Below, piece by piece: positions 1 through 64,000 of a stretch of 64,000 nucleotides of DNA. Position numbers and translations under genes: made by a program. The stretch spans positions 1-64,000 of the forward strand of contig JAUNWI010000010.1 of the NCBI GenBank assembly GCA_030540395.1. Reading direction: 5' to 3'. Each line of letters begins with the position of its first letter. The stretch's first letter is position 1. This stretch comes from Phascolarctobacterium sp. Its GTDB lineage: Bacteria > Bacillota > Negativicutes > Acidaminococcales > Acidaminococcaceae. The notes below the pieces were generated by a model, which ran no database searches, was not told the DNA's origin, and worked only from the letters and a program-made list of their open reading frames with translations.

Positions 1-500
1 TGTTCTCTGCAATATCAGTTACTGCGCGGAATGACAGCTCCCCCCTAGGGGAGCCATTCCTACTACCGTAGATTGAGAAGAGAGCCTCCACCACCGGGGG
101 AGGTGGCAGTCGCGCAGTAACTTTCGCTAGGACGTCTCGTGAAATGCGACTGACGGAGAGGGGATACTGCAAAACCCCAAAGGAACTGCACACCCCTCTC
201 AGTCATCCGCATTTACTGTTCTCTACAATATCAGTTACTGCGCGGTATGACAGCTCCCCCCTAGGGGAGCCATTCCTGCTACCGTAGATTGAGAAGAGAG
301 CCTCCACCACCGGGGGAGGTGGCAGTCGCGCAGTAACTTTCGCTAGGACGTCTCGTGAAATGCGACTGACGGAGAGGGGATACTGCAAAACCCCAAAGGA
401 ACTGCACACCCCTCTCAGTCATCCGCATTTACTATATTCTGCAATATCAGTTAATGCGCGGAATGACAGCTCCCCCCTAGGGGAGCCATTCCTACTACCT
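1..500. repeat. Tandem array of 216-bp repeats (family A palindromic element)
   Basis: A 216-bp unit is repeated in direct orientation with very few differences: the same ten-base string occurs at 9, 225 and 441. Two full copies are visible (about 81-277 and 297-493); position 1 starts inside the right half of another, so the array extends beyond the window. Each unit has an outer arm rich in CCTCC/GGGGGAGG, a central hairpin (GCGACTGACGGAGAGGGG pairing with CCCCTCTCAGTCATCCGC) and a right arm that is itself a palindrome (CTCCCCCCTAGGGGAG). The same unit is dispersed elsewhere in the window. A further GC-rich hairpin at 511-530 follows. I see no gene in 1-565; short frames here are repeat translations. 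Confidence 0.9.
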
Positions 501-565
501 TTTGTTAGCGGAAAAGCCCCCGAGGGGGAGCCTTTCCTGCTACCGCTTGTTACAGGAGGAACATC

Positions 566-1663
566 ATGGAACTACAATTGATTCAAAACGAACAATTCAA
601 GGTGCGCAAGACCGAATACGATGGCCAAACCTGGTTTGTAGCCAGGGATGTAGCCGATATCTTGGGCTATAAAAACGCCAATAACGCCATCACGCTCCAC
701 GTGGAAGAAGACGATCGCCTGACCACGCAAGTAAACACCCCCAAAGGCGTCCGCAGCACCATCATCATCAACGAAATCGGCGTTTACTCCCTCGTCTTGG
801 GCAGTAAACTCCCACAAGCCAAGGCATTCAAACGATGGATTTGTAAGGACGTGGTCCCCTCCATCCGCAAAACCGGCGCTTACATGACGGACGAGACGCT
901 TGCTCGTGTGCAGGCCGACCCCGCCGCCCTCCAAAAGCTCACCGCCAAGCTGGAGGAAGAACGCGCCAAGCATATCGAAACCATGAAGCTTTTGGGCCAA
1001 CACGAGCAGACCATCAAAGAAAAAGACGCGCTCATCGAGCGCAAAAACGCCTATTTTCAGCGCAACAAACCCCGCATCGACTTCGCCAAGGCCGTGTATG
1101 AAAACAAAACTGCTATTTTGGTGGGCGAAATGGCCAAGCTGCTCAATCAAAATGGTATTGATATCGGCCAAAACCGCTTCTTCCAATGGCTGCGAGAAAA
1201 TGGCTATTTGCAAAGTAAAGAGGGTCAGATGTGGAACGTACCTTACCAAAAATGTATCGAAAGCGGGCTTTTTATTATCAAAGAAAGCATCGCCAAAGCC
1301 AAGGACGGCAGCGAAATCATCAGCCGCACTCCCATGGTAACAGGCAAGGGCCAGCGCTATTTTATTAGCAAATTCTTAGAGACCAAGGACGCCGAAGCCT
1401 TGGCCGCCATCACCGAAGAAGAGCTGAAGCTTGCGTCTGAAACGGACCTCTTCGCCGAGGATAGCAACGACTTCAAGCCCCAGCTCACCGCCGACGAGCT
1501 TAATGCACTGGACGCCGAAGCGCAGGAAGTGGCCAATAATATAGTAAAATCTGATGAATTGGAGGCTATTGATAATGATAACTTAGAATCTATAGACAAC
1601 GAGGATAAGGAATTGGAAGCTATCGATGCTACTAGTGACGAATTGGAAGCCATTGATGCCTAA
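566..1663 (+). CDS. Phage-type antirepressor (BRO-N plus KilAC domains) with acidic tail
   Basis: Protein of 365 residues. Residues about 8-105 resemble the BRO-N domain of phage antirepressors (ARDVADILGY, later VYSLVLGSKLPQAKAFKRW). A charged linker follows, then a KilAC/ANT-like DNA-binding domain at about 165-270 (IDIGQNRFFQWLRENGYL). Such proteins bind DNA or a phage repressor and relieve repression. The last 75 residues are unusual: strongly acidic, with a repeated ELEAID-type motif. ATG 566 has an AGGAGG ribosome site seven bases upstream. No integrase or structural phage gene is nearby, so this is a solitary antirepressor, probably a prophage remnant. It heads a short unit with two tiny frames and a terminator. 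Confidence 0.85.
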   Translation: MELQLIQNEQFKVRKTEYDGQTWFVARDVADILGYKNANNAITLHVEEDDRLTTQVNTPKGVRSTIIINEIGVYSLVLGSKLPQAKAFKRWICKDVVPSIRKTGAYMTDETLARVQADPAALQKLTAKLEEERAKHIETMKLLGQHEQTIKEKDALIERKNAYFQRNKPRIDFAKAVYENKTAILVGEMAKLLNQNGIDIGQNRFFQWLRENGYLQSKEGQMWNVPYQKCIESGLFIIKESIAKAKDGSEIISRTPMVTGKGQRYFISKFLETKDAEALAAITEEELKLASETDLFAEDSNDFKPQLTADELNALDAEAQEVANNIVKSDELEAIDNDNLESIDNEDKELEAIDATSDELEAIDA

Positions 1664-1680
1664 AAAGGAGGTCAAAAATC

Positions 1681-1788
1681 ATGAAATTAGTACAAATCTT
1701 AAAAATTATTACTGCCATAGCTGAACGCATCCTGTTTTGGAAAAAAGCCCAACAAGATACTACCATGCAAAAGGAGCTGAAGCGATGA
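1681..1788 (+). CDS. Small 35-residue protein downstream of the antirepressor
   Basis: A short frame beginning MKLVQILKIITAIAERILFW and ending in a basic, lysine-rich tail. It follows the antirepressor by 17 bases and has a strong AAAGGAGG ribosome site at good spacing, which is the main reason to call it. The N-terminal 20 residues form a plausible amphipathic or membrane-associated helix. Its stop overlaps the start of the next frame (ATGA). Function is not recognised; a small phage or toxin-like peptide is possible but unsupported. Confidence 0.5.
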   Translation: MKLVQILKIITAIAERILFWKKAQQDTTMQKELKR

Positions 1789-1925
1789 TAAACAAGGGTG
1801 CTGCCTTTGATTGGGGAGGAAAATACTACAAAGCGCAGGCATACGCCCAAGAATTCAGACTGGGTGTCTGGTCAGACAAGAAATATCAGGAGCGGCCATG
1901 GTTATACAGGCACCGCACAGAATAA
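1785..1925 (+). pseudogene. C-terminal remnant of a thermonuclease-like (SNase) protein
   Basis: A 46-codon frame that overlaps the preceding stop (ATGA) and has an AAGGAG site. Its sequence (YYKAQAYAQEFRLGVWS, then RPWLYRHR) resembles the extreme C-terminus of staphylococcal-nuclease-like domains, which typically end with an E/A-rich helix, a G-(I/L/V)-W motif and a PWE/Y-x-R terminus. The catalytic half of that domain (its Arg/Asp/Glu residues) is absent. I infer a truncated nuclease gene whose stump has been placed behind a start codon. It may still be translated. Confidence 0.5.
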
Positions 1926-1930
1926 AATTA

Positions 1931-1969
1931 GCCCACATAACTACTAAATGGTAGTATATGTGGGCTTTT
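1931..1969 (+). terminator. Rho-independent terminator of the antirepressor unit
   Basis: The stem GCCCACATA-ACTAC pairs with GTAGTATATGTGGGC around a short loop and is followed by TTTT. It lies just after the stop of the nuclease remnant and closes the short plus-strand unit. Confidence 0.85.
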
Positions 1970-2030
1970 CTGCTATGCAATTGCATCAATTTATGTGTAT
2001 TAGCCAAAAACAAATGTGGTGATTTTTTAT

Positions 2031-2070
2031 GATACCCGAAAATATACCGAAAAGAATGTTCGGTTATAAG
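2031..2070 (+). repeat. Family D dispersed repeat, partial copy
   Basis: Contains the core ACCGAAAAGAATGTTCGG followed by TTATAAG, found again at 3021-3087 and inverted at 15926-15990. This copy keeps only the right part of the longer unit. It lies downstream of the Rpn-type pseudogene. The rest of 1970-2156 holds nothing I recognise. Confidence 0.7.
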
Positions 2071-2156
2071 TAACAGCGCCCCAAGTGTATCATCCACCGG
2101 AACGCTGCGCTTTCAGTCGCCATGCTAGCGACTTTGTATTATGTTTTGGGTATTTT

Positions 2157-2740
2157 CTAGCCCCCAACTACCTCAAGGCCTTTTTCTTTGGCAAGAACAT
2201 AAATCTCCTCTTGAGATAAGTTCGTAAATTCCATAATCTCAACCAATGCTTTTTTCTTTTTCAACATCTTAAGGGCAGTTTCTCTATGAACTCTAGCTTC
2301 ACCAATAGCCTCGCCTTCGGCCTTGCCCTTGGCTTCGCCAGCAGCCATGCCAGCAGCTTTGCCAGCTTCATAAACACCATCACTCAAATTGCACATTTCG
2401 TCCACCTCCTGCGCCATTTCACTATTCATCTTAATGTCAAATTCATTACTGAAGATAAACTTTTTCTCTGCCAACGTCTTTTGTGAAGCGAAAAGCACCG
2501 TCAAAAGCTTCAACAAGCTTCCAGCGGCCTGCTGGTCTTCAGGGCCTAAATTGACCATCACCACATTCAGCAAATCATAGTTGGACTGCACTTCCGTACT
2601 GCTACCAAGCACAACATCCTTCTGCACAGCGTACTTCACAATACTATTTTCATTGCCAGCACTGATTTACAGGCCGCATCATACTTATCCTTGCGTGCCT
2701 GCAAAGGCATATCATTTTCAAGAATGCTATCTTCCGGCAT
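2157..2740 (-). pseudogene. Rpn-family nuclease/putative transposase, internally deleted
   Basis: A start at 2740 with an AAGGAGG site encodes MPEDSILENDMPLQARKDKY and soon stops in frame. The 3' part continues in another frame from about 2668 (SAGNENSIVKYAVQKDVVLG) to 2157. Both ends look like the N- and C-termini of Rpn family (PD-(D/E)xK-type, recombination-promoting nuclease/putative transposase) proteins of about 300 residues; the catalytic middle is missing. The C-terminal part has the alanine/glycine-rich KAAGMAAGEAKGKAEGEA helix typical of the family. A deletion plus frame change has destroyed the gene, although the 160-codon tail is still open. Confidence 0.75.
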
Positions 2741-2951
2741 TTCCCTGCCTCCTTAATTATATCACACATCTTAAAATCACTGCATGATAATTTTGTAAAC
2801 CACGGTGTACACTTGCAAGTTTTTCACCAGCTCTATTGTAGCACTATTCGCTCGCAATTTCAACATAATTTTCTGATAATTGTCGCTAATTTCATTATTC
2901 ATACGCTATTTGCTCGCACACACCCGTATCCGGTAACGATTGATGATAAGC

Positions 2952-3000
2952 CAAAACAGCGCCCTGCATGAGCCAACTTTCCAGCTCACACAAGGCGCTG
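2952..3000 (-). terminator. Terminator downstream of the sialidase-like gene
   Basis: Read on the minus strand, CAGCGCC...GTGAGC pairs with GCTCATG...GGGCGCTG, followed by TTTT. It lies 100 bases past the stop of the minus-strand gene ending at 3102. In the gene-free stretch 2741-3101 this hairpin and the family D repeat are the only features I see. Confidence 0.7.
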
Positions 3001-3020
3001 CTTTTATCGTTGTCTATTTT

Positions 3021-3087
3021 ATAACTACAAAAGTACTGAAATTTTATCCTACCTGAAATACTACCGAAAAGAATGTTCGGTTATAAG
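3021..3087 (+). repeat. Family D dispersed repeat, long copy
   Basis: About 67 bp running from ATAACTACAAAAGTACTGAA through ACCGAAAAGAATGTTCGG to TTATAAG. Its inverse at 15926-15990 matches along almost the whole length, and 2031-2070 matches the right part. It lies immediately downstream of the sialidase-like gene. Confidence 0.75.
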
Positions 3088-3101
3088 CAATCGCTCATAT
3101 C

Positions 3102-4127
3102 TTAGCTTTTCTTGACCAGGTGGACCACCGCAATGTTCTTTCTGTCAAAGGTATAGCTAATATGGACGTCATCGCCTTGGGCAATAATGGCCGGGTAAGA
3201 GAATTCCCCCTTGGCGGTCTCCAAATCACATAGCTTAGCCCAGCTTGCGCCATCATCCTCACTGATAAAAAGGCTCAAAGGCGAGCGCATACCCCAATTG
3301 GCAGCCACGGGATTGCAGACTAAAAGCAGCGTGCCGTCCTCCAAACGCACCAAGTCCAGCCCACTATTATTATTAGGCAAGCTCAGGGCATAGGCTGCGC
3401 TCCAGCTCTCACCCTCGTCCTCGCTGTCCGCTCGGAACACGAAGCCCTCGCTGCTGCGCAGCAGCATGTGCACGCTGCCGTCAGCACTTTGCCACAGACT
3501 GGGCTGGATAACGCCGCGACCATAGAATGATTGCGCACTGACGGCAATGTCGCTTTCAGCAGTCTTCTCCCCTTGCTCATACTGCAAATTTTCAATAACC
3601 ACAGGCGTAGATTTGCGCCAATTTGCGCCCTCATCATCGCTAAGGTCGGCAAAGGCCTGCCAAATGCCGTGCTCAGTGCTACCGCCGGCCAAAATGCGTC
3701 CGCTTTTTAGCCTAATGGGCTTGTTACGCACTGGCCCCCGACCACCGCTCGCATCCCCCGGCACCAGCTCCGCTGGTGCAGTCCAGCTTAAGCCGTCGTC
3801 AGAGGACTGCATCACCATGGTGCGCCAGTGGGCAATCTGCTGGCCTTCCTTGTAAAAGAGCAGCAGAGTGCCGTCCTCACGATAAAACAGCACCGGATTC
3901 CAGTTGGCCTCCACCCCGTCGGCCAGCTTCTCCGGCGCGCTCCAGCCACCACCTGCCTCCTTGCGCGCCCCAAAAATCGCCACGTCGGCTTCGCCCTCAT
4001 GGCTGCCGCCGAACCAACAGCACATGAGCCCCCCACTCCGCAGCTTGATTATAGTTGATGCATGGCAAAAGGCTGTGGGCAGCTTCTCCATGACCAATTC
4101 CTTATGTATTGCAAAATCCATTGTCAT
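3102..4127 (-). CDS. Sialidase-family (BNR repeat) glycosidase-like protein, cytoplasmic
   Basis: A 341-residue protein with four Asp-box (BNR) motifs of the form S-x-D-x-G-x-x-W at about 108-115, 163-170, 235-242 and 289-296, the signature of six-bladed beta-propeller sialidases (predicted neuraminidase group, COG4692-like). Known relatives act on sialic acids or other sugars; the substrate here cannot be read. There is no signal peptide, so it should act in the cytoplasm on imported glycans, unlike secreted neuraminidases. ATG 4127 has a GAGGTGG site. It is a single-gene unit with a terminator at 2952-3000 and no sialic-acid catabolic genes nearby. Confidence 0.8.
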   Translation of the reverse strand: MTMDFAIHKELVMEKLPTAFCHASTIIKLRSGGLMCCWFGGSHEGEADVAIFGARKEAGGGWSAPEKLADGVEANWNPVLFYREDGTLLLFYKEGQQIAHWRTMVMQSSDDGLSWTAPAELVPGDASGGRGPVRNKPIRLKSGRILAGGSTEHGIWQAFADLSDDEGANWRKSTPVVIENLQYEQGEKTAESDIAVSAQSFYGRGVIQPSLWQSADGSVHMLLRSSEGFVFRADSEDEGESWSAAYALSLPNNNSGLDLVRLEDGTLLLVCNPVAANWGMRSPLSLFISEDDGASWAKLCDLETAKGEFSYPAIIAQGDDVHISYTFDRKNIAVVHLVKKS

Positions 4128-4203
4128 ATTTCCACCTCAAAAATAGCGCTCAAAATAACTGCTTCTATTATAGCATTAGCTGGCATCGAGGGCAAATAAC
4201 ACA

Positions 4204-4256
4204 AACGCTTCAGGCAGAGCCATCGACAGAAGGTCGAGGCCAACACCTGAAGCGTT
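4204..4256 (-). terminator. Hairpin terminator of the TonB-dependent receptor gene
   Basis: AACGCTTCAGG pairs with CCTGAAGCGTT around a loop holding a second small hairpin (TCGACC/GGTCGA type). It lies about 50 bases past the receptor stop on the minus strand. The U-tract is interrupted, so strength is uncertain. Confidence 0.6.
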
Positions 4257-4308
4257 GTAGCATTGTTTAGTTCTCAGTTTTGAGTGCGCTTAAAGCACCA
4301 CAGCGGTC

Positions 4309-6276
4309 TTAGAAGCTGTATTCAGCACCGACGATGAAGCGGCGGGATTGAGCGGGGTAATCGTATCTATAATTCGTAGCTCCTGCCTGTTCAGCATAAG
4401 CTCTGTTGAGCAAATTATATCCTTTTGCAAATACGGTCCATGCATTGGTCGCTTTGTAAGAAACAGCCATATCAACAGTAATGTAACTACTATCAACATA
4501 TTTCTGCAGGTAAGCTCCAGAATAAGTATCAACTTTTCCTCTAGTATCTGCACCATTAGCAGCACGCATAGTCAAATTAGCATTCCATTTTTCGTCATGA
4601 TAACGTACACCAAGGCGATAAGTGTTAGGCATATAGTTAATATCACGTACAAAACCATTACCATCATTATTGTCGTTGCGTACTCGTACATAAGAATAGG
4701 AAGCTTCCAAATTCCAGTTATCATTTAACTCATGGCTAATGCTCAGCTCCATACCATTCTTCTTTTGCTTATGGACATTCTTCACCTCACTTACAGTGCC
4801 ATTGTAAATCCAATTAATAGCGTCATCTAAGTCGCTATTGAAATAGCTTAAATTAAGATCGGTTTTTTCATTGAGCTTTGTTCCATATCCTATGGTTAAG
4901 GTTTCACCCTTTTCAGGATTTAAATTGGGATTACCTTTGTATATACCAAATGAAGTAACTTGATAGCTAAACAAGTCATCAATGGTAGGAGCTTTAAATA
5001 CTTGCCCCCAGTTTACATAGGCGTGACTGTTATCGTCGAATTTTTTATTCAATCCTGCACTTAAAGTAGTTTTACTACCTGCTGTACTGTGCTTATCATA
5101 ACGAGCACCAGCATTTAAAGACCAAGTAGGAGCAAAATCCCAAATATCATTTACAAAAATAGCCTTGTTATTGATATCTTTCTCTTCAGTATAAGCACTT
5201 TCGTTAAAAGCTTTAGCCTTTCTATAAGAAGCACCAACTACCATTTTATTGGATTCAGAAGTAGTAATTGCTTGTTGCACTTCAAAGCCAAAGTCTTTTT
5301 CCTCCATGCCTCCTTGGCAATCATATTTATATTGATTACGATAAATATTCAAATAACCTTGATCATTATTATTAATTGTCCAGTCGTATTTCGCATAAAG
5401 ATTCGTAGTCTTCTTATCAATTGGATAAGATGATGCTGGGCTATGGGACGAAGGCATAGTTACACTAAAACCATCAAATTTACTAAAGTTGTAGCCAACC
5501 TCAACAGAGCTTGTATCAGTAAGCTCCTGATTAACCTTTAAAGCAACCTTTTCATTGGTATACTCAGAATTAAGAGGCCATCTTGTGGTAGACTTAGTGC
5601 TTACATCCTTGTATTTATAATAGCCCTGTTTATATTTGGAAGCATTGACGGAAATACCAGTCTTACCTTCCTTAATGGTGTACATAGCTTTGCCATCTCG
5701 TGCTTGATTGGAACCAAAAGCCATGGAAACCTTACCATAATTATGGTCCATCTTTTTAGTAATAATATTAATTACGCCGCCTACAGCATCGGAGCCGTAC
5801 AAGGAGCCACCATGACCCTTAACGATTTCAATACGCTCAATTTGACTAACATCAGGCAATTGATTCAAGTCAAAGCTAGAACGTCCAAAGGCAGCGCCAA
5901 TATCTAAATTCACTCTTCTACCATCAACCAAAATAAGCACACGCTCATCACCATTGAGTACAATCTTCTTTTCAGTAGTACCTGTACCACAATCAACTAA
6001 AGTAGCGCCCGGCACATCCTTCAGCGCCTCAGCCACATCCTGATACCTTCTGCTTTCAATCTTCGCAGCATCAATAGTGCTCACATTCGCCGGAGTATCA
6101 ACCTTGGCAGTTTGGGTACGGCTAGCCGTCACCACATACTCCTCCATAGCAAACTCCATGGACTCTTCACCAGCAGCGACTTCCTCCGCTGCCAAAACCA
6201 CAGGGCTGTAAACAGCAGTTGCGCCAACAAGCAAGGACAGCAAAATTGCGTTGCGCAAAACAATCTTCTTTTCCAT
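4309..6276 (-). CDS. TonB-dependent outer-membrane receptor, probably for cobalamin
   Basis: A 655-residue protein. It has a signal peptide (about 1-29, ending VVLAAE), a TonB box (about 41-48, EEYVVTAS), a plug domain (IERIEIVKGHGGSLYGSDAVGG) and a long beta-barrel ending in the aromatic residue F required for outer-membrane assembly. Start ATG 6276 is chosen because GGAGG lies seven bases upstream. It imports a scarce ligand across the outer membrane using ExbB-ExbD-TonB, encoded nearby. A probable cobalamin riboswitch in the leader and adjacent BtuFCD-type genes point to vitamin B12 or a related corrinoid. A heme or siderophore ligand cannot be excluded from sequence alone. Confidence 0.88.
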   Translation of the reverse strand: MEKKIVLRNAILLSLLVGATAVYSPVVLAAEEVAAGEESMEFAMEEYVVTASRTQTAKVDTPANVSTIDAAKIESRRYQDVAEALKDVPGATLVDCGTGTTEKKIVLNGDERVLILVDGRRVNLDIGAAFGRSSFDLNQLPDVSQIERIEIVKGHGGSLYGSDAVGGVINIITKKMDHNYGKVSMAFGSNQARDGKAMYTIKEGKTGISVNASKYKQGYYKYKDVSTKSTTRWPLNSEYTNEKVALKVNQELTDTSSVEVGYNFSKFDGFSVTMPSSHSPASSYPIDKKTTNLYAKYDWTINNNDQGYLNIYRNQYKYDCQGGMEEKDFGFEVQQAITTSESNKMVVGASYRKAKAFNESAYTEEKDINNKAIFVNDIWDFAPTWSLNAGARYDKHSTAGSKTTLSAGLNKKFDDNSHAYVNWGQVFKAPTIDDLFSYQVTSFGIYKGNPNLNPEKGETLTIGYGTKLNEKTDLNLSYFNSDLDDAINWIYNGTVSEVKNVHKQKKNGMELSISHELNDNWNLEASYSYVRVRNDNNDGNGFVRDINYMPNTYRLGVRYHDEKWNANLTMRAANGADTRGKVDTYSGAYLQKYVDSSYITVDMAVSYKATNAWTVFAKGYNLLNRAYAEQAGATNYRYDYPAQSRRFIVGAEYSF

Positions 6277-6386
6277 AACAACAACCTCCACATTTTCATC
6301 TACCTAGCCACCCTTGCTCCCAGAATGGCCAAGCAATCTATTTCAGGCCCACGCCTAAAATCAAAAGTTTTACCTATCTAGAAAAA

Positions 6387-6600
6387 CAAAAAACCACCAA
6401 GCCGCCTTCAGGGCACACTAAGCCAATTTGCTTAATCCGCCTGAAAATCGCAGGTTTGATGGATATGTCGACTAAACAGCGCTTAGACTCAAGCTCATCG
6501 CCCGCTCATCCCTTTGCGTTAGGTATTGATAAACGAGCTCCCTAATACTATTGCGTTACAGTGCTGGACTCTCACCAGTCTTCCCTGCTTTAGCCATTAT
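6387..6600 (-). promoter_or_regulatory. Probable cobalamin riboswitch in the receptor leader
   Basis: On the minus strand the leader starts AAAGCAGGGAAGACTGGTGA, then GAGTCCAGCACTGTAAC, matching the conserved GGGAA-GGTG-TCC...CACTGT core of the cobalamin (B12-box) riboswitch. Further on, ATCAAACCTGC resembles the end of the B12 box. It lies between the promoter at 6645-6674 and the receptor start at 6276. The expression platform is not obvious; a T-rich tract follows at about 6383-6395. Nothing else is recognised in 6277-6722. Confidence 0.75.
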
Positions 6601-6644
6601 CAAATATTAATTTTTGATTTTAGATAGTACTTTTTACTAGCACA

Positions 6645-6674
6645 ATTCTAACATCTATATTATTTTTCTGTCAA
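6645..6674 (-). promoter_or_regulatory. Sigma-70-type promoter for the receptor gene
   Basis: TTGACA (6669-6674) and TAGAAT (6645-6650) are separated by 18 bp on the minus strand. Transcription would begin about 40 bases before the riboswitch core, so the receptor can be transcribed apart from the btuFCD genes upstream. Confidence 0.75.
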
Positions 6675-6722
6675 GTACATTTTATGCCTGCAATTACGCC
6701 ACAAGGCCCCAAGCAAGCCTTT

Positions 6723-7556
6723 CTAGTTGCCACAAATCTGCCGCAGCAGCTCTGCTTCCCGCAGCTTGGCAGCCTCGCTCACGCGGGTGCTGATATGCAA
6801 ATTGCCATTGACAAGGTCATGCTCCACCTTGATATCAGCTTTATAGGCGCGGCTGAGCAGCTTTTCCGTAAATACCTCCTGGGGCGAGCCATCTGCCAGC
6901 AAGGTGCCCTCTCCCAAAAGCAGAATGCGCGAGCAATATTTGGACGCCAAATTCAACTCGTGTACCACCATCAGCACCGTCTTGCCCTGAGCCGCCAAGG
7001 CCTTAGCAAAGCGAAAGATTTCCTCCTGATACACCATGTCGAGACCCGTAGTTGGCTCATCTAGAAAGATAATGGGCGTCTGCTGGGCCAAAACCTTCGC
7101 GATCAAGATACGCTGCTTTTGCCCGCCGCTCACCTCATTCACAGACCTATCCGCCAAGTCCGCTGTACCGGTGTATTCCATGCAGGCCAAAGCCAGCCTT
7201 TCATCGGCATCGCTTTCCCGCTCCCACCATTTCATATAGGGATAACGCCCGGCCATAACAATATCCTTGCCCGTATAACCAAAGCCAAGCTCCACATGCT
7301 GCTGCAAATAAGCGATTTTCGTAGCCAGCTCCTTGTCCTGATATTCCTCCAAGGGCTTGCCAAAATAGCTAATTCTGCCGCCCTGCTTGGGCAACAGCCC
7401 CCGAATGGTCTTGAGCAGCGTGCTTTTGCCGGCGCCATTGCAGCCAATAATGCCCACGATTTCGCCCTTACCAATGCTAAAGCTGGCCTCCTTGAGCACG
7501 CAACGATCACCATAGCCAAGCTTAAGCTGCGCAACCTGAATAACTGCTTCTGACAT
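6723..7556 (-). CDS. btuD: ABC importer ATPase, BtuD/FepC type
   Basis: A 277-residue ATP-binding subunit. Walker A GCNGAGKST at 38-46, signature VSGGQKQ at about 142-148, Walker B IIFLDEPT at about 162-169, and a downstream switch histidine (MVVHELN). It powers uptake through the neighbouring FecCD-type permease in the inner membrane. It lies 18 bases after the permease gene, with a GGGAGG ribosome site. The family serves cobalamin, heme, siderophore and occasionally molybdate importers; corrinoid uptake is inferred from the riboswitch-controlled receptor next door. Confidence 0.88.
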   Translation of the reverse strand: MSEAVIQVAQLKLGYGDRCVLKEASFSIGKGEIVGIIGCNGAGKSTLLKTIRGLLPKQGGRISYFGKPLEEYQDKELATKIAYLQQHVELGFGYTGKDIVMAGRYPYMKWWERESDADERLALACMEYTGTADLADRSVNEVSGGQKQRILIAKVLAQQTPIIFLDEPTTGLDMVYQEEIFRFAKALAAQGKTVLMVVHELNLASKYCSRILLLGEGTLLADGSPQEVFTEKLLSRAYKADIKVEHDLVNGNLHISTRVSEAAKLREAELLRQICGN

Positions 7557-7574
7557 ATTGCCACCCTCCCGTGC

Positions 7575-8609
7575 TTAAAAGACGCTCTTTTGCATCTTGC
7601 GCAATAAATAGAGAAAATAGGGCGAGCCCAAAATGGCCGTCATGATGCCCACTCGCACCTCCGCCGGAGCCACCACGACGCGACCCAGGCAGTCGCAAAA
7701 GACTAAAAACAAGGCACCACCTAACGCGCTGGCAGGCAGCAAAATACGATGGTCCGGCCCCAAAAGCATGCGCATCATATGGGGAATCACAAGCCCCACA
7801 AAGCCAATATTGCCGCTGACGCACACGCTGGTGGCCGTGGTAATGGCGGCCACAAAGAGCAAGCCCATGCGAAATTGCATCACGGGCATGCCCACGGCCT
7901 TGGCCTCCGTTTCGCCAAGCACGAGGATATTCAGGTGACGTGCCAGTAAGAGCATGATGAAGATGCCCACAAGCACGGGACCCACAGCCAAATAAACATG
8001 CTCCCAGCGGCGGTAATCAAGGCCGCCCACCATCCAAAAAAGGTATTGCTGGAGCTTTTGCTCGTTCATAAAGGTTAATATGCCGCTGGTAATGGCGCCC
8101 AACAGCATGCCCACAGCCACGCCTGCCAAAAGCAGCGTCATGACGGGGATTTTGCCATTGCGCATGGCCAAAAAAACGGTGAGGCACACGGCCAAAATGC
8201 TGCCACACAGGGCAAAAACAGGCATGGCCAGCATGCTCCCTGCAGTGCCGCCGATGGCGATGGCCACCACTGCACCGGTAGCCGCACCGGCAGAAATACC
8301 GATCAGGCCGGGGTCCGCCAAGGGATTGCTAAAAATGCCCTGCATCACGGCGCCGCTGATGCCCAAGGCTCCGCCCACCAGCATGCCCACCAGCATCCGG
8401 GGCAAGCGGATATACCAAATCACTGCCAGCTGCTCCTTGCTCAAGCTTACGTCCTGCAAAAAGGGCAAGCCCAGCTGCTGCATGAGCACCGCCGCAGCAC
8501 TTTTAAAGGGCACATCAATCTGCCCGATGGTGAGGGAAACGCAGCCCACCAGCAGTAATAAACAGGCTAACACGATTAGGGCCGCTTTACCATAGCATTT
8601 CTTTAGCAT
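7575..8609 (-). CDS. btuC: ABC importer permease, FecCD/BtuC family
   Basis: A 344-residue very hydrophobic protein with about ten membrane segments, the usual size for BtuC/FecD/HmuU permeases. Family features include LPRMLVGMLVGGALGISGAV near residue 70-90, ADPGLIGISAGAATGA, and GFVGLVIPHMMRMLLGPDHR near the C-terminus, the loop that contacts the ATPase. Two copies form the inner-membrane channel. It sits between the binding-protein and ATPase genes in the usual F-C-D order. The substrate is taken to be a corrinoid by context only. Confidence 0.9.
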   Translation of the reverse strand: MLKKCYGKAALIVLACLLLLVGCVSLTIGQIDVPFKSAAAVLMQQLGLPFLQDVSLSKEQLAVIWYIRLPRMLVGMLVGGALGISGAVMQGIFSNPLADPGLIGISAGAATGAVVAIAIGGTAGSMLAMPVFALCGSILAVCLTVFLAMRNGKIPVMTLLLAGVAVGMLLGAITSGILTFMNEQKLQQYLFWMVGGLDYRRWEHVYLAVGPVLVGIFIMLLLARHLNILVLGETEAKAVGMPVMQFRMGLLFVAAITTATSVCVSGNIGFVGLVIPHMMRMLLGPDHRILLPASALGGALFLVFCDCLGRVVVAPAEVRVGIMTAILGSPYFLYLLRKMQKSVF

Positions 8610-8642
8610 TTTTGCCCCTCCTTGAGCTTTCTTTGAGTATTA

Positions 8643-9617
8643 CTAATTTTCTAATTCCTTGCCATACACTGCTCTTGCCAAATCATAAGACGCCTCCACT
8701 ATGTATTGGGAAAGGCACAATAAATGCTTAGCTGGCAATGGGTAAATAGCATTGTTCTGCACAGCCTTCACAGATGCGTAGGACGCATCGTGGCGCAGGT
8801 TATGGGCCAAAGCGTTGGGCTCCTGGTCCGTGCTATCCACCCACCCGGAAAGGATGAAGGCATCCGGATTGAGCCGCACAATCTCCTCCTGGGCCACCGT
8901 CACCGGCTTGGTAAAGTGCAGCTGGGCCAATGCATTGTGCACCTGGGCATATTTGCAGATATCATTAAAGGAATGCTCGGGACTATAATAAGCGCCCTTG
9001 TCACCCATAAAAACCACTTGCTTTCGCTGTGCAGGAGGAATATTGCCCAATTGTTGCCGGAGTTTATTTAGGCGAGCATCCATTTTGGCGAGAATCTGGC
9101 TGGCAGCCTCTTTTTCGCCCACCACCTGCCCCAGCTCTTGGATGCAGGCGCGCACAGCTGCCAGATTATAAGGGGTTTTGTAAACATAAACAGGCTGCTG
9201 CATGTCCCGCAGGCTTTGAATAGTATCCGCATTGGTAAAATCGGGCAATAAAATCACGTCCGCCTTGAGCGCCAAAATAGCCTCCGGATTGCTGCCCAGC
9301 TGCACCCGGCCTTTGACGGCTTTTGCCTGCTCCACTGCGTTGGAAATACCCTCGTCATCCACATATGTAGTCAGGGCCACGATACGCTTGTGATCCACCA
9401 AATCCAGCAGAATCTCGTCCGTGCTGATGGACAGGGAAACAATGCGCTGGGGCTTGCGGAGAAAGGAAACCTTGGTACCGGTAGAATCGGTCAAAGTATA
9501 TAAAGGTTTACCCTCCGGCTCCGCCAGCTTGGGCTTGCTGCAGCCAAGGCACAGGACGCACAGACAGCATAGCATAGCCAGCAAGAAGAACCTTTTCTGC
9601 TTAACAATGGATAACAC
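8643..9617 (-). CDS. btuF: Substrate-binding lipoprotein of the BtuFCD-type importer
   Basis: A 324-residue protein with a lipoprotein signal; the lipobox LCLGC places the acylated cysteine at residue 26. The mature part has the two-lobed BtuF/FhuD helical-backbone fold pattern (RIVSLSISTDEILLDL, GSNPEAILALKADVILL, then a conserved C-terminal lobe). It would hold ligand in the periplasm and deliver it to BtuC. Start is a GTG at 9617, chosen because AGGAGG lies eight bases upstream and no nearby ATG fits. It follows the tonB terminator, so transcription probably restarts or reads through. Confidence 0.85.
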   Translation of the reverse strand: MLSIVKQKRFFLLAMLCCLCVLCLGCSKPKLAEPEGKPLYTLTDSTGTKVSFLRKPQRIVSLSISTDEILLDLVDHKRIVALTTYVDDEGISNAVEQAKAVKGRVQLGSNPEAILALKADVILLPDFTNADTIQSLRDMQQPVYVYKTPYNLAAVRACIQELGQVVGEKEAASQILAKMDARLNKLRQQLGNIPPAQRKQVVFMGDKGAYYSPEHSFNDICKYAQVHNALAQLHFTKPVTVAQEEIVRLNPDAFILSGWVDSTDQEPNALAHNLRHDASYASVKAVQNNAIYPLPAKHLLCLSQYIVEASYDLARAVYGKELEN

Positions 9618-9661
9618 TGGCTACACCTCCTCGCAATTGCGAAATTTAAATACAGGAAAAA

Positions 9662-9693
9662 GACTGCCATAAGGTGGCTTCCTTGCGGCAGTC
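9662..9693 (-). terminator. Rho-independent terminator after tonB
   Basis: On the minus strand GACTGCCGCAAGG pairs with CCTTATGGCAGTC and is followed by TTTTT. It closes the exbB-exbD-tonB unit 10 bases past the tonB stop and separates it from the importer genes. Confidence 0.85.
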
Positions 9694-9702
9694 CAACAAA
9701 AA

Positions 9703-10377
9703 CTATTTTTTCAAGTCAAAGCGTATGCCCTGGGTCACGTAGCAGGGTGCCTTCTGGCCAAATTTGTCCTTGGCCGGGCTAAAGCGCCACTTGTACACCG
9801 CGGCCACCGCAGCCTCATCCAAGGCTGCGTTGCCGGAGGAGCGCACCACATAGGCTTCTTCTACCTTGCCACTGGCGTTGACCAGCATTTTGACGCCCAC
9901 AACGCCCTCCACCCCCGCACTGCGTGCGGAGCTGGGGTACTTGGGCTGCACTGCCGACACTACCCGCGGCGGTGTCACGGGCACGCCGCGACCTTCGCCC
10001 GCACCCGCACCGTCGCCAGTGCCGGTGCCGCTGCCACTGCCCTCACCGGTGCCATTGCTGGCCCCGGTGGCCTGCTGATTAGTGGGCCCGGGCTGGGGAT
10101 TATTATTGGCCACCGCCTTTTTGGTGACCACCTTTTTCGTTTCCGGCTTGAGCCGTTTGTCGATAATATCGTCGATACTGCGCAAAATGCTGTTGTCCTG
10201 CTGCTCCTCCACCTGCTCTGGGGCGCCGCCACCGCCGCCCACCAGGGCCACCTCCAAAATTTCCGGCGGTCTGGTCACAAAGCGATAGCCAAAAATACCC
10301 ACTGCAAGGGCAAAGAGAACATGCACAGCGATGGCCGCACCTAGCGCCGTACCATAACGCTTTTGCTCTGCCTTCAT
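9703..10377 (-). CDS. tonB: Energy transducer TonB
   Basis: A 224-residue protein: one N-terminal membrane anchor (about 11-32), a periplasmic linker and a TonB C-terminal domain (about 135-224; VQPKYPSSARSAGVEGVVGV, then ALDEAAVAAVYKWRFSPA). It couples the proton gradient, harvested by ExbB-ExbD, to outer-membrane receptors. Instead of the Pro-rich spacer of classical TonB, the linker is dominated by Gly, Ser and Thr (about 100-133, GTGEGSGSGTGTGDGAGAGE). Start ATG overlaps the exbD stop by four bases. The terminator follows directly. Confidence 0.92.
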   Translation of the reverse strand: MKAEQKRYGTALGAAIAVHVLFALAVGIFGYRFVTRPPEILEVALVGGGGGAPEQVEEQQDNSILRSIDDIIDKRLKPETKKVVTKKAVANNNPQPGPTNQQATGASNGTGEGSGSGTGTGDGAGAGEGRGVPVTPPRVVSAVQPKYPSSARSAGVEGVVGVKMLVNASGKVEEAYVVRSSGNAALDEAAVAAVYKWRFSPAKDKFGQKAPCYVTQGIRFDLKK

Positions 10378-10790
10378 TTGCCATCACCCACATCCGTAGC
10401 GAGACCAAAGCGTGTTACGCCTGCACCCTTGAGCTTGTCCATAAGCTGGATGACAGTGCGATATTCCGCATCCCCCTCCGCGCGAATAATCACGGAAAAG
10501 GAGGAGTCACGCTTGCTTTCCACTGCCGCATTGGCCACCAGCTGCTCCACATCAATGGCTGTTTCATCCAAGAAAATGCTGCCATCCTTTTTAATGGTAA
10601 CCGTAAAATTGCTCTTGCTCACGGTTTGGGAATGCTGGGCCACCGGCAAGCGAATGGGAATGGTCTTGATTTCACTCATATACATGGTGCTGATGATGAA
10701 GAACACCAGCAGCAAAAAGATCATATCTATCATGGGGCTCAGCATCGGCTCTGGTGCTTTTCCACCATCTCTACGCCTCAGCTTAATCAT
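10374..10790 (-). CDS. exbD: ExbD/TolR-type proton-channel subunit
   Basis: A 138-residue protein with a short basic cytoplasmic N-terminus, one membrane helix starting near residue 18 and a periplasmic domain. The essential membrane aspartate is D22 in PMIDMIFLLLVFF, corresponding to the proton-carrying Asp of ExbD. It assembles with the ExbB pentamer and TonB. Both its start and its stop overlap the neighbouring genes by ATGA, so the three are translationally coupled. Confidence 0.92.
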   Translation of the reverse strand: MIKLRRRDGGKAPEPMLSPMIDMIFLLLVFFIISTMYMSEIKTIPIRLPVAQHSQTVSKSNFTVTIKKDGSIFLDETAIDVEQLVANAAVESKRDSSFSVIIRAEGDAEYRTVIQLMDKLKGAGVTRFGLATDVGDGK

Positions 10791-11428
10791 TTCTTCTCCC
10801 CTCCGGTTGTGTCATAAATATTTTTGGCAATGGCTTCCAAAAGGGTGTTGCTCATTTCTTCGATATCCATGGTAATACCCTTCATGCGACGGGTGAAATA
10901 AGCATGGAAAAGTGTAGCAAAGATAGAGATGCACAGGCCAAAAACGGTGGTAATCAAAGCTTCGCCAATGCCGGAGGTAACAGCCATGGGATTGGTGCTT
11001 CTCTCATTGAGGGCATTGAAGGAAGCGATCATACCGGTGATGGTACCCAAAAGGCCTAAAATAGGAGAAAGGGCCACTAAAACGCCCAAATAACCCAGAT
11101 TTTTTTCGAATTTATCAATAGCACGCTCAGCTCGAGCCATAATGAAGCCCTCCAAGCGCTCAAAATTGCCATGACGGGCCATAACTATGGTTGCCAATTT
11201 GGCTACCTCACCCTTGGTGCCGTCGGCCAGCCTTTTGGCATTTAGCCAATCATCCTGCTCGATATAAGTGCAAAACTGTTTAGTAAAAGCCTTACCACTA
11301 TCCGCTTGTCGATAATACAAAAAGCGTTCCACACCAATGCCAATGGTGGCTATGGAACAGAACAGCAAGGGCCACATTACAGGTCCACCCTTAACAAAAT
11401 AATCGATTGCAGCGCCAAATAAGCTCAT
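10787..11428 (-). CDS. exbB: ExbB/TolQ/MotA-type proton-channel subunit
   Basis: A 213-residue inner-membrane protein with three hydrophobic stretches and the family core LSPILGLLGTITGMIASFNAL and GIGEALITTVFGL. It forms the pentameric channel that drives TonB. The frame is open further upstream, but start ATG 11428 (MSLFGAAIDYF) is preferred because GAAGG precedes it at good spacing, the length fits the family and the upstream residues are not family-like. First gene of the exbB-exbD-tonB unit, with a consensus promoter about 110 bases upstream. Confidence 0.92.
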   Translation of the reverse strand: MSLFGAAIDYFVKGGPVMWPLLFCSIATIGIGVERFLYYRQADSGKAFTKQFCTYIEQDDWLNAKRLADGTKGEVAKLATIVMARHGNFERLEGFIMARAERAIDKFEKNLGYLGVLVALSPILGLLGTITGMIASFNALNERSTNPMAVTSGIGEALITTVFGLCISIFATLFHAYFTRRMKGITMDIEEMSNTLLEAIAKNIYDTTGGEKK

Positions 11429-11534
11429 TTTTGTACCTTCCTTCACTATAGCACAGCATGGTCTAACCATTTGTACTGGATTGTTGCTAATTTTAGTAGC
11501 TAAATGAGATTTAGTTCTAATAATAAGCAAGATA

Positions 11535-11563
11535 ATTATACAATAAGAAGCATTTTTAGTCAA
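11535..11563 (-). promoter_or_regulatory. Consensus sigma-70 promoter for exbB-exbD-tonB
   Basis: TTGACT (11558-11563), a 17-bp spacer and TATAAT (11535-11540) on the minus strand, lying directly after the terminator at 11564-11598. A leader of about 100 bases precedes exbB; I see no riboswitch or clear Fur box in it. Confidence 0.85.
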
Positions 11564-11598
11564 GGAAAAAAACAGCCCAAAGCCAAAAGCTTTGAGCT
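11564..11598 (-). terminator. Terminator at the end of the molybdenum gene block
   Basis: AGCTCAAAGC pairs with GGCTTTGGGCT across a TTTT loop on the minus strand and is followed by a run of T. It lies 20 bases past the stop of a 42-codon frame and 170 past the ModE-like gene, just before the exbB promoter. Confidence 0.85.
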
Positions 11599-11618
11599 GC
11601 GTAATACTTTTTTACAAC

Positions 11619-11747
11619 TTAGCGACGATCCTCATGCACAAAAACATAGAACACAGCACTGTCCTTGCGCTGGGCCAAATGTCCATAATCCACCACGGGA
11701 ATGCGTCTGCCATCACGGTGAACTATGTGGTATTTGACAAAATCCAT
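11619..11747 (-). CDS. Possible small protein (42 residues) at the end of the molybdenum operon
   Basis: The frame MDFVKYHIVHRDGRRIPVVD...FYVFVHEDRR lies between the ModE-like gene and the terminator at 11564-11598. Its composition looks protein-like (alternating hydrophobic and charged, no low complexity), and its stop is 20 bases before the terminator, as expected for the last gene of an operon. The ribosome site is weak (GGATGA). It is not a family I recognise and could be a chance frame. Confidence 0.35.
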   Translation of the reverse strand: MDFVKYHIVHRDGRRIPVVDYGHLAQRKDSAVFYVFVHEDRR

Positions 11748-11764
11748 AGCATGGTCATCCGCAT

Positions 11765-12109
11765 CTATCGGAAAATGCTTGCAAAGGCATTGGCGGCGCA
11801 TTCCTGCACCTGAGCTTCAAATTGGCGATATTTTTCCACCAGCTCCTTCCCTTCAGGTGTTACCTCCGTGCCACCGCCGTGAGCGCCACCACTGACGCTT
11901 TTGAGCAGCGGAAAGCCTAAATCTGCCTCCGCTCGCTGGAGAATTTTCCAGGCCTTGCTGGAGGACATGCCCATTTCCTTGTAGGCCGCAGCAAGGGAGC
12001 CATGGAGCTCCACCAGCTCTAAAATTTGGGCAATACCCTTGCCAAAGGCAATTTCCTCGTTATAAAGACGCACCTTGATATGGTATTTTTGGGGAGCAAC
12101 ATAGCTCAT
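11765..12109 (-). CDS. ModE-like single-domain HTH regulator
   Basis: About 114 residues, consisting of a LysR-type winged helix as in the N-terminus of ModE (GIAQILELVELHGSLAAAYKEMGMSSSKAWKILQ, split here as a run of helices) and then GGGTEVTPEGKELVEKY. ModE represses molybdate uptake genes when molybdate is abundant; its molybdate-binding TOBE domains are absent here, so sensing must differ or occur elsewhere. Start ATG 12109 lies one base after the stop of the MoeA-like gene and has AGGGG upstream. It is cotranscribed with the genes it probably regulates. Confidence 0.8.
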   Translation of the reverse strand: MSYVAPQKYHIKVRLYNEEIAFGKGIAQILELVELHGSLAAAYKEMGMSSSKAWKILQRAEADLGFPLLKSVSGGAHGGGTEVTPEGKELVEKYRQFEAQVQECAANAFASIFR

Positions 12110-12110
12110 C

Positions 12111-13142
12111 TTACCACCCCTTGCCAAAGCCACAGGCAGGATAGGTGCAAACCTTGCAGTTCAAGCAGAGTCCTCCCTCGCCCAAGGAAGCCAATTCTTC
12201 GGCTGTTACAGGGTCACAGGCGATTACTCGCGGCAAGACCAAATCGAAAATGGTGCGCTTGGAGTACATGACGCAGCCAGGCAAACCCATAACGGGCACA
12301 TTATGCTCACCGTAATAAGCTAAAAGGAACATGGCTCCGGGCAGGACGGGCGCGCCATAGGAGATGATTTTGGCGCCTGTGTTTTTGATGGCCAAGGGAG
12401 TTTTATCATCCGGGTCCACGCTCATGCCACCGGTACAGCAGACTAGCTCTGCACCCTTTTCTTCAATAGCACTCTTGATGGCGGCGGTCACTGCATCCGG
12501 GTCGTCGCCCAAAACCTGCTTATGGATGACTTCCACACCATATTCTGCTAGCTTTTCCTCGATAACAGGGGTAAAGGTATCCTTGATGCGCCCGGTGAAC
12601 ACCTCGCTGCCAGTGGCAATGACAGCAGCTTTTTTGAGCTTATAGGGCATGAGCTTTAAAAGAGGCTGTTCCCCGCAAAGCTCTTGGACGCTATACATTT
12701 TTTCCTTCTCGATAACCAAAGGAATAATGCGCGTACCGGCCAGCTTGTCCCCTTTTTTCACAGGAGTATTCCCATGACGAGTGGCAATCATCATCTGACC
12801 AAAACTGTTAACTAGCTGCAGACGCTTGCTGTCCACCTTGAACAGGCCGTCTGCGGCAGCACTGAGCTCGATTTTGCCCTCCTTGACCTCGGATTCATCC
12901 ATATGTTCATTTTTGCAAATGTCGCAGAGGATGCGAGCAGCATCATTCTCGTGGAGCATATTTTCGTCAGCCTCCCACACGTAAAGATGCTCCTTGCCTA
13001 TGGAAAGCAGCACGGGAATGTCCTCTGATTGTACAACATGTCCCTTACGGAATACCGCATCTTTGGTTACACCTTTGATAATTTGAGTTAAATCATGGCA
13101 GAGCACACTGCCCACAGCATCTTCTGTTTTAATTAGCTTCAT
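12111..13142 (-). CDS. MoeA/MogA-like molybdopterin-binding protein with C-terminal cysteine motif
   Basis: A 343-residue protein. Residues about 170-310 form a MoCF (molybdopterin-binding) domain, with AAVIATGSEVFTGRI, CCTGGMSVDPDDKTP (about 235-249) and a PGAMFLLAYY segment. The N-terminal part resembles MoeA-like proteins but is shorter than full MoeA (about 400). It ends with C-x2-C-x2-C-x4-C at 326, 329, 332 and 337, a likely metal or iron-sulfur site. It probably acts in molybdenum insertion or delivery to the hydroxylase encoded downstream. It lies between modA and the ModE-like gene in one operon. Confidence 0.8.
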   Translation of the reverse strand: MKLIKTEDAVGSVLCHDLTQIIKGVTKDAVFRKGHVVQSEDIPVLLSIGKEHLYVWEADENMLHENDAARILCDICKNEHMDESEVKEGKIELSAAADGLFKVDSKRLQLVNSFGQMMIATRHGNTPVKKGDKLAGTRIIPLVIEKEKMYSVQELCGEQPLLKLMPYKLKKAAVIATGSEVFTGRIKDTFTPVIEEKLAEYGVEVIHKQVLGDDPDAVTAAIKSAIEEKGAELVCCTGGMSVDPDDKTPLAIKNTGAKIISYGAPVLPGAMFLLAYYGEHNVPVMGLPGCVMYSKRTIFDLVLPRVIACDPVTAEELASLGEGGLCLNCKVCTYPACGFGKGW

Positions 13143-13155
13143 GATATCACCTCAA

Positions 13156-13950
13156 TTATTTTGCTTTGGCAAAGCCATATTTATTAAAAATCTGCATAGC
13201 ATCATCAGTTTGTAAAAAAGCAGCCAACTCTTGAGCAGCAACTGCTTGAGGAGCTTTTTTCAAAATGCCCATGGGGTAAATAATGGGCTTTTTCAGAGAG
13301 CCTGCGGGTGCTTCAGCAACAATCTTTACCTTATCCTTGATAAGAGCCGCATCGGTGGCATAAACAAGACCTGCATCAGCACTGCCCTCGCCCACCCAGT
13401 TCAAAACTTGGGTTACATTGGTGCCAAGGCTGGCCTTGGGTGCTACCTGCGTCCAAAGGCCAAGGCTGGTGAGTGCTTCCCTAGCATATTGTCCAGCGGG
13501 CACGCTGGCCGGGTCACCAATGGCAGGATGCTTGGCCTTGGCAATGTCCTTGAACTCCTTGATAGCGCTGTCGCCCTTAGCAGGCACAAATAAAACCAGC
13601 TTGTTTTCCAAAAGCGGCTTAATGGTTGCGCTATCCATGTAGCCTTTTTTGTCCAAGGCTTGCATCTGCTTGTTGGCGGCGGAGATAAAAATGTCTGCAT
13701 TGAGGCCATTTTCGATTTGATTTTGCAGCTTGCCGCTTCCATCATAAACCCCTTGAATTTTTATTTCTGGATGCTTTTTGGTGAAACTGGGTATGAGCTG
13801 CTGCTCAAAAACCTTTTCTAGGCTTGCCGCAGCGGCCAGCTGCACTGTTTTTTGCTCCTTTGCAGGAGTAGCAGCCTTCTTACTATCGCTACCGCAGCCC
13901 ATCGATACAAGAGCCATGATACATATTGTTAATACTAAAAACCTTTTCAT
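13156..13950 (-). CDS. modA: Molybdate-binding lipoprotein ModA
   Basis: A 264-residue protein with a lipoprotein signal (LVSMGC, Cys19) and a type-2 periplasmic binding fold: AAASLEKVFEQQLIPSF, GSGKLQNQIENGLNADIFISA, IGDPASVPAGQYAREAL and DAGLVYATDA, all hallmark ModA segments. It captures molybdate or tungstate for the ModB channel. Start ATG 13950 is preferred over an upstream-open frame because the signal peptide begins there and it lies two bases after modB. The typical ModA oxyanion-binding Ser and Tyr positions appear to be present. Confidence 0.92.
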   Translation of the reverse strand: MKRFLVLTICIMALVSMGCGSDSKKAATPAKEQKTVQLAAAASLEKVFEQQLIPSFTKKHPEIKIQGVYDGSGKLQNQIENGLNADIFISAANKQMQALDKKGYMDSATIKPLLENKLVLFVPAKGDSAIKEFKDIAKAKHPAIGDPASVPAGQYAREALTSLGLWTQVAPKASLGTNVTQVLNWVGEGSADAGLVYATDAALIKDKVKIVAEAPAGSLKKPIIYPMGILKKAPQAVAAQELAAFLQTDDAMQIFNKYGFAKAK

Positions 13951-13952
13951 GA

Positions 13953-14639
13953 TTATCCCCTCTGTTGCTTTTTTATTATGTACTGATAATAATTTAAACC
14001 AATGACCATTGCTAGGCAAATGGTCACGATTATCAGAACATAAACCCCAGCGCTGTCGAAATCGCCGGCGGCCACAGCGGAATAAACCGCCAAGGGCAAA
14101 GTGCGGGTTTTGCCGGCGATATTGCCCGCCAGCATGGCCGTGGCGCCGAACTCGCCCAAGCCTCTGGCGAAGGCCAGGAGGCCTCCGGCGATGATGCCCG
14201 GCAAGGCGTTGGGCAAGTGCAGGCGCCAAAAGATGCGCCATTCCGTCATGCCCAGGGAGCGCCCGGCCTCCATAATTCCTTTATCCACCTGTACCAGCGC
14301 TCCGCGGGCGGAGCGGTACATGAGGGGAAAGGAAATCACACCGGCGGCAAGGACGGTGGCAATCCAATTGAAGGCAATTTGTACCCCAAAGGTGTCAATG
14401 CAGAAACGCCCTACAAGGCGATTATTGCCAAAAATGACCAAAAGGAAGAAGCCTGCTACCGTTGGCGGTAAGACCATGGGCAGAGTAAAAAGGCCATCGA
14501 TGAGTATTTTCGCGCTTTCGCTATGCATACGCTCCACCCACCAAGCTGCGAGCACACCGAGAAAGAAGACGATGACGATGGTGGCAGCAGCGGTCTCAAG
14601 GCTTATCCACAGGGGCGAAAGGTCTATTGCAGCACTCAT
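13953..14639 (-). CDS. modB: Molybdate ABC permease ModB
   Basis: A 228-residue protein with five to six membrane helices and the EAA loop that contacts the ATPase (EAGRSLGMTEWRIFWRLHLP) followed by ARGLGEFGATAMLAGNIAGKTRTLPLAVY, diagnostic of ModB. The start ATG 14639 overlaps the stop of the MOSC-Mog gene by ATGA. No ModC ATPase gene is present beside it; the next genes are modA and the MoeA-like gene, so the ATPase must come from elsewhere. Confidence 0.92.
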   Translation of the reverse strand: MSAAIDLSPLWISLETAAATIVIVFFLGVLAAWWVERMHSESAKILIDGLFTLPMVLPPTVAGFFLLVIFGNNRLVGRFCIDTFGVQIAFNWIATVLAAGVISFPLMYRSARGALVQVDKGIMEAGRSLGMTEWRIFWRLHLPNALPGIIAGGLLAFARGLGEFGATAMLAGNIAGKTRTLPLAVYSAVAAGDFDSAGVYVLIIVTICLAMVIGLNYYQYIIKKQQRG

Positions 14640-15853
14640 GTGCGACCACACTCCCCATCGGTACCCTTAGCGAGGCGAATGCCGTGCTCAAGGGTTGGCA
14701 ATACCATCTCAAGTGCTTCTTCTACAGCTTTTTTGCTGCCGGGCAGGTTGACGATGAGAGTAGTGTTGCGGAGCACGCTGACGCCACGGCTGAGCATAGC
14801 ACGCTTGGTGATTGCTAGTGAGCCAGCGCGAATGGCCTCGGCGATACCGGGGACAAGGCGGGTTGCTACGGCCAGGGTGGCCTCGGGAGTAACGTCCCGA
14901 GGCGCCATCCCTGTGCCGCCGGTAGTGATGATTAAATCTACTTGGCGGCTGTCGGCGAGGCGCTTCAGCTCGCGCTCGATTTTGGCTTGCACGTCGGGCA
15001 AGAGAACCTGCTCAACTATGTCGTAGCCAGCTTCAGCTAGAAGCTCGGTGGCACGGGGACCGGCGGTGTCAACCCGCTGGCCGATGGAGCCCTTGTCGGA
15101 AAGGGTGATGACCGCGGCGCGCAGCTGCGCGTCCGCTTTAGGAAGCTCCACTGTAATCTCCATACCGGAAGTTAGCACTCCGCCCTGCTCCACGGTGGCG
15201 AAGACGCCCTCACGGGGCATGATGCAGTCGCCCACACGCTGGAAGATTTGGCAGTGGCTGTGGCACTCTTTTCCGATTTGGGAGAGCTTGAGGATTACAG
15301 CGTTCTCTTGCTCATCACAGGTCGGTTTTTGCTCTTCAAATTCAGCACTAAGTGTGGGTATGTTGCTGTTACCATTGCGAGCAAGCTCTTTGTTCGCTGT
15401 TTTGATGATGAGCAAGCTGCCGACTGGCAGCTTGCGGAGGTCTATACCGCTGACGAGAATATTTTCGCCGAAGGTACCTGCTACGGCGGGCTCGATAACT
15501 GCTTTCTTTGTAACACCAGACTCTGCTATTTTGTCACTCTCAAAAGCATTTTGCTCTCTGAATTTGGCTTTTTCCACTGTATTTAGTTCTTCATCTTTAG
15601 CTCTTTGTATTTCATCGAGTTTATTAAGGTTCGTTCTCTCTAAGATTTGCGCATTGCTGGAAGCAATGCGCTGGTTGAAGGCATCCACCTGCTCCGCACT
15701 TAATAAACTAACTTGTCTATGCCAATGCCCTGCGTGAGCATCGCCTTCGATGCCGTAGCCTTTTACTAATGTAACCTCTGGTACGGCATGCTTTACTGTG
15801 CCTCGTGCTGCGCTGATGCACAGTGCTTCAATTTTACCCTTTTGTTCTTGCAT
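14636..15853 (-). CDS. MOSC domain fused to MogA/MoaB-type molybdopterin adenylyltransferase
   Basis: A 405-residue fusion. Residues 1-233 are a MOSC domain (GDAHAGHWHRQVSLLS; GKECHSHCQIF with the conserved Cys197; RVGDCIMPREGVFA). Residues about 245-405 are MogA/MoaB-like (AAVITLSDKGSIGQR; TTGGTGMAPRDVTPEAT; PGSKKAVEEAL), which adenylates molybdopterin before metal insertion. The MOSC half has two AT-richer, charged insertions at about 63-122 and 152-186 not expected in the family. Start ATG 15853 is preferred to the upstream-open frame because the MOSC sequence begins there and GGG precedes it. Coupled to modB by ATGA. Confidence 0.85.
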   Translation of the reverse strand: MQEQKGKIEALCISAARGTVKHAVPEVTLVKGYGIEGDAHAGHWHRQVSLLSAEQVDAFNQRIASSNAQILERTNLNKLDEIQRAKDEELNTVEKAKFREQNAFESDKIAESGVTKKAVIEPAVAGTFGENILVSGIDLRKLPVGSLLIIKTANKELARNGNSNIPTLSAEFEEQKPTCDEQENAVILKLSQIGKECHSHCQIFQRVGDCIMPREGVFATVEQGGVLTSGMEITVELPKADAQLRAAVITLSDKGSIGQRVDTAGPRATELLAEAGYDIVEQVLLPDVQAKIERELKRLADSRQVDLIITTGGTGMAPRDVTPEATLAVATRLVPGIAEAIRAGSLAITKRAMLSRGVSVLRNTTLIVNLPGSKKAVEEALEMVLPTLEHGIRLAKGTDGECGRT

Positions 15854-15925
15854 ATATTTCCCTGACTTTCTTTTATAATTACAGCTAAAGTAGTGCTTCG
15901 ATGTACCATGGATCGGGGACACTGT

Positions 15926-15990
15926 TTATTCCGAACATTCTTTTCGGTATATTTTCAGGTAGAATAAAATTTCAGTACGTTTGTAGTTTT
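15926..15990 (-). repeat. Family D dispersed repeat, inverted copy
   Basis: The reverse complement matches 3021-3087 along nearly its full length (CTACAAACGTACTGAAATTTTATT through ACCGAAAAGAATGTTCGG, cut here into two parts). It lies between moaC and the MOSC-Mog gene, upstream of the latter. I see no other feature in 15854-16074. Confidence 0.75.
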
Positions 15991-16074
15991 TCAAGAGACA
16001 GCCCCCTGAGCTCTACGCTCTACTTTTTGCTGGTGTACATCTTCTTCTAAGCATATTCATGGTAAACTGATGCC

Positions 16075-16626
16075 TCATTCCCAGCGAAAATCGCCGCTCT
16101 TGCCACCGCTTTTGCTCACCAAATGCACGTCGGTAATGACCATACCTTTATCGATGGCCTTGCACATATCATAAATCGTGAGCAGAGCAATTTGCACCCC
16201 GGTTAGGGCTTCCATCTCTACCCCGGTCTTGCCATCTGTTTTTACAAGGCAGGTTGCTTGGATGTAGTAGGAGCTCTTCCCAGTGGCAGAACGTGAAGCA
16301 CACTCTGCATTGGCATCGTCACCCTCAGCACAGGTTGATAAGTTATTGCTTGCATGAAGAGAAAAATTCACTTCGCATTTAGTTAGTGGCAGCGGATGGC
16401 ACAAAGGGATGAGCTCGCTCGTGCGCTTGGTAGCCATGATACCAGCGAGGCGGGCCACGCCGAGCACATCTCCCTTGGCAATCTCGTGTCTTTGGATACG
16501 TTCAAAGATTTCTTGGCAGACGTAGATTTTGCCAGTGGCAATGGCAATTCTCGTAGTCACGGGCTTTGCGCTCACATCCACCATGATAGCATTGCCCTCT
16601 TTATCAAAATGAGTTAGTTCGCTCAT
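16075..16626 (-). CDS. moaC: Cyclic pyranopterin monophosphate synthase MoaC
   Basis: A 183-residue protein (family usually about 160). With MoaA it converts GTP to cyclic pyranopterin monophosphate, the first Moco intermediate. Conserved blocks: [14 protein letters not shown] near the start, [20 protein letters not shown] at about 64-83, and [22 protein letters not shown] at about 133-154, carrying the catalytic Lys and Asp. Between them, residues about 91-119 are a Ser/Asn/Ala/Glu-rich insertion ([16 protein letters not shown]) that accounts for the extra length. Its start has an AGGAGG-like site. Neighbours on both sides are Moco genes. Confidence 0.93.
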
Positions 16627-16724
16627 GCTTAACCTCCTTATTCGTAATATACTTTCTTTTTCAGTGGTTTATGGGCTAATATCTAATTCGTGAAATGCTT
16701 TCTTACATGTTTATCATGCTAATT

Positions 16725-17837
16725 CTAACCACCAATTTCATTCATATTAAAGGTGGCAGGTTTTTCTTCAAAGTGATGGCCCATGGGCTTCTCATAAATG
16801 GCTTGTTGTAAGGCCTTTATTATTTCGCTGTCGCTTGACCTACTGCGCAGCAGCTGGCGCAAATCTAAGGTGCTTTTACTATATAAACAAGGCTTGAGCT
16901 GTCCCGTGCTTGTTAAACGTACACGATTACAGCTACCACAGAATTTATGATGTAATGGCTCGATAAAGCCTATGATTTGCTTTTTATGATTTTTGCTGGC
17001 TTCATAGTATACCGCAGGACCATTACCTAAGCTTTCTTTTAGTGGCCTTAACTCATAGCCCGCATGGGACAATATTTCCCGTATTTCAGTGCCACTATAG
17101 GAGGATAAAAAGTTGTTACAAGCCAGTGGCATAAGCTCAATAAAACGTAAAGGCACATCTAGACTGCCTGCAAACTCTACCAAATCAAGTATGTTCTTTT
17201 TACTAGCGGATAAAGATAAATCTGCCTCAGTCTCATTTCTTTTTAATGATGAGGGGCTGTCCGCCCTTACACTACTGTTTACAAAGCTATTTTTTATGGG
17301 CACGCAGTTAAGCTTACACTTAAGGCCAGCAGCTACAGCCTTTCCAATAGCATTTAGGACAGGTTCTAACTCTCCACCGCCTGTTATTTGCTTGTAAAGC
17401 TCTTTATCCAAGGTGTCTAGGCTGATATTGATGCCATCAATGCCGCAAGCCAGTAATTGTGGCAGGTTTTTCTCCAGTAGCGTTCCATTAGTTGTGAGCG
17501 TCACCTGCTCCACGCCTTCAATTTGTTTGAGCTTGGCGATGAAATCCACTGCACCCTTGCGCACTAAAGGCTCGCCGCCTGTTATTTTGAAGCGTGTAAT
17601 GCCCAAAGCTACAGCGCAGTGTGCAATACGCAAGATTTCCTCATAACGTAAAACATCACTATGTGCTAGCTTATAAAATGCTAAGCTTTCTATAGTTTGC
17701 AAGCCAAAACTGGTAGATGCTAAGCTGTTTTCTGCTTGCAAGCCTAGGCCAGGCCTACAGTACACGCATCGCAAATTACAGCGGTCCGTTAACGATATTC
17801 TCATGTAATTAATGTTTCTATGATATTTGTCTAGCAT
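16725..17837 (-). CDS. moaA: GTP 3',8-cyclase MoaA (radical SAM)
   Basis: A 370-residue protein (family about 325-340). It has the radical SAM cluster CNLRCVYC (Cys 20, 24, 27), the C-terminal cluster C300-x2-C303-x13-C317 (CGSCNRVRLT...KPCLY), and the essential C-terminal GG dipeptide. It makes the 3',8-cyclo-GTP substrate of MoaC. Extra length comes from two insertions at about 32-58 and 184-213; the second is Ser/Asn/Asp-rich and AT-rich at the DNA level. Start ATG 17837 fits the family N-terminus (YHRNINYMRISLTDRC). First gene of the Moco block in transcription order. Confidence 0.93.
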   Translation of the reverse strand: MLDKYHRNINYMRISLTDRCNLRCVYCRPGLGLQAENSLASTSFGLQTIESLAFYKLAHSDVLRYEEILRIAHCAVALGITRFKITGGEPLVRKGAVDFIAKLKQIEGVEQVTLTTNGTLLEKNLPQLLACGIDGINISLDTLDKELYKQITGGGELEPVLNAIGKAVAAGLKCKLNCVPIKNSFVNSSVRADSPSSLKRNETEADLSLSASKKNILDLVEFAGSLDVPLRFIELMPLACNNFLSSYSGTEIREILSHAGYELRPLKESLGNGPAVYYEASKNHKKQIIGFIEPLHHKFCGSCNRVRLTSTGQLKPCLYSKSTLDLRQLLRSRSSDSEIIKALQQAIYEKPMGHHFEEKPATFNMNEIGG

Positions 17838-17945
17838 GAATAATCCTTATATAATAATCTTGTTTTTGTAAATAGCCTCTCATTCGCTTTTTTTCGAGCG
17901 ATCGAATTATATCTATCACTATCTATGATAGTTATAGTAAGCGTA

Positions 17946-18550
17946 GGGAAAGCCTCCCCTTGGGGGGAGGTGTCAGTCGCGCAATATAGGTCGCTCGTAC
18001 TCATCTTGAAATGCGACTGACGGAGAGGGGATACTCCAAACATACTATTTATTGCTATTATTTAAACTCAATGCATACTTTTCTATCTCTTCACAAACAG
18101 CAGAAAAATAACAATCAATGTAGTTATTAGGAAATCTCATCACCTTCAAACCAAATTTTTCTAAATAAGCAGTTCTTTCTTTGTCATAGGCAGCAGACTT
18201 CTCATCGTAATGTTGACTACCATCTAATTCTATACACAGCTTAAGGCTATCACAGTAAAAATCAACTATATAATGGCCTATTGCTTTTTGTCGATACCAT
18301 TTTTCTTGTCTTTGCTTTAAAAAGTCATACCATAAGTGACGTTCTTGTCTCGTCATTGTTTGACGAAGCTTTTGAGCTCTTTTTATAATCTTTTCGTTGG
18401 TAAAATTATTGTACATCAAATCGCTTCCTTGATAGCATTTATACAATTCTTCTTGGATTAAGGCTCGGCGTCACCCCTCTCAGCCGCATCTTGGCTAGAT
18501 TAATAGCTAATATTCGGAGGCGGCAGCTCCCCCCTAGGGGAGCCTTTCCT
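17946..18550. mobile_element. Family A palindromic element carrying a DUF559 nuclease gene
   Basis: The left part (17946-18032) matches the left half of family A: palindromic CCTCCCCTTGGGGGGAGG, then GTCGCGC, and GCGACTGACGGAGAGGGGAT. The right part (about 18468-18550) matches the right half: CCCCTCTCAGCCGCAT, then GGCGGCAGCTCCCCCCTAGG. In the gene-less copy at 25877-26060 the two halves are joined by a loop of about 25 bases; here that loop holds the nuclease gene. The immediate outer flanks are also partly inverted (GCGTAGGGAAAG against GCGATAGGAAAG). I infer an element with long inverted ends whose cargo is DUF559. Confidence 0.7.
18045..18416 (-). CDS. DUF559 endonuclease-like protein
   Basis: A 123-residue protein of the DUF559 family, related to very-short-patch-repair (Vsr) and other PD-(D/E)xK endonucleases. 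Candidate active-site residues are D52 (IVDFYC), E63 and D65 (IELDGSQHYD); the N-terminal part (RAQKLRQTMTRQERHLWYDF) is also family-typical. Start ATG 18416 has AAGGA upstream; the frame is open 10 codons further. The gene fills the central loop of a family A palindromic element and is AT-rich relative to its neighbours, which suggests it travels with the element. The cleavage substrate is unknown. Confidence 0.85.
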   Translation of the reverse strand: MYNNFTNEKIIKRAQKLRQTMTRQERHLWYDFLKQRQEKWYRQKAIGHYIVDFYCDSLKLCIELDGSQHYDEKSAAYDKERTAYLEKFGLKVMRFPNNYIDCYFSAVCEEIEKYALSLNNSNK

Positions 18551-18609
18551 ATCGCTATCCTTTTTCGTTTCTATATACCTAACTAGAGAAAAGGAAAAAT
18601 AGATAATCC

Positions 18610-18870
18610 ATGAAATTGAGTAATAAGTAAGCAGCAGGTGAGCTGTGATTTTTAGCAAATGAGTGGTTGGAACAATAGAAGCAAGCGTTTCGAAAAACTA
18701 TAGCTTTCCTCGAACAGATTGGACACCGCAGCTTCGTGATTGTTCCCCACGAAATTTGCGTTATCCCCAATGGGACAGCTCCCTGCACAAATTCTGCTGC
18801 GTGCGAGGCACTTGCACAATTTGGCGACTCGCTTGAGAAAATCACCGCGAGCATGATGCTTACTTATTAC
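18610..18870 (-). repeat. Family B repeat, long copy, encoding a Cys4 peptide
   Basis: Matches 56231-56402 except for an in-frame extra segment of about 70 bp. Constant inner ends are GTGATTTT and AAAATCAC; outside them lie arms GTAATAAGTAAGCA and TGCTTACTTATTAC, a perfect 14-bp inversion. On the minus strand a frame from ATG 18854 to 18579 (91 codons) contains ISWGTITKLRCPICS and NACFYCSNHSFAKNHSS, a C-x2-C-x10-C-x2-C pattern. There is no ribosome site, so translation is unproven. The gap 18447-19068 holds the right end of the DUF559 element, this repeat and a family C repeat, and no other gene. Confidence 0.65.
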
Positions 18871-18979
18871 GAATTTCTTATTACCATCGTCACTCTCACT
18901 CAAGAATAACGCTTGCCTAAAATAATGCGGAAGCAAAGAATTACCTCCGCATTATTAGAATAAATACACAGCTACTATA

Positions 18980-19080
18980 AAGATGAGCTAGAAGGTATTA
19001 GATACGAGGAACGGCGACGACGGCGTATAAATAATACTCCTAGGAGCCGTGACGAAGCAGATGATGCCTTATAGCTCATC
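18980..19080. repeat. Family C palindromic repeat at the end of the hydroxylase gene
   Basis: The unit runs GAAGGTATTAGAT...GACGACGGCGTA...GACGAAGCAGATGATGCCTTAT and matches 33222-33329. Its outer arms AAGATGAGCTA and TAGCTCATCTT are perfectly inverted, and the right arm includes the last codons and stop of the molybdenum hydroxylase gene (19069). It could serve as that gene's 3' hairpin. Confidence 0.75.
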
Positions 19081-21351
19081 TTCTACCCCCAGCGCAATCT
19101 TTTCCGGCGTAATCGGCAGGGTAAAGAAACGATGTCCGGTGGCTTGATAAACAGCGTCAGCAATGGCCGGGCCAGGCGTATTAATTACCAGCTCGCCAAT
19201 GGATTTAGCACCGTAGGGGCCGCTTTCCTCATAGCTGCAGGCAAAATCCACATGAATGTGGCCAATATCCTGACGGCTCGGCACCTTATACTGCATAAAC
19301 GAATTCTCATAAATACGACCATCCGGGCTATAGGTCACATTTTCCATCAGGGTCATACCAATGCCCTGCAAAATGCCGCCCTCCGTCTGCACCTTCGCCA
19401 GATGCGGATTAATCGGCGTGCCGCAGTCCACAGAAGCATAATAATTCACAACCTCGGTCTCGCCCGTAGCCAAATCCGTCTCGATTTCGGCAACACCTGC
19501 CATAAAGGGCGGCGGACTGAGCAAGCTGTCCATCTCCACAGTCTCCTGCAGAGCAATATTATTAAAGCATTGAGATGCAACCGCGATATCCACAAGGGAA
19601 ATAGCCTTGTCGCTGACAGTGCTGCGCACCTCCTTGCCATCAAACACAACCTCTTCCACCGGGCATTCCAGCTTTTTGGCACCCAGTGCGCAAATCTTGG
19701 CACGAATGCGCTTAGCACACTCGTTCACCGCATTGCCGGTGATATAAGTGGTGCTGGAAGCATAAGAGCCGGAATCATAAGGAGACGCATCCGTATCGGC
19801 GCCAAAGACTTGGATTTGCTCGAAATCGCACTCCAAAACCTCCGCCGCCATTTGGGCCAAAATCGTATCGCAGCCCGTGCCCATATCCGCAGCACCGATG
19901 AGCAAGGTATAAGAACCATCATCGTTAACCTTGATGGTGGCACCGCCCACGTCGCAGTACGGAATGGACGAACCCTGCATAGCAATGGCCACGCCCATAG
20001 TGCGCACCTTGCCATTAGGCATTTTGCGCAGGGGGAACTTCTCGTCCCAGCCACTCATTTCCCGCACCTGAGCCAAGCATTTATCAAGAGCGCAGCTGGT
20101 GTTGGGCGCGCCATAATATGCGGGCATGATATCGCCCTCGCGAGTAATATTCATTTCGCGCAGAGTAATGGGATCCATATTGAGCTTGGCAGCCAGCTCA
20201 TTCACAGCACTTTCCACAGCAAAAATGCCTTGGGGCGCGCCATAACCGCGATAAGCGCCTGCTGCCTGCAAATTGGTATAGACAACATCAAAGCCAAAAC
20301 GGAAGGCCTCAGTGCGGTACAGAGGAATGGACTTGTGGCCGGACAGGCCTACAGTGGTAGGACCATGCTCACCGTAAGCACCCGTATTGGACAGAGTATA
20401 TAAATCAATAGCGCGAATCTTGCCCTCTTTGGTGGCGCCGAGGCGCACGCGCACCTCCATCTCGTGGCGGGGACTGGCCGCAATATGGCACTCATAACGG
20501 CTGAACACCATCTTGGAGGGCTTCTTCAGCTTCCAAGTTACAAAGGCAGGATACATTTCGCTGACGCAGCTTTGCTTAGCGCCAAAGCCACCACCGATAC
20601 GGGGCTTGGTCACACGCACCATGGTTTTGGGAATGTGCAACGCGTTGGCAACAATGCGGCGGCAGTGGAAGACGATTTGGGTGGAGCTCACAATGTGCAG
20701 GCGACCATAGGTATCAATGGTACAATAGGTGCAGAAGGGCTCCATCATATCCTGCTGCACAGCCTTCACACGATATTTGCGGTCTATGATGATATCGCAA
20801 TCAGCCAAAACGCCGTCCACATCACCATCGCTGATGGTTTCGGAGGCACACAGATTGCGCTTGTTGTCCGCACCAACGGGACTTAGTGATTCCCAGGTGT
20901 CCTCAGGATGCACCAAAACGGGATTATCCAGTGCCTTATGAAAATCCAGCACTGCTTCTAAAACATTATATTTAACCTTGATTAAGGACAGCGCCTTATC
21001 CACAGCCTTTTCGGTTTTACCGGCTACGATGGCCACAATATCGCCCACAAAGCGCACATGGCGGTCCAAAAGCAGGCGGTCGTAGGGGCTGGGCTCGGGA
21101 TAGGTTTGACCGGCGTAGGTACAGCGCTTGGCGTTTTGGTCCACGTCCTCATAGGTAAAAATGGCCTCCACATCGGGCACCTTGGCCGCAATGGCGGTGT
21201 TGATGCTCTCGATAATGGCGTTGGCATGGGGTGAACGCAAAACCTTGACGATGAGGCAATCCTTGGGCGCCAAATCGTCGGTATAAACGGGCTGGCCGGT
21301 TACCAGCTGCATGGCGTCCTTTTTGCGTAAGGGTTGATTAACAATTTTCAT
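19069..21351 (-). CDS. Molybdenum hydroxylase large subunit (xanthine dehydrogenase family)
   Basis: A 760-residue molybdopterin-binding subunit. It shows the N-terminal hammerhead domain (GQPVYTDDLAPKDCL), GGGFGAKQ, GAYRGYGAPQG, and near the C-terminus GPYGAKSIGE, with the catalytic glutamate of xanthine-dehydrogenase-type enzymes. It hydroxylates purine-like or other N-heterocycles at a Mo centre. The cluster includes YqeB, YqeC, a MocA-like protein and XdhC, markers of selenium-dependent molybdenum hydroxylases that carry a labile selenium ligand, so that class is inferred; no selenocysteine codon is expected. It lies three bases after the 2Fe-2S gene. Substrate is inferred, not shown. Confidence 0.88.
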   Translation of the reverse strand: MKIVNQPLRKKDAMQLVTGQPVYTDDLAPKDCLIVKVLRSPHANAIIESINTAIAAKVPDVEAIFTYEDVDQNAKRCTYAGQTYPEPSPYDRLLLDRHVRFVGDIVAIVAGKTEKAVDKALSLIKVKYNVLEAVLDFHKALDNPVLVHPEDTWESLSPVGADNKRNLCASETISDGDVDGVLADCDIIIDRKYRVKAVQQDMMEPFCTYCTIDTYGRLHIVSSTQIVFHCRRIVANALHIPKTMVRVTKPRIGGGFGAKQSCVSEMYPAFVTWKLKKPSKMVFSRYECHIAASPRHEMEVRVRLGATKEGKIRAIDLYTLSNTGAYGEHGPTTVGLSGHKSIPLYRTEAFRFGFDVVYTNLQAAGAYRGYGAPQGIFAVESAVNELAAKLNMDPITLREMNITREGDIMPAYYGAPNTSCALDKCLAQVREMSGWDEKFPLRKMPNGKVRTMGVAIAMQGSSIPYCDVGGATIKVNDDGSYTLLIGAADMGTGCDTILAQMAAEVLECDFEQIQVFGADTDASPYDSGSYASSTTYITGNAVNECAKRIRAKICALGAKKLECPVEEVVFDGKEVRSTVSDKAISLVDIAVASQCFNNIALQETVEMDSLLSPPPFMAGVAEIETDLATGETEVVNYYASVDCGTPINPHLAKVQTEGGILQGIGMTLMENVTYSPDGRIYENSFMQYKVPSRQDIGHIHVDFACSYEESGPYGAKSIGELVINTPGPAIADAVYQATGHRFFTLPITPEKIALGVEDEL

Positions 21352-21354
21352 GTG

Positions 21355-21825
21355 TTACACCTCCCCCTGTTGCGCTTTTTTCCAAGCGATAAAGTTTTGA
21401 ATACCACGAAGCTGGCCCTCATAGCCGGAGCAACGGCACAGGTTACCAGCCAAATATTCCTTGATTTCCTCTTCGCTGGGCTCGGGATTCTCTCTAAACA
21501 AAGCCAGCGCGTTCATAATCATGCCGGGATTGCAGAAGCCACATTGCTCCGCGCCCTGGTCCGCAATAAAGGCACCGAATTCGGCAGCCTCCTTTTGCAG
21601 GCCCTCCATGGTGGTTACCTTGTGACCGTCAGCGCGAGCTACCAAAACGGAGCAGCTCAAAACAGGCTTATCATCAAGAAATACGGTGCACAGGCCGCAG
21701 TTGGAGGTGTCGCAGCCACGCTTTACGCTGTAGCAACCCTCGTTGCGCACAAAATCTAATAAAGCCATATCCGCATCCACGGAGCGGGTTATTCTTTTAC
21801 CATTCAATGTCAATGTAACTTCCAT
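21355..21825 (-). CDS. Molybdenum hydroxylase 2Fe-2S subunit
   Basis: A 156-residue subunit carrying two [2Fe-2S] clusters. The plant-ferredoxin-type site is C38, C43, C46 and C58 (KRGCDTSNCGLC...LSC); the helical-domain site is C95 and C98 (EQCGFCNPG) with C130 and C132 (NLCRCSGY). It passes electrons from the molybdenum centre to FAD. Its ATG overlaps the stop of the FAD-subunit gene by one base (TGATG), so the subunits are coupled. Confidence 0.93.
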   Translation of the reverse strand: MEVTLTLNGKRITRSVDADMALLDFVRNEGCYSVKRGCDTSNCGLCTVFLDDKPVLSCSVLVARADGHKVTTMEGLQKEAAEFGAFIADQGAEQCGFCNPGMIMNALALFRENPEPSEEEIKEYLAGNLCRCSGYEGQLRGIQNFIAWKKAQQGEV

Positions 21826-22616
21826 CAGGCCTTACCTCCCAATGCTAAAATAGTCCGCTCAGCCAGCACCTTAATCAGGTGAGTGCGGTAAGCAGCGCTG
21901 CCGCGAGGATTGCTCTCCGTGGGTAATATTTCTGCCGCATGGGCAGCAAAGGCTTTTACGCCCTCCTCAGTAATGCCATCGCTCAAAAAGCCTTGCTCAT
22001 CGCGCACCAAGGCAGCCTTGGCCGGTCTAGCGCCCACAGCAATTTGCACGCCGGTACTGGTTTTAGCAGCGGCACAGGTCAGCACGGGGAAGTCCGTCTT
22101 GGCAATGCGCACAGAAGCGTAGCTGCAGGCCATTTCCTGCTTGGGAATGATTACCCGCACCAAAATATCGCGGTCATAGGGCATATTGGCAAATTCACTC
22201 ATGGGAATAACGCCGCCCTTATATAATTCAACCTTGGCATCCAAGGCCAGCAAAATCGTTAACACATCACTAAAGCCGAAGCGACCAAACACACTGCCGC
22301 CCACGGTGGCCAGATTGCGGAACTGCACGCCCACAATGTGACGCAGTGCTTCCTTCATGGCGCCGTTGGTATAGGCTGCAATGCCTGCATGGAGCTCCAG
22401 CTGGCGCAGGGTAACCATGGCACCAATGCTAAATTCAGTGTCATTTTCTTCTATTTTGTCCAAGCCTAAAGCGCTCAGGTCGATTAAGGTAGCAACGTTG
22501 CCCTTGGACAGACGCATCCACAGCATGCCACCCACAACTCTATTGGGACGCTTTTGGTTGAGCTGCCAAGCCTCTTCCAAGGTAGCAGCCTTTTTAATCT
22601 CACGGATAGTAAGCAT
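21825..22616 (-). CDS. Molybdenum hydroxylase FAD-binding subunit
   Basis: A 263-residue subunit of the CO-dehydrogenase medium-chain/XDH FAD type. It has the FAD segment near the N-terminus (NRVVGGMLWMRL; typically GG-T-L), the ATVGGSVFGRFGFSDV motif and a C-terminal CO_deh_flav_C-like domain ending in the AYRTHLIKVLAERTI helix. Start ATG 22616 is preferred because GGAGGG lies six bases upstream; the frame is open ten codons further. First gene of the three-subunit enzyme operon and divergent from the MocA-like gene. Confidence 0.88.
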   Translation of the reverse strand: MLTIREIKKAATLEEAWQLNQKRPNRVVGGMLWMRLSKGNVATLIDLSALGLDKIEENDTEFSIGAMVTLRQLELHAGIAAYTNGAMKEALRHIVGVQFRNLATVGGSVFGRFGFSDVLTILLALDAKVELYKGGVIPMSEFANMPYDRDILVRVIIPKQEMACSYASVRIAKTDFPVLTCAAAKTSTGVQIAVGARPAKAALVRDEQGFLSDGITEEGVKAFAAHAAEILPTESNPRGSAAYRTHLIKVLAERTILALGGKA

Positions 22617-22722
22617 AAAAAGCCCTCCATTATGTATTTTGCTCATAATAACTCTATTTTATTTTACCATAACTTGCAGGGTTTTGAAAGGAAATTGTGC
22701 GTCAATGTAGAATCTAGTAAAA

Positions 22723-22745
22723 GGTGAAGGCTGTTCACCCTTTTT
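22723..22745 (+). terminator. Terminator-like hairpin in the leader of the MocA-like gene
   Basis: GGTGAA and TTCACC pair across a five-base loop, followed by CTTTTT, 27 bases before the start codon at 22772. Upstream on this strand there is no gene to terminate, so it may be an attenuator in the leader or a chance hairpin. Confidence 0.35.
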
Positions 22746-22771
22746 AGTGACGATGAACGAAGGATAAAAGC

Positions 22772-23377
22772 ATGACTACATTATTTCCCATGGGCTGCAT
22801 TATTATGGCCTCGGGCCACAGTGCCCGCTTTGGCAGCAACAAGCTGCTGCAGGAATTTCACGGCCAACCCCTTATACAGTATATTTTGACTGCTACCCAG
22901 GACATTTTTGTCCAACGGGTTGTGGTGACGCGCTACGAAAAAATTGCCAGGCTGTGCCAGGAGCAGCACATTCCCTATCTTTTGCACGACAAGCCCTATT
23001 TGAACGACACTGTGCGGCTGGGTATGGCCTATTGCGAGTCTCCGGAGCTTTTGGGTTATGCCTTTTGCACCAGCGACCAGCCCTTTTTGCGCTGGCAAAG
23101 CGTTGCCAAGCTGTGCGCCAGCTTTGTGAAGACTCCCTATGCCATTCAGCGGCTGGCTTACGGTGAGTCACCGGGCAATCCCATGCTCTTTCCTGCTGAT
23201 TTGGCGGAGGAGCTGCGCAGCCTGCCCCAGGACAAGGGCGGCGGCATTTTAGCAAAAAAATATCCTGAACGAGTACGCCTGGTACAGGTTCAGGATAAGT
23301 ATGAGCTGTTTGATATTGATACTGTGCGTGATTTGCGCCAGTGCCTTAATCTTGCGGCAGCACGATATTCAAAATAA
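22772..23377 (+). CDS. MocA-like molybdenum cofactor cytidylyltransferase
   Basis: A 201-residue nucleotidyltransferase of the MobA/MocA family. Near the N-terminus it has IIMASGHSARFGSNKL (10-25), the nucleotide-binding loop with a conserved Lys. CTSDQPFLRWQSVAKL carries the metal-binding Asp, and SPGNPMLFP follows. MocA adds CMP to Moco for hydroxylases of the xanthine dehydrogenase type. It is the only plus-strand gene in the cluster, divergent from the enzyme operon. Its 3' end overlaps the convergent permease gene by 32 bp. AAGGA precedes the start. Confidence 0.82.
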   Translation: MTTLFPMGCIIMASGHSARFGSNKLLQEFHGQPLIQYILTATQDIFVQRVVVTRYEKIARLCQEQHIPYLLHDKPYLNDTVRLGMAYCESPELLGYAFCTSDQPFLRWQSVAKLCASFVKTPYAIQRLAYGESPGNPMLFPADLAEELRSLPQDKGGGILAKKYPERVRLVQVQDKYELFDIDTVRDLRQCLNLAAARYSK

Positions 23378-24737
23378 TAGCTACGAGAGCTGCAGGTACG
23401 ATGCCGGAGCCGCCAAAGATTAATTTAATAGCTGCGGGTGCATGGGCCAAAATACCAGGGTTTGCACCCATGCCATAACCAACGCCGAGAGCAACTGCCA
23501 CAATGGTCAGATTGCGCGGCGTTAATTTTTCTTTGGTAATCAATTGAATGCCGCTTACTACGATGCTGGAGAACATCATCACAGCTGCGCCGCCCAATAC
23601 GGATTGGGGCATGATGGAAACCAGTGCGCCCAGCTTGGGAATCAAGCCGCAGAGAATCAGGAAGATGGCGCCGGTCGCCAAAGCAAAGCGGTTCACAACC
23701 TTAGTCATAGCCACGAGACCCACGTTTTGGCTGAAGGAGGTGTTGGGCAGCACGCCGAAAAGTGCGGCAAAGCTGGAGCCCAAGCCGTCGCAGATAACGC
23801 CGCCGGACAGCTCCTTATCGGTTGCCTCGCGCTCAAGACCGCCCTCCATAACGCCGGAAATATCGCCCACGGTTTCTACCGCGGTAACAATAAACATGAT
23901 GCATACGGGGATAATGGCACGCATATCAAAAATAATATCCACGGGCATGAATTCCGGCACGGCAAACCAGCCTGCGTTGGCCACCTTATCCCAGTTCAGC
24001 ACCCAGGATTTGGTAAAGGTAACGCCCTTGGCAGTGACGCCGGTAGTGGGCAGCACCAAACCCATGATGAAGGCAGCAATATAGCCGGCGATAATGCCGA
24101 ACAAAATGGAGCTGGAGCTGAAGAAGCCCTTAGTACCATGCTTAAAGCACAGGATGACGATTAAAACGAAGAGGCCCAAGCCCAGGTTTTCCATGGAGCC
24201 AAAGTCCTTAGTTTTAAAGCCGCCGCCGAAGGAATTAATGCCAACGGCAATCAAGGACAGACCGATGGATAAAACTACGGTGCCAGTAACCACGGATGGG
24301 AAGAAACGGCGCAGGGGCTTAAGGAAAAAGCCCAAAATACCTTCAAAGAAGCCGCCGATAATGGACGCACCCATAATGGCACCATAGGCCATAACACCGC
24401 TACCCATGGTAGCAACAACACTGCTGAACACGCCGATGAAGCCGGAGCTGGTGCCCATGATGATGGGAACCTTGCCGCCGCATGGGCCGATGCCGTACAG
24501 CTGGATTAAGGTTACAATACCGGCGATAATCATAGCATTTTACAGCAGGCTGATTTGCAAATTGACAAATTCCGTGCCGCCCATGATGCCACAGGCACCG
24601 CCAATAATCAAAAGCGGAGTCAGGTTGCCTACAAACATGGCCAAAACATGCTGCAGGCCCAGGGGAACAGCTTGGCCCAAGGGCATTTCACCCTCGAAGC
24701 TATAGGCGCCCTTGGATAAATTTACTAATTTAGACAT
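23346..24737 (-). pseudogene. NCS2 xanthine/uracil-type permease interrupted by an in-frame TAA
   Basis: The reading frame runs 463 codons from ATG 24737 but has a TAA at codon 66 (24540-24542) in the same frame: the upstream part ends LQISLL and the downstream part begins NAMIIAGIVTLIQLYGIGP. Relatives usually have a glutamine there (QNA-), and CAA to TAA is one base change. Downstream motifs are family-typical (VLPNTSFSQNVGLVAMTKVVNRF with the conserved Asn/Gln). Intact relatives import purines or uracil across the inner membrane, which fits a purine hydroxylase cluster. Reinitiation at ATG 24533, two codons past the stop, would omit the first helix. Confidence 0.85.
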
Positions 24738-24825
24738 AGATACACCCTCCCAAAGGAATTTAACAGCAATATTTTATCGCATTTGACCTAGCTGTGTAAA
24801 GCTTTGAGGGAGAAAAATTTGCTGG

Positions 24826-25779
24826 TCAAGATCTACGGGAACGTACCCTGATGAGCTGGGCCGCAATGGAAACGGCGATTTCGGCCGGGGTTTCGCTACC
24901 AATATCTAAGCCGATGGGTGTGGTAATGCGGTCCAAATCCTGCTTGCTATAGCCCTCAGCAAGCAGTGCTTCTTGGGCAAGCTTGGCCTTGGTTCTGCTG
25001 CCCATGATGCCAATATAGGGCACGCTGGTCTTGAGCAAAAAGCGCTCGCAGTTGGCATCATGGATGTGGCCCCGGGTCATTACCACGGCGTAATCCTTGA
25101 AGGTTGGTCGGCAAGCTGCTTCCAGCTGGGTATAATCCACCTGCATTACCCTGTGAGCTTCGGGAAATACAGCCGGGTCGGCAAATTCCTCGCGGTCATC
25201 GAAAACCTCGCAGGTAAAGCCCACATGGCAGAGCAAGGGCACCAATTCGCGGGCTACATGGCCTGCGCCAAAGATGAAAACCTTGCCATCGTAGTTATAC
25301 TGCTGAGCAAAGTATTCCCTGCCGTCCTGCTCAAAAATGCCTTGATGCTTTTTCAAGGGCAAGTATTCCTGGACTAGGATTTCGCCTTCGCCCAGGGGCA
25401 AAAGCAGCCACCAGGGGCAGTCACCGGCCAGCTGATAAAGGATGTATTCAACTAAAATTTCCGTGGCTTTGTTAGCAGGCAGGTAGCAAAACTGTAGGCC
25501 GCAGTAGCCGCCGCAGGCCATGCCAGCGGCGGGCGTTAAGTCGAAGCGTTTTTGATAGCTCTTGCACTGGCCTTCAGCGAGCTTATTTTGTGCTTCCTGC
25601 ACAGCTGCGTACTCCATGGCGCCGCCACCTACGGTGCCGGCGACCCAGCCCCGCTCATTGACGAGCATGTACGCCCCGCTGCTGCGGGGCGTGGAGCCTT
25701 CGCTCTCGATGAGGGCAACGAGGTAACAATCGTTACCCTGCAAGGTTTGTTCTTTTAATTTCTCCATCAAATCTTTCAT
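24826..25779 (-). CDS. xdhC: XdhC/CoxI-family molybdenum hydroxylase maturation factor
   Basis: A 317-residue protein with an N-terminal XdhC/CoxI domain (LIESEGSTPRSSGAYMLV; GTVGGGAMEYAAVQEA) and a C-terminal Rossmann-like domain (KVFIFGAGHVARELVPLLCHVG; MTRGHIHD; PYIGIMGSRTKAKL; TPIGLDIGSETPAEIAVSI). XdhC binds Moco, promotes its sulfuration or modification, and inserts it into xanthine-dehydrogenase-type enzymes. Start ATG 25779 is chosen for the AAAGGGG site; the frame is open 13 codons further. It lies between yqeB (with a repeat island between) and the permease. Confidence 0.9.
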   Translation of the reverse strand: MKDLMEKLKEQTLQGNDCYLVALIESEGSTPRSSGAYMLVNERGWVAGTVGGGAMEYAAVQEAQNKLAEGQCKSYQKRFDLTPAAGMACGGYCGLQFCYLPANKATEILVEYILYQLAGDCPWWLLLPLGEGEILVQEYLPLKKHQGIFEQDGREYFAQQYNYDGKVFIFGAGHVARELVPLLCHVGFTCEVFDDREEFADPAVFPEAHRVMQVDYTQLEAACRPTFKDYAVVMTRGHIHDANCERFLLKTSVPYIGIMGSRTKAKLAQEALLAEGYSKQDLDRITTPIGLDIGSETPAEIAVSIAAQLIRVRSRRS

Positions 25780-25876
25780 AATTAAACCCCTTTGTAATAC
25801 ACTATAATAATTAGTCAATTGTTAATCAGCAAGCTCTTAGAGAAGCTCCCCTTTCTCCGCTACAGTTAATTAGGCG

Positions 25877-26060
25877 AGAGCCTCCCCTTGGGGGGAGGTG
25901 GCAGTCGCGCGGTATACTTGGCTCGGACTGCTTTTTGAATGCGACTGACGAAGAGGGGATACTGCAAACCCCGAAGAATCTACAATCCCCTCTCAGCCGC
26001 ATTTTGGCTAGAATATAGCTAAGGTTCGGAGGCGGCAGCTCCCCCCTAGGGGAGCCTTTC
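25877..26060. repeat. Family A palindromic element, intact gene-less copy
   Basis: About 185 bp. The outer arms, GCCTCCCCTTGGGGGGAGG and CTCCCCCCTAGGGGAGCC, are inverted copies of each other and each is also a palindrome. The central stem AATGCGACTGACGAAGAGGGG pairs with CCCCTCTCAGCCGCATT around a loop of about 28 bases, the position that holds a nuclease gene at 18045-18416. It fills the gap 25780-26131 between xdhC and yqeB, together with a family B fragment; no gene is present there. Confidence 0.85.
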
Positions 26061-26096
26061 TTTAAGCTTTACTGTTTCATATAAACCTATACATTG

Positions 26097-26146
26097 CAAT
26101 AATCACAGCTCACCTGCTGCTTATTTATTACTCAATTTCCTCTATT
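26097..26146 (+). repeat. Family B repeat, arm fragment
   Basis: AATCACAGCTCACCTGCTGC, then TTATTACTCAATTTC, is the inverse of 18612-18650. Only one end of the repeat is present. It overlaps the last codons of yqeB, whose stop is at 26132-26134. Confidence 0.6.
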
Positions 26147-26950
26147 CGCATATTCACAAACCAGCTCCAACACACTGCCTGCTATACAACGCGCTTTGTC
26201 AGAGATGGTGAAGCAGTTGGCCAGCTCCTCCTGTCGAGGGTCGATATCCGCAATCTTAAAGCCCTTGCTCACCGCGAACCCCTCACGAATCATCCCACGG
26301 ATGATTCCCGTGAGGGTGGCGCACACCGGCACCACTTCGCCCTGCTCCGTGGTGATGGTGGCAATGAGCTGCCCCTGCTCCACCACGCTGCCAATGTCCT
26401 GCACGATGTGCAGGCTGCCGGCAGCGGGAGCGTGGAGCACGCGCTCCTTGCCGTAGCCAGCAATCACGCCGGGGATACCGCTGTTGGGCGCCGCGCTGCC
26501 TGTGCGAATAATGCGCCCCAGATTGTGCCCCCGCTTGGTCTCCACCACCGCGTGCACGTCCGTGCCCGCGGTGAAGCCCGGTCCCAAGGCTATGGTAAGC
26601 GGCGCCATGTCCATGTGGGTGCCCAAATTCTTTTTGGCGATTATGGCGTCAATGACGATGTCCGGCTGCAAAATAGCAACGCACTTTGCTGCTTCGTCCA
26701 CCATAACCGGCACCTGACCGGCTTGCCACACAGCCACAGCTCCGCTGAGGCTGTGAATCAAAACGCCGGTCATGCCTTCAACGGTAGTGCTGCCGGCGTA
26801 CACCGCCTCACATAGCGCCACCTGCCGCCGAATGGCGGCAGGCTGGGCGCATTCTAACACTAAGGGCGTGAACCCTGCTCGCCACAGGCGATGAATCACG
26901 CCCGTGGCTAAATCGCCACCACCACGCACTACAATTCGTAAATTTTTCAT
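26132..26950 (-). CDS. yqeB: YqeB, selenium-dependent molybdenum hydroxylase system protein
   Basis: A 272-residue protein of the YqeB (EF2563) family: RIVVRGGGDLATGVIHRLWRAGF at the N-terminus, QPDIVIDAIIAKKNLGTHMD, ALGPGFTAGTDVHAVVETKRGHNLG and SGIPGVIAGYG. Its genes accompany selenium-dependent molybdenum hydroxylases; the biochemical role is not settled, but it is thought to act in placing the labile selenium or in cofactor maturation. It starts with an ATGA overlap on the yqeC stop. It is strong evidence that the hydroxylase upstream is of the selenium-dependent type. Confidence 0.9.
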   Translation of the reverse strand: MKNLRIVVRGGGDLATGVIHRLWRAGFTPLVLECAQPAAIRRQVALCEAVYAGSTTVEGMTGVLIHSLSGAVAVWQAGQVPVMVDEAAKCVAILQPDIVIDAIIAKKNLGTHMDMAPLTIALGPGFTAGTDVHAVVETKRGHNLGRIIRTGSAAPNSGIPGVIAGYGKERVLHAPAAGSLHIVQDIGSVVEQGQLIATITTEQGEVVPVCATLTGIIRGMIREGFAVSKGFKIADIDPRQEELANCFTISDKARCIAGSVLELVCEYANRGN

Positions 26951-27663
26951 ACACCTTTACCTCGCAACCAAATTCGCTCCCTGGTAATCCCCCGCTCCAC
27001 TAAAAGGCCCACTAAATGTTCCGCATTAGCAGGCTCTACCAGCTCGCATTTATTTATAGCAATATAATAATCCCTTGTGCCCACAGCCTTGCGACTGCCT
27101 TGCTCACTTGTAAGAATGTCGGCTACTTTAACTTCATCAATGAGTAAATTACAGCTTGAAGCAAATATTTCCCGCCCCAGCTGCCAGCGAAAGCAACCTT
27201 CCTCCAAGGATTTACCCAAAGCATCCAAGCCGACCACCCCAATGACAATATCACATTCTGGCAATAACACCGGCTCGTGCTCTGCTGGTAGCTTGCAGGG
27301 CATTTGCTTAGCCCCATCGGCTTCAATTATCGCCACGTCGCAAAGTCTCAATACAGCCTGCAACAAATCTGCTGCAGGTGCTATTAGCTTGCCTGTTCCC
27401 TGCTCCAAGGTGCCAATCACAGCATAGCTGCCACCTTGCCACAGGTCTTGCACTGCTTCCATACTGGGGGCATAAACCTCACTAGCCAGGCCATCCGAGC
27501 AAGGTAACCAAATATGGGTGGTGGTCAAGGCCACAACTCTTTTGCCTGCTTGAGCATAATGAGCCGCCAGCTCATACATTATGGTGGTTTTGCCGCCACC
27601 GCCCACCAGGGAAATAATATGCTTTTGCTCATCTATTAAAAAATGCCAAGGACACTGGAACAT
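26947..27663 (-). CDS. yqeC: YqeC, putative selenium-dependent hydroxylase accessory protein
   Basis: A 238-residue P-loop protein with the nucleotide-binding GGGGKTT at 21-27, TTTHIWLP, VAIIEADGAKQMPCKLPAEH and GVVGLDALGKSLEE, as in the YqeC family that occurs with YqeB. It probably uses ATP or GTP in cofactor or selenium handling; the reaction is unknown. ATG 27663 has an AGGAGG site nine bases upstream. It is first in the transcript yqeC-yqeB-xdhC-permease. Confidence 0.88.
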   Translation of the reverse strand: MFQCPWHFLIDEQKHIISLVGGGGKTTIMYELAAHYAQAGKRVVALTTTHIWLPCSDGLASEVYAPSMEAVQDLWQGGSYAVIGTLEQGTGKLIAPAADLLQAVLRLCDVAIIEADGAKQMPCKLPAEHEPVLLPECDIVIGVVGLDALGKSLEEGCFRWQLGREIFASSCNLLIDEVKVADILTSEQGSRKAVGTRDYYIAINKCELVEPANAEHLVGLLVERGITRERIWLRGKGV

Positions 27664-27780
27664 GCTCCGTCCTCCTACTTAGATTCTACTCAAGGCTATT
27701 ATATCAAATATTTTCTAAGCTCTCAATTTGTGACTAACCAGTCAGTTGATGTATTAAAAATACTAATATATAAATTAAAA

Positions 27781-27808
27781 TAACCCGGCTCAAAAATGAA
27801 CCGGGTTA
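27781..27808 (-). terminator. Terminator downstream of ompH
   Basis: On the minus strand AACCCGGTTC pairs with GAGCCGGGTT over a TTTTT-containing loop, then ATTTT. It is 13 bases past the ompH stop. Confidence 0.8.
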
Positions 27809-27820
27809 GGAATAATTAAC

Positions 27821-28252
27821 TTATTTTTTGGCACCGCTTAATTTAGCCATAACTTCATCGGTCAAATCCATGCCACCGAAAACCATAGCACTGGCGTCAA
27901 CTACGTTAGCAATACCGTGAGCTTTAGCAACCTCGCCAATAGCCTTGCGGATGGCTGCACGAATGGGATTCAAAAGAGAAGCTTCTTTTTTGTCTACTTG
28001 CTCGGTCAGCTTTTGGCCCAGCTCCTGCTTGCCCTTGTCGTCCAGATTAGGAGCCTTAGCTTCGAATTCTTGTTGTGCCTTTTGGCGTTCCAGCTTCAGC
28101 ACGCTCATGGTTGCCTGCATATCAGGATGGTTGCGGAACACGCGCTCCACGTTAACGTAACCCACCAGATTGCTTTCGGCAGCAAAGGCAGAGCCCATGC
28201 AGCCCAAAGCCAGCACCAAAGTCATGATCAGAGTCAATAAATATTTTCTCAT
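27821..28252 (-). CDS. OmpH/Skp-family periplasmic chaperone-like protein
   Basis: A 143-residue protein with a signal peptide (about 1-24, ending SAFA) and the OmpH pattern: GYVNVERVFRNHPDMQATM, then a long charged coiled coil (about 50-105), then IANVVDASAMVFGGMDLTDEV. Skp-like trimers hold unfolded outer-membrane proteins. It is a single-gene unit with its own promoter and terminator. Supports a diderm cell envelope. Confidence 0.9.
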   Translation of the reverse strand: MRKYLLTLIMTLVLALGCMGSAFAAESNLVGYVNVERVFRNHPDMQATMSVLKLERQKAQQEFEAKAPNLDDKGKQELGQKLTEQVDKKEASLLNPIRAAIRKAIGEVAKAHGIANVVDASAMVFGGMDLTDEVMAKLSGAKK

Positions 28253-28292
28253 TATGGTAACCTCGTTTCATTAAATTTATTCACTACATCTT

Positions 28293-28321
28293 ATAATAAC
28301 GTATTTGCAGGCAAAAAGCAA
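28293..28321 (-). promoter_or_regulatory. Promoter of ompH
   Basis: TTGCTT (28316-28321), a 17-bp spacer and TATTAT (28293-28298) on the minus strand, about 40 bases before the ompH start. Confidence 0.6.
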
Positions 28322-28365
28322 TTACCGAAGGAGCTTCTTGGCAATTTTTCTTAAGCTTACACAAA

Positions 28366-28395
28366 AGTCCTGCTCTGGAGCCTCCAAAGCAGGAC
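28366..28395 (-). terminator. Terminator downstream of fabK
   Basis: On the minus strand GTCCTGCTTTGGAG pairs with CTCCAGAGCAGGAC and is followed by TTTTG. It lies ten bases past the stop at 28405. Confidence 0.8.
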
Positions 28396-28404
28396 CATGC
28401 TTAC

Positions 28405-29349
28405 TTAAAATTCGATATTCTTTACGCGCTCAATGGCTTCTTTGGCTTCGGCAATAATACGCTCCATGACATCCTTACAGGGCAGAATATCGTTGAGCAC
28501 ATTAAGGCTTTGACCAACCATGACGGTGCCTTTTTCTGTATCTCCCTCCAAAATACCGCGGCGGTTGGTGCCGGTACCCATAGCCATGAGCTCTTCATTG
28601 GGTGCGCCAGCGATTTCCTTGGCGGTGTAGGCATCGGTAAAGGAGTTTGCCAGGCAGCGTACACCCAAATTGCGGCTATAGCCTGTTGCTACACTGTCGG
28701 TATCAGTAGCCATGATAATAGCTTCTTTAGCAGCGGGATGAGCGGGGCATTCGGTGGTCAAAAGGAAACGACTGCCCATTTGCACGCCATCTGCACCCAT
28801 GAGTAAAGCTGCAGCCAAGGCTCGACCATCGCTGATGCCACCGGCAACCAGAACAGGAATCTTTTTCACATTGGGCAACACATTTTCCATCAGAGCCATG
28901 GTGGTTTGCTTGCCGATGTGACCGCCGGCCTCCATGCCCTCTACAACCATAGCATCAGCACCAGCGGCTTCAATACGCTTTGCCAGCTTAACATTGGGCA
29001 CTACCGGGATAACCTTGATACCGGCAGCGTGAAATTTTTCAATATGGGGCACGGGATTGCCTGCACCCAAGGTAACAAAGGCAACCTTTTCTTCGCAGAG
29101 CATGTCGATGATTTCTCCAATGTTGGGAGCCATGAGCATTACGTTTACGCCAAAGGGCTTATCAGTAAGCTCCTTAGCCTTGCGCACCTCTTCACGGGTC
29201 CATTCCACAGTGCGACCGCCACTGCCAATAATACCGGCGCCACCAGCGTTGGAAACAGCAGCAGCCAAAACTGCATCGCTGGTCCAAGCCATGCCTCCTT
29301 GAATAACAGGATATTTAATACCTAATAATTGGGTTAATCTAGTTTGCAT
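28405..29349 (-). CDS. fabK: Enoyl-ACP reductase II (FabK) / nitronate monooxygenase-like
   Basis: A 314-residue FMN-dependent TIM-barrel protein: LLGIKYPVIQGGMAWTSDA at the N-terminus, AVSNAGGAGIIGSG, DAMVVEGMEAGGHIGK with the catalytic His, and PVLVAGGISDGRALAAALLMGADGVQMGSRF. FabK reduces enoyl-ACP in the last step of fatty acid elongation; nitronate monooxygenases share the fold, but the length and the EAGGHIG context favour FabK. Start ATG 29349 has a perfect AGGAGG site. It is a stand-alone gene here, outside a fab cluster, with a terminator close behind. Confidence 0.82.
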   Translation of the reverse strand: MQTRLTQLLGIKYPVIQGGMAWTSDAVLAAAVSNAGGAGIIGSGGRTVEWTREEVRKAKELTDKPFGVNVMLMAPNIGEIIDMLCEEKVAFVTLGAGNPVPHIEKFHAAGIKVIPVVPNVKLAKRIEAAGADAMVVEGMEAGGHIGKQTTMALMENVLPNVKKIPVLVAGGISDGRALAAALLMGADGVQMGSRFLLTTECPAHPAAKEAIIMATDTDSVATGYSRNLGVRCLANSFTDAYTAKEIAGAPNEELMAMGTGTNRRGILEGDTEKGTVMVGQSLNVLNDILPCKDVMERIIAEAKEAIERVKNIEF

Positions 29350-29519
29350 AGTAAAACCTCCTGGGCTCGACAAAATCTATCCCTATTATTATAACCTACT
29401 ATTGTCCTTTATACAGTGAAATCTTTTCGAACTTTGCTCCGAAAAGTGTAAGCATTGTAACTAAAAACAGGCGTATAAGCAATGCTTTTCTGATTTTGCC
29501 TGATTTTTGTCCTTAATAT

Positions 29520-29548
29520 TTGACTTTTGCCTTCAAAAAATGTAAAAT
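29520..29548 (+). promoter_or_regulatory. Sigma-70 promoter of ilvD
   Basis: TTGACT (29520-29525), a 17-bp spacer and TAAAAT (29543-29548), about 75 bases before the ilvD start. No leader peptide or T-box is evident between it and the gene. Confidence 0.8.
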
Positions 29549-29624
29549 TTTTTAGTACCCTTTAGTGGTCAAGCTATGTCTGTAACGACATGATTTATTT
29601 TATTAGGGAAAGAGGTCTGAAAAT

Positions 29625-31301
29625 ATGCGCAGTATAGAAGTAAAAAAAGGTTCCACCCGCGCAGCCCATCGCTCTCTGTTTTACGCAATGGGTTATACTG
29701 AAGAAGAATTGCAAAAACCCTTAATCGGCATTTGCTGTGCCGCTAACGAAATCATCCCCGGTCATATGCACCTGGACACCATTGCTCAAGCAGCTAAATA
29801 TGGTGTTTTGGAAGCCGGCGGTACCCCCATCGAGTTCCCTGCCATTGGTATTTGCGATGGTATTGCTATGGGTCACGATGGCATGAAATACCCTCTGGCC
29901 AGCCGTGAGCTGGTTGCTGACTCCATTGAAGCTGTGGCCAATGGTCATGCCTTTGATGGCTTGATTTTGATTCCCAACTGCGACAAGATTGTTCCCGGCA
30001 TGCTCATGGCAGCTGCTCGCCTGAACATTCCTGCCGTAGTAGTAAGCGGTGGCCCCATGCTACCCGGTCGTCTCCACGGCAAGGATATCAGTGTATCCAC
30101 TGTTTTCGAAGCTGCTGGTCGTTTTGAATCCGGCCAAATCGACGCTTGCCAATTAAGCGAAATCGAGCATTGCGCTTGCCCCGGCTGCGGCTCCTGCTCC
30201 GGTCTGTTCACTGCTAACACCATGAACTGCCTGACCGAGGTTCTCGGCATGGGTCTGCCCGGCAATGGCACCATCCCTGCTGCTTATAATGGCAAACGTA
30301 TTGCCCTGGCTAAGCATGCTGGTATGGCTGTTATGAAGCTGGTTGCCGAAAACAAATGCCCCCGTGATATCATGACCATGGAAGCCTTCAAGAACGCTAT
30401 CACCGTGGATATGGCTATCGGCGGCTCCTCCAACACTGCTCTGCATCTGCCCGCTATCGCTCACGAAGCTGGCCTGCAGCTGCCCCTGGAGCTCTTTGAC
30501 GAAATTTCCAAGCACACTCCGTACCTGACCAAGCTGTCCCCCGGCGGCAGCCACCACATTATCGATTTGAACGAAGCTGGCGGCATCCCTGCTGTTATGC
30601 ATGAATTGGATCGTTTGAACATCATCAACAAGGATTGCGCTACTGTTAGCGGCAAGACTATTGGCGAAATTATTGAGCATGCTGAAATTCAACGTCCGGA
30701 TGTTATTCACAGCATTGAAAACCCCTACAACAAGACCGGCGGTATCGCTGTTTTGAAGGGCAATATTGCTCCCGAATGCTCCGTTGTTAAAGAATCTGCT
30801 GTTGACCCCACCATGAAGGTATTCAGTGGCCCGGCAAAGGTTTACAACTCCGAGGACGAAGCTATTGCGGCTATCTGCGGCAAGGAAGTGCAATCCGGTG
30901 ACGTTGTTGTTATCCGCTACGAGGGTCCTAAAGGTGGCCCCGGCATGCGCGAAATGCTGAACCCCACCTCCGTATTGGCTGGCATGGGTCATGACAAGGA
31001 CGTTGCCCTCCTCACTGATGGTCGCTTCTCCGGCGCAACCCGCGGTGCTTGCATTGGCCACATCTCCCCGGAAGCTCGCGAAGGCGGCAATATCGCTTTG
31101 ATTGAAAATGGCGATATTATCGAAATCGATATTCCGAACCGCACTCTGAACGTGAAGCTGACCGATGAAGAGCTGGCTGAGCGTCGTGCTAAATGGGTAT
31201 GCCCTGAGCCGAAGGTAAAATCCGGTTACTTGGCTCGCTATGCAGCTCTGGTTTCCTCCGCTGCTACCGGCGCTGTGCTGAAGGTTCCCGGCCAAGACTA
31301 A
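29625..31301 (+). CDS. ilvD: Dihydroxy-acid dehydratase IlvD
   Basis: A 558-residue protein of the usual length. It converts dihydroxy-acids to 2-keto acids in isoleucine and valine synthesis. Cluster and active-site segments are visible: [43 protein letters not shown] and, toward the C-terminus, [12 protein letters not shown] and [21 protein letters not shown] with the catalytic Ser. It is a single-gene plus-strand unit amid minus-strand genes, with promoter and terminator visible. Its codon use looks more pyrimidine-ending and biased than its neighbours, as in highly expressed genes. Confidence 0.96.
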
Positions 31302-31380
31302 CGAGAACAATTGTTTCGAGTAACGTTTCGTTACAGGAGCATAGCCTCACGCTCTCTAAATTTTGCGTGTAAATAAAATT

Positions 31381-31416
31381 AAGCAGTCACCCGCTTATGG
31401 GTGGCTGCTTTTTTTA
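31381..31416. terminator. Terminator between ilvD and rarA
   Basis: AAGCAGTCACCC pairs with GGGTGGCTGCTT and is followed by TTTTTT; it may serve both convergent genes, though the T-run favours ilvD on the plus strand. Confidence 0.9.
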
Positions 31417-31444
31417 GTGGGAAATATTCGGTTTTTGTTAAGCT

Positions 31445-32743
31445 TTACGGCTTGCGTCTGCCCTTGTCTTCACCGTGACCGGAGGGATGGTAATACTTGG
31501 TGCCGAGGAGCTCATCGGGCAGATATTGCTGCTGCACCCAACCACCGGGATAATCGTGAGGATATTTATAGGTCAGGCCATGGCCAAGGGCCTTGGCGCC
31601 GGGATAGTGGGCGTCACGCAAATGCTTGGGCACGCTGCCGCAATTGCGACTGCGCACGTCCTGACGTGCGCTGGCAATGCCCATGTAGGCAGCGTTGCTC
31701 TTGGGAGCGTTAGCGATGTAGCACACTGCTTCAGCGAGGGGTATTTGCGCTTCGGGCCAGCCGACGAAGTCGGCGGCCTGGGCCGCCGCATTAGCGACCA
31801 CGAGGGCTTGTGGGTCCGCCAGACCCACATCCTCGGCGGCGCAGATAACGATGCGGCGGGCAATAAAGCGCAAGTCCTCGCCGCCCTCGATCATGCGCGC
31901 CAAGTAATGCAGCGCCGCGTCCGCGTCGCTGCCCCGCATGCTCTTAATAAAGGCGCTGATAATATCATAATGTTGGTCGCCCTTCTTGTCGTAGCGCTGC
32001 ATAGCTGTACCAATGACGCTCTGCAGCACCTCCGGCGTAAGTACACGCTCACCCTCCCCTGCCGCAGGCAACATGAACTCAGCCTGCTCCAGGATGTTCA
32101 GGGCGCCGCGGGCGTCGCCCGCGGCGAAGTCAGCGATAATCCGCAGCGCCTCCGGCTCTGCGGTGAAGCTACCCCCAAAGCCTCGCTCGCTGTCAGCGAT
32201 AGCTCGCTGCAAAATCTGCACCAAATGCGCAGGCTGCAGCTTTTCTAAGCGCACCACCTTCATGCGGGAAAGCAGCGGCGAATTGATTTCGAAGAAGGGA
32301 TTTTCCGTAGTGGCACCAATTAGAACTATAGTTCCGTTTTCTACATAAGGCAACAGTACATCCTGCTGTGCTTTATTAAAGCGATGAATCTCGTCGATGA
32401 ACACAATGGTGCGACCCATGCCACGGCGCTGCTCCTCTTGCGCCTTGGCGATGAGCTTGCGCAGCTCCGGCACGCCGCTGGACACGGCGTTAATGGAGAC
32501 GAATTGATCGCCGGTCACGTGGGCAATGACTTGCGCCAGCGTGGTCTTGCCCGTGCCCGGCGGTCCGTAAAAGAGCACCGACTGCAGCATATCACGCTCA
32601 ATCATCCGCCGCAAAGGGCTCCCCTTGCCCACGGCCTTCTCCTGACCCACAAAATCGCTCAATTTCTCAGGCCGCATGCGGTCCGCAAGCGGCTTCGTCT
32701 GTCTTTGTTCACTTGCGAATAGATTGCCAAATAAACTTTCCAT
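31445..32743 (-). CDS. rarA: Replication-associated recombination protein RarA (MgsA)
   Basis: A 432-residue AAA+ ATPase. Near the N-terminus, PLADRMRPEKLSDFVGQE is followed by Walker A GPPGTGKTT (about 60-68) and Walker B IVFIDEIHRF (about 112-121), sensor 1 GATTENPFF, then the clamp-loader-like C-terminal tetramerisation domain with NAPKSNAAYMG and LRDAHYPGAKALGHG. It acts at stalled replication forks. The aspS, 6S RNA, rarA arrangement also occurs around yrvN in Bacillus. Confidence 0.95.
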   Translation of the reverse strand: MESLFGNLFASEQRQTKPLADRMRPEKLSDFVGQEKAVGKGSPLRRMIERDMLQSVLFYGPPGTGKTTLAQVIAHVTGDQFVSINAVSSGVPELRKLIAKAQEEQRRGMGRTIVFIDEIHRFNKAQQDVLLPYVENGTIVLIGATTENPFFEINSPLLSRMKVVRLEKLQPAHLVQILQRAIADSERGFGGSFTAEPEALRIIADFAAGDARGALNILEQAEFMLPAAGEGERVLTPEVLQSVIGTAMQRYDKKGDQHYDIISAFIKSMRGSDADAALHYLARMIEGGEDLRFIARRIVICAAEDVGLADPQALVVANAAAQAADFVGWPEAQIPLAEAVCYIANAPKSNAAYMGIASARQDVRSRNCGSVPKHLRDAHYPGAKALGHGLTYKYPHDYPGGWVQQQYLPDELLGTKYYHPSGHGEDKGRRKP

Positions 32744-32786
32744 TTATATATCCTCAATAATTTATCAACAATAAAGTTTTGGCGAA

Positions 32787-32870
32787 ACCCCTCTCAGTCA
32801 TCCGCATTTACTAAACTATGCAATATCAGTTACTGCGCGGAATGACAGCTCCCCCCTAGGGGAGCCTCTC
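32787..32870. repeat. Family A element, right half only
   Basis: CCCCTCTCAGTCATCCGCAT, then AATATCAGTTACTGCGCGG and the palindrome CTCCCCCCTAGGGGAG. It is nearly identical to the right half of the array units at 1-500; the left half is absent. It lies between rarA and the 6S RNA gene. Confidence 0.8.
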
Positions 32871-32892
32871 CAAAAACTTTTACTTACAAGAT

Positions 32893-33076
32893 AAAACCCC
32901 ACAATGCCGTCCTAACGCCCCATGTTTTGAACCTGCATGTGCAGGTGGGTGCCTTCTCTCCAATCGCAAAAGTCCACTCAAAGGAGGCTGGTTTTTAAAA
33001 GGAGAAGTATCAGGCTCCCTAGGTTAGAGTGTTGGCTCAAAACCTGTGGAGCAACGTAACGAACATCGCAGGGATT
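32893..33076 (-). ncRNA. ssrS: 6S RNA (RNA polymerase regulator)
   Basis: About 184 nt. The 5' end CCCTGCGATG pairs throughout (with G-U pairs) with the 3' end CATTGTGGGG. Inside the 5' arm, GATGTTCGTTACGTTGCTCC then GGTTTTGAGCC mimic the conserved 5' half of 6S RNA; the 3' arm has CATGTTTTGAACC-like and GACGGCAT segments. The long rod with a central bubble is the 6S form that binds sigma-70 RNA polymerase. It lies between aspS and rarA, where Bacillus bsrA lies. The rest of 32744-33328 holds repeats and the aspS terminator. Confidence 0.8.
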
Positions 33077-33173
33077 TTTACAATTATGTACGTGGCTAAG
33101 CTTAGAAAAAGTCAGCCTTTGTCGTCTTCTTCCGACATACATATAATACCAAAAAGCTGTATTTTTTTCAAGT

Positions 33174-33210
33174 AAAAAATCCCCGCTCAGCAAAATTGCT
33201 AAACGGGGAT
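33174..33210 (-). terminator. Terminator after aspS
   Basis: On the minus strand ATCCCCGTTTAGCA pairs with TGCTGAGCGGGGAT and is followed by TTTTTT. It lies about 120 bases past the aspS stop, with a family C repeat between. Confidence 0.85.
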
Positions 33211-33221
33211 CATCACAAAGC

Positions 33222-33329
33222 CCTAAAATCGTTCAGAAGGTATTAGATGCGAGGCGCACCGACGACGGCGTACTAGAGGTACGTCTAGGAGGTGCAACGA
33301 AGCAGATGACGCCTTATGGACGATTTGCT
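33222..33329. repeat. Family C palindromic repeat after aspS
   Basis: Matches 18980-19080 internally (GAAGGTATTAGATGCGAGG; GACGACGGCGTA; AACGAAGCAGATGACGCC). Its outer arms, AAATCGTTCA and TGGACGATTT, pair with one G-T, but differ from those of the other copy. Its right arm ends exactly at the aspS stop codon. Confidence 0.8.
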
Positions 33330-35116
33330 TATTTCTCTTTCTTCATCAGAAGAGATGTCTTAATATGCAATTCGCGCAGTTGCTTGTCGTCAACATCGTT
33401 CGGAGCTTGAGTCATCAGGTCAGATGCGCTTTGAGTTTTCGGGAAGGCGATTACGTCGCGGATGGAATCGCGTTGAGCCATGATCATGATCAAGCGGTCC
33501 AGACCGAAGGCCAGGCCACCATGAGGAGGAGCACCATATTCGAAGGCGTTCATCATGAAGCCAAACTTTTCTTGTGCTTCCTCGTCGGTCAGGCCGATAG
33601 CCTTGAAGATAGCCTTTTGCACTTCACGGCGATGGATACGAATGGAGCCGCCACCGATTTCAGTGCCGTTAAGTACCATATCATAAGCCTTAGCATATAC
33701 CTTGCCGGGATCGGTTTCCAGAAGCGGCAGGTCTTCGTCACGAGGAGAGGTGAACGGATGGTGCATAGCCACATAACGCTTTTCTTCCTCGTCGTATTCG
33801 AACATGGGGAAATCAACAACCCAGGTGAAGGCCAGCTCGTTGGGGTCAATCAGGTTCAGGCGTTTAGCCATTTCAATACGCAGTGCGCCCAAAGCAGCAG
33901 CTACTACGGAGGGTTTATCTGCTACGAAGAACAGCAAATCGCCGGGCTCTGCCTTAGCAGTTGCCAGGATACCGTCCATTTGCTCTTTGGTGAAGAATTT
34001 AGCGATAGGAGATTTAATGGTGCCATCTGCCAAGTATTGGATATAAGCCAGACCCTTAGCGCCATAAATAGCAACAAAGTCCTTCAGATGGTCAGCCTCA
34101 CGGCGAGGAATATTAGCATAGCCCTTAACGTTGATAGCCTTAACTTGGCCGCCGTTTTCGATTACAGAACGGAATACGGTAAAGTCGGCATCCTTAACAG
34201 CATCAGCCATGTTAACCAGCTCCATGCCAAAGCGCAGGTCCGGTTTGTCGCTGCCATAGCGGTCCATAGCGTCATCCCAAGTCAAGCGTTGGAAGGGAAT
34301 CTTGATTTCCTTGCCCAGTGCACCCTTGAAGATGTGGTAAATCAGGCCTTCCATGAGCTCCAGAATTTCATCCACATCCATGAAGGACATTTCCATATCC
34401 AGCTGGGTGAATTCAGGTTGACGGTCAGCACGCAGGTCCTCATCGCGGAAGCAGCGAGCGATTTGGAAATAACGCTCCATACCAGCAACCATCAACAGCT
34501 GCTTAAAGATTTGCGGGGATTGGGGCAGTGCATAGAATTTGCCGGGGTTTACACGGCTGGGAACCAAATAGTCGCGAGCACCCTCAGGAGTGGATTTGCA
34601 CAGCATGGGGGTTTCGATTTCCAGGAAACGATGCTCATCCAAATAGTCGCGCATCAGCTTAGCAACCTTATGACGCAGAATCAGGTTGCGTTGCATTTCC
34701 GGACGGCGCAGGTCCAGATAACGGAACTTCAGACGCAGATTTTCATCGGTATCGATGTCATCTTTAATATAGAACGGAGGGGTTTTAGCCTTGTTCAGTA
34801 CTTCGATTTCGCTAGCCAGTACTTCGATGGTACCGGTGGCAATATTTTCGTTAATGGTATCGGCATCGCGCAGGCGTACCTTGCCCTCTACCTTGATTAC
34901 ATATTCGTTACGAATATCTTCGGCAGTTTTGAAGCTGGTACCAGCGGATTCCGGATCGGCTACAACTTGCACAATACCGCTACGGTCGCGCAAATCGATA
35001 AAAATCAGTCCGCCGTGGTCACGACGCTTGGAAACCCAACCGCACAGAATGACCTTCTCACCGGCTTGGTCTTTGCCCAGCTCACCACAATGATGGCTGC
35101 GTTTTTCATTAATCAT
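33329..35116 (-). CDS. aspS: Aspartyl-tRNA synthetase
   Basis: A 595-residue class II synthetase of bacterial type: N-terminal OB-fold anticodon domain (VILCGWVSKRRDHGGLIFIDLRD), class II motif 2 FRDEDLRADRQPEFTQLDME, a GAD insertion domain in the middle, and motif 3 GLAFGLDRLIMIMA near the C-terminus. It charges tRNA-Asp; discriminating and nondiscriminating forms cannot be separated by eye. It lies 23 bases after hisS, the common hisS-aspS operon. GAGGTG precedes ATG 35116. Confidence 0.96.
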   Translation of the reverse strand: MINEKRSHHCGELGKDQAGEKVILCGWVSKRRDHGGLIFIDLRDRSGIVQVVADPESAGTSFKTAEDIRNEYVIKVEGKVRLRDADTINENIATGTIEVLASEIEVLNKAKTPPFYIKDDIDTDENLRLKFRYLDLRRPEMQRNLILRHKVAKLMRDYLDEHRFLEIETPMLCKSTPEGARDYLVPSRVNPGKFYALPQSPQIFKQLLMVAGMERYFQIARCFRDEDLRADRQPEFTQLDMEMSFMDVDEILELMEGLIYHIFKGALGKEIKIPFQRLTWDDAMDRYGSDKPDLRFGMELVNMADAVKDADFTVFRSVIENGGQVKAINVKGYANIPRREADHLKDFVAIYGAKGLAYIQYLADGTIKSPIAKFFTKEQMDGILATAKAEPGDLLFFVADKPSVVAAALGALRIEMAKRLNLIDPNELAFTWVVDFPMFEYDEEEKRYVAMHHPFTSPRDEDLPLLETDPGKVYAKAYDMVLNGTEIGGGSIRIHRREVQKAIFKAIGLTDEEAQEKFGFMMNAFEYGAPPHGGLAFGLDRLIMIMAQRDSIRDVIAFPKTQSASDLMTQAPNDVDDKQLRELHIKTSLLMKKEK

Positions 35117-35139
35117 GTTTTAGCACCTCTACTTATGAA

Positions 35140-36402
35140 TTATAAAGTATTGAAAAAATTGATTATATCATCAATAGCGATTTCCTGTTGCTCGCTGGTA
35201 GCCATGTTGCGCACGGTTACAGCATTACGGGCAAGCTCGTCCTCGCCAAATATTAACACTTGCTTTGCCTGGAATTTGTTGGCCTGCTTCATTTGGGCCT
35301 TCATGCTGCGGCCAAAGAAGTCGTATTCCACTTTAAAGCCTGCTCTGCGCAGCTCAATGCCAGTTTTAAAGGCCACAGTGAAGTTTTCCTTTTTGGGGCA
35401 CACGATGTAAGCATCGATGGTTTCATCAAAGGCGGGCAGCAAGCCTTGACTTTCCAAGGCCAGCAGCACACGCTCCATACCCATGGCAAAGCCAATGCCG
35501 GGACGTGCTTCACTGCCGCTGATTTCCTGTACCAAACCATCGTAGCGACCACCACCGCACACAGCGCTTTGGGCGCCCAAGGGTGCGTATTGGATTTCAA
35601 AGGCGGTCTTGGTGTAATAATCAAGGCCACGAACCAAATTGTGGTCCACTTCAAAGTCCACACCGGCTGCGGTCAAGAGCTCCTTGACGCCTTCAAAATG
35701 GGCCTTGCACTCATCGCACAAGCATTCCTCAAGGCTGGGAGCGCCTACGCCAAGCTCTTGGCAGTGCGGATTTTTGCAGTCAAGTAAACGTAAGGGGTTG
35801 CGGTCAAAGCGACCTTGGCAGTCCTTGCAGAGCTCATCAAAGCGAGGCTTGAAGAAGGTCTGCAGCTTTTCTCTGTGTTGGGGGCGGCAGTTAGGACAGC
35901 CTACGGAGTTAATCTTGAGCTTCAAATCCTTCAGGCCCAGCTCCTTGAGCACCTGCACTGCCAAAAGAATGATTTCGGCATCCACATTGGGCCCGGGCAC
36001 ACCCAGTGCCTCCACGCCGAATTGGTGAAATTCACGCAGACGACCTGCTTGGGGTCTGTCATAGCGGAACATGGAGCCAATATAGAAAAATTTGGTTGCT
36101 AAGGTATCTTCCTTGCTCAGCTTGTGCTCTACATAAGCACGCACTGCAGAAGCAGTGTTTTCCGGGCGCAGGGTGATGCTGCGGTTGCCGCGGTCGGTAA
36201 AGGTGTACATTTCCTTTTCTACTACGTCGGTAGTATCACCAATGCCGCGCTGAAACAGCTCTGTATGTTCAAACACAGGGGTTCTAATTTCTTTGTAGCC
36301 ATATTGGGCACAGATTTTACGCACGGTTGCTTCCAGGTAACGCCATGCGTTCACGTCAGAAGGCATGATGTCCTTCGTACCTCTGGGTGCTGTAGTCAGC
36401 AT
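35140..36402 (-). CDS. hisS: Histidyl-tRNA synthetase
   Basis: A 420-residue class II synthetase with APRGTKDIMPSDV at the start, motif 1 region GYKEIRTPVFEHTELF, motif 2 YIGSMFRYDRPQAGRLREFHQFG, the histidine-specific VRGLDYYTKTAFEI loop, motif 3 ARPGIGFAMGMERVL, and a C-terminal anticodon-binding domain. A cysteine-rich insertion (about 165-235: CPNCRPQHREKL, CKDCQ, CKNPHCQELG, CLCDECKAHF) looks like a zinc-binding module, as found in many Firmicute HisRS. AAAGGAGG precedes the start. Confidence 0.96.
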   Translation of the reverse strand: MLTTAPRGTKDIMPSDVNAWRYLEATVRKICAQYGYKEIRTPVFEHTELFQRGIGDTTDVVEKEMYTFTDRGNRSITLRPENTASAVRAYVEHKLSKEDTLATKFFYIGSMFRYDRPQAGRLREFHQFGVEALGVPGPNVDAEIILLAVQVLKELGLKDLKLKINSVGCPNCRPQHREKLQTFFKPRFDELCKDCQGRFDRNPLRLLDCKNPHCQELGVGAPSLEECLCDECKAHFEGVKELLTAAGVDFEVDHNLVRGLDYYTKTAFEIQYAPLGAQSAVCGGGRYDGLVQEISGSEARPGIGFAMGMERVLLALESQGLLPAFDETIDAYIVCPKKENFTVAFKTGIELRRAGFKVEYDFFGRSMKAQMKQANKFQAKQVLIFGEDELARNAVTVRNMATSEQQEIAIDDIINFFNTL

Positions 36403-36420
36403 TCCATTTCCTCCTTTATC

Positions 36421-37872
36421 TTATCTAAATAATTCTTCTCTCTTGCGGCAGAACTCATCCAATCCACTAGCATAAACTGCCACATTCTTGGGCATGTTCA
36501 TGCGGCGCAGATGGTGCCCATCTGCCAGGGGCAGCTTCGTTGATGAGGAGGGTCCCACGCCGATTACAGGATGGCGCTCCTCCATCATCTGGATATTATA
36601 AATGCTTTCAGTCCCCGGCTTAGCATAGCCAACATTGGCCAAGTGACCGAGCATATAATGCTGTCTGTATAAATAATAGGGTTCAAGACCAACACTGGCG
36701 GCCAGCTCCCTTCCCTGCTCCACCAGCTCCGCCGCTTGTTCAGCAGGCAGCTGAATCTTGGAGCCAAACAAGGCTGCACTGCGCTTCAGCGTCAGTGTAT
36801 GAATAGTTAAATTCTCCGGAGCCAGCTCCACTGCCTTCTTGAGACTATAGCTAATTTCCTCGGCATTTTCTCCCGGCAAGCCAATAATCAAATCCACGTT
36901 GATAACAGGAATAGTGCTGGCGCGCACTTCTTCATAGGCACGATAAAAATCGTCCACACTGTGACGTCTGCCAATCAGCTGCAGTGTTTTATCATGAAAG
37001 GTTTGGGGATTGACACTAATGCGGTCCACTCCCGCCGCCTCCATGGCCGCCAGCTTATTGGAGCTAAAGCAGTCCGGTCGACCTGCCTCCACGGTGAATT
37101 CTGCCACCTCAGGAAAGCGCAAATATTTACCCACCACCTCAAGCAATCTGGCAAAAGCTTTATCACTGAGACTGGTAGGCGTGCCTCCGCCGATATAAAG
37201 GGATTTAATCGACAAACTATGCATACCTAATAATTGTACCACATTTTGGATATCTTGTTCAATCAAATTTACAAAGTTTTGCTGAGATTCTTCGTCCTGG
37301 GGCACAATTCCAGCGGGAAATGAGCAATATGAACAGCGTGAAGGACAATAAGGCACACCAATATAGATGCCTGCGTCACTAAATCTGCTGCTATCAGGCA
37401 AAATTCTTTTTTGTTTTACTGCGATATCGGTAAGCAAAGAGCCCTGATTCCTGGGCAACAAATAAGCCTGCTCCAGATATTCAGGCAGTTTATTAGCACT
37501 GTGACCAGCGTCCAAGAGCTTGTGGGCCAGCTTGCCTGGGCGCACGCCTGTCAAAATGCCCCAGGGCATGGCCGGATACAGTTCTGTGGCATTCTTAAAA
37601 ACATCCACAACCGCTAGCTTTATACATCTGGTAATTTCTCCTGAGGACGGTTCTAAACCATTATTTAAATCACATTTTTGAGCACATATCCAAATATGAA
37701 GCCCACTATAAAATGTAGCAGTAACCCTATGCCCCTCAATTTCGTAAGAAACTCTTAGCAAAGAATGTTGATCATCACTTGCCAGCTCATAGTCAAAGAA
37801 CGCGGCCATGTCGCACACGGGCCGCGTTATATCAAAATCACATAAATTTTGCAAAGAAAAATACATACTCAT
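36421..37872 (-). CDS. hemZ: HemZ-type coproporphyrinogen III oxidase-like radical SAM protein
   Basis: A 483-residue radical SAM protein with the cluster motif CPSRCSYC (Cys 176, 180, 183), preceded by GIYIGVPY and followed by LYIGGGTPTSL, as in HemN/HemW relatives. The long N-terminal extension (about 165 residues) and overall length fit HemZ, the Firmicute anaerobic oxygen-independent coproporphyrinogen dehydrogenase-like group. True heme function cannot be confirmed; some members have other roles. ATG overlaps the preceding permease gene by ATGA. Confidence 0.85.
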   Translation of the reverse strand: MSMYFSLQNLCDFDITRPVCDMAAFFDYELASDDQHSLLRVSYEIEGHRVTATFYSGLHIWICAQKCDLNNGLEPSSGEITRCIKLAVVDVFKNATELYPAMPWGILTGVRPGKLAHKLLDAGHSANKLPEYLEQAYLLPRNQGSLLTDIAVKQKRILPDSSRFSDAGIYIGVPYCPSRCSYCSFPAGIVPQDEESQQNFVNLIEQDIQNVVQLLGMHSLSIKSLYIGGGTPTSLSDKAFARLLEVVGKYLRFPEVAEFTVEAGRPDCFSSNKLAAMEAAGVDRISVNPQTFHDKTLQLIGRRHSVDDFYRAYEEVRASTIPVINVDLIIGLPGENAEEISYSLKKAVELAPENLTIHTLTLKRSAALFGSKIQLPAEQAAELVEQGRELAASVGLEPYYLYRQHYMLGHLANVGYAKPGTESIYNIQMMEERHPVIGVGPSSSTKLPLADGHHLRRMNMPKNVAVYASGLDEFCRKREELFR

Positions 37873-38948
37873 GAATTAACACCCTGCTCTTCCTCCGCAT
37901 GCCACAGCTCTTTATAAAGCACGCGATAAATAGCAGCCACGGGCACAGCAAAAACCATACCCAAAATACCAAAGAGCTTGGCGCCAATCAAAAGGCTGCC
38001 AATAACCAGCACCGGGTGCAAATCCAGACGCTGGCCCATAATCTTGGGCATGAGGAAATTAGCATCCAATTGGTAGTACACTGCGTAAAAAATAGCCACA
38101 TGCAGCGCCGCCTCGGGACTTTGGCCATAGGCAATAAAGATGGCCGGCACCGCACCCATAATAGGTCCCACCACGGGCACAGTCTCCGCCAAAATAGCCC
38201 AAAAGCCCAGCACCAAGGGAAAGTCAATGCCTAAAAAGGCAGTGCCCAAGGTAATTACAAAGCCGGAAATCAGGCTCAGCTTCACAAGGCCACGCACATA
38301 GGAGCTCAAGGTGCGACCAATATCGTCCACAACCTGAGCCACTCTATCCTGCACATCATAATTAAACAGATTGATGAACATGCTGCGCAGGTCACGCCAG
38401 TCCTTGAGGAAATAAAAGGCTAGAAAGGGAACAATAATAAGACCAATCAAATTGGAAACTATTTCCAAGCTGCTCCGCAACAAATTGCGCAAAATACTGC
38501 TTACTAGGCCCATGGCCCAGTTAATCATGCCGTCCGTCAGCATTTCAAAGCTGGAGGGCAGCATGGGAATCTTGCTGGGGTCCTGCAGCATACTATCCAA
38601 ATCCTGAATATTGGATTTGGCGGCCAAGGCAGGCAGCTTCACCAGCAGGTCGTTCATTTGCCCAAAAAGAGGCAGAATTATAAAGCCTATGGCGATGCAT
38701 AGGAAAATCAAAAAGCCGATTAGGGCCAGTACAATGGCCACAGCACGGGATAATTTGATCATGCCGTGTGCCACGCGCACCTGGGTAATCATATTGACCA
38801 ATGGATAAAGTCCAAAGGCCAGCCCAATAGCCAGCAAAATGGGCAACATAAAACCAGCCAACAGATATAACACATAGGATACAGCTGTTGCTACCACAAG
38901 CTTGAACCAAGTGCTGGTTTTAATAGAACTCCAATACTCAAATTTCAT
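37869..38948 (-). CDS. AI-2E family transporter-like membrane protein
   Basis: A 359-residue protein with about eight membrane segments of the AI-2E/YtvI/PerM family: paired N-terminal helices, a soluble stretch, LIGLIIVPFLAFYFLKDW, and near the C-terminus GFWAILAETVPVVGPIMGAVPAI then LMPKIMGQRLDLHPVLVI, all conserved. Members export small signals or act in Na+/H+ exchange or sporulation; the substrate here is unknown. It lies three bases after the MBL gene and is coupled to hemZ. Confidence 0.85.
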   Translation of the reverse strand: MKFEYWSSIKTSTWFKLVVATAVSYVLYLLAGFMLPILLAIGLAFGLYPLVNMITQVRVAHGMIKLSRAVAIVLALIGFLIFLCIAIGFIILPLFGQMNDLLVKLPALAAKSNIQDLDSMLQDPSKIPMLPSSFEMLTDGMINWAMGLVSSILRNLLRSSLEIVSNLIGLIIVPFLAFYFLKDWRDLRSMFINLFNYDVQDRVAQVVDDIGRTLSSYVRGLVKLSLISGFVITLGTAFLGIDFPLVLGFWAILAETVPVVGPIMGAVPAIFIAYGQSPEAALHVAIFYAVYYQLDANFLMPKIMGQRLDLHPVLVIGSLLIGAKLFGILGMVFAVPVAAIYRVLYKELWHAEEEQGVNS

Positions 38949-38951
38949 GGA

Positions 38952-39581
38952 TTATTGCAGGAAGGGGTTCCTGCGGCGCTCCCAGCCCACGCTGGTATAA
39001 GGACCATGGCCGGGCAGCAAGCCTACACCGTCATCCAAAACTAAAAGTTTATTTTTAATGGACTCCAAAATCTGTTTATAGCTGCCACCGGGTAAGTCGG
39101 TACGACCAATGGATTCGCAGAAGACAGTGTCACCTACAAAGGCATATTTGTCTGCCTTGTTATAGTAGCAAACACCACCCTTGGTGTGACCGGGAGTGGC
39201 CAAAACTTCAAAATCCATGCCAGCCAGGTGCAGAATTTGTCCATCCTCAACAATATTTTCAGCGGGAGCACATTCAATAGAACGGCCTACAAAGAAGGAC
39301 AGATTTACATCCGCCTTTGTAAGGCAATCATCGTCACCCTTGCCCACGAAAACAGGGGCACCAGTGGCCTTGCGTACCTCGTTCAAAGCGCCGATATGGT
39401 CGCTATGGCCGTGGGTTAACAAAATGCCAACAACCTTTTCCACCCCGGCCTGCTCCACCATGTCCATAATGGAGTCGCAGTCCGCACCGGGGTCAACGAT
39501 GACACCCTCTTTTGTCTCTTCATTCACTGCCACATAGCAGTTGGTGGCCAGCATGCCCACCTCACGTTTATAAATATTCAT
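38952..39581 (-). CDS. MBL-fold hydrolase (glyoxalase II-like)
   Basis: A 209-residue metallo-beta-lactamase-fold protein with the metal motif THGHSDHIG near residue 56-64, then GHTKGGVCYY and FVGDTVFCESIGRTDLPGG, giving two-metal coordination. The size matches short glyoxalase-II-like hydrolases found beside dtd and rel in Firmicutes. The substrate is uncertain; persulfide dioxygenase or lactoylglutathione activity is possible. AAGGAGG precedes ATG 39581. Confidence 0.88.
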   Translation of the reverse strand: MNIYKREVGMLATNCYVAVNEETKEGVIVDPGADCDSIMDMVEQAGVEKVVGILLTHGHSDHIGALNEVRKATGAPVFVGKGDDDCLTKADVNLSFFVGRSIECAPAENIVEDGQILHLAGMDFEVLATPGHTKGGVCYYNKADKYAFVGDTVFCESIGRTDLPGGSYKQILESIKNKLLVLDDGVGLLPGHGPYTSVGWERRRNPFLQ

Positions 39582-39621
39582 GAAGTACCTCCTTCAAGAT
39601 GTTATTATATTTACAATTAGT

Positions 39622-40071
39622 TTACAGCAGTTTGCTACTATCCAAAAGTATCGTCACCGGACCGTTGTTCACCAGCTCTACCAGCATGTGCGCTCTAAAG
39701 ACGCCCGTTTCCACGGGCAGTCCCTTGGCGCGGCAATCAGCCACGAACTGCTCATAATACTCATTCGCAATCTCCGGCTTCGCCGCTTTGTCAAAGCTGG
39801 GGCGCTTGCCCTTGCGGCAGTCGCCGCAAAGGGTGAACTGGCTCACAGCCAAAATGCTGCCGCCAACATCCTGCACCGATAAATTCATCTTGCCTGCTGC
39901 ATCCTCAAAAATGCGTAGGCCACAAACCTTGTCCACAATATAGGCCAAATCCTTCTCGGTGTCGCCTTCGGCGACGCCTAAAAGCACCAGCAGGCCTTTT
40001 TCTATTTTGCCAGAGCACGCGTCCCCTACGGTGACGCTGGCTCTGTCAACTCTTTGCACTACAGCTCTCAT
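39622..40071 (-). CDS. dtd: D-aminoacyl-tRNA deacylase
   Basis: A 149-residue protein of exact family length. It starts [15 protein letters not shown] and has the two diagnostic motifs SQFTL (active-site) and NNGPVTI (the Gly-Pro cross-subunit motif). It removes D-amino acids from tRNA. It overlaps the rel stop by ATGA, the frequent rel-dtd pair. Confidence 0.96.
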
Positions 40072-42305
40072 TTGCGCTTACCTCCGCCACCAATGGTTGC
40101 GAACACGCGCTCAACAGTATAAACGCCCTTCATACGGCGAATGCGATTCATAACATACTCCAGCTGCTCTAGGCTGGTAATATCCAAGCCCATGTGCGTA
40201 GTTGCCGTTTTGTTCTTGTCAGTGTGGCAGCTCAGCGAGAAAATATTCAGCTTCGCTTCACTGGTAATATTCATAATGTCGCTCATCATGCCCGGTCTGT
40301 CCTGGGAAGTAATCATGATATTGACCTTATAAACATCATCAATACCCACATCCCAGGATACCTCGATAAGGCGGCTTTGCTCCTCAGGATTATTGCTGAG
40401 CACATTGGGACAGTCCGCACGATGGACGGAAACACCACTGCCGCGGGTAATATAGCCCACTACCGGGTCACCGGGAATGGGGTTGCAGCAGCGTGCCAGC
40501 TTAACCATAATGCCCTCCTCGCCCTTGACAAGAATGCCATGGCTGGCCTTGGCCTTGGATTTGCGGGGCTTGAGCTCTGCCAAAACCTGGGCCAAATCCT
40601 TGGTAGTTTCCAGCTTTTGCTCCTTTTTATAGAGCTCTACCAGCTTGCTCATGACGGTGTTCAGCGTTACACCGCCATAGCCCAATGTTGCCAGAAGGTT
40701 TTCGTCCGTATCAATGCGCAGCTTATTGCCCACAGTCTTGAGCTTTTCAGGGGTTACCAGCACCTTGATTTCGTAGCCGAGGCGCTTCACCTCACGCTCC
40801 AGCATTTCGCGACCCTTAAGGATATTTTCCTCACGGCGCTCCTTCTTAAACCAGTTTTTAATCTTGTTGCGGGTGTCACTGGAGCCAACAATGTTAATCC
40901 AGTCGCGGCTGGGACCGTTGGACTGCTTGGAGGTAATAACCTCCACAATATCACCGTTTTTCAGCTGATAATCCAAGGGCACAATACGCCCATTGACCTT
41001 GGCACCTACGCAGCGATTACCTACGTCCGTATGGATGCGGTAAGCAAAGTCAATGGGAACGGAGCCCACAGGCAGGTCGATAACATCGCCACGAGGGGTA
41101 AAAACAAAGACCTCATCCGCAAAAATATCCATCTTCACCGTGTTGACGAAATCACGGGAATCATTCATATCGTTATGCCATTCCAAGAGCTGGCGCAGCC
41201 AGCTCAGCTTGGCATCAAAGCTCTTATCCGTGCCTGTAGCAGGCTTGCTACCGCCACTTTCCTTATAGCGCCAATGGGCAGCGATACCATACTCACTGAT
41301 GCGATGCATCTCAAAGGTACGAATTTGAATTTCCAGAGGCTGACCACCGGCACTCAAAACCGTGGTATGCAGGGATTGGTACATATTGGATTTTGGTACA
41401 GCTACATAGTCCTTAAAGCGACCTGGAATGGGACGCCACATGCTGTGGACGATACCCAAGGTACCATAGCAATCCTTAACCGTATCCACCAGCACACGAA
41501 TGGCCAGCAAATCATAAATCTCGCTTAACTGCTTGTGGTCCCGCAGCATCTTTTTATGAATGCTGTAAAAATTTTTGGGACGGCCCTGGATTTCACAACG
41601 AATTCCGGCCTTCTCCACTGCATCCTTCAGCGTTGCCATAGCATCATTAACCATGGCCTCACGCTCACGGCGCTTGGTTTTTACCTGCTCCATCAAATCA
41701 TAATAAACATCCGGCTCCATATAACGGAAGGCCAAATCCTCTAATTCCCATTTGATGGCATAAATACCTAAGCGATGAGCTAAGGGAGCGTAAATCTCCA
41801 GAGTTTCACGGGAAATAGACTGCTGCTTATGCACGGGCATGAACTTCATGGTACGCATATTGTGCAATCTGTCCGCCAGCTTAATCAAAACCACGCGAAT
41901 ATCCCTAGCCATGGCTAGGAACATTTTGCGATAGTTTTCAATTTGTCTATCTTCCTTGGAAATATATTCGATTTTACCCAGCTTGGTCACACCATCAACC
42001 AGATTGGCCACAACCACGCCAAAGCGCTCTTTGATATCATCCAAGGTATAATCGGTATCTTCTACAACGTCATGGAGAAAGGCTGCCGCCAGGGTTTTGT
42101 CGTCCATCTGCAGGCTTGCCAAAATACCCACTACGCCTATGGGGTGAATAATATAAGGCTCACCGGATTTGCGCACCTGGGTTTTATGGGCTTCGAAGGC
42201 CAAATCATAGGCCTTACGCACGAAGCTTACCTGTTCCGGAGCTAAATACGCTTCTATTTTGACGAAAAGCTCGTCCACATTACTAATATTTTCTGTTGAG
42301 GGCAT
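40068..42305 (-). CDS. rel: Bifunctional (p)ppGpp synthetase/hydrolase Rel
   Basis: About 745 residues. Domains in order: HD hydrolase ([29 protein letters not shown]), synthetase ([20 protein letters not shown] linker, then [14 protein letters not shown] and [17 protein letters not shown]), TGS ([22 protein letters not shown]), a zinc-finger/helical region ([19 protein letters not shown]) and a C-terminal ACT domain ([14 protein letters not shown]). It controls the stringent response. Start ATG 42305 is preferred over an upstream GTG because GGGGAT precedes it. It lies downstream of recJ with overlap. Confidence 0.95.
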
Positions 42306-42330
42306 CCTATCCCCACTCCCATCCACAGCG

Positions 42331-44676
42331 TTAGCCACGCAGTAAATCGTATTGGCTTAAACGCAGATTTTCTTTATAGATATTTTCCAAAGCCTGCCTT
42401 TTTTGCTGAAGCTCCACATAAAGAGGTGAATCCTCCAGCTGACAGCGCTTGATTACATTTCTTTTTATTATACCATTATTTAGGCTTACAAAACCAAGCT
42501 CCACCATAATTTTTATGGCATTTTCGCTAAGTAGCTGTTCATTTTTGCTAATCAGCGGGGCTAAAGCAAGGCTTGGCTGCTGCTGCAGTCCCTCCATGAC
42601 CAGCTTGTAGGCCCTTGTCATGCCCTCCCGCTCCGGATAAAGCAGGGGTAGCTGCTCTCTTAAGGCTGCCTCCTCCTGCTGCTTATAGAGCAAATACAGG
42701 CTATGCACGCCGTTAGCTCGCAGCTTTCTAACCAGCTCTGCTAAGGGCAGACTGGGAAAGTCCAGAAATACAACCTGCTGACCCTTGGGACTGGTACCCA
42801 GTAGCTCTTCGTAGGCGTGAAGCTCTAGATAGGGCGCCAGCTGGGGAGACTGTAGCTCCGAAGCAAGGTTATCTAGCTTATTCACAAAAACCTGTAAGCT
42901 ATTATGAGTGCGTACTAATGCTGCCAAAAGCTGATATTTATCGGCCACATGGGTGCGAAAATCCCCCACATTCAGCTCCTGCCTAATGCTCACTGTATGC
43001 AGCTGAACGGTGGTTTCCTCCCGCCAAACATTGATTTTCGGCTGAAAGGCCACATCTGCAATCATGCTGTCGTACATAAAGTGCAAAAGCTGTGCATTGT
43101 TCCACATAATGCAGCGATAGGAAAAATCGCCCTTGTCCAGCAAAAACTGTAGGTGGTTCTGCTCCCTGCCCATGGCCTTGGCGTTGTGCAAAAGGGCATG
43201 GCGAAAAGCGAAAACCGGCGGCATATTGGCGCAGCCGCAGGGCTCCAAAAGCTGGAGCTCCTCCAAATCCTGCAAGGTAATTTCGCCCTTGTCGCTGATT
43301 ACGCAGTCCACCACCTGATGGGGCTGATAATCCTCCGGCTGCAGGTTTTGGCGTACATATTCCTTAAAGCGACGGCGAAATTCCTCTACCTTGGCAGCAG
43401 GCAAAGTCAACCCTGCTGCCTGATGGTGCCCCCCAAATTGGGTCAAAATATCCGCCTCGGCGGCGATGGCCTCGTACAAATTCAGCGCCGGAATACTGCG
43501 GCAGCTGCCCTTGGCCATATCGCCGGAGATACTCAATAAAATGGTCGGTAAATGATATTTATCCACTAAGCGGGAAGCCACAATGCCGATTACACCCTGA
43601 TGCCAACCCTCGCTGGCCAGCACAATGGCTGTATCGATGTGCTTCTCCTGAGCCAGGAGTACCTCCGCTTCCTCCTGAATTTGACGGCTGATGTCCTGGC
43701 GCAGGCTGTTTTCCCGATTGAGCTCCGCTGCAATCTCGGCGGCCTTGTACTGGTCCTTGGTAACCAAAAGCTCCACCGCCCGCTGAGCGTGCTCCAAACG
43801 CCCCACGGCGTTGAGGCGTGGGGCGAGACCAAAGCCAATGTTGTCCGAGGCGATGCGCTCTTTGGCAAGACCGCTGGCCTCGATCAAGGCCCTTAGCCCC
43901 ACCAGCTGGGTGCTTTCCATAGCCGCCAGACCACGGCGCACCAATTCTCTATTTTCGCCCACCAGGGGCACAATATCCGCCACGGTGCCCAAGGCCGCCA
44001 GCTCCGTGAGCTCCGCCCACTCCGGCAGGCGTCCCGGCACCCTTTGCTCCAAGGCCTGGCACAGCTTAAAAGCAATACCCACGCCGCTAAGCTCCTTAAA
44101 GGGATAAGCATCGTCCGCCTGCTTAGCGTTGACGATGGCATAGGCCGGTGGCAAAATCTCCGGCACCGTATGGTGGTCCGTAATAATAATATCCAAGCTC
44201 TTCGGCGCGTTTTCCACCTCGTGTAAACCGCTTATGCCGCAATCCACAGTGATGACTAAGGTGGTTCCACCCTCTGCTATGGTCTGGAGCGCATCGTCAT
44301 TAAGGCCATAGCCTTCGTTTTTGCGTTGGGGAATATATGTTTCCACCCTGCCTCCCCTGCCCTGCAAATAAATATAGAGCAAGGAGGACGCACTAATGCC
44401 ATCCACATCATAGTCACCGTAAACGGTAATCTTTTCTCCCTGGGCCAGCGCTCTTTCAATGCGTCGCACGGCCTTTTCCATATCCTTCATCAAAAAGGGA
44501 TCATGGAAGGGAGTCAGGCTACCATATAAAAATTCTCGCATAGACTCGGTATCGTTCAAGCCTCGTTCCAGCAATATCCCTGTCACCAGGGGCGAAATCC
44601 CCAGCTCCGCAGCGAGGCAGCCGGCCTTATGCTTATCATACTCGCGTATTTCCCAAATACGCTCCTTGGCCAACAT
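42331..44676 (-). CDS. recJ: Single-stranded-DNA exonuclease RecJ
   Basis: A 781-residue DHH-family exonuclease. The N-terminal core has VYGDYDVDGISASSLLY, VITVDCGISG, IITDHHTVPE and later HQGVIGIVASRLVDKYH and GGHHQAAGLTLP; an OB-fold follows. The C-terminal extension of about 200 residues is longer than in E. coli RecJ (577), as in Bacillus YrvE (about 786). It acts in recombination and repair. ATG overlaps the lapA stop by one base (TAATG). Confidence 0.95.
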   Translation of the reverse strand: MLAKERIWEIREYDKHKAGCLAAELGISPLVTGILLERGLNDTESMREFLYGSLTPFHDPFLMKDMEKAVRRIERALAQGEKITVYGDYDVDGISASSLLYIYLQGRGGRVETYIPQRKNEGYGLNDDALQTIAEGGTTLVITVDCGISGLHEVENAPKSLDIIITDHHTVPEILPPAYAIVNAKQADDAYPFKELSGVGIAFKLCQALEQRVPGRLPEWAELTELAALGTVADIVPLVGENRELVRRGLAAMESTQLVGLRALIEASGLAKERIASDNIGFGLAPRLNAVGRLEHAQRAVELLVTKDQYKAAEIAAELNRENSLRQDISRQIQEEAEVLLAQEKHIDTAIVLASEGWHQGVIGIVASRLVDKYHLPTILLSISGDMAKGSCRSIPALNLYEAIAAEADILTQFGGHHQAAGLTLPAAKVEEFRRRFKEYVRQNLQPEDYQPHQVVDCVISDKGEITLQDLEELQLLEPCGCANMPPVFAFRHALLHNAKAMGREQNHLQFLLDKGDFSYRCIMWNNAQLLHFMYDSMIADVAFQPKINVWREETTVQLHTVSIRQELNVGDFRTHVADKYQLLAALVRTHNSLQVFVNKLDNLASELQSPQLAPYLELHAYEELLGTSPKGQQVVFLDFPSLPLAELVRKLRANGVHSLYLLYKQQEEAALREQLPLLYPEREGMTRAYKLVMEGLQQQPSLALAPLISKNEQLLSENAIKIMVELGFVSLNNGIIKRNVIKRCQLEDSPLYVELQQKRQALENIYKENLRLSQYDLLRG

Positions 44677-45035
44677 TATTTTTTGTCCATTCCGTCTGTT
44701 GTCTTGGCTTGGGCCTTGGGAGCGCCAACGGGCTCATCATGCAGCTGCTGGGTGTGCTGTAGCATGGCAATGCGTTCCTCCAAGCGTTTATTTTCTGTTT
44801 GCAGCTTGGTGATTTCCTCCTGCGTCTTTTTGTCCTGCAAATAATGCTTAGCCTTCATGGCCAAAAGGAAGCAGGTGGCAACCAGCACACCGATGAGGAA
44901 TGAGCCTAAAATTACCAGCACTAAAGAGGAAGAGAAGCTCCAGAAGATAAAGTTCAAGGATACTGCCACAGCGTTTTGTACAGCGAAAATAGCTACGATG
45001 ATGCTTAAAAGAATAACTAAAATCAACAATGGCAT
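44676..45035 (-). CDS. LapA-domain membrane protein
   Basis: About 119 residues: two membrane helices (about 2-22 and 36-60) with the LapA (DUF1049) pattern VAIFAVQNAVAVSLNFIFW, then a cytoplasmic coiled coil (about 70-95) and a polar tail. In E. coli LapA supports lipopolysaccharide assembly; in diderm Firmicutes the role is inferred. Start ATG 45035 is chosen because AGGAG lies nine bases before it; an ATG two codons earlier is too close to that site. Confidence 0.8.
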   Translation of the reverse strand: MPLLILVILLSIIVAIFAVQNAVAVSLNFIFWSFSSSLVLVILGSFLIGVLVATCFLLAMKAKHYLQDKKTQEEITKLQTENKRLEERIAMLQHTQQLHDEPVGAPKAQAKTTDGMDKK

Positions 45036-45138
45036 GTCCATCAACTCCTTTACGCAGAAAATTATTTTTTATAACTTGTTATATTCTGCCAATAGTAGTT
45101 TTTTTCCTGCTTAAATCACAGAAAAATCACTGTATACA

Positions 45139-45187
45139 TAAAAAAGCAGCGCTGCTGATGACCATGTAATGCCATCGCAGCACTGCT
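45139..45187 (-). terminator. Terminator of the lysine operon
   Basis: On the minus strand AGCAGTGCTGCGATGG pairs with CATCAGCAGCGCTGCT around a short loop, then TTTTTT. It lies ten bases past the CGGC gene stop. Confidence 0.88.
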
Positions 45188-45196
45188 AATTTTTAC

Positions 45197-45598
45197 TTAG
45201 AAAGCTTGGTAAATGCCAGCCTCCCTCTTCTTCGTGGCTGTTTTGGAAATATAAGTTCCCTTCACCACTGTGAAGCCCTTTTTCGCCAACAGATTTTGAA
45301 TATAGTCCAAATGAGGGCAGGGTGACTTGTGGTAGTTATCGCTTACCATGCAGGTGGATAGATGCACCACTACCTCGAGGCCATCCTCCTGAAAGCGACG
45401 CAAGCGCTTACGCAGGTTTTCCAACTTCACGCTAAGTCCCGCACCACAGCAGCCACCACAGGTGAAGGACATGTAGCGTGTATCCTCGGGATAATCCGCA
45501 AACTTACCCTCCCTGCTATAGAAGGCGTGAGTACAATTGTAGCCACAGCAACGCTTTTGTACCTGCTCGCATTGAATAATTACGATTAGCTTGCTCAT
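45197..45598 (-). CDS. CGGC-domain protein
   Basis: A 133-residue protein with the CGGC motif at about 47-50 (FTCGGCCGAGLSVKLENL) plus further cysteines (VQKRCCGYNC; CMVSDNYHKSPCPH), a pattern of the CGGC domain family thought to bind metal. The function is unknown. It is the last gene of the lysine operon, starting with an ATGA overlap on dapA, so it is controlled by the lysine riboswitch; whether it serves lysine metabolism is unclear. Confidence 0.8.
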   Translation of the reverse strand: MSKLIVIIQCEQVQKRCCGYNCTHAFYSREGKFADYPEDTRYMSFTCGGCCGAGLSVKLENLRKRLRRFQEDGLEVVVHLSTCMVSDNYHKSPCPHLDYIQNLLAKKGFTVVKGTYISKTATKKREAGIYQAF

Positions 45599-46491
45599 TT
45601 TACCATGCCATAATCCTTGAGGATTACATCCATCATAGCTACGCAGTCAGCGCAGAGCGGAGTAAGAGGCAGACGCGGATTGCCCACATCGATGCCGGTA
45701 ACCTTGGTTACAGCGTATTTGATAGGAATAGGATTGCTTTCCATGAACATAGCCTTAGCCAGGGGCACCATCTTCTTGTTCAAATCAGCTGCATCCTTGT
45801 TGCGGCCCTCTTCATAGGCTTGCATAACGTCTTGCAGGATTTGGCCATTGCAGTTAGCCAGTACGGAAATCAGTCCCACAGCACCCACTGCCATGAAGGG
45901 CAGAATCAAGCCATCATCGCCACTATAGATGGAAATGCGTTCGGGCAATACGCGATAAAGCTCAGCGCATTGTGCCACGTTGCCAGCAGCCTCTTTAATT
46001 GCCACGATATTGTCAAATTCCTTAGCCAGACGAGCTACAGTTGCCGGAGCAATGTTGGAGCCGGTACGGCCTGGAACATTGTAAACGATAATGGGCAGCT
46101 TGGTAGCCTTAGCCACAGCGGCAAAATGTTGGTAATAACCCTCTTGGGTGGGTTTGTTGTAGAAGGGACCCACAACCAAAAGACCATCCACACCGCAAGC
46201 TTCCATTTTCTTTACCAGGTCAATGGTGGAAGCAGTGCAGTTGGTGCCAGCACCGGCTACAATAGGAGCACGGCCGTTGACATGCTTTACAATGGTTTCC
46301 ATGAATTTGATTTTTTCATCCATATCCATGGTGGCAGCTTCACCAGTGGAGCCTTCAATTACCAGGCCGTCAGTACCATTTGCCAGCAGCCAATCAGCCA
46401 GCTTGCAACCAGCCTCGTAATTTACACTGCCATCCTCTGCAAAGGGAGTGACCATAGCAGTCAATAATCTACCAAAATAGGGTTTAGTCAT
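45595..46491 (-). CDS. dapA: 4-Hydroxy-tetrahydrodipicolinate synthase DapA
   Basis: About 298 residues. It condenses pyruvate with aspartate semialdehyde, the first lysine-specific step. Visible: GRLLTAMVTPFAEDGSVNYE, GSTGEAATMDMDEK, YYQHFAAVAKATKLPIIVYNVPGRTGSN with the catalytic Tyr, and VAIKEAAGN with the Schiff-base Lys. Start ATG 46491 is preferred over a TTG two codons earlier; GAGGTG lies upstream. Cotranscribed with lysC, asd and dapB. Confidence 0.95.
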   Translation of the reverse strand: MTKPYFGRLLTAMVTPFAEDGSVNYEAGCKLADWLLANGTDGLVIEGSTGEAATMDMDEKIKFMETIVKHVNGRAPIVAGAGTNCTASTIDLVKKMEACGVDGLLVVGPFYNKPTQEGYYQHFAAVAKATKLPIIVYNVPGRTGSNIAPATVARLAKEFDNIVAIKEAAGNVAQCAELYRVLPERISIYSGDDGLILPFMAVGAVGLISVLANCNGQILQDVMQAYEEGRNKDAADLNKKMVPLAKAMFMESNPIPIKYAVTKVTGIDVGNPRLPLTPLCADCVAMMDVILKDYGMVK

Positions 46492-46509
46492 AAACAAATT
46501 ACACCTCTT

Positions 46510-47730
46510 TTATAATTTGAAGGCATGGTGCAGCGCAGTAACAGCGTCAACCAGATGCTCTTCCTTAATGATTGCGGAAATAGTGGTATCGGAGTCCACG
46601 GTTTGCAAAATAGCAATGTTTTTAGCAGCCAAAGCAGCTACGAAGGTAGCCATAATGCCAGGTACGCCACGCATAGCACTGCCAACCACGGAAACCTTGG
46701 CGCAGCCAGTGTTGCAAGCATACTTGAAGCCAGTTTCATCCAGCACCTTAATAGTGCGCTCCTGGTCAGGAGTGAATACAGCAAACATAGCCTCTTTTTC
46801 GGACAGGTTCAGGCAGCCAACGCTGATGCCGGCAGCTGCCAAATCCTCGAACAGATTGCGACCTGCAGTGAAATCGGTGGGATTGAGCTCGATACGGAAT
46901 TGCACCAAATCGCTCAGGTTAGCTACGCCGCTGGCGCAGCTTTCGTTAATGGCCACCTCGCTACCAGCACTGCGGCCATTGCATTCGCTGGTAATCAGGG
47001 TGCCGGGGGCATCGCTAAAGGTGGATTTTACATACATGGGAATATTGCTGCCCATGGCAATTTCTACAGCACGGGGATGAATAACCTTGGCGCCGTTGTA
47101 GGCCATTTGGCAAACCTCGGCATAGGAAATTTGCTCCAGAATATTAGCCTCTTTAACCAAACGCGGGTCAGCAGTCATGATGCCCTCAACATCGGTGTAG
47201 ATTTCTACGCAATCAGCCTTCAAAGCTGCGCCCAAGGCTGCAGCAGAGGTATCGCTGCCACCACGACCCAAGGTGGTGAACTTAAAGTTATTTTCAGTCA
47301 TGCCTTGGAAGCCGCAAACTACAGGGATAATGCCGGATTCCAGCAGGCGCATCAGGTAAGAAACCTTGATGTTTTTAATGCGAGCAGCGCCAAATTGGGA
47401 ATCGGTAATGATGCCAGCTTGGCCACCGGTCAAAGCCATAGCATTGATGCCATATTTTTGCAGGGTTGCTGCCATCACGCAGGAGGAAATAATTTCACCG
47501 CAGCACATGAGCATATCCATCTCACGGACGTTTACGGAAATATTAGCTTCCTTCAGAGTATCAATCAAAGTATCGGTTGCATAGGGTGCACCCTTGCGGC
47601 CCATGGCAGATACTACAACTACAGGAGCATAGCCATTGCGAATAGCCTGTTGCACTTTATCCTTTACGGCAATGCGGGCTTCCTCGCTAGCAACGGAGGT
47701 GCCGCCAAATTTTTGTACAATAATTTTCAT
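46510..47730 (-). CDS. lysC: Aspartate kinase
   Basis: A 406-residue aspartokinase of the lysine-sensitive alpha-type length. The catalytic domain has KIIVQKFGGTSVASEEAR, TLGRGGSDTSAAALGAAL and EIYTDVEGIMTADPR; two C-terminal ACT domains follow (VSVVGSAMRGVPGIMATFVAAL). It makes aspartyl phosphate for lysine, threonine and methionine. Feedback by lysine would add to riboswitch control. ATG 47730 has a GGGGAGA site. Confidence 0.95.
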   Translation of the reverse strand: MKIIVQKFGGTSVASEEARIAVKDKVQQAIRNGYAPVVVVSAMGRKGAPYATDTLIDTLKEANISVNVREMDMLMCCGEIISSCVMAATLQKYGINAMALTGGQAGIITDSQFGAARIKNIKVSYLMRLLESGIIPVVCGFQGMTENNFKFTTLGRGGSDTSAAALGAALKADCVEIYTDVEGIMTADPRLVKEANILEQISYAEVCQMAYNGAKVIHPRAVEIAMGSNIPMYVKSTFSDAPGTLITSECNGRSAGSEVAINESCASGVANLSDLVQFRIELNPTDFTAGRNLFEDLAAAGISVGCLNLSEKEAMFAVFTPDQERTIKVLDETGFKYACNTGCAKVSVVGSAMRGVPGIMATFVAALAAKNIAILQTVDSDTTISAIIKEEHLVDAVTALHHAFKL

Positions 47731-47749
47731 GGTAAAGCTCTCCCCTTAA

Positions 47750-48781
47750 TTAAATCCAGCCGTTTTCAATCATCTTTTCCGCAATCTGCAAAGTATTAAG
47801 CGCAGCGCCCTTGCGGATTTGGTCGCCCACTACCCACAGGTTGAAGGTGTTGGGGTTGGACTCGTCACGACGCAGACGGCCTACAAAGCAATCATATTTT
47901 TCAGAGGTATAGAGCGGCATGGGATAAATTTGGTTTTGGGGATCGTCCATCATTTGTACGCCCGGGAAAGCATCGATAGCCTTAGCCATTTCTGCCAAGT
48001 CCAAATCATGCTCAAACTCAATGTTTACAGATTCACTGTGGCTACGATACACGGGCACGCGCACGGTGGTTGCAGTGATGCGCATTTCGTCATCATGCAT
48101 AATCTTTCTGGTTTCGTTTACCATCTTCATCTCTTCTTTAGTGTAGAGATTGTCGAGGAAAACGTCAATTTGCGGAATCAGGTTGAAGGCGATGGGATAA
48201 TGCTTAGCCAAGGATGCGGAGGGCAGAATGTGTGCTTCCATCTCGCGACCTTCAGCATAAGCCTTGGTTTGGTCGGTGAGCTCGTCGATGCCCTCTTTGC
48301 CAGCACCGGAAACAGCTTGGTAGGTGGAAACAACGATGCGTTTAATGCGAGCCATATCATAGAGAGGCTTCAGGGCCATAACCATGATAATGGTGGAGCA
48401 GTTGGGGTTGGCGATAATGCCTTTATGCTTTAGGATATCTTCAGGGTTAACCTCGGGAACAACCAGCGGAACCTCGGGGTCCATACGGAAGGTGCTGGAG
48501 TTATCGATAACAACAGCGCCAGCCTTAACAGCGTAAGGAGCAAACTCTTTGGAAATGCTGCCACCGGCAAAGAGAGCGATGTCGATGCCTTCGAAGGAAT
48601 CCTTGGTAGCCTCTTGCACGGTATAGGTTTTGCCCATGAACTCGATTTGCTTGCCTGCGCTACGAGCGGAAGCCAACAGACGGAGCTCTGCAAACGGGAA
48701 GTTACGCTCTTCGATGAGCTTCAGGAATTCGCCACCAACAGCACCGGTAGCACCTAAAATTGCAACATTATACTTTTTCAT
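47750..48781 (-). CDS. asd: Aspartate-semialdehyde dehydrogenase
   Basis: A 343-residue protein starting MKKYNVAILGATGAVGGEF (NADP-binding GATGxVG). It has VIDNSSTFRMDPEVPLVVPEVN, GIIANPNCSTI with the catalytic Cys, and the C-terminal DNLYTKEEMKMVNETRKI segment. It reduces aspartyl phosphate to aspartate semialdehyde, shared by the lysine and threonine branches. Start 48781 is chosen for the AGGGGG site and family N-terminus; the frame is open 19 codons further. Confidence 0.95.
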   Translation of the reverse strand: MKKYNVAILGATGAVGGEFLKLIEERNFPFAELRLLASARSAGKQIEFMGKTYTVQEATKDSFEGIDIALFAGGSISKEFAPYAVKAGAVVIDNSSTFRMDPEVPLVVPEVNPEDILKHKGIIANPNCSTIIMVMALKPLYDMARIKRIVVSTYQAVSGAGKEGIDELTDQTKAYAEGREMEAHILPSASLAKHYPIAFNLIPQIDVFLDNLYTKEEMKMVNETRKIMHDDEMRITATTVRVPVYRSHSESVNIEFEHDLDLAEMAKAIDAFPGVQMMDDPQNQIYPMPLYTSEKYDCFVGRLRRDESNPNTFNLWVVGDQIRKGAALNTLQIAEKMIENGWI

Positions 48782-48803
48782 AAACCTTTCCCCCTCTTTA
48801 TAA

Positions 48804-49574
48804 TTACAGTAATTTATCCAGACCATAAACCAGGCCAACCTGGTCGATAATCCTGCGGCAGCCCAGTGCTACACCGGGCATATAGCATTCACGGCTAACA
48901 GGGTCCGTGCTGATGTGCAGGGTTTCGCCCTGTCCGCCGAAGATAACCTCTTGGGAAGCAACGTAACCCGGGAGGCGCACGCTGTGAATCTTCATGCCTT
49001 CAAAATCGGCACCACGGGCACCAGCCATGGTTTCACGTTCTTCCGGATGACCTTGGTGCATGGCCTTGCGCACCTCGGCAATCTTTTGGGCAGTGATGAT
49101 GGCAGTACCGCTGGGAGCATCCAGCTTGTTGTCGTGATGCTTTTCAATGATTTCCACATGGGGGAAATACTTAGCAGCCTCGCAGGCCAGCTTCATCATC
49201 ACAACAGCACCCAATGCGAAGTTGGGAGCAATAAGCAAGGAGGTGTTATTAGCGCGAGCCAGTGCATCAACCTCCTCCAAATCGGCATCCTTAAAGCCGG
49301 TGGTGCCAACTACTGCATGCACGCCCAAGGGCAGCATTTTGCGCAGGTTCCCCATGACCACATCGGGACGGGTAAAGTCCACTACAACTTGGGGCTTGGT
49401 AGCTTCAATAGTAGCCACCAAATCGGTGGTAACCTTTACGCCCTCGCCCAAAGCAATGGTACCCTCTTTAATATCAACAGCGCCAACAAGTTCCAAATAA
49501 GGTTCAGCGAATACCTTTTTGCAAACCTCGCCACCCATGCGGCCTAATGCGCCATTTACTAATACACGAATCAT
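48804..49574 (-). CDS. dapB: 4-Hydroxy-tetrahydrodipicolinate reductase DapB
   Basis: A 256-residue protein: IRVLVNGALGRMGGEV (NAD(P)-binding; usually GxxGRMG), VVDFTRPDVV, AVVGTTGF, LIAPNFALGAVVMM, EIIEKHHDNKLDAPSGTA with the catalytic His/Lys. It follows DapA in lysine synthesis. Start ATG 49574 has AAAGGAG nine bases upstream; the longer open frame runs back into the riboswitch terminator and is not coding. First gene behind the lysine riboswitch. Confidence 0.95.
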   Translation of the reverse strand: MIRVLVNGALGRMGGEVCKKVFAEPYLELVGAVDIKEGTIALGEGVKVTTDLVATIEATKPQVVVDFTRPDVVMGNLRKMLPLGVHAVVGTTGFKDADLEEVDALARANNTSLLIAPNFALGAVVMMKLACEAAKYFPHVEIIEKHHDNKLDAPSGTAIITAQKIAEVRKAMHQGHPEERETMAGARGADFEGMKIHSVRLPGYVASQEVIFGGQGETLHISTDPVSRECYMPGVALGCRRIIDQVGLVYGLDKLL

Positions 49575-49594
49575 GCAATTCACTCCTTTGATAA

Positions 49595-49631
49595 TAAAAA
49601 AACCGTCGAGATTATCAACTATCTCAACGGT
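49595..49631 (-). terminator. Riboswitch-controlled terminator before dapB
   Basis: ACCGTTGAGAT pairs with ATCTCGACGGT across an eight-base loop on the minus strand and is followed by TTTTTT. It lies between the riboswitch aptamer and dapB, the expected OFF structure when lysine is bound. Confidence 0.9.
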
Positions 49632-49659
49632 AACATGCTGCACTGCAATCATGCCCATA

Positions 49660-49822
49660 CCTGAGATAGCGCTCCGCTAGAATTCTAGCGACAGTCCGGC
49701 AGCTTTCGCTGACGGCCCAGCACAAGGACACGGCTGCTCTTGCACTTCGGCGTTGGCCCTTTCACCCGCTTCCTTACTCCCGCTCCACAGGCTACTGATG
49801 CTTTCCGCTCCTCTATCTTAAT
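49660..49822 (-). promoter_or_regulatory. Lysine riboswitch (L-box) aptamer
   Basis: On the minus strand: AGATAGAGGAGCGG at the 5' end, CATCAGTAGCC, GTGAAAGGGCCAACGCCGAAG (split here by stems), TGCTGGGCCGTCAG, GGACTGTCGC and GGAGCGCTATCTC at the 3' end. These match in order the AGAGG-GC, AGUA, AAAGGG-GCCGAAG, GCUGG and CUGUC blocks of the L-box. The 5' AGATAG pairs with the 3' CTATCT to close P1. Together with the terminator it should shut the operon at high lysine. Confidence 0.95.
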
Positions 49823-49839
49823 GGTTGTTCATTAGAGCA

Positions 49840-49868
49840 ATTATAGTACGGGTGCTGAGCTTTGTCAA
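49840..49868 (-). promoter_or_regulatory. Perfect-consensus sigma-70 promoter of the lysine operon
   Basis: TTGACA (49863-49868), a 17-bp spacer and TATAAT (49840-49845) on the minus strand: exact consensus with optimal spacing. Transcription would start about 15 bases before the aptamer. The gap 49575-49925 is thus filled by this promoter, the riboswitch and its terminator. Confidence 0.92.
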
Positions 49869-49925
49869 ACAGAAAAATAGGAAAAAATGAAAAAGGGCGT
49901 TAAGTGTAAAGAATGAACAAAATTC

Positions 49926-50378
49926 CTATTTTCCCGTGCTGCCGAAGCCGCCACCGCGCACTGCCTTGGTAACCTTTTCGTCACCGTCCGCAGTAAGGTA
50001 ATTGTAAAAAATGCCCTGCGCTACACGCTCGCCCTTGGGCAGTACCACGGGCTCGTTGCCCATGTTCAGCAGCGCCAGCATAATGTGACCTTCGTTGTCC
50101 GCATTATTATAATAGTCCGCATCAATAATGCCCACATTGTTTACCAGCATCAGGCGCTTCTTTACGGCCATGGAGCTGCGAATATGCATGCCCAGCCATT
50201 CACCGGCCTGCATATAAGCCTTCACGCCGGTGGACACCAGCTGCAGCTTGCCCGGCTCCAGAGTTACCTCCTCCGGCAGGCAAAAGTCATAGCCGGCGCT
50301 GAGCTCCGTCTTGCGCTCCGGCATGAGAAAATCTACATCAGCGTATTTAGCAACCTTTTCAAAGCCACGGATTTTCAT
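49926..50378 (-). CDS. dut: Deoxyuridine triphosphate diphosphatase (dUTPase)
   Basis: A 150-residue trimeric dUTPase. All five motifs can be seen: ELSAGYDF, MHIRSSMAVK, NVGIIDADYYNN (with the catalytic Asp), GERVAQGIF and the C-terminal RGGGFGSTG lid. It keeps uracil out of DNA and supplies dUMP. ATG 50378 has GGAGGAA upstream. A palindromic repeat separates it from pnp. Confidence 0.95.
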   Translation of the reverse strand: MKIRGFEKVAKYADVDFLMPERKTELSAGYDFCLPEEVTLEPGKLQLVSTGVKAYMQAGEWLGMHIRSSMAVKKRLMLVNNVGIIDADYYNNADNEGHIMLALLNMGNEPVVLPKGERVAQGIFYNYLTADGDEKVTKAVRGGGFGSTGK

Positions 50379-50407
50379 GAACTATTCCTCCTTGGTTAGA
50401 TATAAAA

Positions 50408-50556
50408 AAGGCTCCCCTTAAAAGGGGAGCTGGCGCCGCAGGCGACTGAGGGGTTAATTTTGCGCTCAAACCCCTCCGCCTCGCAAGCTCGGCACCTCCC
50501 CTTTAAAGGGGAGGCAAGCTATATCATGCGGTCCCCCTCCCCTTACAAGGGAGGCT
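50408..50556. repeat. Family A-like palindromic element, divergent subtype
   Basis: Same plan as family A but different bases: outer palindromes GGCTCCCCTTAAAAGGGGAG and ACCTCCCCTTTAAAGGGGAG, then a central stem with GACTGAGGGGTT pairing with AACCCCTCCGCC. A further CCTCCCCTTACAAGGGAGG hairpin follows. It fills the pnp-dut gap and may also serve as the pnp 3' hairpin. Confidence 0.75.
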
Positions 50557-50567
50557 CTCTTAAACTT

Positions 50568-52655
50568 TTATTTTTGCATGCCTTTCATCAGCACTGCTTT
50601 TCTAGACAAATTAATGCGACCCTTGTTGTCGATTTCAGTAACCTTAACAACGATTTCGTCGCCTACGGAAACCACATCCTCAACCTTTTCCACATGCTCA
50701 GTGGACAGCTGGGAAATATGTACCAGGCCTTCCTTGCCCGGCAGAATCTCAACAAATGCACCAAAGTTCATCAGACGAGTTACCTTACCGGTGTAAATCT
50801 TGCCCGGTTCAGCTTCAGCGGTGATGCCTTCGATCATTTCAATAGCCTTGTAAGCGGATTCACTGTTTACAGCAGCGATGAAGATGCGACCAGTATCGTC
50901 GATATCAATCTTAGCGCCGGTTTCATCAACAATCTTCTTGATGGTTTTGCCGCCAGGGCCGATAACCTTAGCAATCTTGTCGGGATCAACATGAATGGTG
51001 GTAATCTTGGGAGCATACTTGCTAAGCTCCTTGCGAGGCTCGCTGATGCATTCCATCATCTTGCCCATGATGAACTCACGGCCACGCTTTGCTTGTGCCA
51101 GAGCTTGGGTAAAGATGTCCTTGTTGATGCCGTCAATCTTAATATCCATTTGGATAGCGGTGATACCCTTGTCGGTGCCTGCTACCTTAAAGTCCATATC
51201 GCCCAGAGCATCCTCCAGACCTTGGATATCGGTCAAAATGGTGAAGTATTCGCCATCCTTAACCAGACCCATAGCAACGCCAGCTACAGGAGCCTTAATG
51301 GGCACGCCAGCATCCATCAGGGACAGAGTGCTTGCGCAAACAGAGCCCATGGAGGAGGAACCGTTGGATTCCAGAACCTCGGATACCAGACGAATTGCAT
51401 AGGGGAACTCTTCCTCGGAAGGAATAACGGGCTTCAAAGCACGCTCAGCCAGAGCGCCGTGACCGATTTCGCGACGGCCGGGGCTGCGCAGGGGCTTGGT
51501 TTCGCCTACGGAATAGGGCGGGAAATTATAGTGGTGGATATAGCGTTTGGTTTCTTCTGCACCAAGGCCATCCAGAATTTGTGCTTCACGCAGGGGAGCC
51601 AAAGCCAAAACGTTCAAGATTTGGGTTTGACCACGGGTGAACAGGGAGCTGCCATGAGGACGAGCCAGAAGGCCTACCTCGCAGGATACAGGACGAACCT
51701 CGTCCAATTGACGACCATCCGGACGAATCTTGTCCACAGAAATGGTGCGGCGAACAATCTTCTTCACCAGCTTTTGGGTGATATAAGCAACATCCTTAGC
51801 ATTGTCAGGATATTTCTCCAGGAATACTTCGGCGATTTCTGCCTTTACTTTTGCAACGTTTTCTTCGCGCTCCAGCTTGTTGGCATCCATCAGGGCGTCC
51901 TTCAGCTTTTGAGCACCATATTCTTCAATTTCAGTTACCAATTCAGCAGGAGGAATGTACACGGGTACTTCCATCTTGGTCTTGCCGATTTCAGCAACGA
52001 TTTTTTCTTGGAATTCAACCAATTGCTTGATTACGCCATGGCCAAACCAAATAGCGTCCAGCATGGTTTCTTCGGATACTTCCTTAGCACCGGCTTCAAC
52101 CATCAAAATAGCGTCCTTGGTGCCAGCAACAGCCAGATTCAGCTCGGAAACAGCTGCTTGCTCCACGGTGGGGTTGATGATGAATTCGCCGTTGATAAGG
52201 CCAACGCGTACACCTGCGATGGGGCCTTCAAAGGGAATATCAGAAATGGACAGAGCGCAGGATGCGCCTACCATAGCAGGCATATCGGGAGCGTTGTCCG
52301 GGTCAACGGAAACTGCGGTAGCAACGATTTGTACATCGTTGTGGTAGCCCTCAGGGAACATAGGGCGAATAGGACGGTCAATCAGGCGGCTGGTCAAAAT
52401 GGCCTGCTCGCTGGGACGACCTTCACGTTTAATAAAACCGCCGGGGATTTTGCCCACAGCGTACATCTTTTCTTCAAAATCAACAGTCAAAGGGAAAAAG
52501 TCAACGCCCTCGCGAGGGGTTTTGGTGCCGGTAACGGCAACTACTACGGCGGTGTCGCCATAACGTACTAATACAGCGCCATTAGCTTGTTTTGCAATCT
52601 TGCCGGCTTCAATGGTAAGGGTTCTGCCGCCAAGATCCATGCTGTAACTATGCAT
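50568..52655 (-). CDS. pnp: Polyribonucleotide nucleotidyltransferase (PNPase)
   Basis: About 695 residues with two RNase PH domains ([20 protein letters not shown]; later [25 protein letters not shown]), a central alpha-helical domain, a KH domain ([22 protein letters not shown], split) and a C-terminal S1 domain ([25 protein letters not shown]). It degrades RNA from the 3' end. ATG 52655 is preferred over one six bases earlier because AGGAGG then has nine-base spacing. rpsO, its usual partner, is not beside it. Confidence 0.96.
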
Positions 52656-52749
52656 ATTCATATGCCTCCTCTTCTATTTTCACACATCGTGCATCAAGTA
52701 TATATTCTACACGATTTTCACGAATTCTGCTAGTGTTTTTTCTATTTTT

Positions 52750-53163
52750 TTACATAAATAGTCTAAGTATAAACACCACCACAGCGCCAATAGCTGCAAA
52801 AACGATAAAGGTGGGCAATAAAAAGAAGAATAGGGCCAAAATGCCGCCTAAAATCAATAAGGTCATCAAAATACTACTGCCACAGCCAAAGGTGTGCACC
52901 TTGATTCCGGGAGCCTGTTGACGCTGTTGGCTCTGTTCATAGCTCTGACCTTGGCGATAGCCGCCTTGCTCATATCCACTGCCCTGCTCACCGGACACAT
53001 TCTTATTGTCCACAGTGCTGCCATCCTCTTCTATGGTGACACCCTCAAAGGTGTCCCTCTCATCGGGAGTCAGCACCTGGGCATCCACTTCAAAGCGATA
53101 GTGGCAATAAGGACATTCCAAAACGCCCTTGTCCACCTCGCGGCCACAAAATCCACATTTCAT
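52750..53163 (-). CDS. Zinc-ribbon membrane protein of unknown function
   Basis: A 137-residue protein with an N-terminal zinc ribbon (CGFCGREV...CPYCHY: Cys 3, 6, 17, 20), a polar Gln/Gly/Tyr-rich linker (about 60-85) and two adjacent hydrophobic helices at the C-terminus (about 96-136). The ribbon would face the cytoplasm. It lies 18 bases after the 515-residue unknown gene, probably in one transcript with larC. No family function is assigned. Confidence 0.7.
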   Translation of the reverse strand: MKCGFCGREVDKGVLECPYCHYRFEVDAQVLTPDERDTFEGVTIEEDGSTVDNKNVSGEQGSGYEQGGYRQGQSYEQSQQRQQAPGIKVHTFGCGSSILMTLLILGGILALFFFLLPTFIVFAAIGAVVVFILRLFM

Positions 53164-53180
53164 AGGTAATCTCCTCTTGG

Positions 53181-54728
53181 CTACATCAGTAGCATCATCA
53201 AGAGCCCTTCCTCGTTGATGTAACGAGGGTCATGGGGCTCCAATAAAAGCTTATCTACAATTTCAGCAGTTGTTCGATTAATGGTGCTCACGGGTACACC
53301 ATTACACATGGTAGAAATATGCTCCGGCTTGTAATTATACACACCGTTAGCCTGCACAAAGCAATTGATAACACCGGCAGCCCAAATCTCCGGTCTACGA
53401 ATGGCATCCACATTCTTTCCTGAAATGGCCACATAGTCACACCACAGCTGCTCTGCCAGCTCAATATCAAAGGCACTAAAGGCGTAAGGCTGCATGGCAT
53501 ACCACAGCTCATCGCTGACTGCATCCTTCAGTCTGGGGGCAGGACGATAATGCTGGTGCATGGTGGTCTCGTTAAAGCCATCCAGCTTCACATAAGCAGA
53601 ATAAATCAAGGACATGTGGCGCACAAACATGGGATAGCGCTTAATAAAGTCCCCCCAGTCAAAGGGCCCCTGCTCTCTAATGCTCACCCAATCCTTGGCC
53701 TGCTTCATCACCTTGACAAAGCGCTTGAAGGAGCTTTTGGGGATTTGCATACCCCTAAGGCAGTTCATCACCATGGTTTGGTTGTAGAAGATATGCCCCA
53801 TAAAGACAACATTTTCCGTCTTGACATCATCGTCAAAGGGCAGCATGAGCATGTAATCCTCGCCTGTAAAAACATTCACACAGCTAAACAAGCCGTCCTC
53901 TGTCCTACCCTGCACGCTAAAAAAGACCAGCTCCGCCTTGAGCAGCTCCAGGAGCACATCACGACTCACCTTGCCATATTGGCTAAAGCCAATTTCGGAA
54001 ACACTGTCGTAAAAATGCTGCAGCGGGGACTTATCGTTACGAATCATGCGATAGTCGAACAGAAAATAGTCCCAAAAGCATTGGGCATACTCCTCGCTGC
54101 CCGGCTTTTCCTGAGCCACGCCAGTCATCAAAATACCGGCGTATAAAAAGGTGGCCCGCTCGATATCCTTTTTGTATTTTCTATCTTCAAAGAAGGTACG
54201 CAGTGCCTGCAAAAGGTTATCCAGGCGCTCACCAATGTTCAAAAAAACCTTGGCCGGCAAATCAGGGGTGGAGTAAACATTATAGCGCTCAAAGCGCGGA
54301 AAGAAATGCCCATCCTTGTCCAGCATCTGCACCTGACCATTCACCAACAGCTTTGCCTTGGCCTCAGCAGGCGCGCTGGCATTAGTAATAATCCGCTTAT
54401 TTTTTAAATGAGCATACAGCTCAATCATGGTGTCTAAAAAAGAAGCAACCTCCTCAGGAGTGACAAAAAAATCGGACACATTCCGGGCGCACCAGCCCAC
54501 ACAATCAATAAAGTCCTCCTTAGACATATCCCCTAAAAAGTTGTCGGAATTGCCAAGGAAAATACACAAAACAGTAATGTGGTCCCAAGCCCGCAGCAGC
54601 TCTTCCTCTGTAGCACCCTGCCATAGCTTGGTCCGCAAAAAGTTTTCCACATAGCTTTGCTGCAGAACCGTATTCCATTCCTCATCCTGGGCATAGAAGT
54701 CCGCAACATAGTCAAAAATATTATCCAT
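53181..54728 (-). CDS. Unknown 515-residue cytoplasmic protein cotranscribed with larC
   Basis: No family recognised. The protein has no signal or membrane segments, is rich in aromatic and acidic residues, and is mostly helical by pattern (MDNIFDYVADFYAQDEEWN; later AKDWVSIREQGPFDWGDFIKR). Its C-terminus (HISTMCNGVPVSTINRTTAE) looks like a helix-turn-helix, followed by HDPRYINEEG, slightly similar to C-terminal segments of some SEC-C/DUF6398 proteins. Start ATG 54728 is chosen because GGAG precedes it; an ATG four codons earlier overlaps the larC stop (TAATG). That coupling suggests a link with the Lar system, but this is inference. Confidence 0.75.
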   Translation of the reverse strand: MDNIFDYVADFYAQDEEWNTVLQQSYVENFLRTKLWQGATEEELLRAWDHITVLCIFLGNSDNFLGDMSKEDFIDCVGWCARNVSDFFVTPEEVASFLDTMIELYAHLKNKRIITNASAPAEAKAKLLVNGQVQMLDKDGHFFPRFERYNVYSTPDLPAKVFLNIGERLDNLLQALRTFFEDRKYKKDIERATFLYAGILMTGVAQEKPGSEEYAQCFWDYFLFDYRMIRNDKSPLQHFYDSVSEIGFSQYGKVSRDVLLELLKAELVFFSVQGRTEDGLFSCVNVFTGEDYMLMLPFDDDVKTENVVFMGHIFYNQTMVMNCLRGMQIPKSSFKRFVKVMKQAKDWVSIREQGPFDWGDFIKRYPMFVRHMSLIYSAYVKLDGFNETTMHQHYRPAPRLKDAVSDELWYAMQPYAFSAFDIELAEQLWCDYVAISGKNVDAIRRPEIWAAGVINCFVQANGVYNYKPEHISTMCNGVPVSTINRTTAEIVDKLLLEPHDPRYINEEGLLMMLLM

Positions 54729-54739
54729 CGTTTTCTCCA

Positions 54740-56194
54740 TTAGGTGAAATTAGCGTCCACCTCGCGATATACCTCCTGCAAAGGCACATTATGCTCTTTG
54801 GCAGCAGCGGCGGCGCTTTCAAATTCCACCGCATAACGCTCGCCAGCAGGAGCCTCGCAAACCTTCACCCTGATGGGGCCATACATGGTGTTGACCTCCT
54901 CCTCATGGCGGGCTAAATAGCTGCGCTCAATCATTTGACGACGAACACCCAAAGTAGAGGTTTCGTTATAAATAATTTCTTCCATGGCTGCCACCAGCTC
55001 AGGCTTGCACAGCACCTGCAATTGATATGCAGGACGATTCTTTTTCATGTAAATAGGTATATAGCATACGTCCAGGGCCCCTGCATTCAAGAGCAAATCC
55101 ATAACGTAGCCAAGAGCTTCACCACTGATATCATCAAGATTGGTTTCCAATTTATAAATTTTTTCAACAGAAACAGCAGCAACAGACACGTCAAAATTAA
55201 TAATATACCCACGCAAAACGCTGGGAATAGCATAGGTACGCTTACCTGCGCCCAAGCCCTGCGCTACAATTTGGTATTGCTCGGACACCTCGCCCACGCG
55301 CAAAGCAGCCACAACGGCAGCACCGGTGGGAGTTACAAATTCGCCCTCCACAGGCATAATCTTTAGCGGAAGATTGTACTTTTTAACAATATTGGCGGTG
55401 GCAGGCACGGGAATGGGCAAAATGCCGTGCTGGCAACGCACGGTGCCACTGCCCTCGCACAGCTCCCCAGTATACAGGCCCTCCACATTCAGGCTATCGT
55501 AGCACACAGCAATAGCAATAATATCCACAATAGAATCCAGTGCACCCACCTCGTGGAAATGCACCTCATCCTTGGGCACGCCATGGGCCTCGCCCTCGGC
55601 CTCGGCCAAAATATCAAAAATCTTCAGGGCAATGGCTCTGGCATTTTCAGTCATCTGCACCTGATTAATAATCTCTACTATATCCTTAAGGTTGCGGTGC
55701 TCATGGTGATGCTCATGCTCTTCAGCATCAGCTTGATAGTCATGATTAGTCAAAATATGGGGCTTATGAGCCTGTAAAAACTCATGACCCAGCTGCACCT
55801 CATGCTCATGCATATAATCATGCTCACTGTAATAACCATCATGATATGCGCTCTCGTTACCATGGTCCAGCAAATGCTCGTTTTCCGGCATATGGCTGGG
55901 CAGCACATGGTCATGGCAATGCTCCTCATGCTCATGGTCGTGCTCATCAGCATCCCCATGCAAATATTCCATATCATGGTCATGATTGTCGTGCTCACCA
56001 TCTAAAATAACATTAAAGTCACAGCAGTCAAGACCACCCTTATTTACGCGACTAATTTCATACATAAAGCCCTTGGCAGGAATGCTCAAAAGCGCTTTAT
56101 CCAAGGCCTTTTTATCTGCTCCCATATCCAGCATAGCAGCAACCAGCATATCGCCGCTAATACCAGCCTTACATTCTAAAAACAACGAACGCAT
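54740..56194 (-). CDS. larC: Nickel-pincer cofactor biosynthesis protein LarC with His-rich insert
   Basis: A 484-residue LarC (DUF111) protein, continuous, unlike the frameshifted larC1/larC2 of some lactobacilli. Start MRSLFLECKAGISGDMLVAA; later GAVDSIVDIIAIAV-like (ALDSIVDIIAIAVCYDSL), TPTGAAVVAAL, and LETNLDDISGEALGYVMDLL. Residues about 66-166 hold some 26 histidines with many Asp/Glu, a large metal-binding loop. LarC inserts nickel into the pincer cofactor used by lactate racemase and related enzymes. ATG 56194 follows AAGGGG. LarB is encoded just upstream; LarE and LarA are not in the window. Confidence 0.9.
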   Translation of the reverse strand: MRSLFLECKAGISGDMLVAAMLDMGADKKALDKALLSIPAKGFMYEISRVNKGGLDCCDFNVILDGEHDNHDHDMEYLHGDADEHDHEHEEHCHDHVLPSHMPENEHLLDHGNESAYHDGYYSEHDYMHEHEVQLGHEFLQAHKPHILTNHDYQADAEEHEHHHEHRNLKDIVEIINQVQMTENARAIALKIFDILAEAEGEAHGVPKDEVHFHEVGALDSIVDIIAIAVCYDSLNVEGLYTGELCEGSGTVRCQHGILPIPVPATANIVKKYNLPLKIMPVEGEFVTPTGAAVVAALRVGEVSEQYQIVAQGLGAGKRTYAIPSVLRGYIINFDVSVAAVSVEKIYKLETNLDDISGEALGYVMDLLLNAGALDVCYIPIYMKKNRPAYQLQVLCKPELVAAMEEIIYNETSTLGVRRQMIERSYLARHEEEVNTMYGPIRVKVCEAPAGERYAVEFESAAAAAKEHNVPLQEVYREVDANFT

Positions 56195-56230
56195 AATATA
56201 CACTTCCCCTTCTATCATAGTTGTACTTAG

Positions 56231-56402
56231 TTATATGGTAACAGTTTGGGAGCTGTGATTTTTAGCAAATGAGTGGTTGGTACAATAGAAGCAAGCGTTT
56301 CGAAAACCTAAAGCTTTCTGCGAACAGATTGGACACCGAAGCTTCGTGATTGTACCCCACGAAATTTGCGTTAAGAAAATCACTGCGAGCAAACTGTTAC
56401 CT
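56231..56402 (-). repeat. Family B repeat, short copy, encoding a Cys4 peptide
   Basis: Matches 18610-18870 without its extra segment. Constant inner ends are GTGATTTT and AAAATCAC; the outer arms GGTAACAGTTTG and CAAACTGTTACC form a perfect 12-bp inversion different from the other copy. On the minus strand a frame from TTG 56392 to TAA 56231 contains TQISWGTITKLRCPICS and NACFYCTNHSFAKNHSS. Relative to the other copy several changes are synonymous. There is no ribosome site. It lies between larB and larC. Confidence 0.7.
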
Positions 56403-56417
56403 TATTACTAATACTAT

Positions 56418-57167
56418 TTAATTTTTCTTTGTTGCTAACCTATTAATTTGTGTGGCAATGTAGCCAGCGCCATAACCGTTGTCGATATTTACCACCGATA
56501 CACAGTTGGCGCAGGAATTGATCATTGTTAAGAGCGCTGACACTCCATGGAAGCTAGCCCCGTAGCCCACGCTCGTGGGCACCGCAATAACGGGATTACG
56601 CACCAGTCCCCCAATCACACTGGCCAAAGCTCCCTCCATGCCTGCCACCGCAACTATACAATTGGCCTGCTGTAATGCCTCCAGCTTCGCTACGAGGCGA
56701 TGCAGGCCGCTGACGCCAACGTCATAATGACGTTCCACCTTGGCGCCAAAAAACTCTGCCGTCTGGGCCGCTTCCTCGGCCACGGGCACGTCCGCCGTGC
56801 CCGCCGTACACACGGCAATTAAACCCTCGTGACGCTTATCGATTTTTTCCAGCTTCAGCGTTTTCGCCAAGGGTGAATACACAATATTGGGCACTACCTG
56901 GCGCACCAGCTCCGCCTGTTCAGGCGTCGCCCGGGTACCAAAAACCTCGCCCTGCTCTGCCACAAGGCGCATGTAAATCGCCTGCAAATAGGCATCGGGC
57001 TTGTTAGGACAATAAACCACCTCAGGAAAGCCGGAGCGAATCTCTCTATAAGTGTCCAATTTGGCATAGCCCATATCCTCGAAGGCCTTGCGGCTAAAAT
57101 AACGCTCCGCCTCCTCTATGGAAAGGCTGCCATTTTTGACACCCTCTAATACAGACTTAGAGTCCAC
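56418..57167 (-). CDS. larB: Nickel-pincer cofactor biosynthesis protein LarB
   Basis: A 249-residue LarB with the AIR-carboxylase-like fold: GFPEVVYCPNKP, GLIAVCTAGTADVPVAEEAA, YDVGVSGLHRLV, VAVAGMEGALASVIGGLV, AVPTSVGYGASFHGVSALLTM and NIDNGYGAGYIA. It carboxylates and hydrolyses nicotinic acid adenine dinucleotide, the first step toward the nickel-pincer cofactor. The downstream larC gene is separated by a family B repeat. AGGAAG precedes ATG 57167. Confidence 0.93.
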   Translation of the reverse strand: MDSKSVLEGVKNGSLSIEEAERYFSRKAFEDMGYAKLDTYREIRSGFPEVVYCPNKPDAYLQAIYMRLVAEQGEVFGTRATPEQAELVRQVVPNIVYSPLAKTLKLEKIDKRHEGLIAVCTAGTADVPVAEEAAQTAEFFGAKVERHYDVGVSGLHRLVAKLEALQQANCIVAVAGMEGALASVIGGLVRNPVIAVPTSVGYGASFHGVSALLTMINSCANCVSVVNIDNGYGAGYIATQINRLATKKN

Positions 57168-57191
57168 TTTACTTCCTCCCTTTATAGGAAA

Positions 57192-57219
57192 GACTTAGTC
57201 CGAAAAAACGGACTAAGTC
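57192..57219 (-). terminator. Hairpin after thrC
   Basis: GACTTAGTCCG pairs perfectly with CGGACTAAGTC across a six-base loop, followed by only TTTCC. It lies 30 bases past the thrC stop and 25 before larB; with the weak U-tract some transcription may continue into larB. Confidence 0.65.
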
Positions 57220-57248
57220 TCAAAATATTCTATTTAATTTTTGCCGAC

Positions 57249-58739
57249 CTACAGCAAATTCTTCACCACAGCCAGCTCCATCTTGTCGGACGGAATAACC
57301 TCGTTGTGCAGCACGGGCAGCTCCTGCAAGGCCAGCATCCGGGGCGGAATTTCCACGCCGGTCTGCTTGTTCAGCTCTGCCAAATTAGCAAAGGGATCTG
57401 CGCCTGCCGGCTGAGCATCCTCCAAGGCATCCAGCACACTATCAGCAAATTTATAGGGGCTGGCAGTGGAAAGCACGATGGAATAGGTCTCATCACTGGT
57501 CAGGAAACGATATTTTTCCAAGGCACGCCAAGCCACCGCAGTATGGGTATCCATCAAATACTTGTAGTCACCATAAATGCGACCAATGGCTTCCTTGGTC
57601 TCCAGCTCGTCCACCCACGCGCCAAAGAATTCACTTTGCACGCGCTTTAAAATATCATTATCGATTTGGTACACACCCTCGGTGTTCAGGCGCTTCATAT
57701 AGCCTGCCACCAGATTGGCATCCTCGTCGGTCACATTATAGAGCAGGCGCTCCAAATTGCTGGACACAAGGATATCCATGGAGGGAGAAATAGTCTTAAA
57801 GAATTCACGGCGTTTGTCATAGGTGCCGGAATTGATAAAGTCAGTCAGTACTTTGTTGCTATTGGAGGCACACAGCAAACGCTCCACGGGCAGACCCATG
57901 AGCTTAGCATAATAACCTGCCAAAATGTCACCAAAATTGCCAGTAGGAACAACAAAGTTTACCTTGTCGCCAAACTGAATATTGCCTGCGCACACCGCAT
58001 CCACATAGGCGCTAAAGTAATACACGATTTGCGGCACAAGACGACCCCAGTTAATGGAGTTAGCAGAGGAAAAAGTAAAGCCATTTTTGGCCAGCTCGTC
58101 ACTGAGCACCTTGTTGCCAAAAATTTCCTTTACGCCCCGTTGGGCATCATCAAAATTACCTTCGATGCCAAAAACGGTCACGTTCTTGCCCATTTGGGTA
58201 ATCATCTGACGCTTTTGGATATCGCTGACGCCCTCGCTGGGATAGAAAACGATGATTTGGGTACCTTCCACATCAGCAAAGCCTTCCAAGGCAGCCTTGC
58301 CCGTATCGCCGGAGGTAGCCACCAAAATAACCACCTTATTGGTTTCGCCGGTTTTTTTCATGGAGCGGGTCAAAAGGTGGGGCAATAATTGCAGTGCCAT
58401 ATCCTTAAAGGCGGAGGTGGGACCATGCCACAGCTCCAGCACAGCAGTATTATCATTCACCTGCACCAAGGGCACAGGATTGTCACCAAATTTATCCTTG
58501 GCATAGGCAGCATTCACGCACTCGCGCAATTCTTCCTCACTGAAATCAGTGAGATATTGCAACAGCACATCCACAGCTCTTTCAGTATAAGGCTTTTTCC
58601 CCATAGCCTTAATATCGCTGGGGCGCATAGTGGGAATGCGTTGGGGCACGAACAGACCGCCGTCATCAGCCAAACCACGGGTAATTGCATGAGCGGAGCT
58701 CATTAAATCAGTTTTCCCTCTTGTACTAACATATAACAT
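57249..58739 (-). CDS. thrC: Threonine synthase
   Basis: A 496-residue PLP enzyme of the longer threonine synthase class: MLYVSTRGKTDLMSSAHAI at the start, LADDGGLFVPQRIP, LELWHGPTSAFKDMALQLLP with the PLP-binding Lys, ILVATSGDTGKAALEGF, and VVPTGNFGDILAGYYAKLMG. It makes threonine from phosphohomoserine. The ATG 58739 start fits the family exactly. It is a single gene with its own promoter; other thr genes are not nearby. Confidence 0.95.
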   Translation of the reverse strand: MLYVSTRGKTDLMSSAHAITRGLADDGGLFVPQRIPTMRPSDIKAMGKKPYTERAVDVLLQYLTDFSEEELRECVNAAYAKDKFGDNPVPLVQVNDNTAVLELWHGPTSAFKDMALQLLPHLLTRSMKKTGETNKVVILVATSGDTGKAALEGFADVEGTQIIVFYPSEGVSDIQKRQMITQMGKNVTVFGIEGNFDDAQRGVKEIFGNKVLSDELAKNGFTFSSANSINWGRLVPQIVYYFSAYVDAVCAGNIQFGDKVNFVVPTGNFGDILAGYYAKLMGLPVERLLCASNSNKVLTDFINSGTYDKRREFFKTISPSMDILVSSNLERLLYNVTDEDANLVAGYMKRLNTEGVYQIDNDILKRVQSEFFGAWVDELETKEAIGRIYGDYKYLMDTHTAVAWRALEKYRFLTSDETYSIVLSTASPYKFADSVLDALEDAQPAGADPFANLAELNKQTGVEIPPRMLALQELPVLHNEVIPSDKMELAVVKNLL

Positions 58740-58815
58740 TACAAAAACCTACTTTCCTCTGACATTTGTGACTATCTATTTCTCTAATAGGCATGTATTT
58801 ACAATTTACATACCA

Positions 58816-58844
58816 ATTTTATCACATATTATCCGCTACTACAA
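58816..58844 (-). promoter_or_regulatory. Promoter of thrC
   Basis: TTGTAG (58839-58844), a 17-bp spacer and TAAAAT (58816-58821) on the minus strand, about 75 bases before thrC and directly after the ybaK stop. Confidence 0.6.
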
Positions 58845-58848
58845 GACT

Positions 58849-59331
58849 TTACACAAAAATCAAGGGTGCAACGGTGGCATTTGTTGCTTTTTGTAAATCC
58901 TTTGGCGCTGCCACAATCTGCATGCCCCTCTGCCCCGCACTGATGGCAATCTCAGGCCAATTATTGCTGGAGGCATCCATATACACGGGGTAGTTCTTTT
59001 TCGCACCCAAGGGAGAGCAACCGCCACGAATATAGCCTGTCAAGGGAAGCACTTCCTTCAAAGCCACCAGCTCTGCCCGCTTATTGCCGCTAACCTTAGC
59101 CAGTGCCTTCAAATCCAGCTCCCCATCCCCGGGAATGACGGCAAACATGACGCCATTTTTGTCACCGCGCACGCACAAGGTTTTGAAAACCTGGGCCGGA
59201 GGCATGCCCACCTCCTGAGCCACATGAATCGCATCCAGATGCTCCTCATCCACAGGATACTCCACCAATTTGTATTCTATCTTCAGCTCATCCAGCTTAC
59301 GTGCTGCATTAGTTTTTTTGTTATGTTTCAA
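58849..59331 (-). CDS. ybaK: Cys-tRNA(Pro) deacylase, YbaK/EbsC family
   Basis: A 160-residue editing-domain protein: NAARKLDELKIEYKLVEYPVD, PPAQVFKTLCVRG, FAVIPGDGELDLKALAKVSG with the catalytic Lys-region, TGYIRGGCSPLGAKKNYPVY and ISAGQRGMQIV. It hydrolyses mischarged Cys-tRNA(Pro). The start is a TTG at 59331, chosen because AAGGAGG lies eight bases upstream and the N-terminus fits the family. Divergent from nadE. Confidence 0.92.
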   Translation of the reverse strand: MKHNKKTNAARKLDELKIEYKLVEYPVDEEHLDAIHVAQEVGMPPAQVFKTLCVRGDKNGVMFAVIPGDGELDLKALAKVSGNKRAELVALKEVLPLTGYIRGGCSPLGAKKNYPVYMDASSNNWPEIAISAGQRGMQIVAAPKDLQKATNATVAPLIFV

Positions 59332-59371
59332 CGGGAAACCCTCCTTAACACTAGAGAAATTGTTGCTACTC

Positions 59372-59380
59372 TGCTATAAT
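59372..59380 (+). promoter_or_regulatory. Extended -10 promoter element of nadE
   Basis: TGCTATAAT is a perfect extended -10 about 60 bases before the nadE start; no good -35 lies 17 bp upstream. It could drive nadE and the NTF2/PAS cassette. Confidence 0.5.
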
Positions 59381-59437
59381 AGCACTAGATATACCCTAAA
59401 TGCAAATATTTTTGGGAAAAAGCGGAAGGTAAGCAAA

Positions 59438-61336
59438 GTGGAGATTAAAATTATCTGTGGTCAGCTGGAAATCATCCCCGGCCGCCCCGACATCAATTAC
59501 GAAAAAATCATCAAAACTATAGAGGCAGCACGTCAGCAGGGTGCTGATATTTTGCTGCTGCCGGAAATGGCTCTGCCGGGCTATTTAATTGGCGATGTGT
59601 GGGAACAACAAAGCTTTTTGGACGACTGCGACTATTATTGTCAGGAAATCGTCAAGGCCAGCCAGGGAATTTGTGTGGCCTTTGGCAGCGTGGCCATGGA
59701 AAAGGACAAGCTCAACGAGGATGGACGCCTGCGCAAGTATAACGCCGCCTTTGTGTGCCAAAATGGCCAGCTGCTGGGCGGCTATCAGGGACGCAGCTTC
59801 ATCATCAAAAATTCGCTGCCCAATTACCGTGAGTTTGATGATTGCCGCTATTTTTATAGCCTGCACAAGCTGTGCGCTGAGGAAGGAGCCAGCGTGGAGC
59901 GAGCACTGCAGCCTGTGGAAATCACTATTCGTGGCACCAAGGTCCGCTTGGGCATCCTGCTCTGCGAGGATGGTTGGACGGAAAATTACCACCTCAATGT
60001 TCCTCAAACCCTTGCCAAAAATGGCGCCCAGCTTTTGTGCAACCTGTCCTGCTCCCCCTATACCCTGGGCAAAAACCGCAAGCGCAACCGCCTTTTCAGT
60101 GCCCAAGCCAAGGAAGCAGGTATTCCCCTCATTTACTGCAATAATGTGGGCATCCAAAACAATGGCAAAAACGTCTTTACCTATGATGGCTGCACCTCCG
60201 CCTATAACGGGGATGGCACCTTGGTTACCTCTGCGGAAATGTATGCGGATACGCTGCTTGAGATGGTTTGGGATACGGATGCCAACTGCATCTTACCTAC
60301 CTGCCCGCCCGCTGTGTTACCGGAGGAGCCGCAGAACATCTATCAGGCCATCAAATATGGCACCAAAAAATTTTTGCAGCAATGCGGCATCAAAAGGATG
60401 ACCATTGGCCTCTCCGGCGGCATTGACAGTGCTGTCACAGCCGCCCTTTATGCCGATATTTTGGGTCCTGAAAATATCCTTTTGCTGAATCTTCCTTCAC
60501 GCTACAACTCCACTACTACCCAAGATTTGGCCTACAGCTTGGCTAAGGCCCTGGGTGCCAACTACGCCGTGCTCCCCATTCAGCAAAGCTATGAGCACAC
60601 TGTGGCGCAGCTGAGCACCACGGCCATGACCAATCTGGGTAGTGGCAAAGAATTTTACCTAGAGCTGAGCGGCTTAGTTAAAGAAAATATTCAGGCCCGT
60701 GACCGTGGTGCGCGGCTCATTGCAGCTGCCAGCGCCGCCTTCGGCGGCGCGTTCAGCTGCAATTCCAATAAGGCTGAGCTAGCCGTGGGCTACGCCACCT
60801 TTTATGGCGACATCGCCGGTGCCATCGCCATCATCGGCGACCTGTGGAAGCATCAGGTGTACGCTCTGGGCCGTTACATGAACGAAGCAGTGTTTAAGCG
60901 TGAGGTTATCCCCGAAGCCATCTTTACCATTCGCCCCAGCGCCGAGCTTTCCGACGCGCAAACCGTGGGCAAGGGTGGCGACCCCCTCGTTTACACATAT
61001 CACGATTATCTGTTGCGTGCCTTTATCGAAAATTGGCACAAGACTACCCCTGCCGACATTTTGCGCTGGTACAAGCAGGGTGTGCTGGCTAAGGATCTGG
61101 GCTGCAGCGAGGCCGCACTGGCCGAAGCGTGCCCCAACGCCGAGGCCCTCATCGCCGATCTGGAGCGCTGGTGGCGGCTTTTCGCCGGCTTCGCCGTGGC
61201 GAAACGCATCCAGGCTCCCCCGGTGTTGTCCCTAACCAAGCGCGCCTTTGGCTACGACCATCGGGAAGCACAGCTTACCCCCTATTTTTCACGAGAATAT
61301 CATTTGCTTAAGAAAGAGTTGTTGTCCCATGACTAG
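59438..61336 (+). CDS. nadE: Glutamine-dependent NAD+ synthetase
   Basis: A 632-residue two-domain enzyme. The N-terminal nitrilase-type glutaminase has the catalytic triad visible as E43 (LLLPEMALPGY), a Lys near 124 and C176 (LGILLCEDGW). The C-terminal synthetase has the PP-loop LSGGIDS at about 335-341. It amidates deamido-NAD. The start is a GTG at 59438 with GGAAGG upstream; the open frame extends back into the promoter, which is not coding. The next gene overlaps its stop by eight bases, so nadE heads the NTF2/PAS cassette. Confidence 0.94.
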   Translation: MEIKIICGQLEIIPGRPDINYEKIIKTIEAARQQGADILLLPEMALPGYLIGDVWEQQSFLDDCDYYCQEIVKASQGICVAFGSVAMEKDKLNEDGRLRKYNAAFVCQNGQLLGGYQGRSFIIKNSLPNYREFDDCRYFYSLHKLCAEEGASVERALQPVEITIRGTKVRLGILLCEDGWTENYHLNVPQTLAKNGAQLLCNLSCSPYTLGKNRKRNRLFSAQAKEAGIPLIYCNNVGIQNNGKNVFTYDGCTSAYNGDGTLVTSAEMYADTLLEMVWDTDANCILPTCPPAVLPEEPQNIYQAIKYGTKKFLQQCGIKRMTIGLSGGIDSAVTAALYADILGPENILLLNLPSRYNSTTTQDLAYSLAKALGANYAVLPIQQSYEHTVAQLSTTAMTNLGSGKEFYLELSGLVKENIQARDRGARLIAAASAAFGGAFSCNSNKAELAVGYATFYGDIAGAIAIIGDLWKHQVYALGRYMNEAVFKREVIPEAIFTIRPSAELSDAQTVGKGGDPLVYTYHDYLLRAFIENWHKTTPADILRWYKQGVLAKDLGCSEAALAEACPNAEALIADLERWWRLFAGFAVAKRIQAPPVLSLTKRAFGYDHREAQLTPYFSREYHLLKKELLSHD

Positions 61337-62750
61337 TTTTGACAAAGCAACATTTATCGAAAAAGCGAAACAGATTTGCCTAGAATCCTTTGTAGCTTAT
61401 TTTGTGGAAAATGATATGTCCAAAAGCTGTGCCCATATGCCCAAGGACCGCTTCAAATCCTTCTGTATTGACACCTTGCATCAGCAGGTGGATTATAAGG
61501 ACTTTATGGACTACATTCTTCCCACTACGGAATATGAGCACAGCGCCTTTGTAGAGAATGTCGAATTACAGGCTCCCTTTGCTACAGACGAGCTCTGCGT
61601 AATTTTCTTAACCGCCAAGGTTTTCTTTGTTATCGACAATGGCTACAAAATTCAGTATGATGTTCGAATTTCCTATGTAGTCACACAAAAAGAAGGACAG
61701 CTAGCTATTCTACATCTGCATTATTCCATGCCACACAAAAACATTCGCAATATTCATTTTCGTGACCAAGAAGAAGACAGAAATTTATATATCAATCCTT
61801 CCTCCGAACAGGCCACAAAGGATGCCGCTACTGCTGCGGGAATGTATTCACCTAATGGTCTCATCTTTTACCAAATTTCCGGCAAGGAACAAATTAATTT
61901 AACTAATGCGGCGCTTTTTAAGCTTTTGGGCTATGCAGGCAACAAGGATTTGTTGACTTCTACCAATGGCAACCTAGAAAAGCTTGTTCTACCTCAGGAT
62001 TGGCCCCGCGTGCGTGAGCAGTTAGCAAAACGCGACCTCGGCAAGGTATTTAACATGAATGTCACCTTCCTTTGCAAGGATGGTACCCCCATTAAGGTTT
62101 TGCTGCGTGGCAGATATGTAGAAAACCACAACAGCTTTTACATTCTCAGCCTTACGCCCCTGCTTTTGCCCGAGGAGCAGTTCGTCCCAGACGATTATTC
62201 CATGGAAACCCAATGCTCCCAGGATTATAGTATTTCCTACGAGCTTTATTTGAAAATTGCACTGGATATTTTTGTACAATATGGTCGTGAAAAGGGCATC
62301 CCCCATCTTTTAGAGCTGGCCACCACTGTACTCAATGCACATAATGGCTGGATATGTGATGTGCGCGAATTAGACGCTCCTATTAAATTAGTGCGCAATT
62401 ATACCGTTCCCGGCTACAAAAAGCTCACGCCCTATAATATGCCTTCTCGTTGTTGTCTGTATTTTTGTCATAAATTTGTTACTTCCACCTATAATTCCCA
62501 CCTGGAAATGCCCCAACCTATGCATGGAATCTGCCAAGGCCTTGGTATAAACGGTTGGACGCACGAGGTAATTTCTATAGAGGGCAAAGAAAGCTTTCTT
62601 CTCTACTTTTTACGCCAAGAAGCCTCCAAGCCTTGGACTGAAAACGAAAAGAAAATCATGCGCTACACCAGCAAAATGTTTGCTATGCTCCTAGACACTT
62701 ATGCCCAAAAGCATCCTGTGCAAAGCATCTTGAACGGAGGTGCGCAATGA
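61329..62750 (+). CDS. NTF2/SnoaL-like plus PAS sensor protein
   Basis: A 473-residue protein. Residues about 5-130 resemble the SnoaL/NTF2-like fold (a helical start, FVAYFVENDMSKSCAHM, then beta strands ending LHLHYSMPHKNI). About 170-285 is PAS-like (GMYSPNGLIFYQISGKEQIN; LLGYAG; FLCKDGTPIKVLLRGRYVEN). The rest (about 300-473) may be a GAF-like domain, with no kinase or GGDEF motif. It has no membrane segment, so it should be a cytoplasmic small-molecule or protein sensor. It overlaps nadE at the start and the regulator gene by ATGA at the end. The gene from 63462 is a paralogue. Confidence 0.7.
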   Translation: MTSFDKATFIEKAKQICLESFVAYFVENDMSKSCAHMPKDRFKSFCIDTLHQQVDYKDFMDYILPTTEYEHSAFVENVELQAPFATDELCVIFLTAKVFFVIDNGYKIQYDVRISYVVTQKEGQLAILHLHYSMPHKNIRNIHFRDQEEDRNLYINPSSEQATKDAATAAGMYSPNGLIFYQISGKEQINLTNAALFKLLGYAGNKDLLTSTNGNLEKLVLPQDWPRVREQLAKRDLGKVFNMNVTFLCKDGTPIKVLLRGRYVENHNSFYILSLTPLLLPEEQFVPDDYSMETQCSQDYSISYELYLKIALDIFVQYGREKGIPHLLELATTVLNAHNGWICDVRELDAPIKLVRNYTVPGYKKLTPYNMPSRCCLYFCHKFVTSTYNSHLEMPQPMHGICQGLGINGWTHEVISIEGKESFLLYFLRQEASKPWTENEKKIMRYTSKMFAMLLDTYAQKHPVQSILNGGAQ

Positions 62751-63469
62751 CCAGAATTCTTGTTTATACTACTGCACCCCGCGAGCTGGAACAGCTTTTG
62801 ACCTATAGCACTCTTTTTGATTTGGAATTTAACTTCTGTCAAACTCAGCCCCAGGCACTGGCTGCTTATGTCACCTTTAAGCCCCATTGCTTTTTGGTGC
62901 AAAGCGAAGCACCCACAGTGGAAGAGCTCAAGCTGGTGAAAAAGCTTTCACCCACCCTGCCCGTCTTTGCAGTCACCAATAGCACCAATGAAAGAGTGGG
63001 CCTACGTCTTTTGGATGGCGGCGCCGATTATCTGGTACATTTGCCCTGCGGCAGCGTGGAGCTGTATTACCAAATTAAAAATTTCCTGCGTTTGACCACC
63101 CAAGCAAGAGAAAACAATGGCAAAATCATGCATTTGGGCGATTTGCAAATCTTCCTGCATAATAATCAGGTTTTTCTTAAGGGAGAGCTTGTTCCCCTTA
63201 CAGCCACGGAGTTCAGGCTGCTGCTTGTTTTTGCCAATAACCTTAATCAAATTGTGACCATAGACAAGCTTTATCAGGAGGTTTATCCTCGTAGCGAGAT
63301 TAAATACACCAGCCGTGCCCTAAATATGCATATTTCCAACCTGCGCCACAAGCTAAAGCTAGAGGAGTTTGCTCCTTTACGACTGGAGACCCGTCGTGGC
63401 AAGGGCTTTGGTATGTTTTATAACCAGCCCACCAATACTGCTATTTCCGGAGGTGGTGAAGATGAATAA
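62747..63469 (+). CDS. Response-regulator-like protein with degenerate receiver and OmpR-type winged helix
   Basis: A 240-residue protein. Residues 1-117 follow the receiver fold, but the phosphate-site residues are missing: the acidic pair near position 7 is YTTA, the phospho-acceptor Asp is Q52 (FLVQSEAP) and the conserved Lys-Pro is His-Leu-Pro (DYLVHLP, H98). Residues about 125-226 are an OmpR/PhoB winged helix (LTATEFRLLLVFANN; YTSRALNMHISNLRHKL; RRGKGFG). It would bind DNA without being phosphorylated. GGAGGTG precedes the start. No histidine kinase gene is adjacent; the paralogous NTF2/PAS genes flank it with overlaps. Confidence 0.85.
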   Translation: MTRILVYTTAPRELEQLLTYSTLFDLEFNFCQTQPQALAAYVTFKPHCFLVQSEAPTVEELKLVKKLSPTLPVFAVTNSTNERVGLRLLDGGADYLVHLPCGSVELYYQIKNFLRLTTQARENNGKIMHLGDLQIFLHNNQVFLKGELVPLTATEFRLLLVFANNLNQIVTIDKLYQEVYPRSEIKYTSRALNMHISNLRHKLKLEEFAPLRLETRRGKGFGMFYNQPTNTAISGGGEDE

Positions 63470-64000
63470 CACTTCCTTTATAGAGCAGGCTCGGCAAAGA
63501 ACGTTGGACTTTTTCCAAGCCTACTTCATAGAAAACGATATGGAAAAGATGCTCAGCTATTTTTCTAAGCAAAGCAGCTTCATGGGATGGGGTCCTAAGG
63601 AAATCTACCCTAATTATGATGCTATTGCTGCCACAGCTCATGAGCGTATGACCATTCCCTTTTTCGTGGATTTTGATGGTATCAGCATGGAGACAATCCA
63701 AGCAACAGAAAATTTCTGTATAGTTCTCTTTACTGCTAATATCACCTATCACACGGATAGTGGTACTCCAGTCCGAGAGCTCGAAAGAGCCACCTTTGTT
63801 TATCGCAAGGAACAGGGTGAGCCCAAGATTGTCTACCTGCATTCCTCTGCCGCCAATAAACTCCACGACCTGGGCAAAATACTGCCCCTAGAGCATGGAG
63901 CGGAGGTTACGCGCCGCCTAACCCAGCTGGAATGCGACCGCTCCATGGCCATTGACATGTGTGAGCACACGCCCAACGGTTTGGTATATTGCAGCATCGC
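63462..64000 (+). CDS. Second NTF2/SnoaL-like plus PAS protein, truncated by the window end
   Basis: The frame begins MNNTSFIEQARQRTLDFFQA at ATG 63462 (GGAGGTG upstream, overlapping the regulator stop by eight bases) and is still open at 64000 after 179 codons. The N-terminal part is NTF2/SnoaL-like (DFFQAYFIENDMEKMLSYF; VYLHSSAANK) and a PAS-like start follows (MCEHTPNGLVYCSI), parallel to SPNGLIFYQIS in the gene at 61329. It is thus a paralogue of that gene; the output domain lies outside the window. Confidence 0.7.
   Translation, partial: MNNTSFIEQARQRTLDFFQAYFIENDMEKMLSYFSKQSSFMGWGPKEIYPNYDAIAATAHERMTIPFFVDFDGISMETIQATENFCIVLFTANITYHTDSGTPVRELERATFVYRKEQGEPKIVYLHSSAANKLHDLGKILPLEHGAEVTRRLTQLECDRSMAIDMCEHTPNGLVYCSI

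Follow-up and report, generated by a model that had tools for sequence, protein, structure and literature searches.

A DUF559 nuclease gene between folded inverted ends: a probable very small autonomous mobile element with MITE-like derivatives

Several described systems resemble, in part, the repeats and nuclease gene reported here. In the REP/REPIN-RAYT system (TnpAREP, HUH Y1; PMC6006769, PMC3116915), short structured repeats, often in inverted pairs, are present as many gene-less copies per genome together with few enzyme genes, each flanked by its own repeat family in a family-specific pairing, and the DUF559 system is alike in all of these respects. The DUF559 system, however, has an unrelated PD-(D/E)XK nuclease, and its ends combine a mirror plan (a strand S, its complement S' and a mirror copy) with AAGCC/GGCTT outer limits, whereas RAYT repeats have GTAG hairpins. 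CGTC-tagged REPs, defined by CGTC, a stem of 8-9 bp, a loop of 4-5 nt and a CCA tail, are reported to have no transposase gene linked to them (Di Nocera et al., 2013; PMC3733652). Inverted dimers predominate among them, as they do here, and the type-1 linker described below (CCGTCA-stem-loop-stem-TGCCA) comes near to their formula of CGTC, stem and CCA tail, but the linker hairpin here lies between C-rich and G-rich strands and is linked to DUF559. Such CCGTCA..TGCCA linkers were located near 22 of 74 DUF559 genes, in a comparison that covered the set from named genomes.

Intrastrand triplex motifs (TM_ECO/BoxC-type, ITxF; Holder et al., 2015; PMC4666352) share with the present ends the succession of a C-rich strand, its complement and a mirror G-rich strand, and the published motif resembles the type-4 ends (GGGAGAGGG-TTAG-GGTGAGGG) that lie beside DUF559 genes, including ycjD of E. 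coli. No mobility gene was found near the TM_ECO motif and DUF559 is not mentioned (PMC4666352); unlike the ends of the locus studied here, whose hairpin linkers of about 50 nt fall outside the range, the loops searched were of 1-6 nt only. The CGTC-tagged REPs and the triplex motifs are thus partial counterparts of the linkers and ends reported here. EDxHD/Vsr-like homing endonucleases (I-Bth0305I, PDB 3r3p) belong to the same fold family as DUF559, but the DUF559 gene lies outside any intron or intein and is flanked by repeats that are found gene-less at non-homologous sites. The gene-less units are like MITEs in having both ends in common with a gene-bearing unit, and unlike them in that no target-site duplication was seen and no DDE transposase is present here. 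Open-access articles mentioning DUF559 contain, by title and abstract, nothing on repeats or mobility (subscription literature lay outside the search), and PMC12907096 concerns a Vsr-like protein.

The nuclease gene, its ends and their gene-less relatives

The window, that is, the whole stretch of 64,000 nucleotides analysed (C14:1-64000), belongs to a genome of 22 contigs (G000, hereafter the own genome). Its DUF559 gene sits between two inward-facing structured ends in a cassette that spans about 17949 to 18547 (Table 1), and the original prediction, which placed the gene between two halves of one repeat family, was right in this. Where the prediction spoke of a palindromic element, the paired inverted halves hold good but the simple palindrome does not, each half being composed of a hairpin, a linker and a mirror G-rich strand; the placement of the gene in the central loop, also predicted, applies to the window but not to some genomes, such as G088, where the gene lies between two units.

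Table 1. Features of the window and linker types recurring among DUF559-associated ends.
Feature	Coordinates	Strand	Description
Tandem array of gene-less units	1..500	+	216-nt period, 99 percent identical; at contig start
Left end	17949..18030	+	order: outer AAAGCC, hairpin CCTCCCC..GGGGAGG, linker TGTCAGTCGC..GCGACTGAC, inner G-rich strand GAGAGGGG
DUF559 single-domain PD-(D/E)XK (Vsr-like) nuclease gene	18045..18446	-	PF04480 E=9e-31, AlphaFold2, Foldseek
Right end	18474..18547	+	order: inner CCCCTCTC, linker hairpin CAGCCGCAT..GGCGGCAG, hairpin CTCCCC..GGGGAG, outer GCCTTT
Intact gene-less unit	25877..26060	+	left and right ends of the window cassette around a short central loop
Solitary right-type half	32787..32870	+	beside 6S RNA gene (32892-33077, minus strand)
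Second-subtype gene-less unit	50410..50524	+	R-type end, ~24-nt loop, L-type end; closer to Clostridia ends
Linker GGTGGC-hairpin-GACGG			window L-end, Clostridia, Novosphingobium
Linker GGGGACC-hairpin-GGTGG(T/A)GGG			G088, G092, G106, Sphingomonas, Sphingobium
Linker GGTGG(C/G)-hairpin-TCGGATGAGG			Clostridia, Shinella
Linker TTAG/CTAG			E. coli ycjD, Azospirillum, Photobacterium, cyanobacteria

In each half, a C-rich strand S and its complement S' make a hairpin; a linker follows, often itself a hairpin, and then a G-rich strand S'' mirroring S'. The sequence of S varies by lineage while the plan is constant. In the left end of the window, GAGAGGGG is a near mirror of the G strand in the hairpin, and the architecture is that of Clostridia and Novosphingobium ends, while in the right end CTCCCC..GGGGAG..GAGGGG supplies the C-rich stem, its complement and the mirror third strand. 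Judged by base sequence, S can pair with S' with S'' lying alongside as a third strand, in a putative intrastrand triplex-type fold. Four linker types recur across the loci examined, and those of the window, about 50 nt long, contain a hairpin of their own. At their left ends, L128 and L134, two cassettes that are homologous elsewhere, differ in that one has a type-1 linker where the other has a type-2 linker, and linkers are therefore swappable as modules.

The product of the window gene, 133 aa from TTG 18446 (ATG 18416 being a possible alternative start), scores 106 bits against PF04480 (cut-off 20.6). The closest Foldseek matches to its AlphaFold2 model (pLDDT 88.9) were the DUF559 protein NGO0050 (3hrl) and the homing endonuclease I-Bth0305I (3r3p, E=3.8e-5), with Vsr (1vsr) further down, and a profile search returned I-Bth0305I (E=3.7e-5) and PvuRts1I (0.004). 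An alignment of 61 sequences keeps T32, E35, Q53, D62, E73, D75, H79, D88, R91, and R104, with D62, E73, D75, and H79 invariant throughout. The known kinship of DUF559 with PD-(D/E)xK/Vsr endonucleases is borne out here, both in the fold and in the conserved active-site acids. The dN/dS of DUF559 is approximately 0.04-0.14, with dS near saturation, and the gene has therefore apparently been kept functional.

The intact gene-less unit of the window is 93 percent identical to the window cassette over the right half and 84 percent over the left, and its fold in single-stranded form has an energy of -41.9 kcal/mol (z = -4.1; 0/200 shuffles as good). This gene-less copy, predicted at the same place, does have both halves contiguous, and the predicted tandem array, half copy and divergent unit are likewise real, the last of them being complete in itself, with an end of each type and no gene. 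In the own genome, 19 matches to the unit were recovered on 6 contigs, which is probably an undercount because the start of C14 falls within an array of such units. Each of the DUF559 genes of this genome (3/3) abuts such ends: a second (C11:23836-24153) lies between halves, placed as in the window, and before the third (C15:177421) stands a palindrome built on the same plan from another sequence (CCTCCCTC..GAGGGAGG TGG-hairpin-GACGGAGGGAG). Within the genus sample, units and DUF559 were both present in G000 and G005, neither was present in G001-G004, and units only were present in G006, a genome that is 84 percent complete.

Other short repeats accompany these units. A second repeat family, about 145-250 nt long with inverted arms of its own, is present in the window at 18619-18763 and 56229-56373 (89 percent identical) and also at L008 and L273, and in G006 a comparable stretch precedes moaA. 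An 83-nt repeat (AGAAGGTATTAGATRCGAGG...) has two copies in the window, 78 percent identical, at 18990-19072 and 33235-33317. In the tip of a CTCCCC..GGGGAG hairpin, an element of about 70 nt (GACGCAAAGACCCACGTTGTCACAAGCGCAGCGCAGTGAGAACGTGTTGGTCGTGCTAATACCC) is inserted (L005 ~803-877, L014 ~1559, L020 ~1188, L002 ~1400; own genome), and copies without it show an empty hairpin tip. Unrelated small palindromes are nested in the hairpin tips or linkers of ends at L029 (upstream flank) and L081 (downstream flank), an arrangement which suggests that elements enlarge by inserting into one another. A search of Rfam families in the window returned 6S RNA and the lysine riboswitch only.

Association with ends and dispersal as bounded units

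DUF559 genes are associated with such ends well beyond the genus. Flank inverted repeats were detected at 26/42 DUF559 genes of the class sample compared with 4/64 control genes (p=5e-10), and at 27/74 compared with 4/617 in named genomes (p=1e-24), a set of 74 DUF559 genes that are mostly from Clostridia. A search independent of the particular sequence, which looked for a C-rich strand S, its complement S' and a mirror S'' within 400 nt of the gene, was positive at 58 of the 74 genes versus 39 of 526 controls (p=1e-39), and substituting a direct for the mirror copy as third strand reduced the former count to only 35/74. Type-specific patterns, which were written after reading part of the sample, occurred on both flanks at 16/74 DUF559 genes and 0/526 controls. 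Among the genes with a detected end, the closest end is oriented towards the gene, its S'' on the inner side, in 44/49 cases upstream and 50/67 downstream. In the Negativicutes-type subset, a stringent detector registered 15/47 genes versus 3/69 controls and therefore misses several families in which inverted repeats are plain by eye. A clear pair of ends was not found at a minority of DUF559 genes (e.g., L035/L063), for which the strictness of the detectors is part of the reason. The original prediction would have been undermined by DUF559 genes lying mostly outside palindromes, or by halves that never form an intact gene-less unit at other loci; in relatives and in other phyla the gene usually lies between such ends, and intact gene-less units do exist elsewhere.

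Copies lacking the gene can be much more numerous than the gene itself. In the DUF559-bearing contigs, totaling 1.0 Mb, 23 inward pairs enclose a gene and 26 do not, more than half of the 26 being trivial overlaps, and clean gene-less versions of the cassette type are present at L134 2725-2854 and L135 19254-19353. Across the class, type-2 ends number 105 in G088, 57 in G106, 43 in G137, 39 in G092, and 25 in G064, with a reversed-pattern control near zero. The 105 halves of G088 stand against 2 DUF559 genes; its units are inverted pairs about 100-250 nt apart, and one gene lies between two units, outside the central loop. A strong DUF559 match was obtained in 8/10 genomes with type-2 ends versus 12/140 others (p=9e-7) and in 5/10 genomes with type-1 ends (p=0.004). 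In G079 and G103 (type-2 units) and in G012 and G031 (type-1 units) DUF559 was not detected, which may reflect either gene loss or mobilization by something else. The 1.3 Mb genome G064 has eight DUF559 genes, a local cluster of repeated copies at G123:C1:2293811-2315962 includes two broken by stops, and in cyanobacterial plasmids DUF559 genes lie inside DUF499/DUF1156 or BREX PglX-type clusters (L264, L265; also L263, L266).

When the DUF559 loci were all aligned with one another, 11 cassettes, each 443-453 bp long, were identified at 11 unrelated loci, with homology that stops at the outer AAGCC...GGGAGCC. The alignments of 17 locus pairs end at both outer limits (452-458 bp), and similarity across unrelated loci is about 70-90 percent identity. 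Within 6 kb of the 11 cassettes there is no shared neighborhood except for two weak protein matches of 24-32 percent identity (none above 33 percent), nor is there an obvious target-site duplication at any of the 11. In the compact cassettes, the stop codon falls inside the right end, and no gene-only cassette with bounded homology was seen at a non-palindromic site. These 11 cassettes show one bounded unit recurring at non-homologous loci, as transposable elements do. The autonomous behavior that had been predicted is supported to this extent, with the nuclease as the probable mover.

The ends also track the lineage of the nuclease. On a maximum-likelihood tree of 100 DUF559 proteins, the eight stem classes require 33 changes compared with 65.4 when shuffled (0/200 as low), bearing in mind that near-copies and shared ancestry inflate tests of end-class clustering. 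In the own genome, two nuclease lineages correspond to two end classes, and the class of the window is common to the related nuclease of G005.

Sister genomes offer partial views of sites with and without a unit. Two sister cyanobacterial plasmids differ by one gene-less unit of about 105 nt. In the relative G004, a few bases separate the xdh stop from the moaA start, an interval that in the window measures 1.2 kb and contains the cassette and other repeats; the G004 site is empty with no nucleotide-precise joint, and the contig of G005 ends in moaA. The Azospirillum chromids have no cleanly gene-less sister, and at the pntAA-pntAB locus of Sphingomonas the gene-less homologues are all distant. 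No strain-level empty site for a gene-bearing cassette was found at the moaA locus of the genus or in Azospirillum, Sphingomonas, or E. coli. Many of the source genomes are fragmented metagenome assemblies that are prone to break at repeats. In E. coli, a query of ycjD and its neighbors was at least 80 percent covered in 3362/5426 genomes. Lineages without ycjD were rejected as empty sites, an RND operon being at the locus in the lineages read; in strain 536 this operon replaces ycjD in a locus that is otherwise sapF-ycjD-fabI (L290; genomes without the gene, L288 and L289). Most strains have 14-29 copies of the triplex motif, O157:H7 has 13, and certain B2-like strains have 1-5; the relation of copy number to the presence of ycjD is suggestive and is confounded by phylogeny.

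Proposed mechanism and competing explanations

We consider it probable (about 0.68) that 17949-18547 represents a single copy of an autonomous mobile element of very small size, made up of a Vsr-like PD-(D/E)XK nuclease and folded inverted ends, with MITE-like derivatives. In the mechanism that we propose, the C-rich strand of each end could pair with either of two G-rich strands, giving a hairpin or an intrastrand triplex-type fold, and the ends would become single-stranded or extruded during replication, transcription or conjugation. DUF559, as the presumed catalyst, would recognize the folded ends of its own lineage and nick or cut there, and the unit might then be copied elsewhere by host replication or repair. 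Gene-less copies with both ends would owe their movement to the enzyme acting in trans, as MITEs or REPINs do, and solitary halves would be decay products.

The main rival is homing, in which older palindromes move by other means and DUF559 cuts gene-less units at their center, to be copied in by repair through the homology of the halves. The closest folds, which include I-Bth0305I and Vsr, are in keeping with it, as is the dyad position of the gene, in units whose gene-less versions are uninterrupted (25877-26060; L135 19254-19353), and the linker exchange between L128 and L134 is what conversion would do. We nevertheless regard homing as unlikely: cassette homology ends at the outer limits at 11 unrelated loci, which indicates that gene and ends travel together, the end class tracks the nuclease lineage, and homing by itself does not account for how the units spread. 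A preference of some otherwise unknown element for inserting the DUF559 gene into palindromes, as tolerant or fragile sites, would agree with the entry of other short elements into hairpin tips here, but is improbable given that ends and gene share a lineage and move as one unit.

Movement of REP-like palindromes by a RAYT or another transposase, with DUF559 as a passenger, is still less probable. The REP-type tag GTGG is present in the linkers, and Y1 transposases are common in the class (96/150 genomes), but PF01797 (Y1/RAYT) profile matches were lacking in G000, G064, G088, and G115, and so from the own genome, for which a RAYT mover was rejected, and from G064 and G088 despite their many copies; moreover, between the ends read there is no transposase other than DUF559. 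The REP/RAYT-like character originally predicted therefore stands for how the system works, but not for its enzyme, there being no Y1/RAYT in the own genome, nor for its ends, which depart from the GTAG REP plan. That the ends are ordinary terminators insulating a small horizontally acquired gene, their likeness elsewhere stemming from G+C-richness, is scarcely credible. They are intergenic and able to fold, as terminators would be, but the structure is mostly missing at control genes of the same contigs, and the 70-90 percent identity at unrelated loci, together with an outer boundary that is conserved and linkers that are conserved across phyla, is not what such a reading entails; the bounded homology largely refutes it.

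If the mobile-element reading is extended to the family, DUF559 would represent an unrecognized, ancient class of mobile elements in Bacillota, Pseudomonadota, Cyanobacteriota, and Deinococcota, in which one nuclease on its own, about 120 residues long, mobilizes triplex or double-hairpin ends, and would be the missing enzyme of CGTC-tagged REPs and TM_ECO/BoxC-type motifs (in E. coli via ycjD). We offer this extension tentatively, at somewhat short of even odds. Short structured repeats are among the commonest bacterial repeats, and both of these groups were published without a mobility gene (PMC3733652, PMC4666352); a pairing of gene and repeat that recurs across phyla provides a candidate enzyme for them and a candidate function for a widespread domain of unknown function. 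If true, an enzyme class known from repair, restriction and homing would alone provide mobility to an autonomous element that ranks among the smallest (~450-600 bp).
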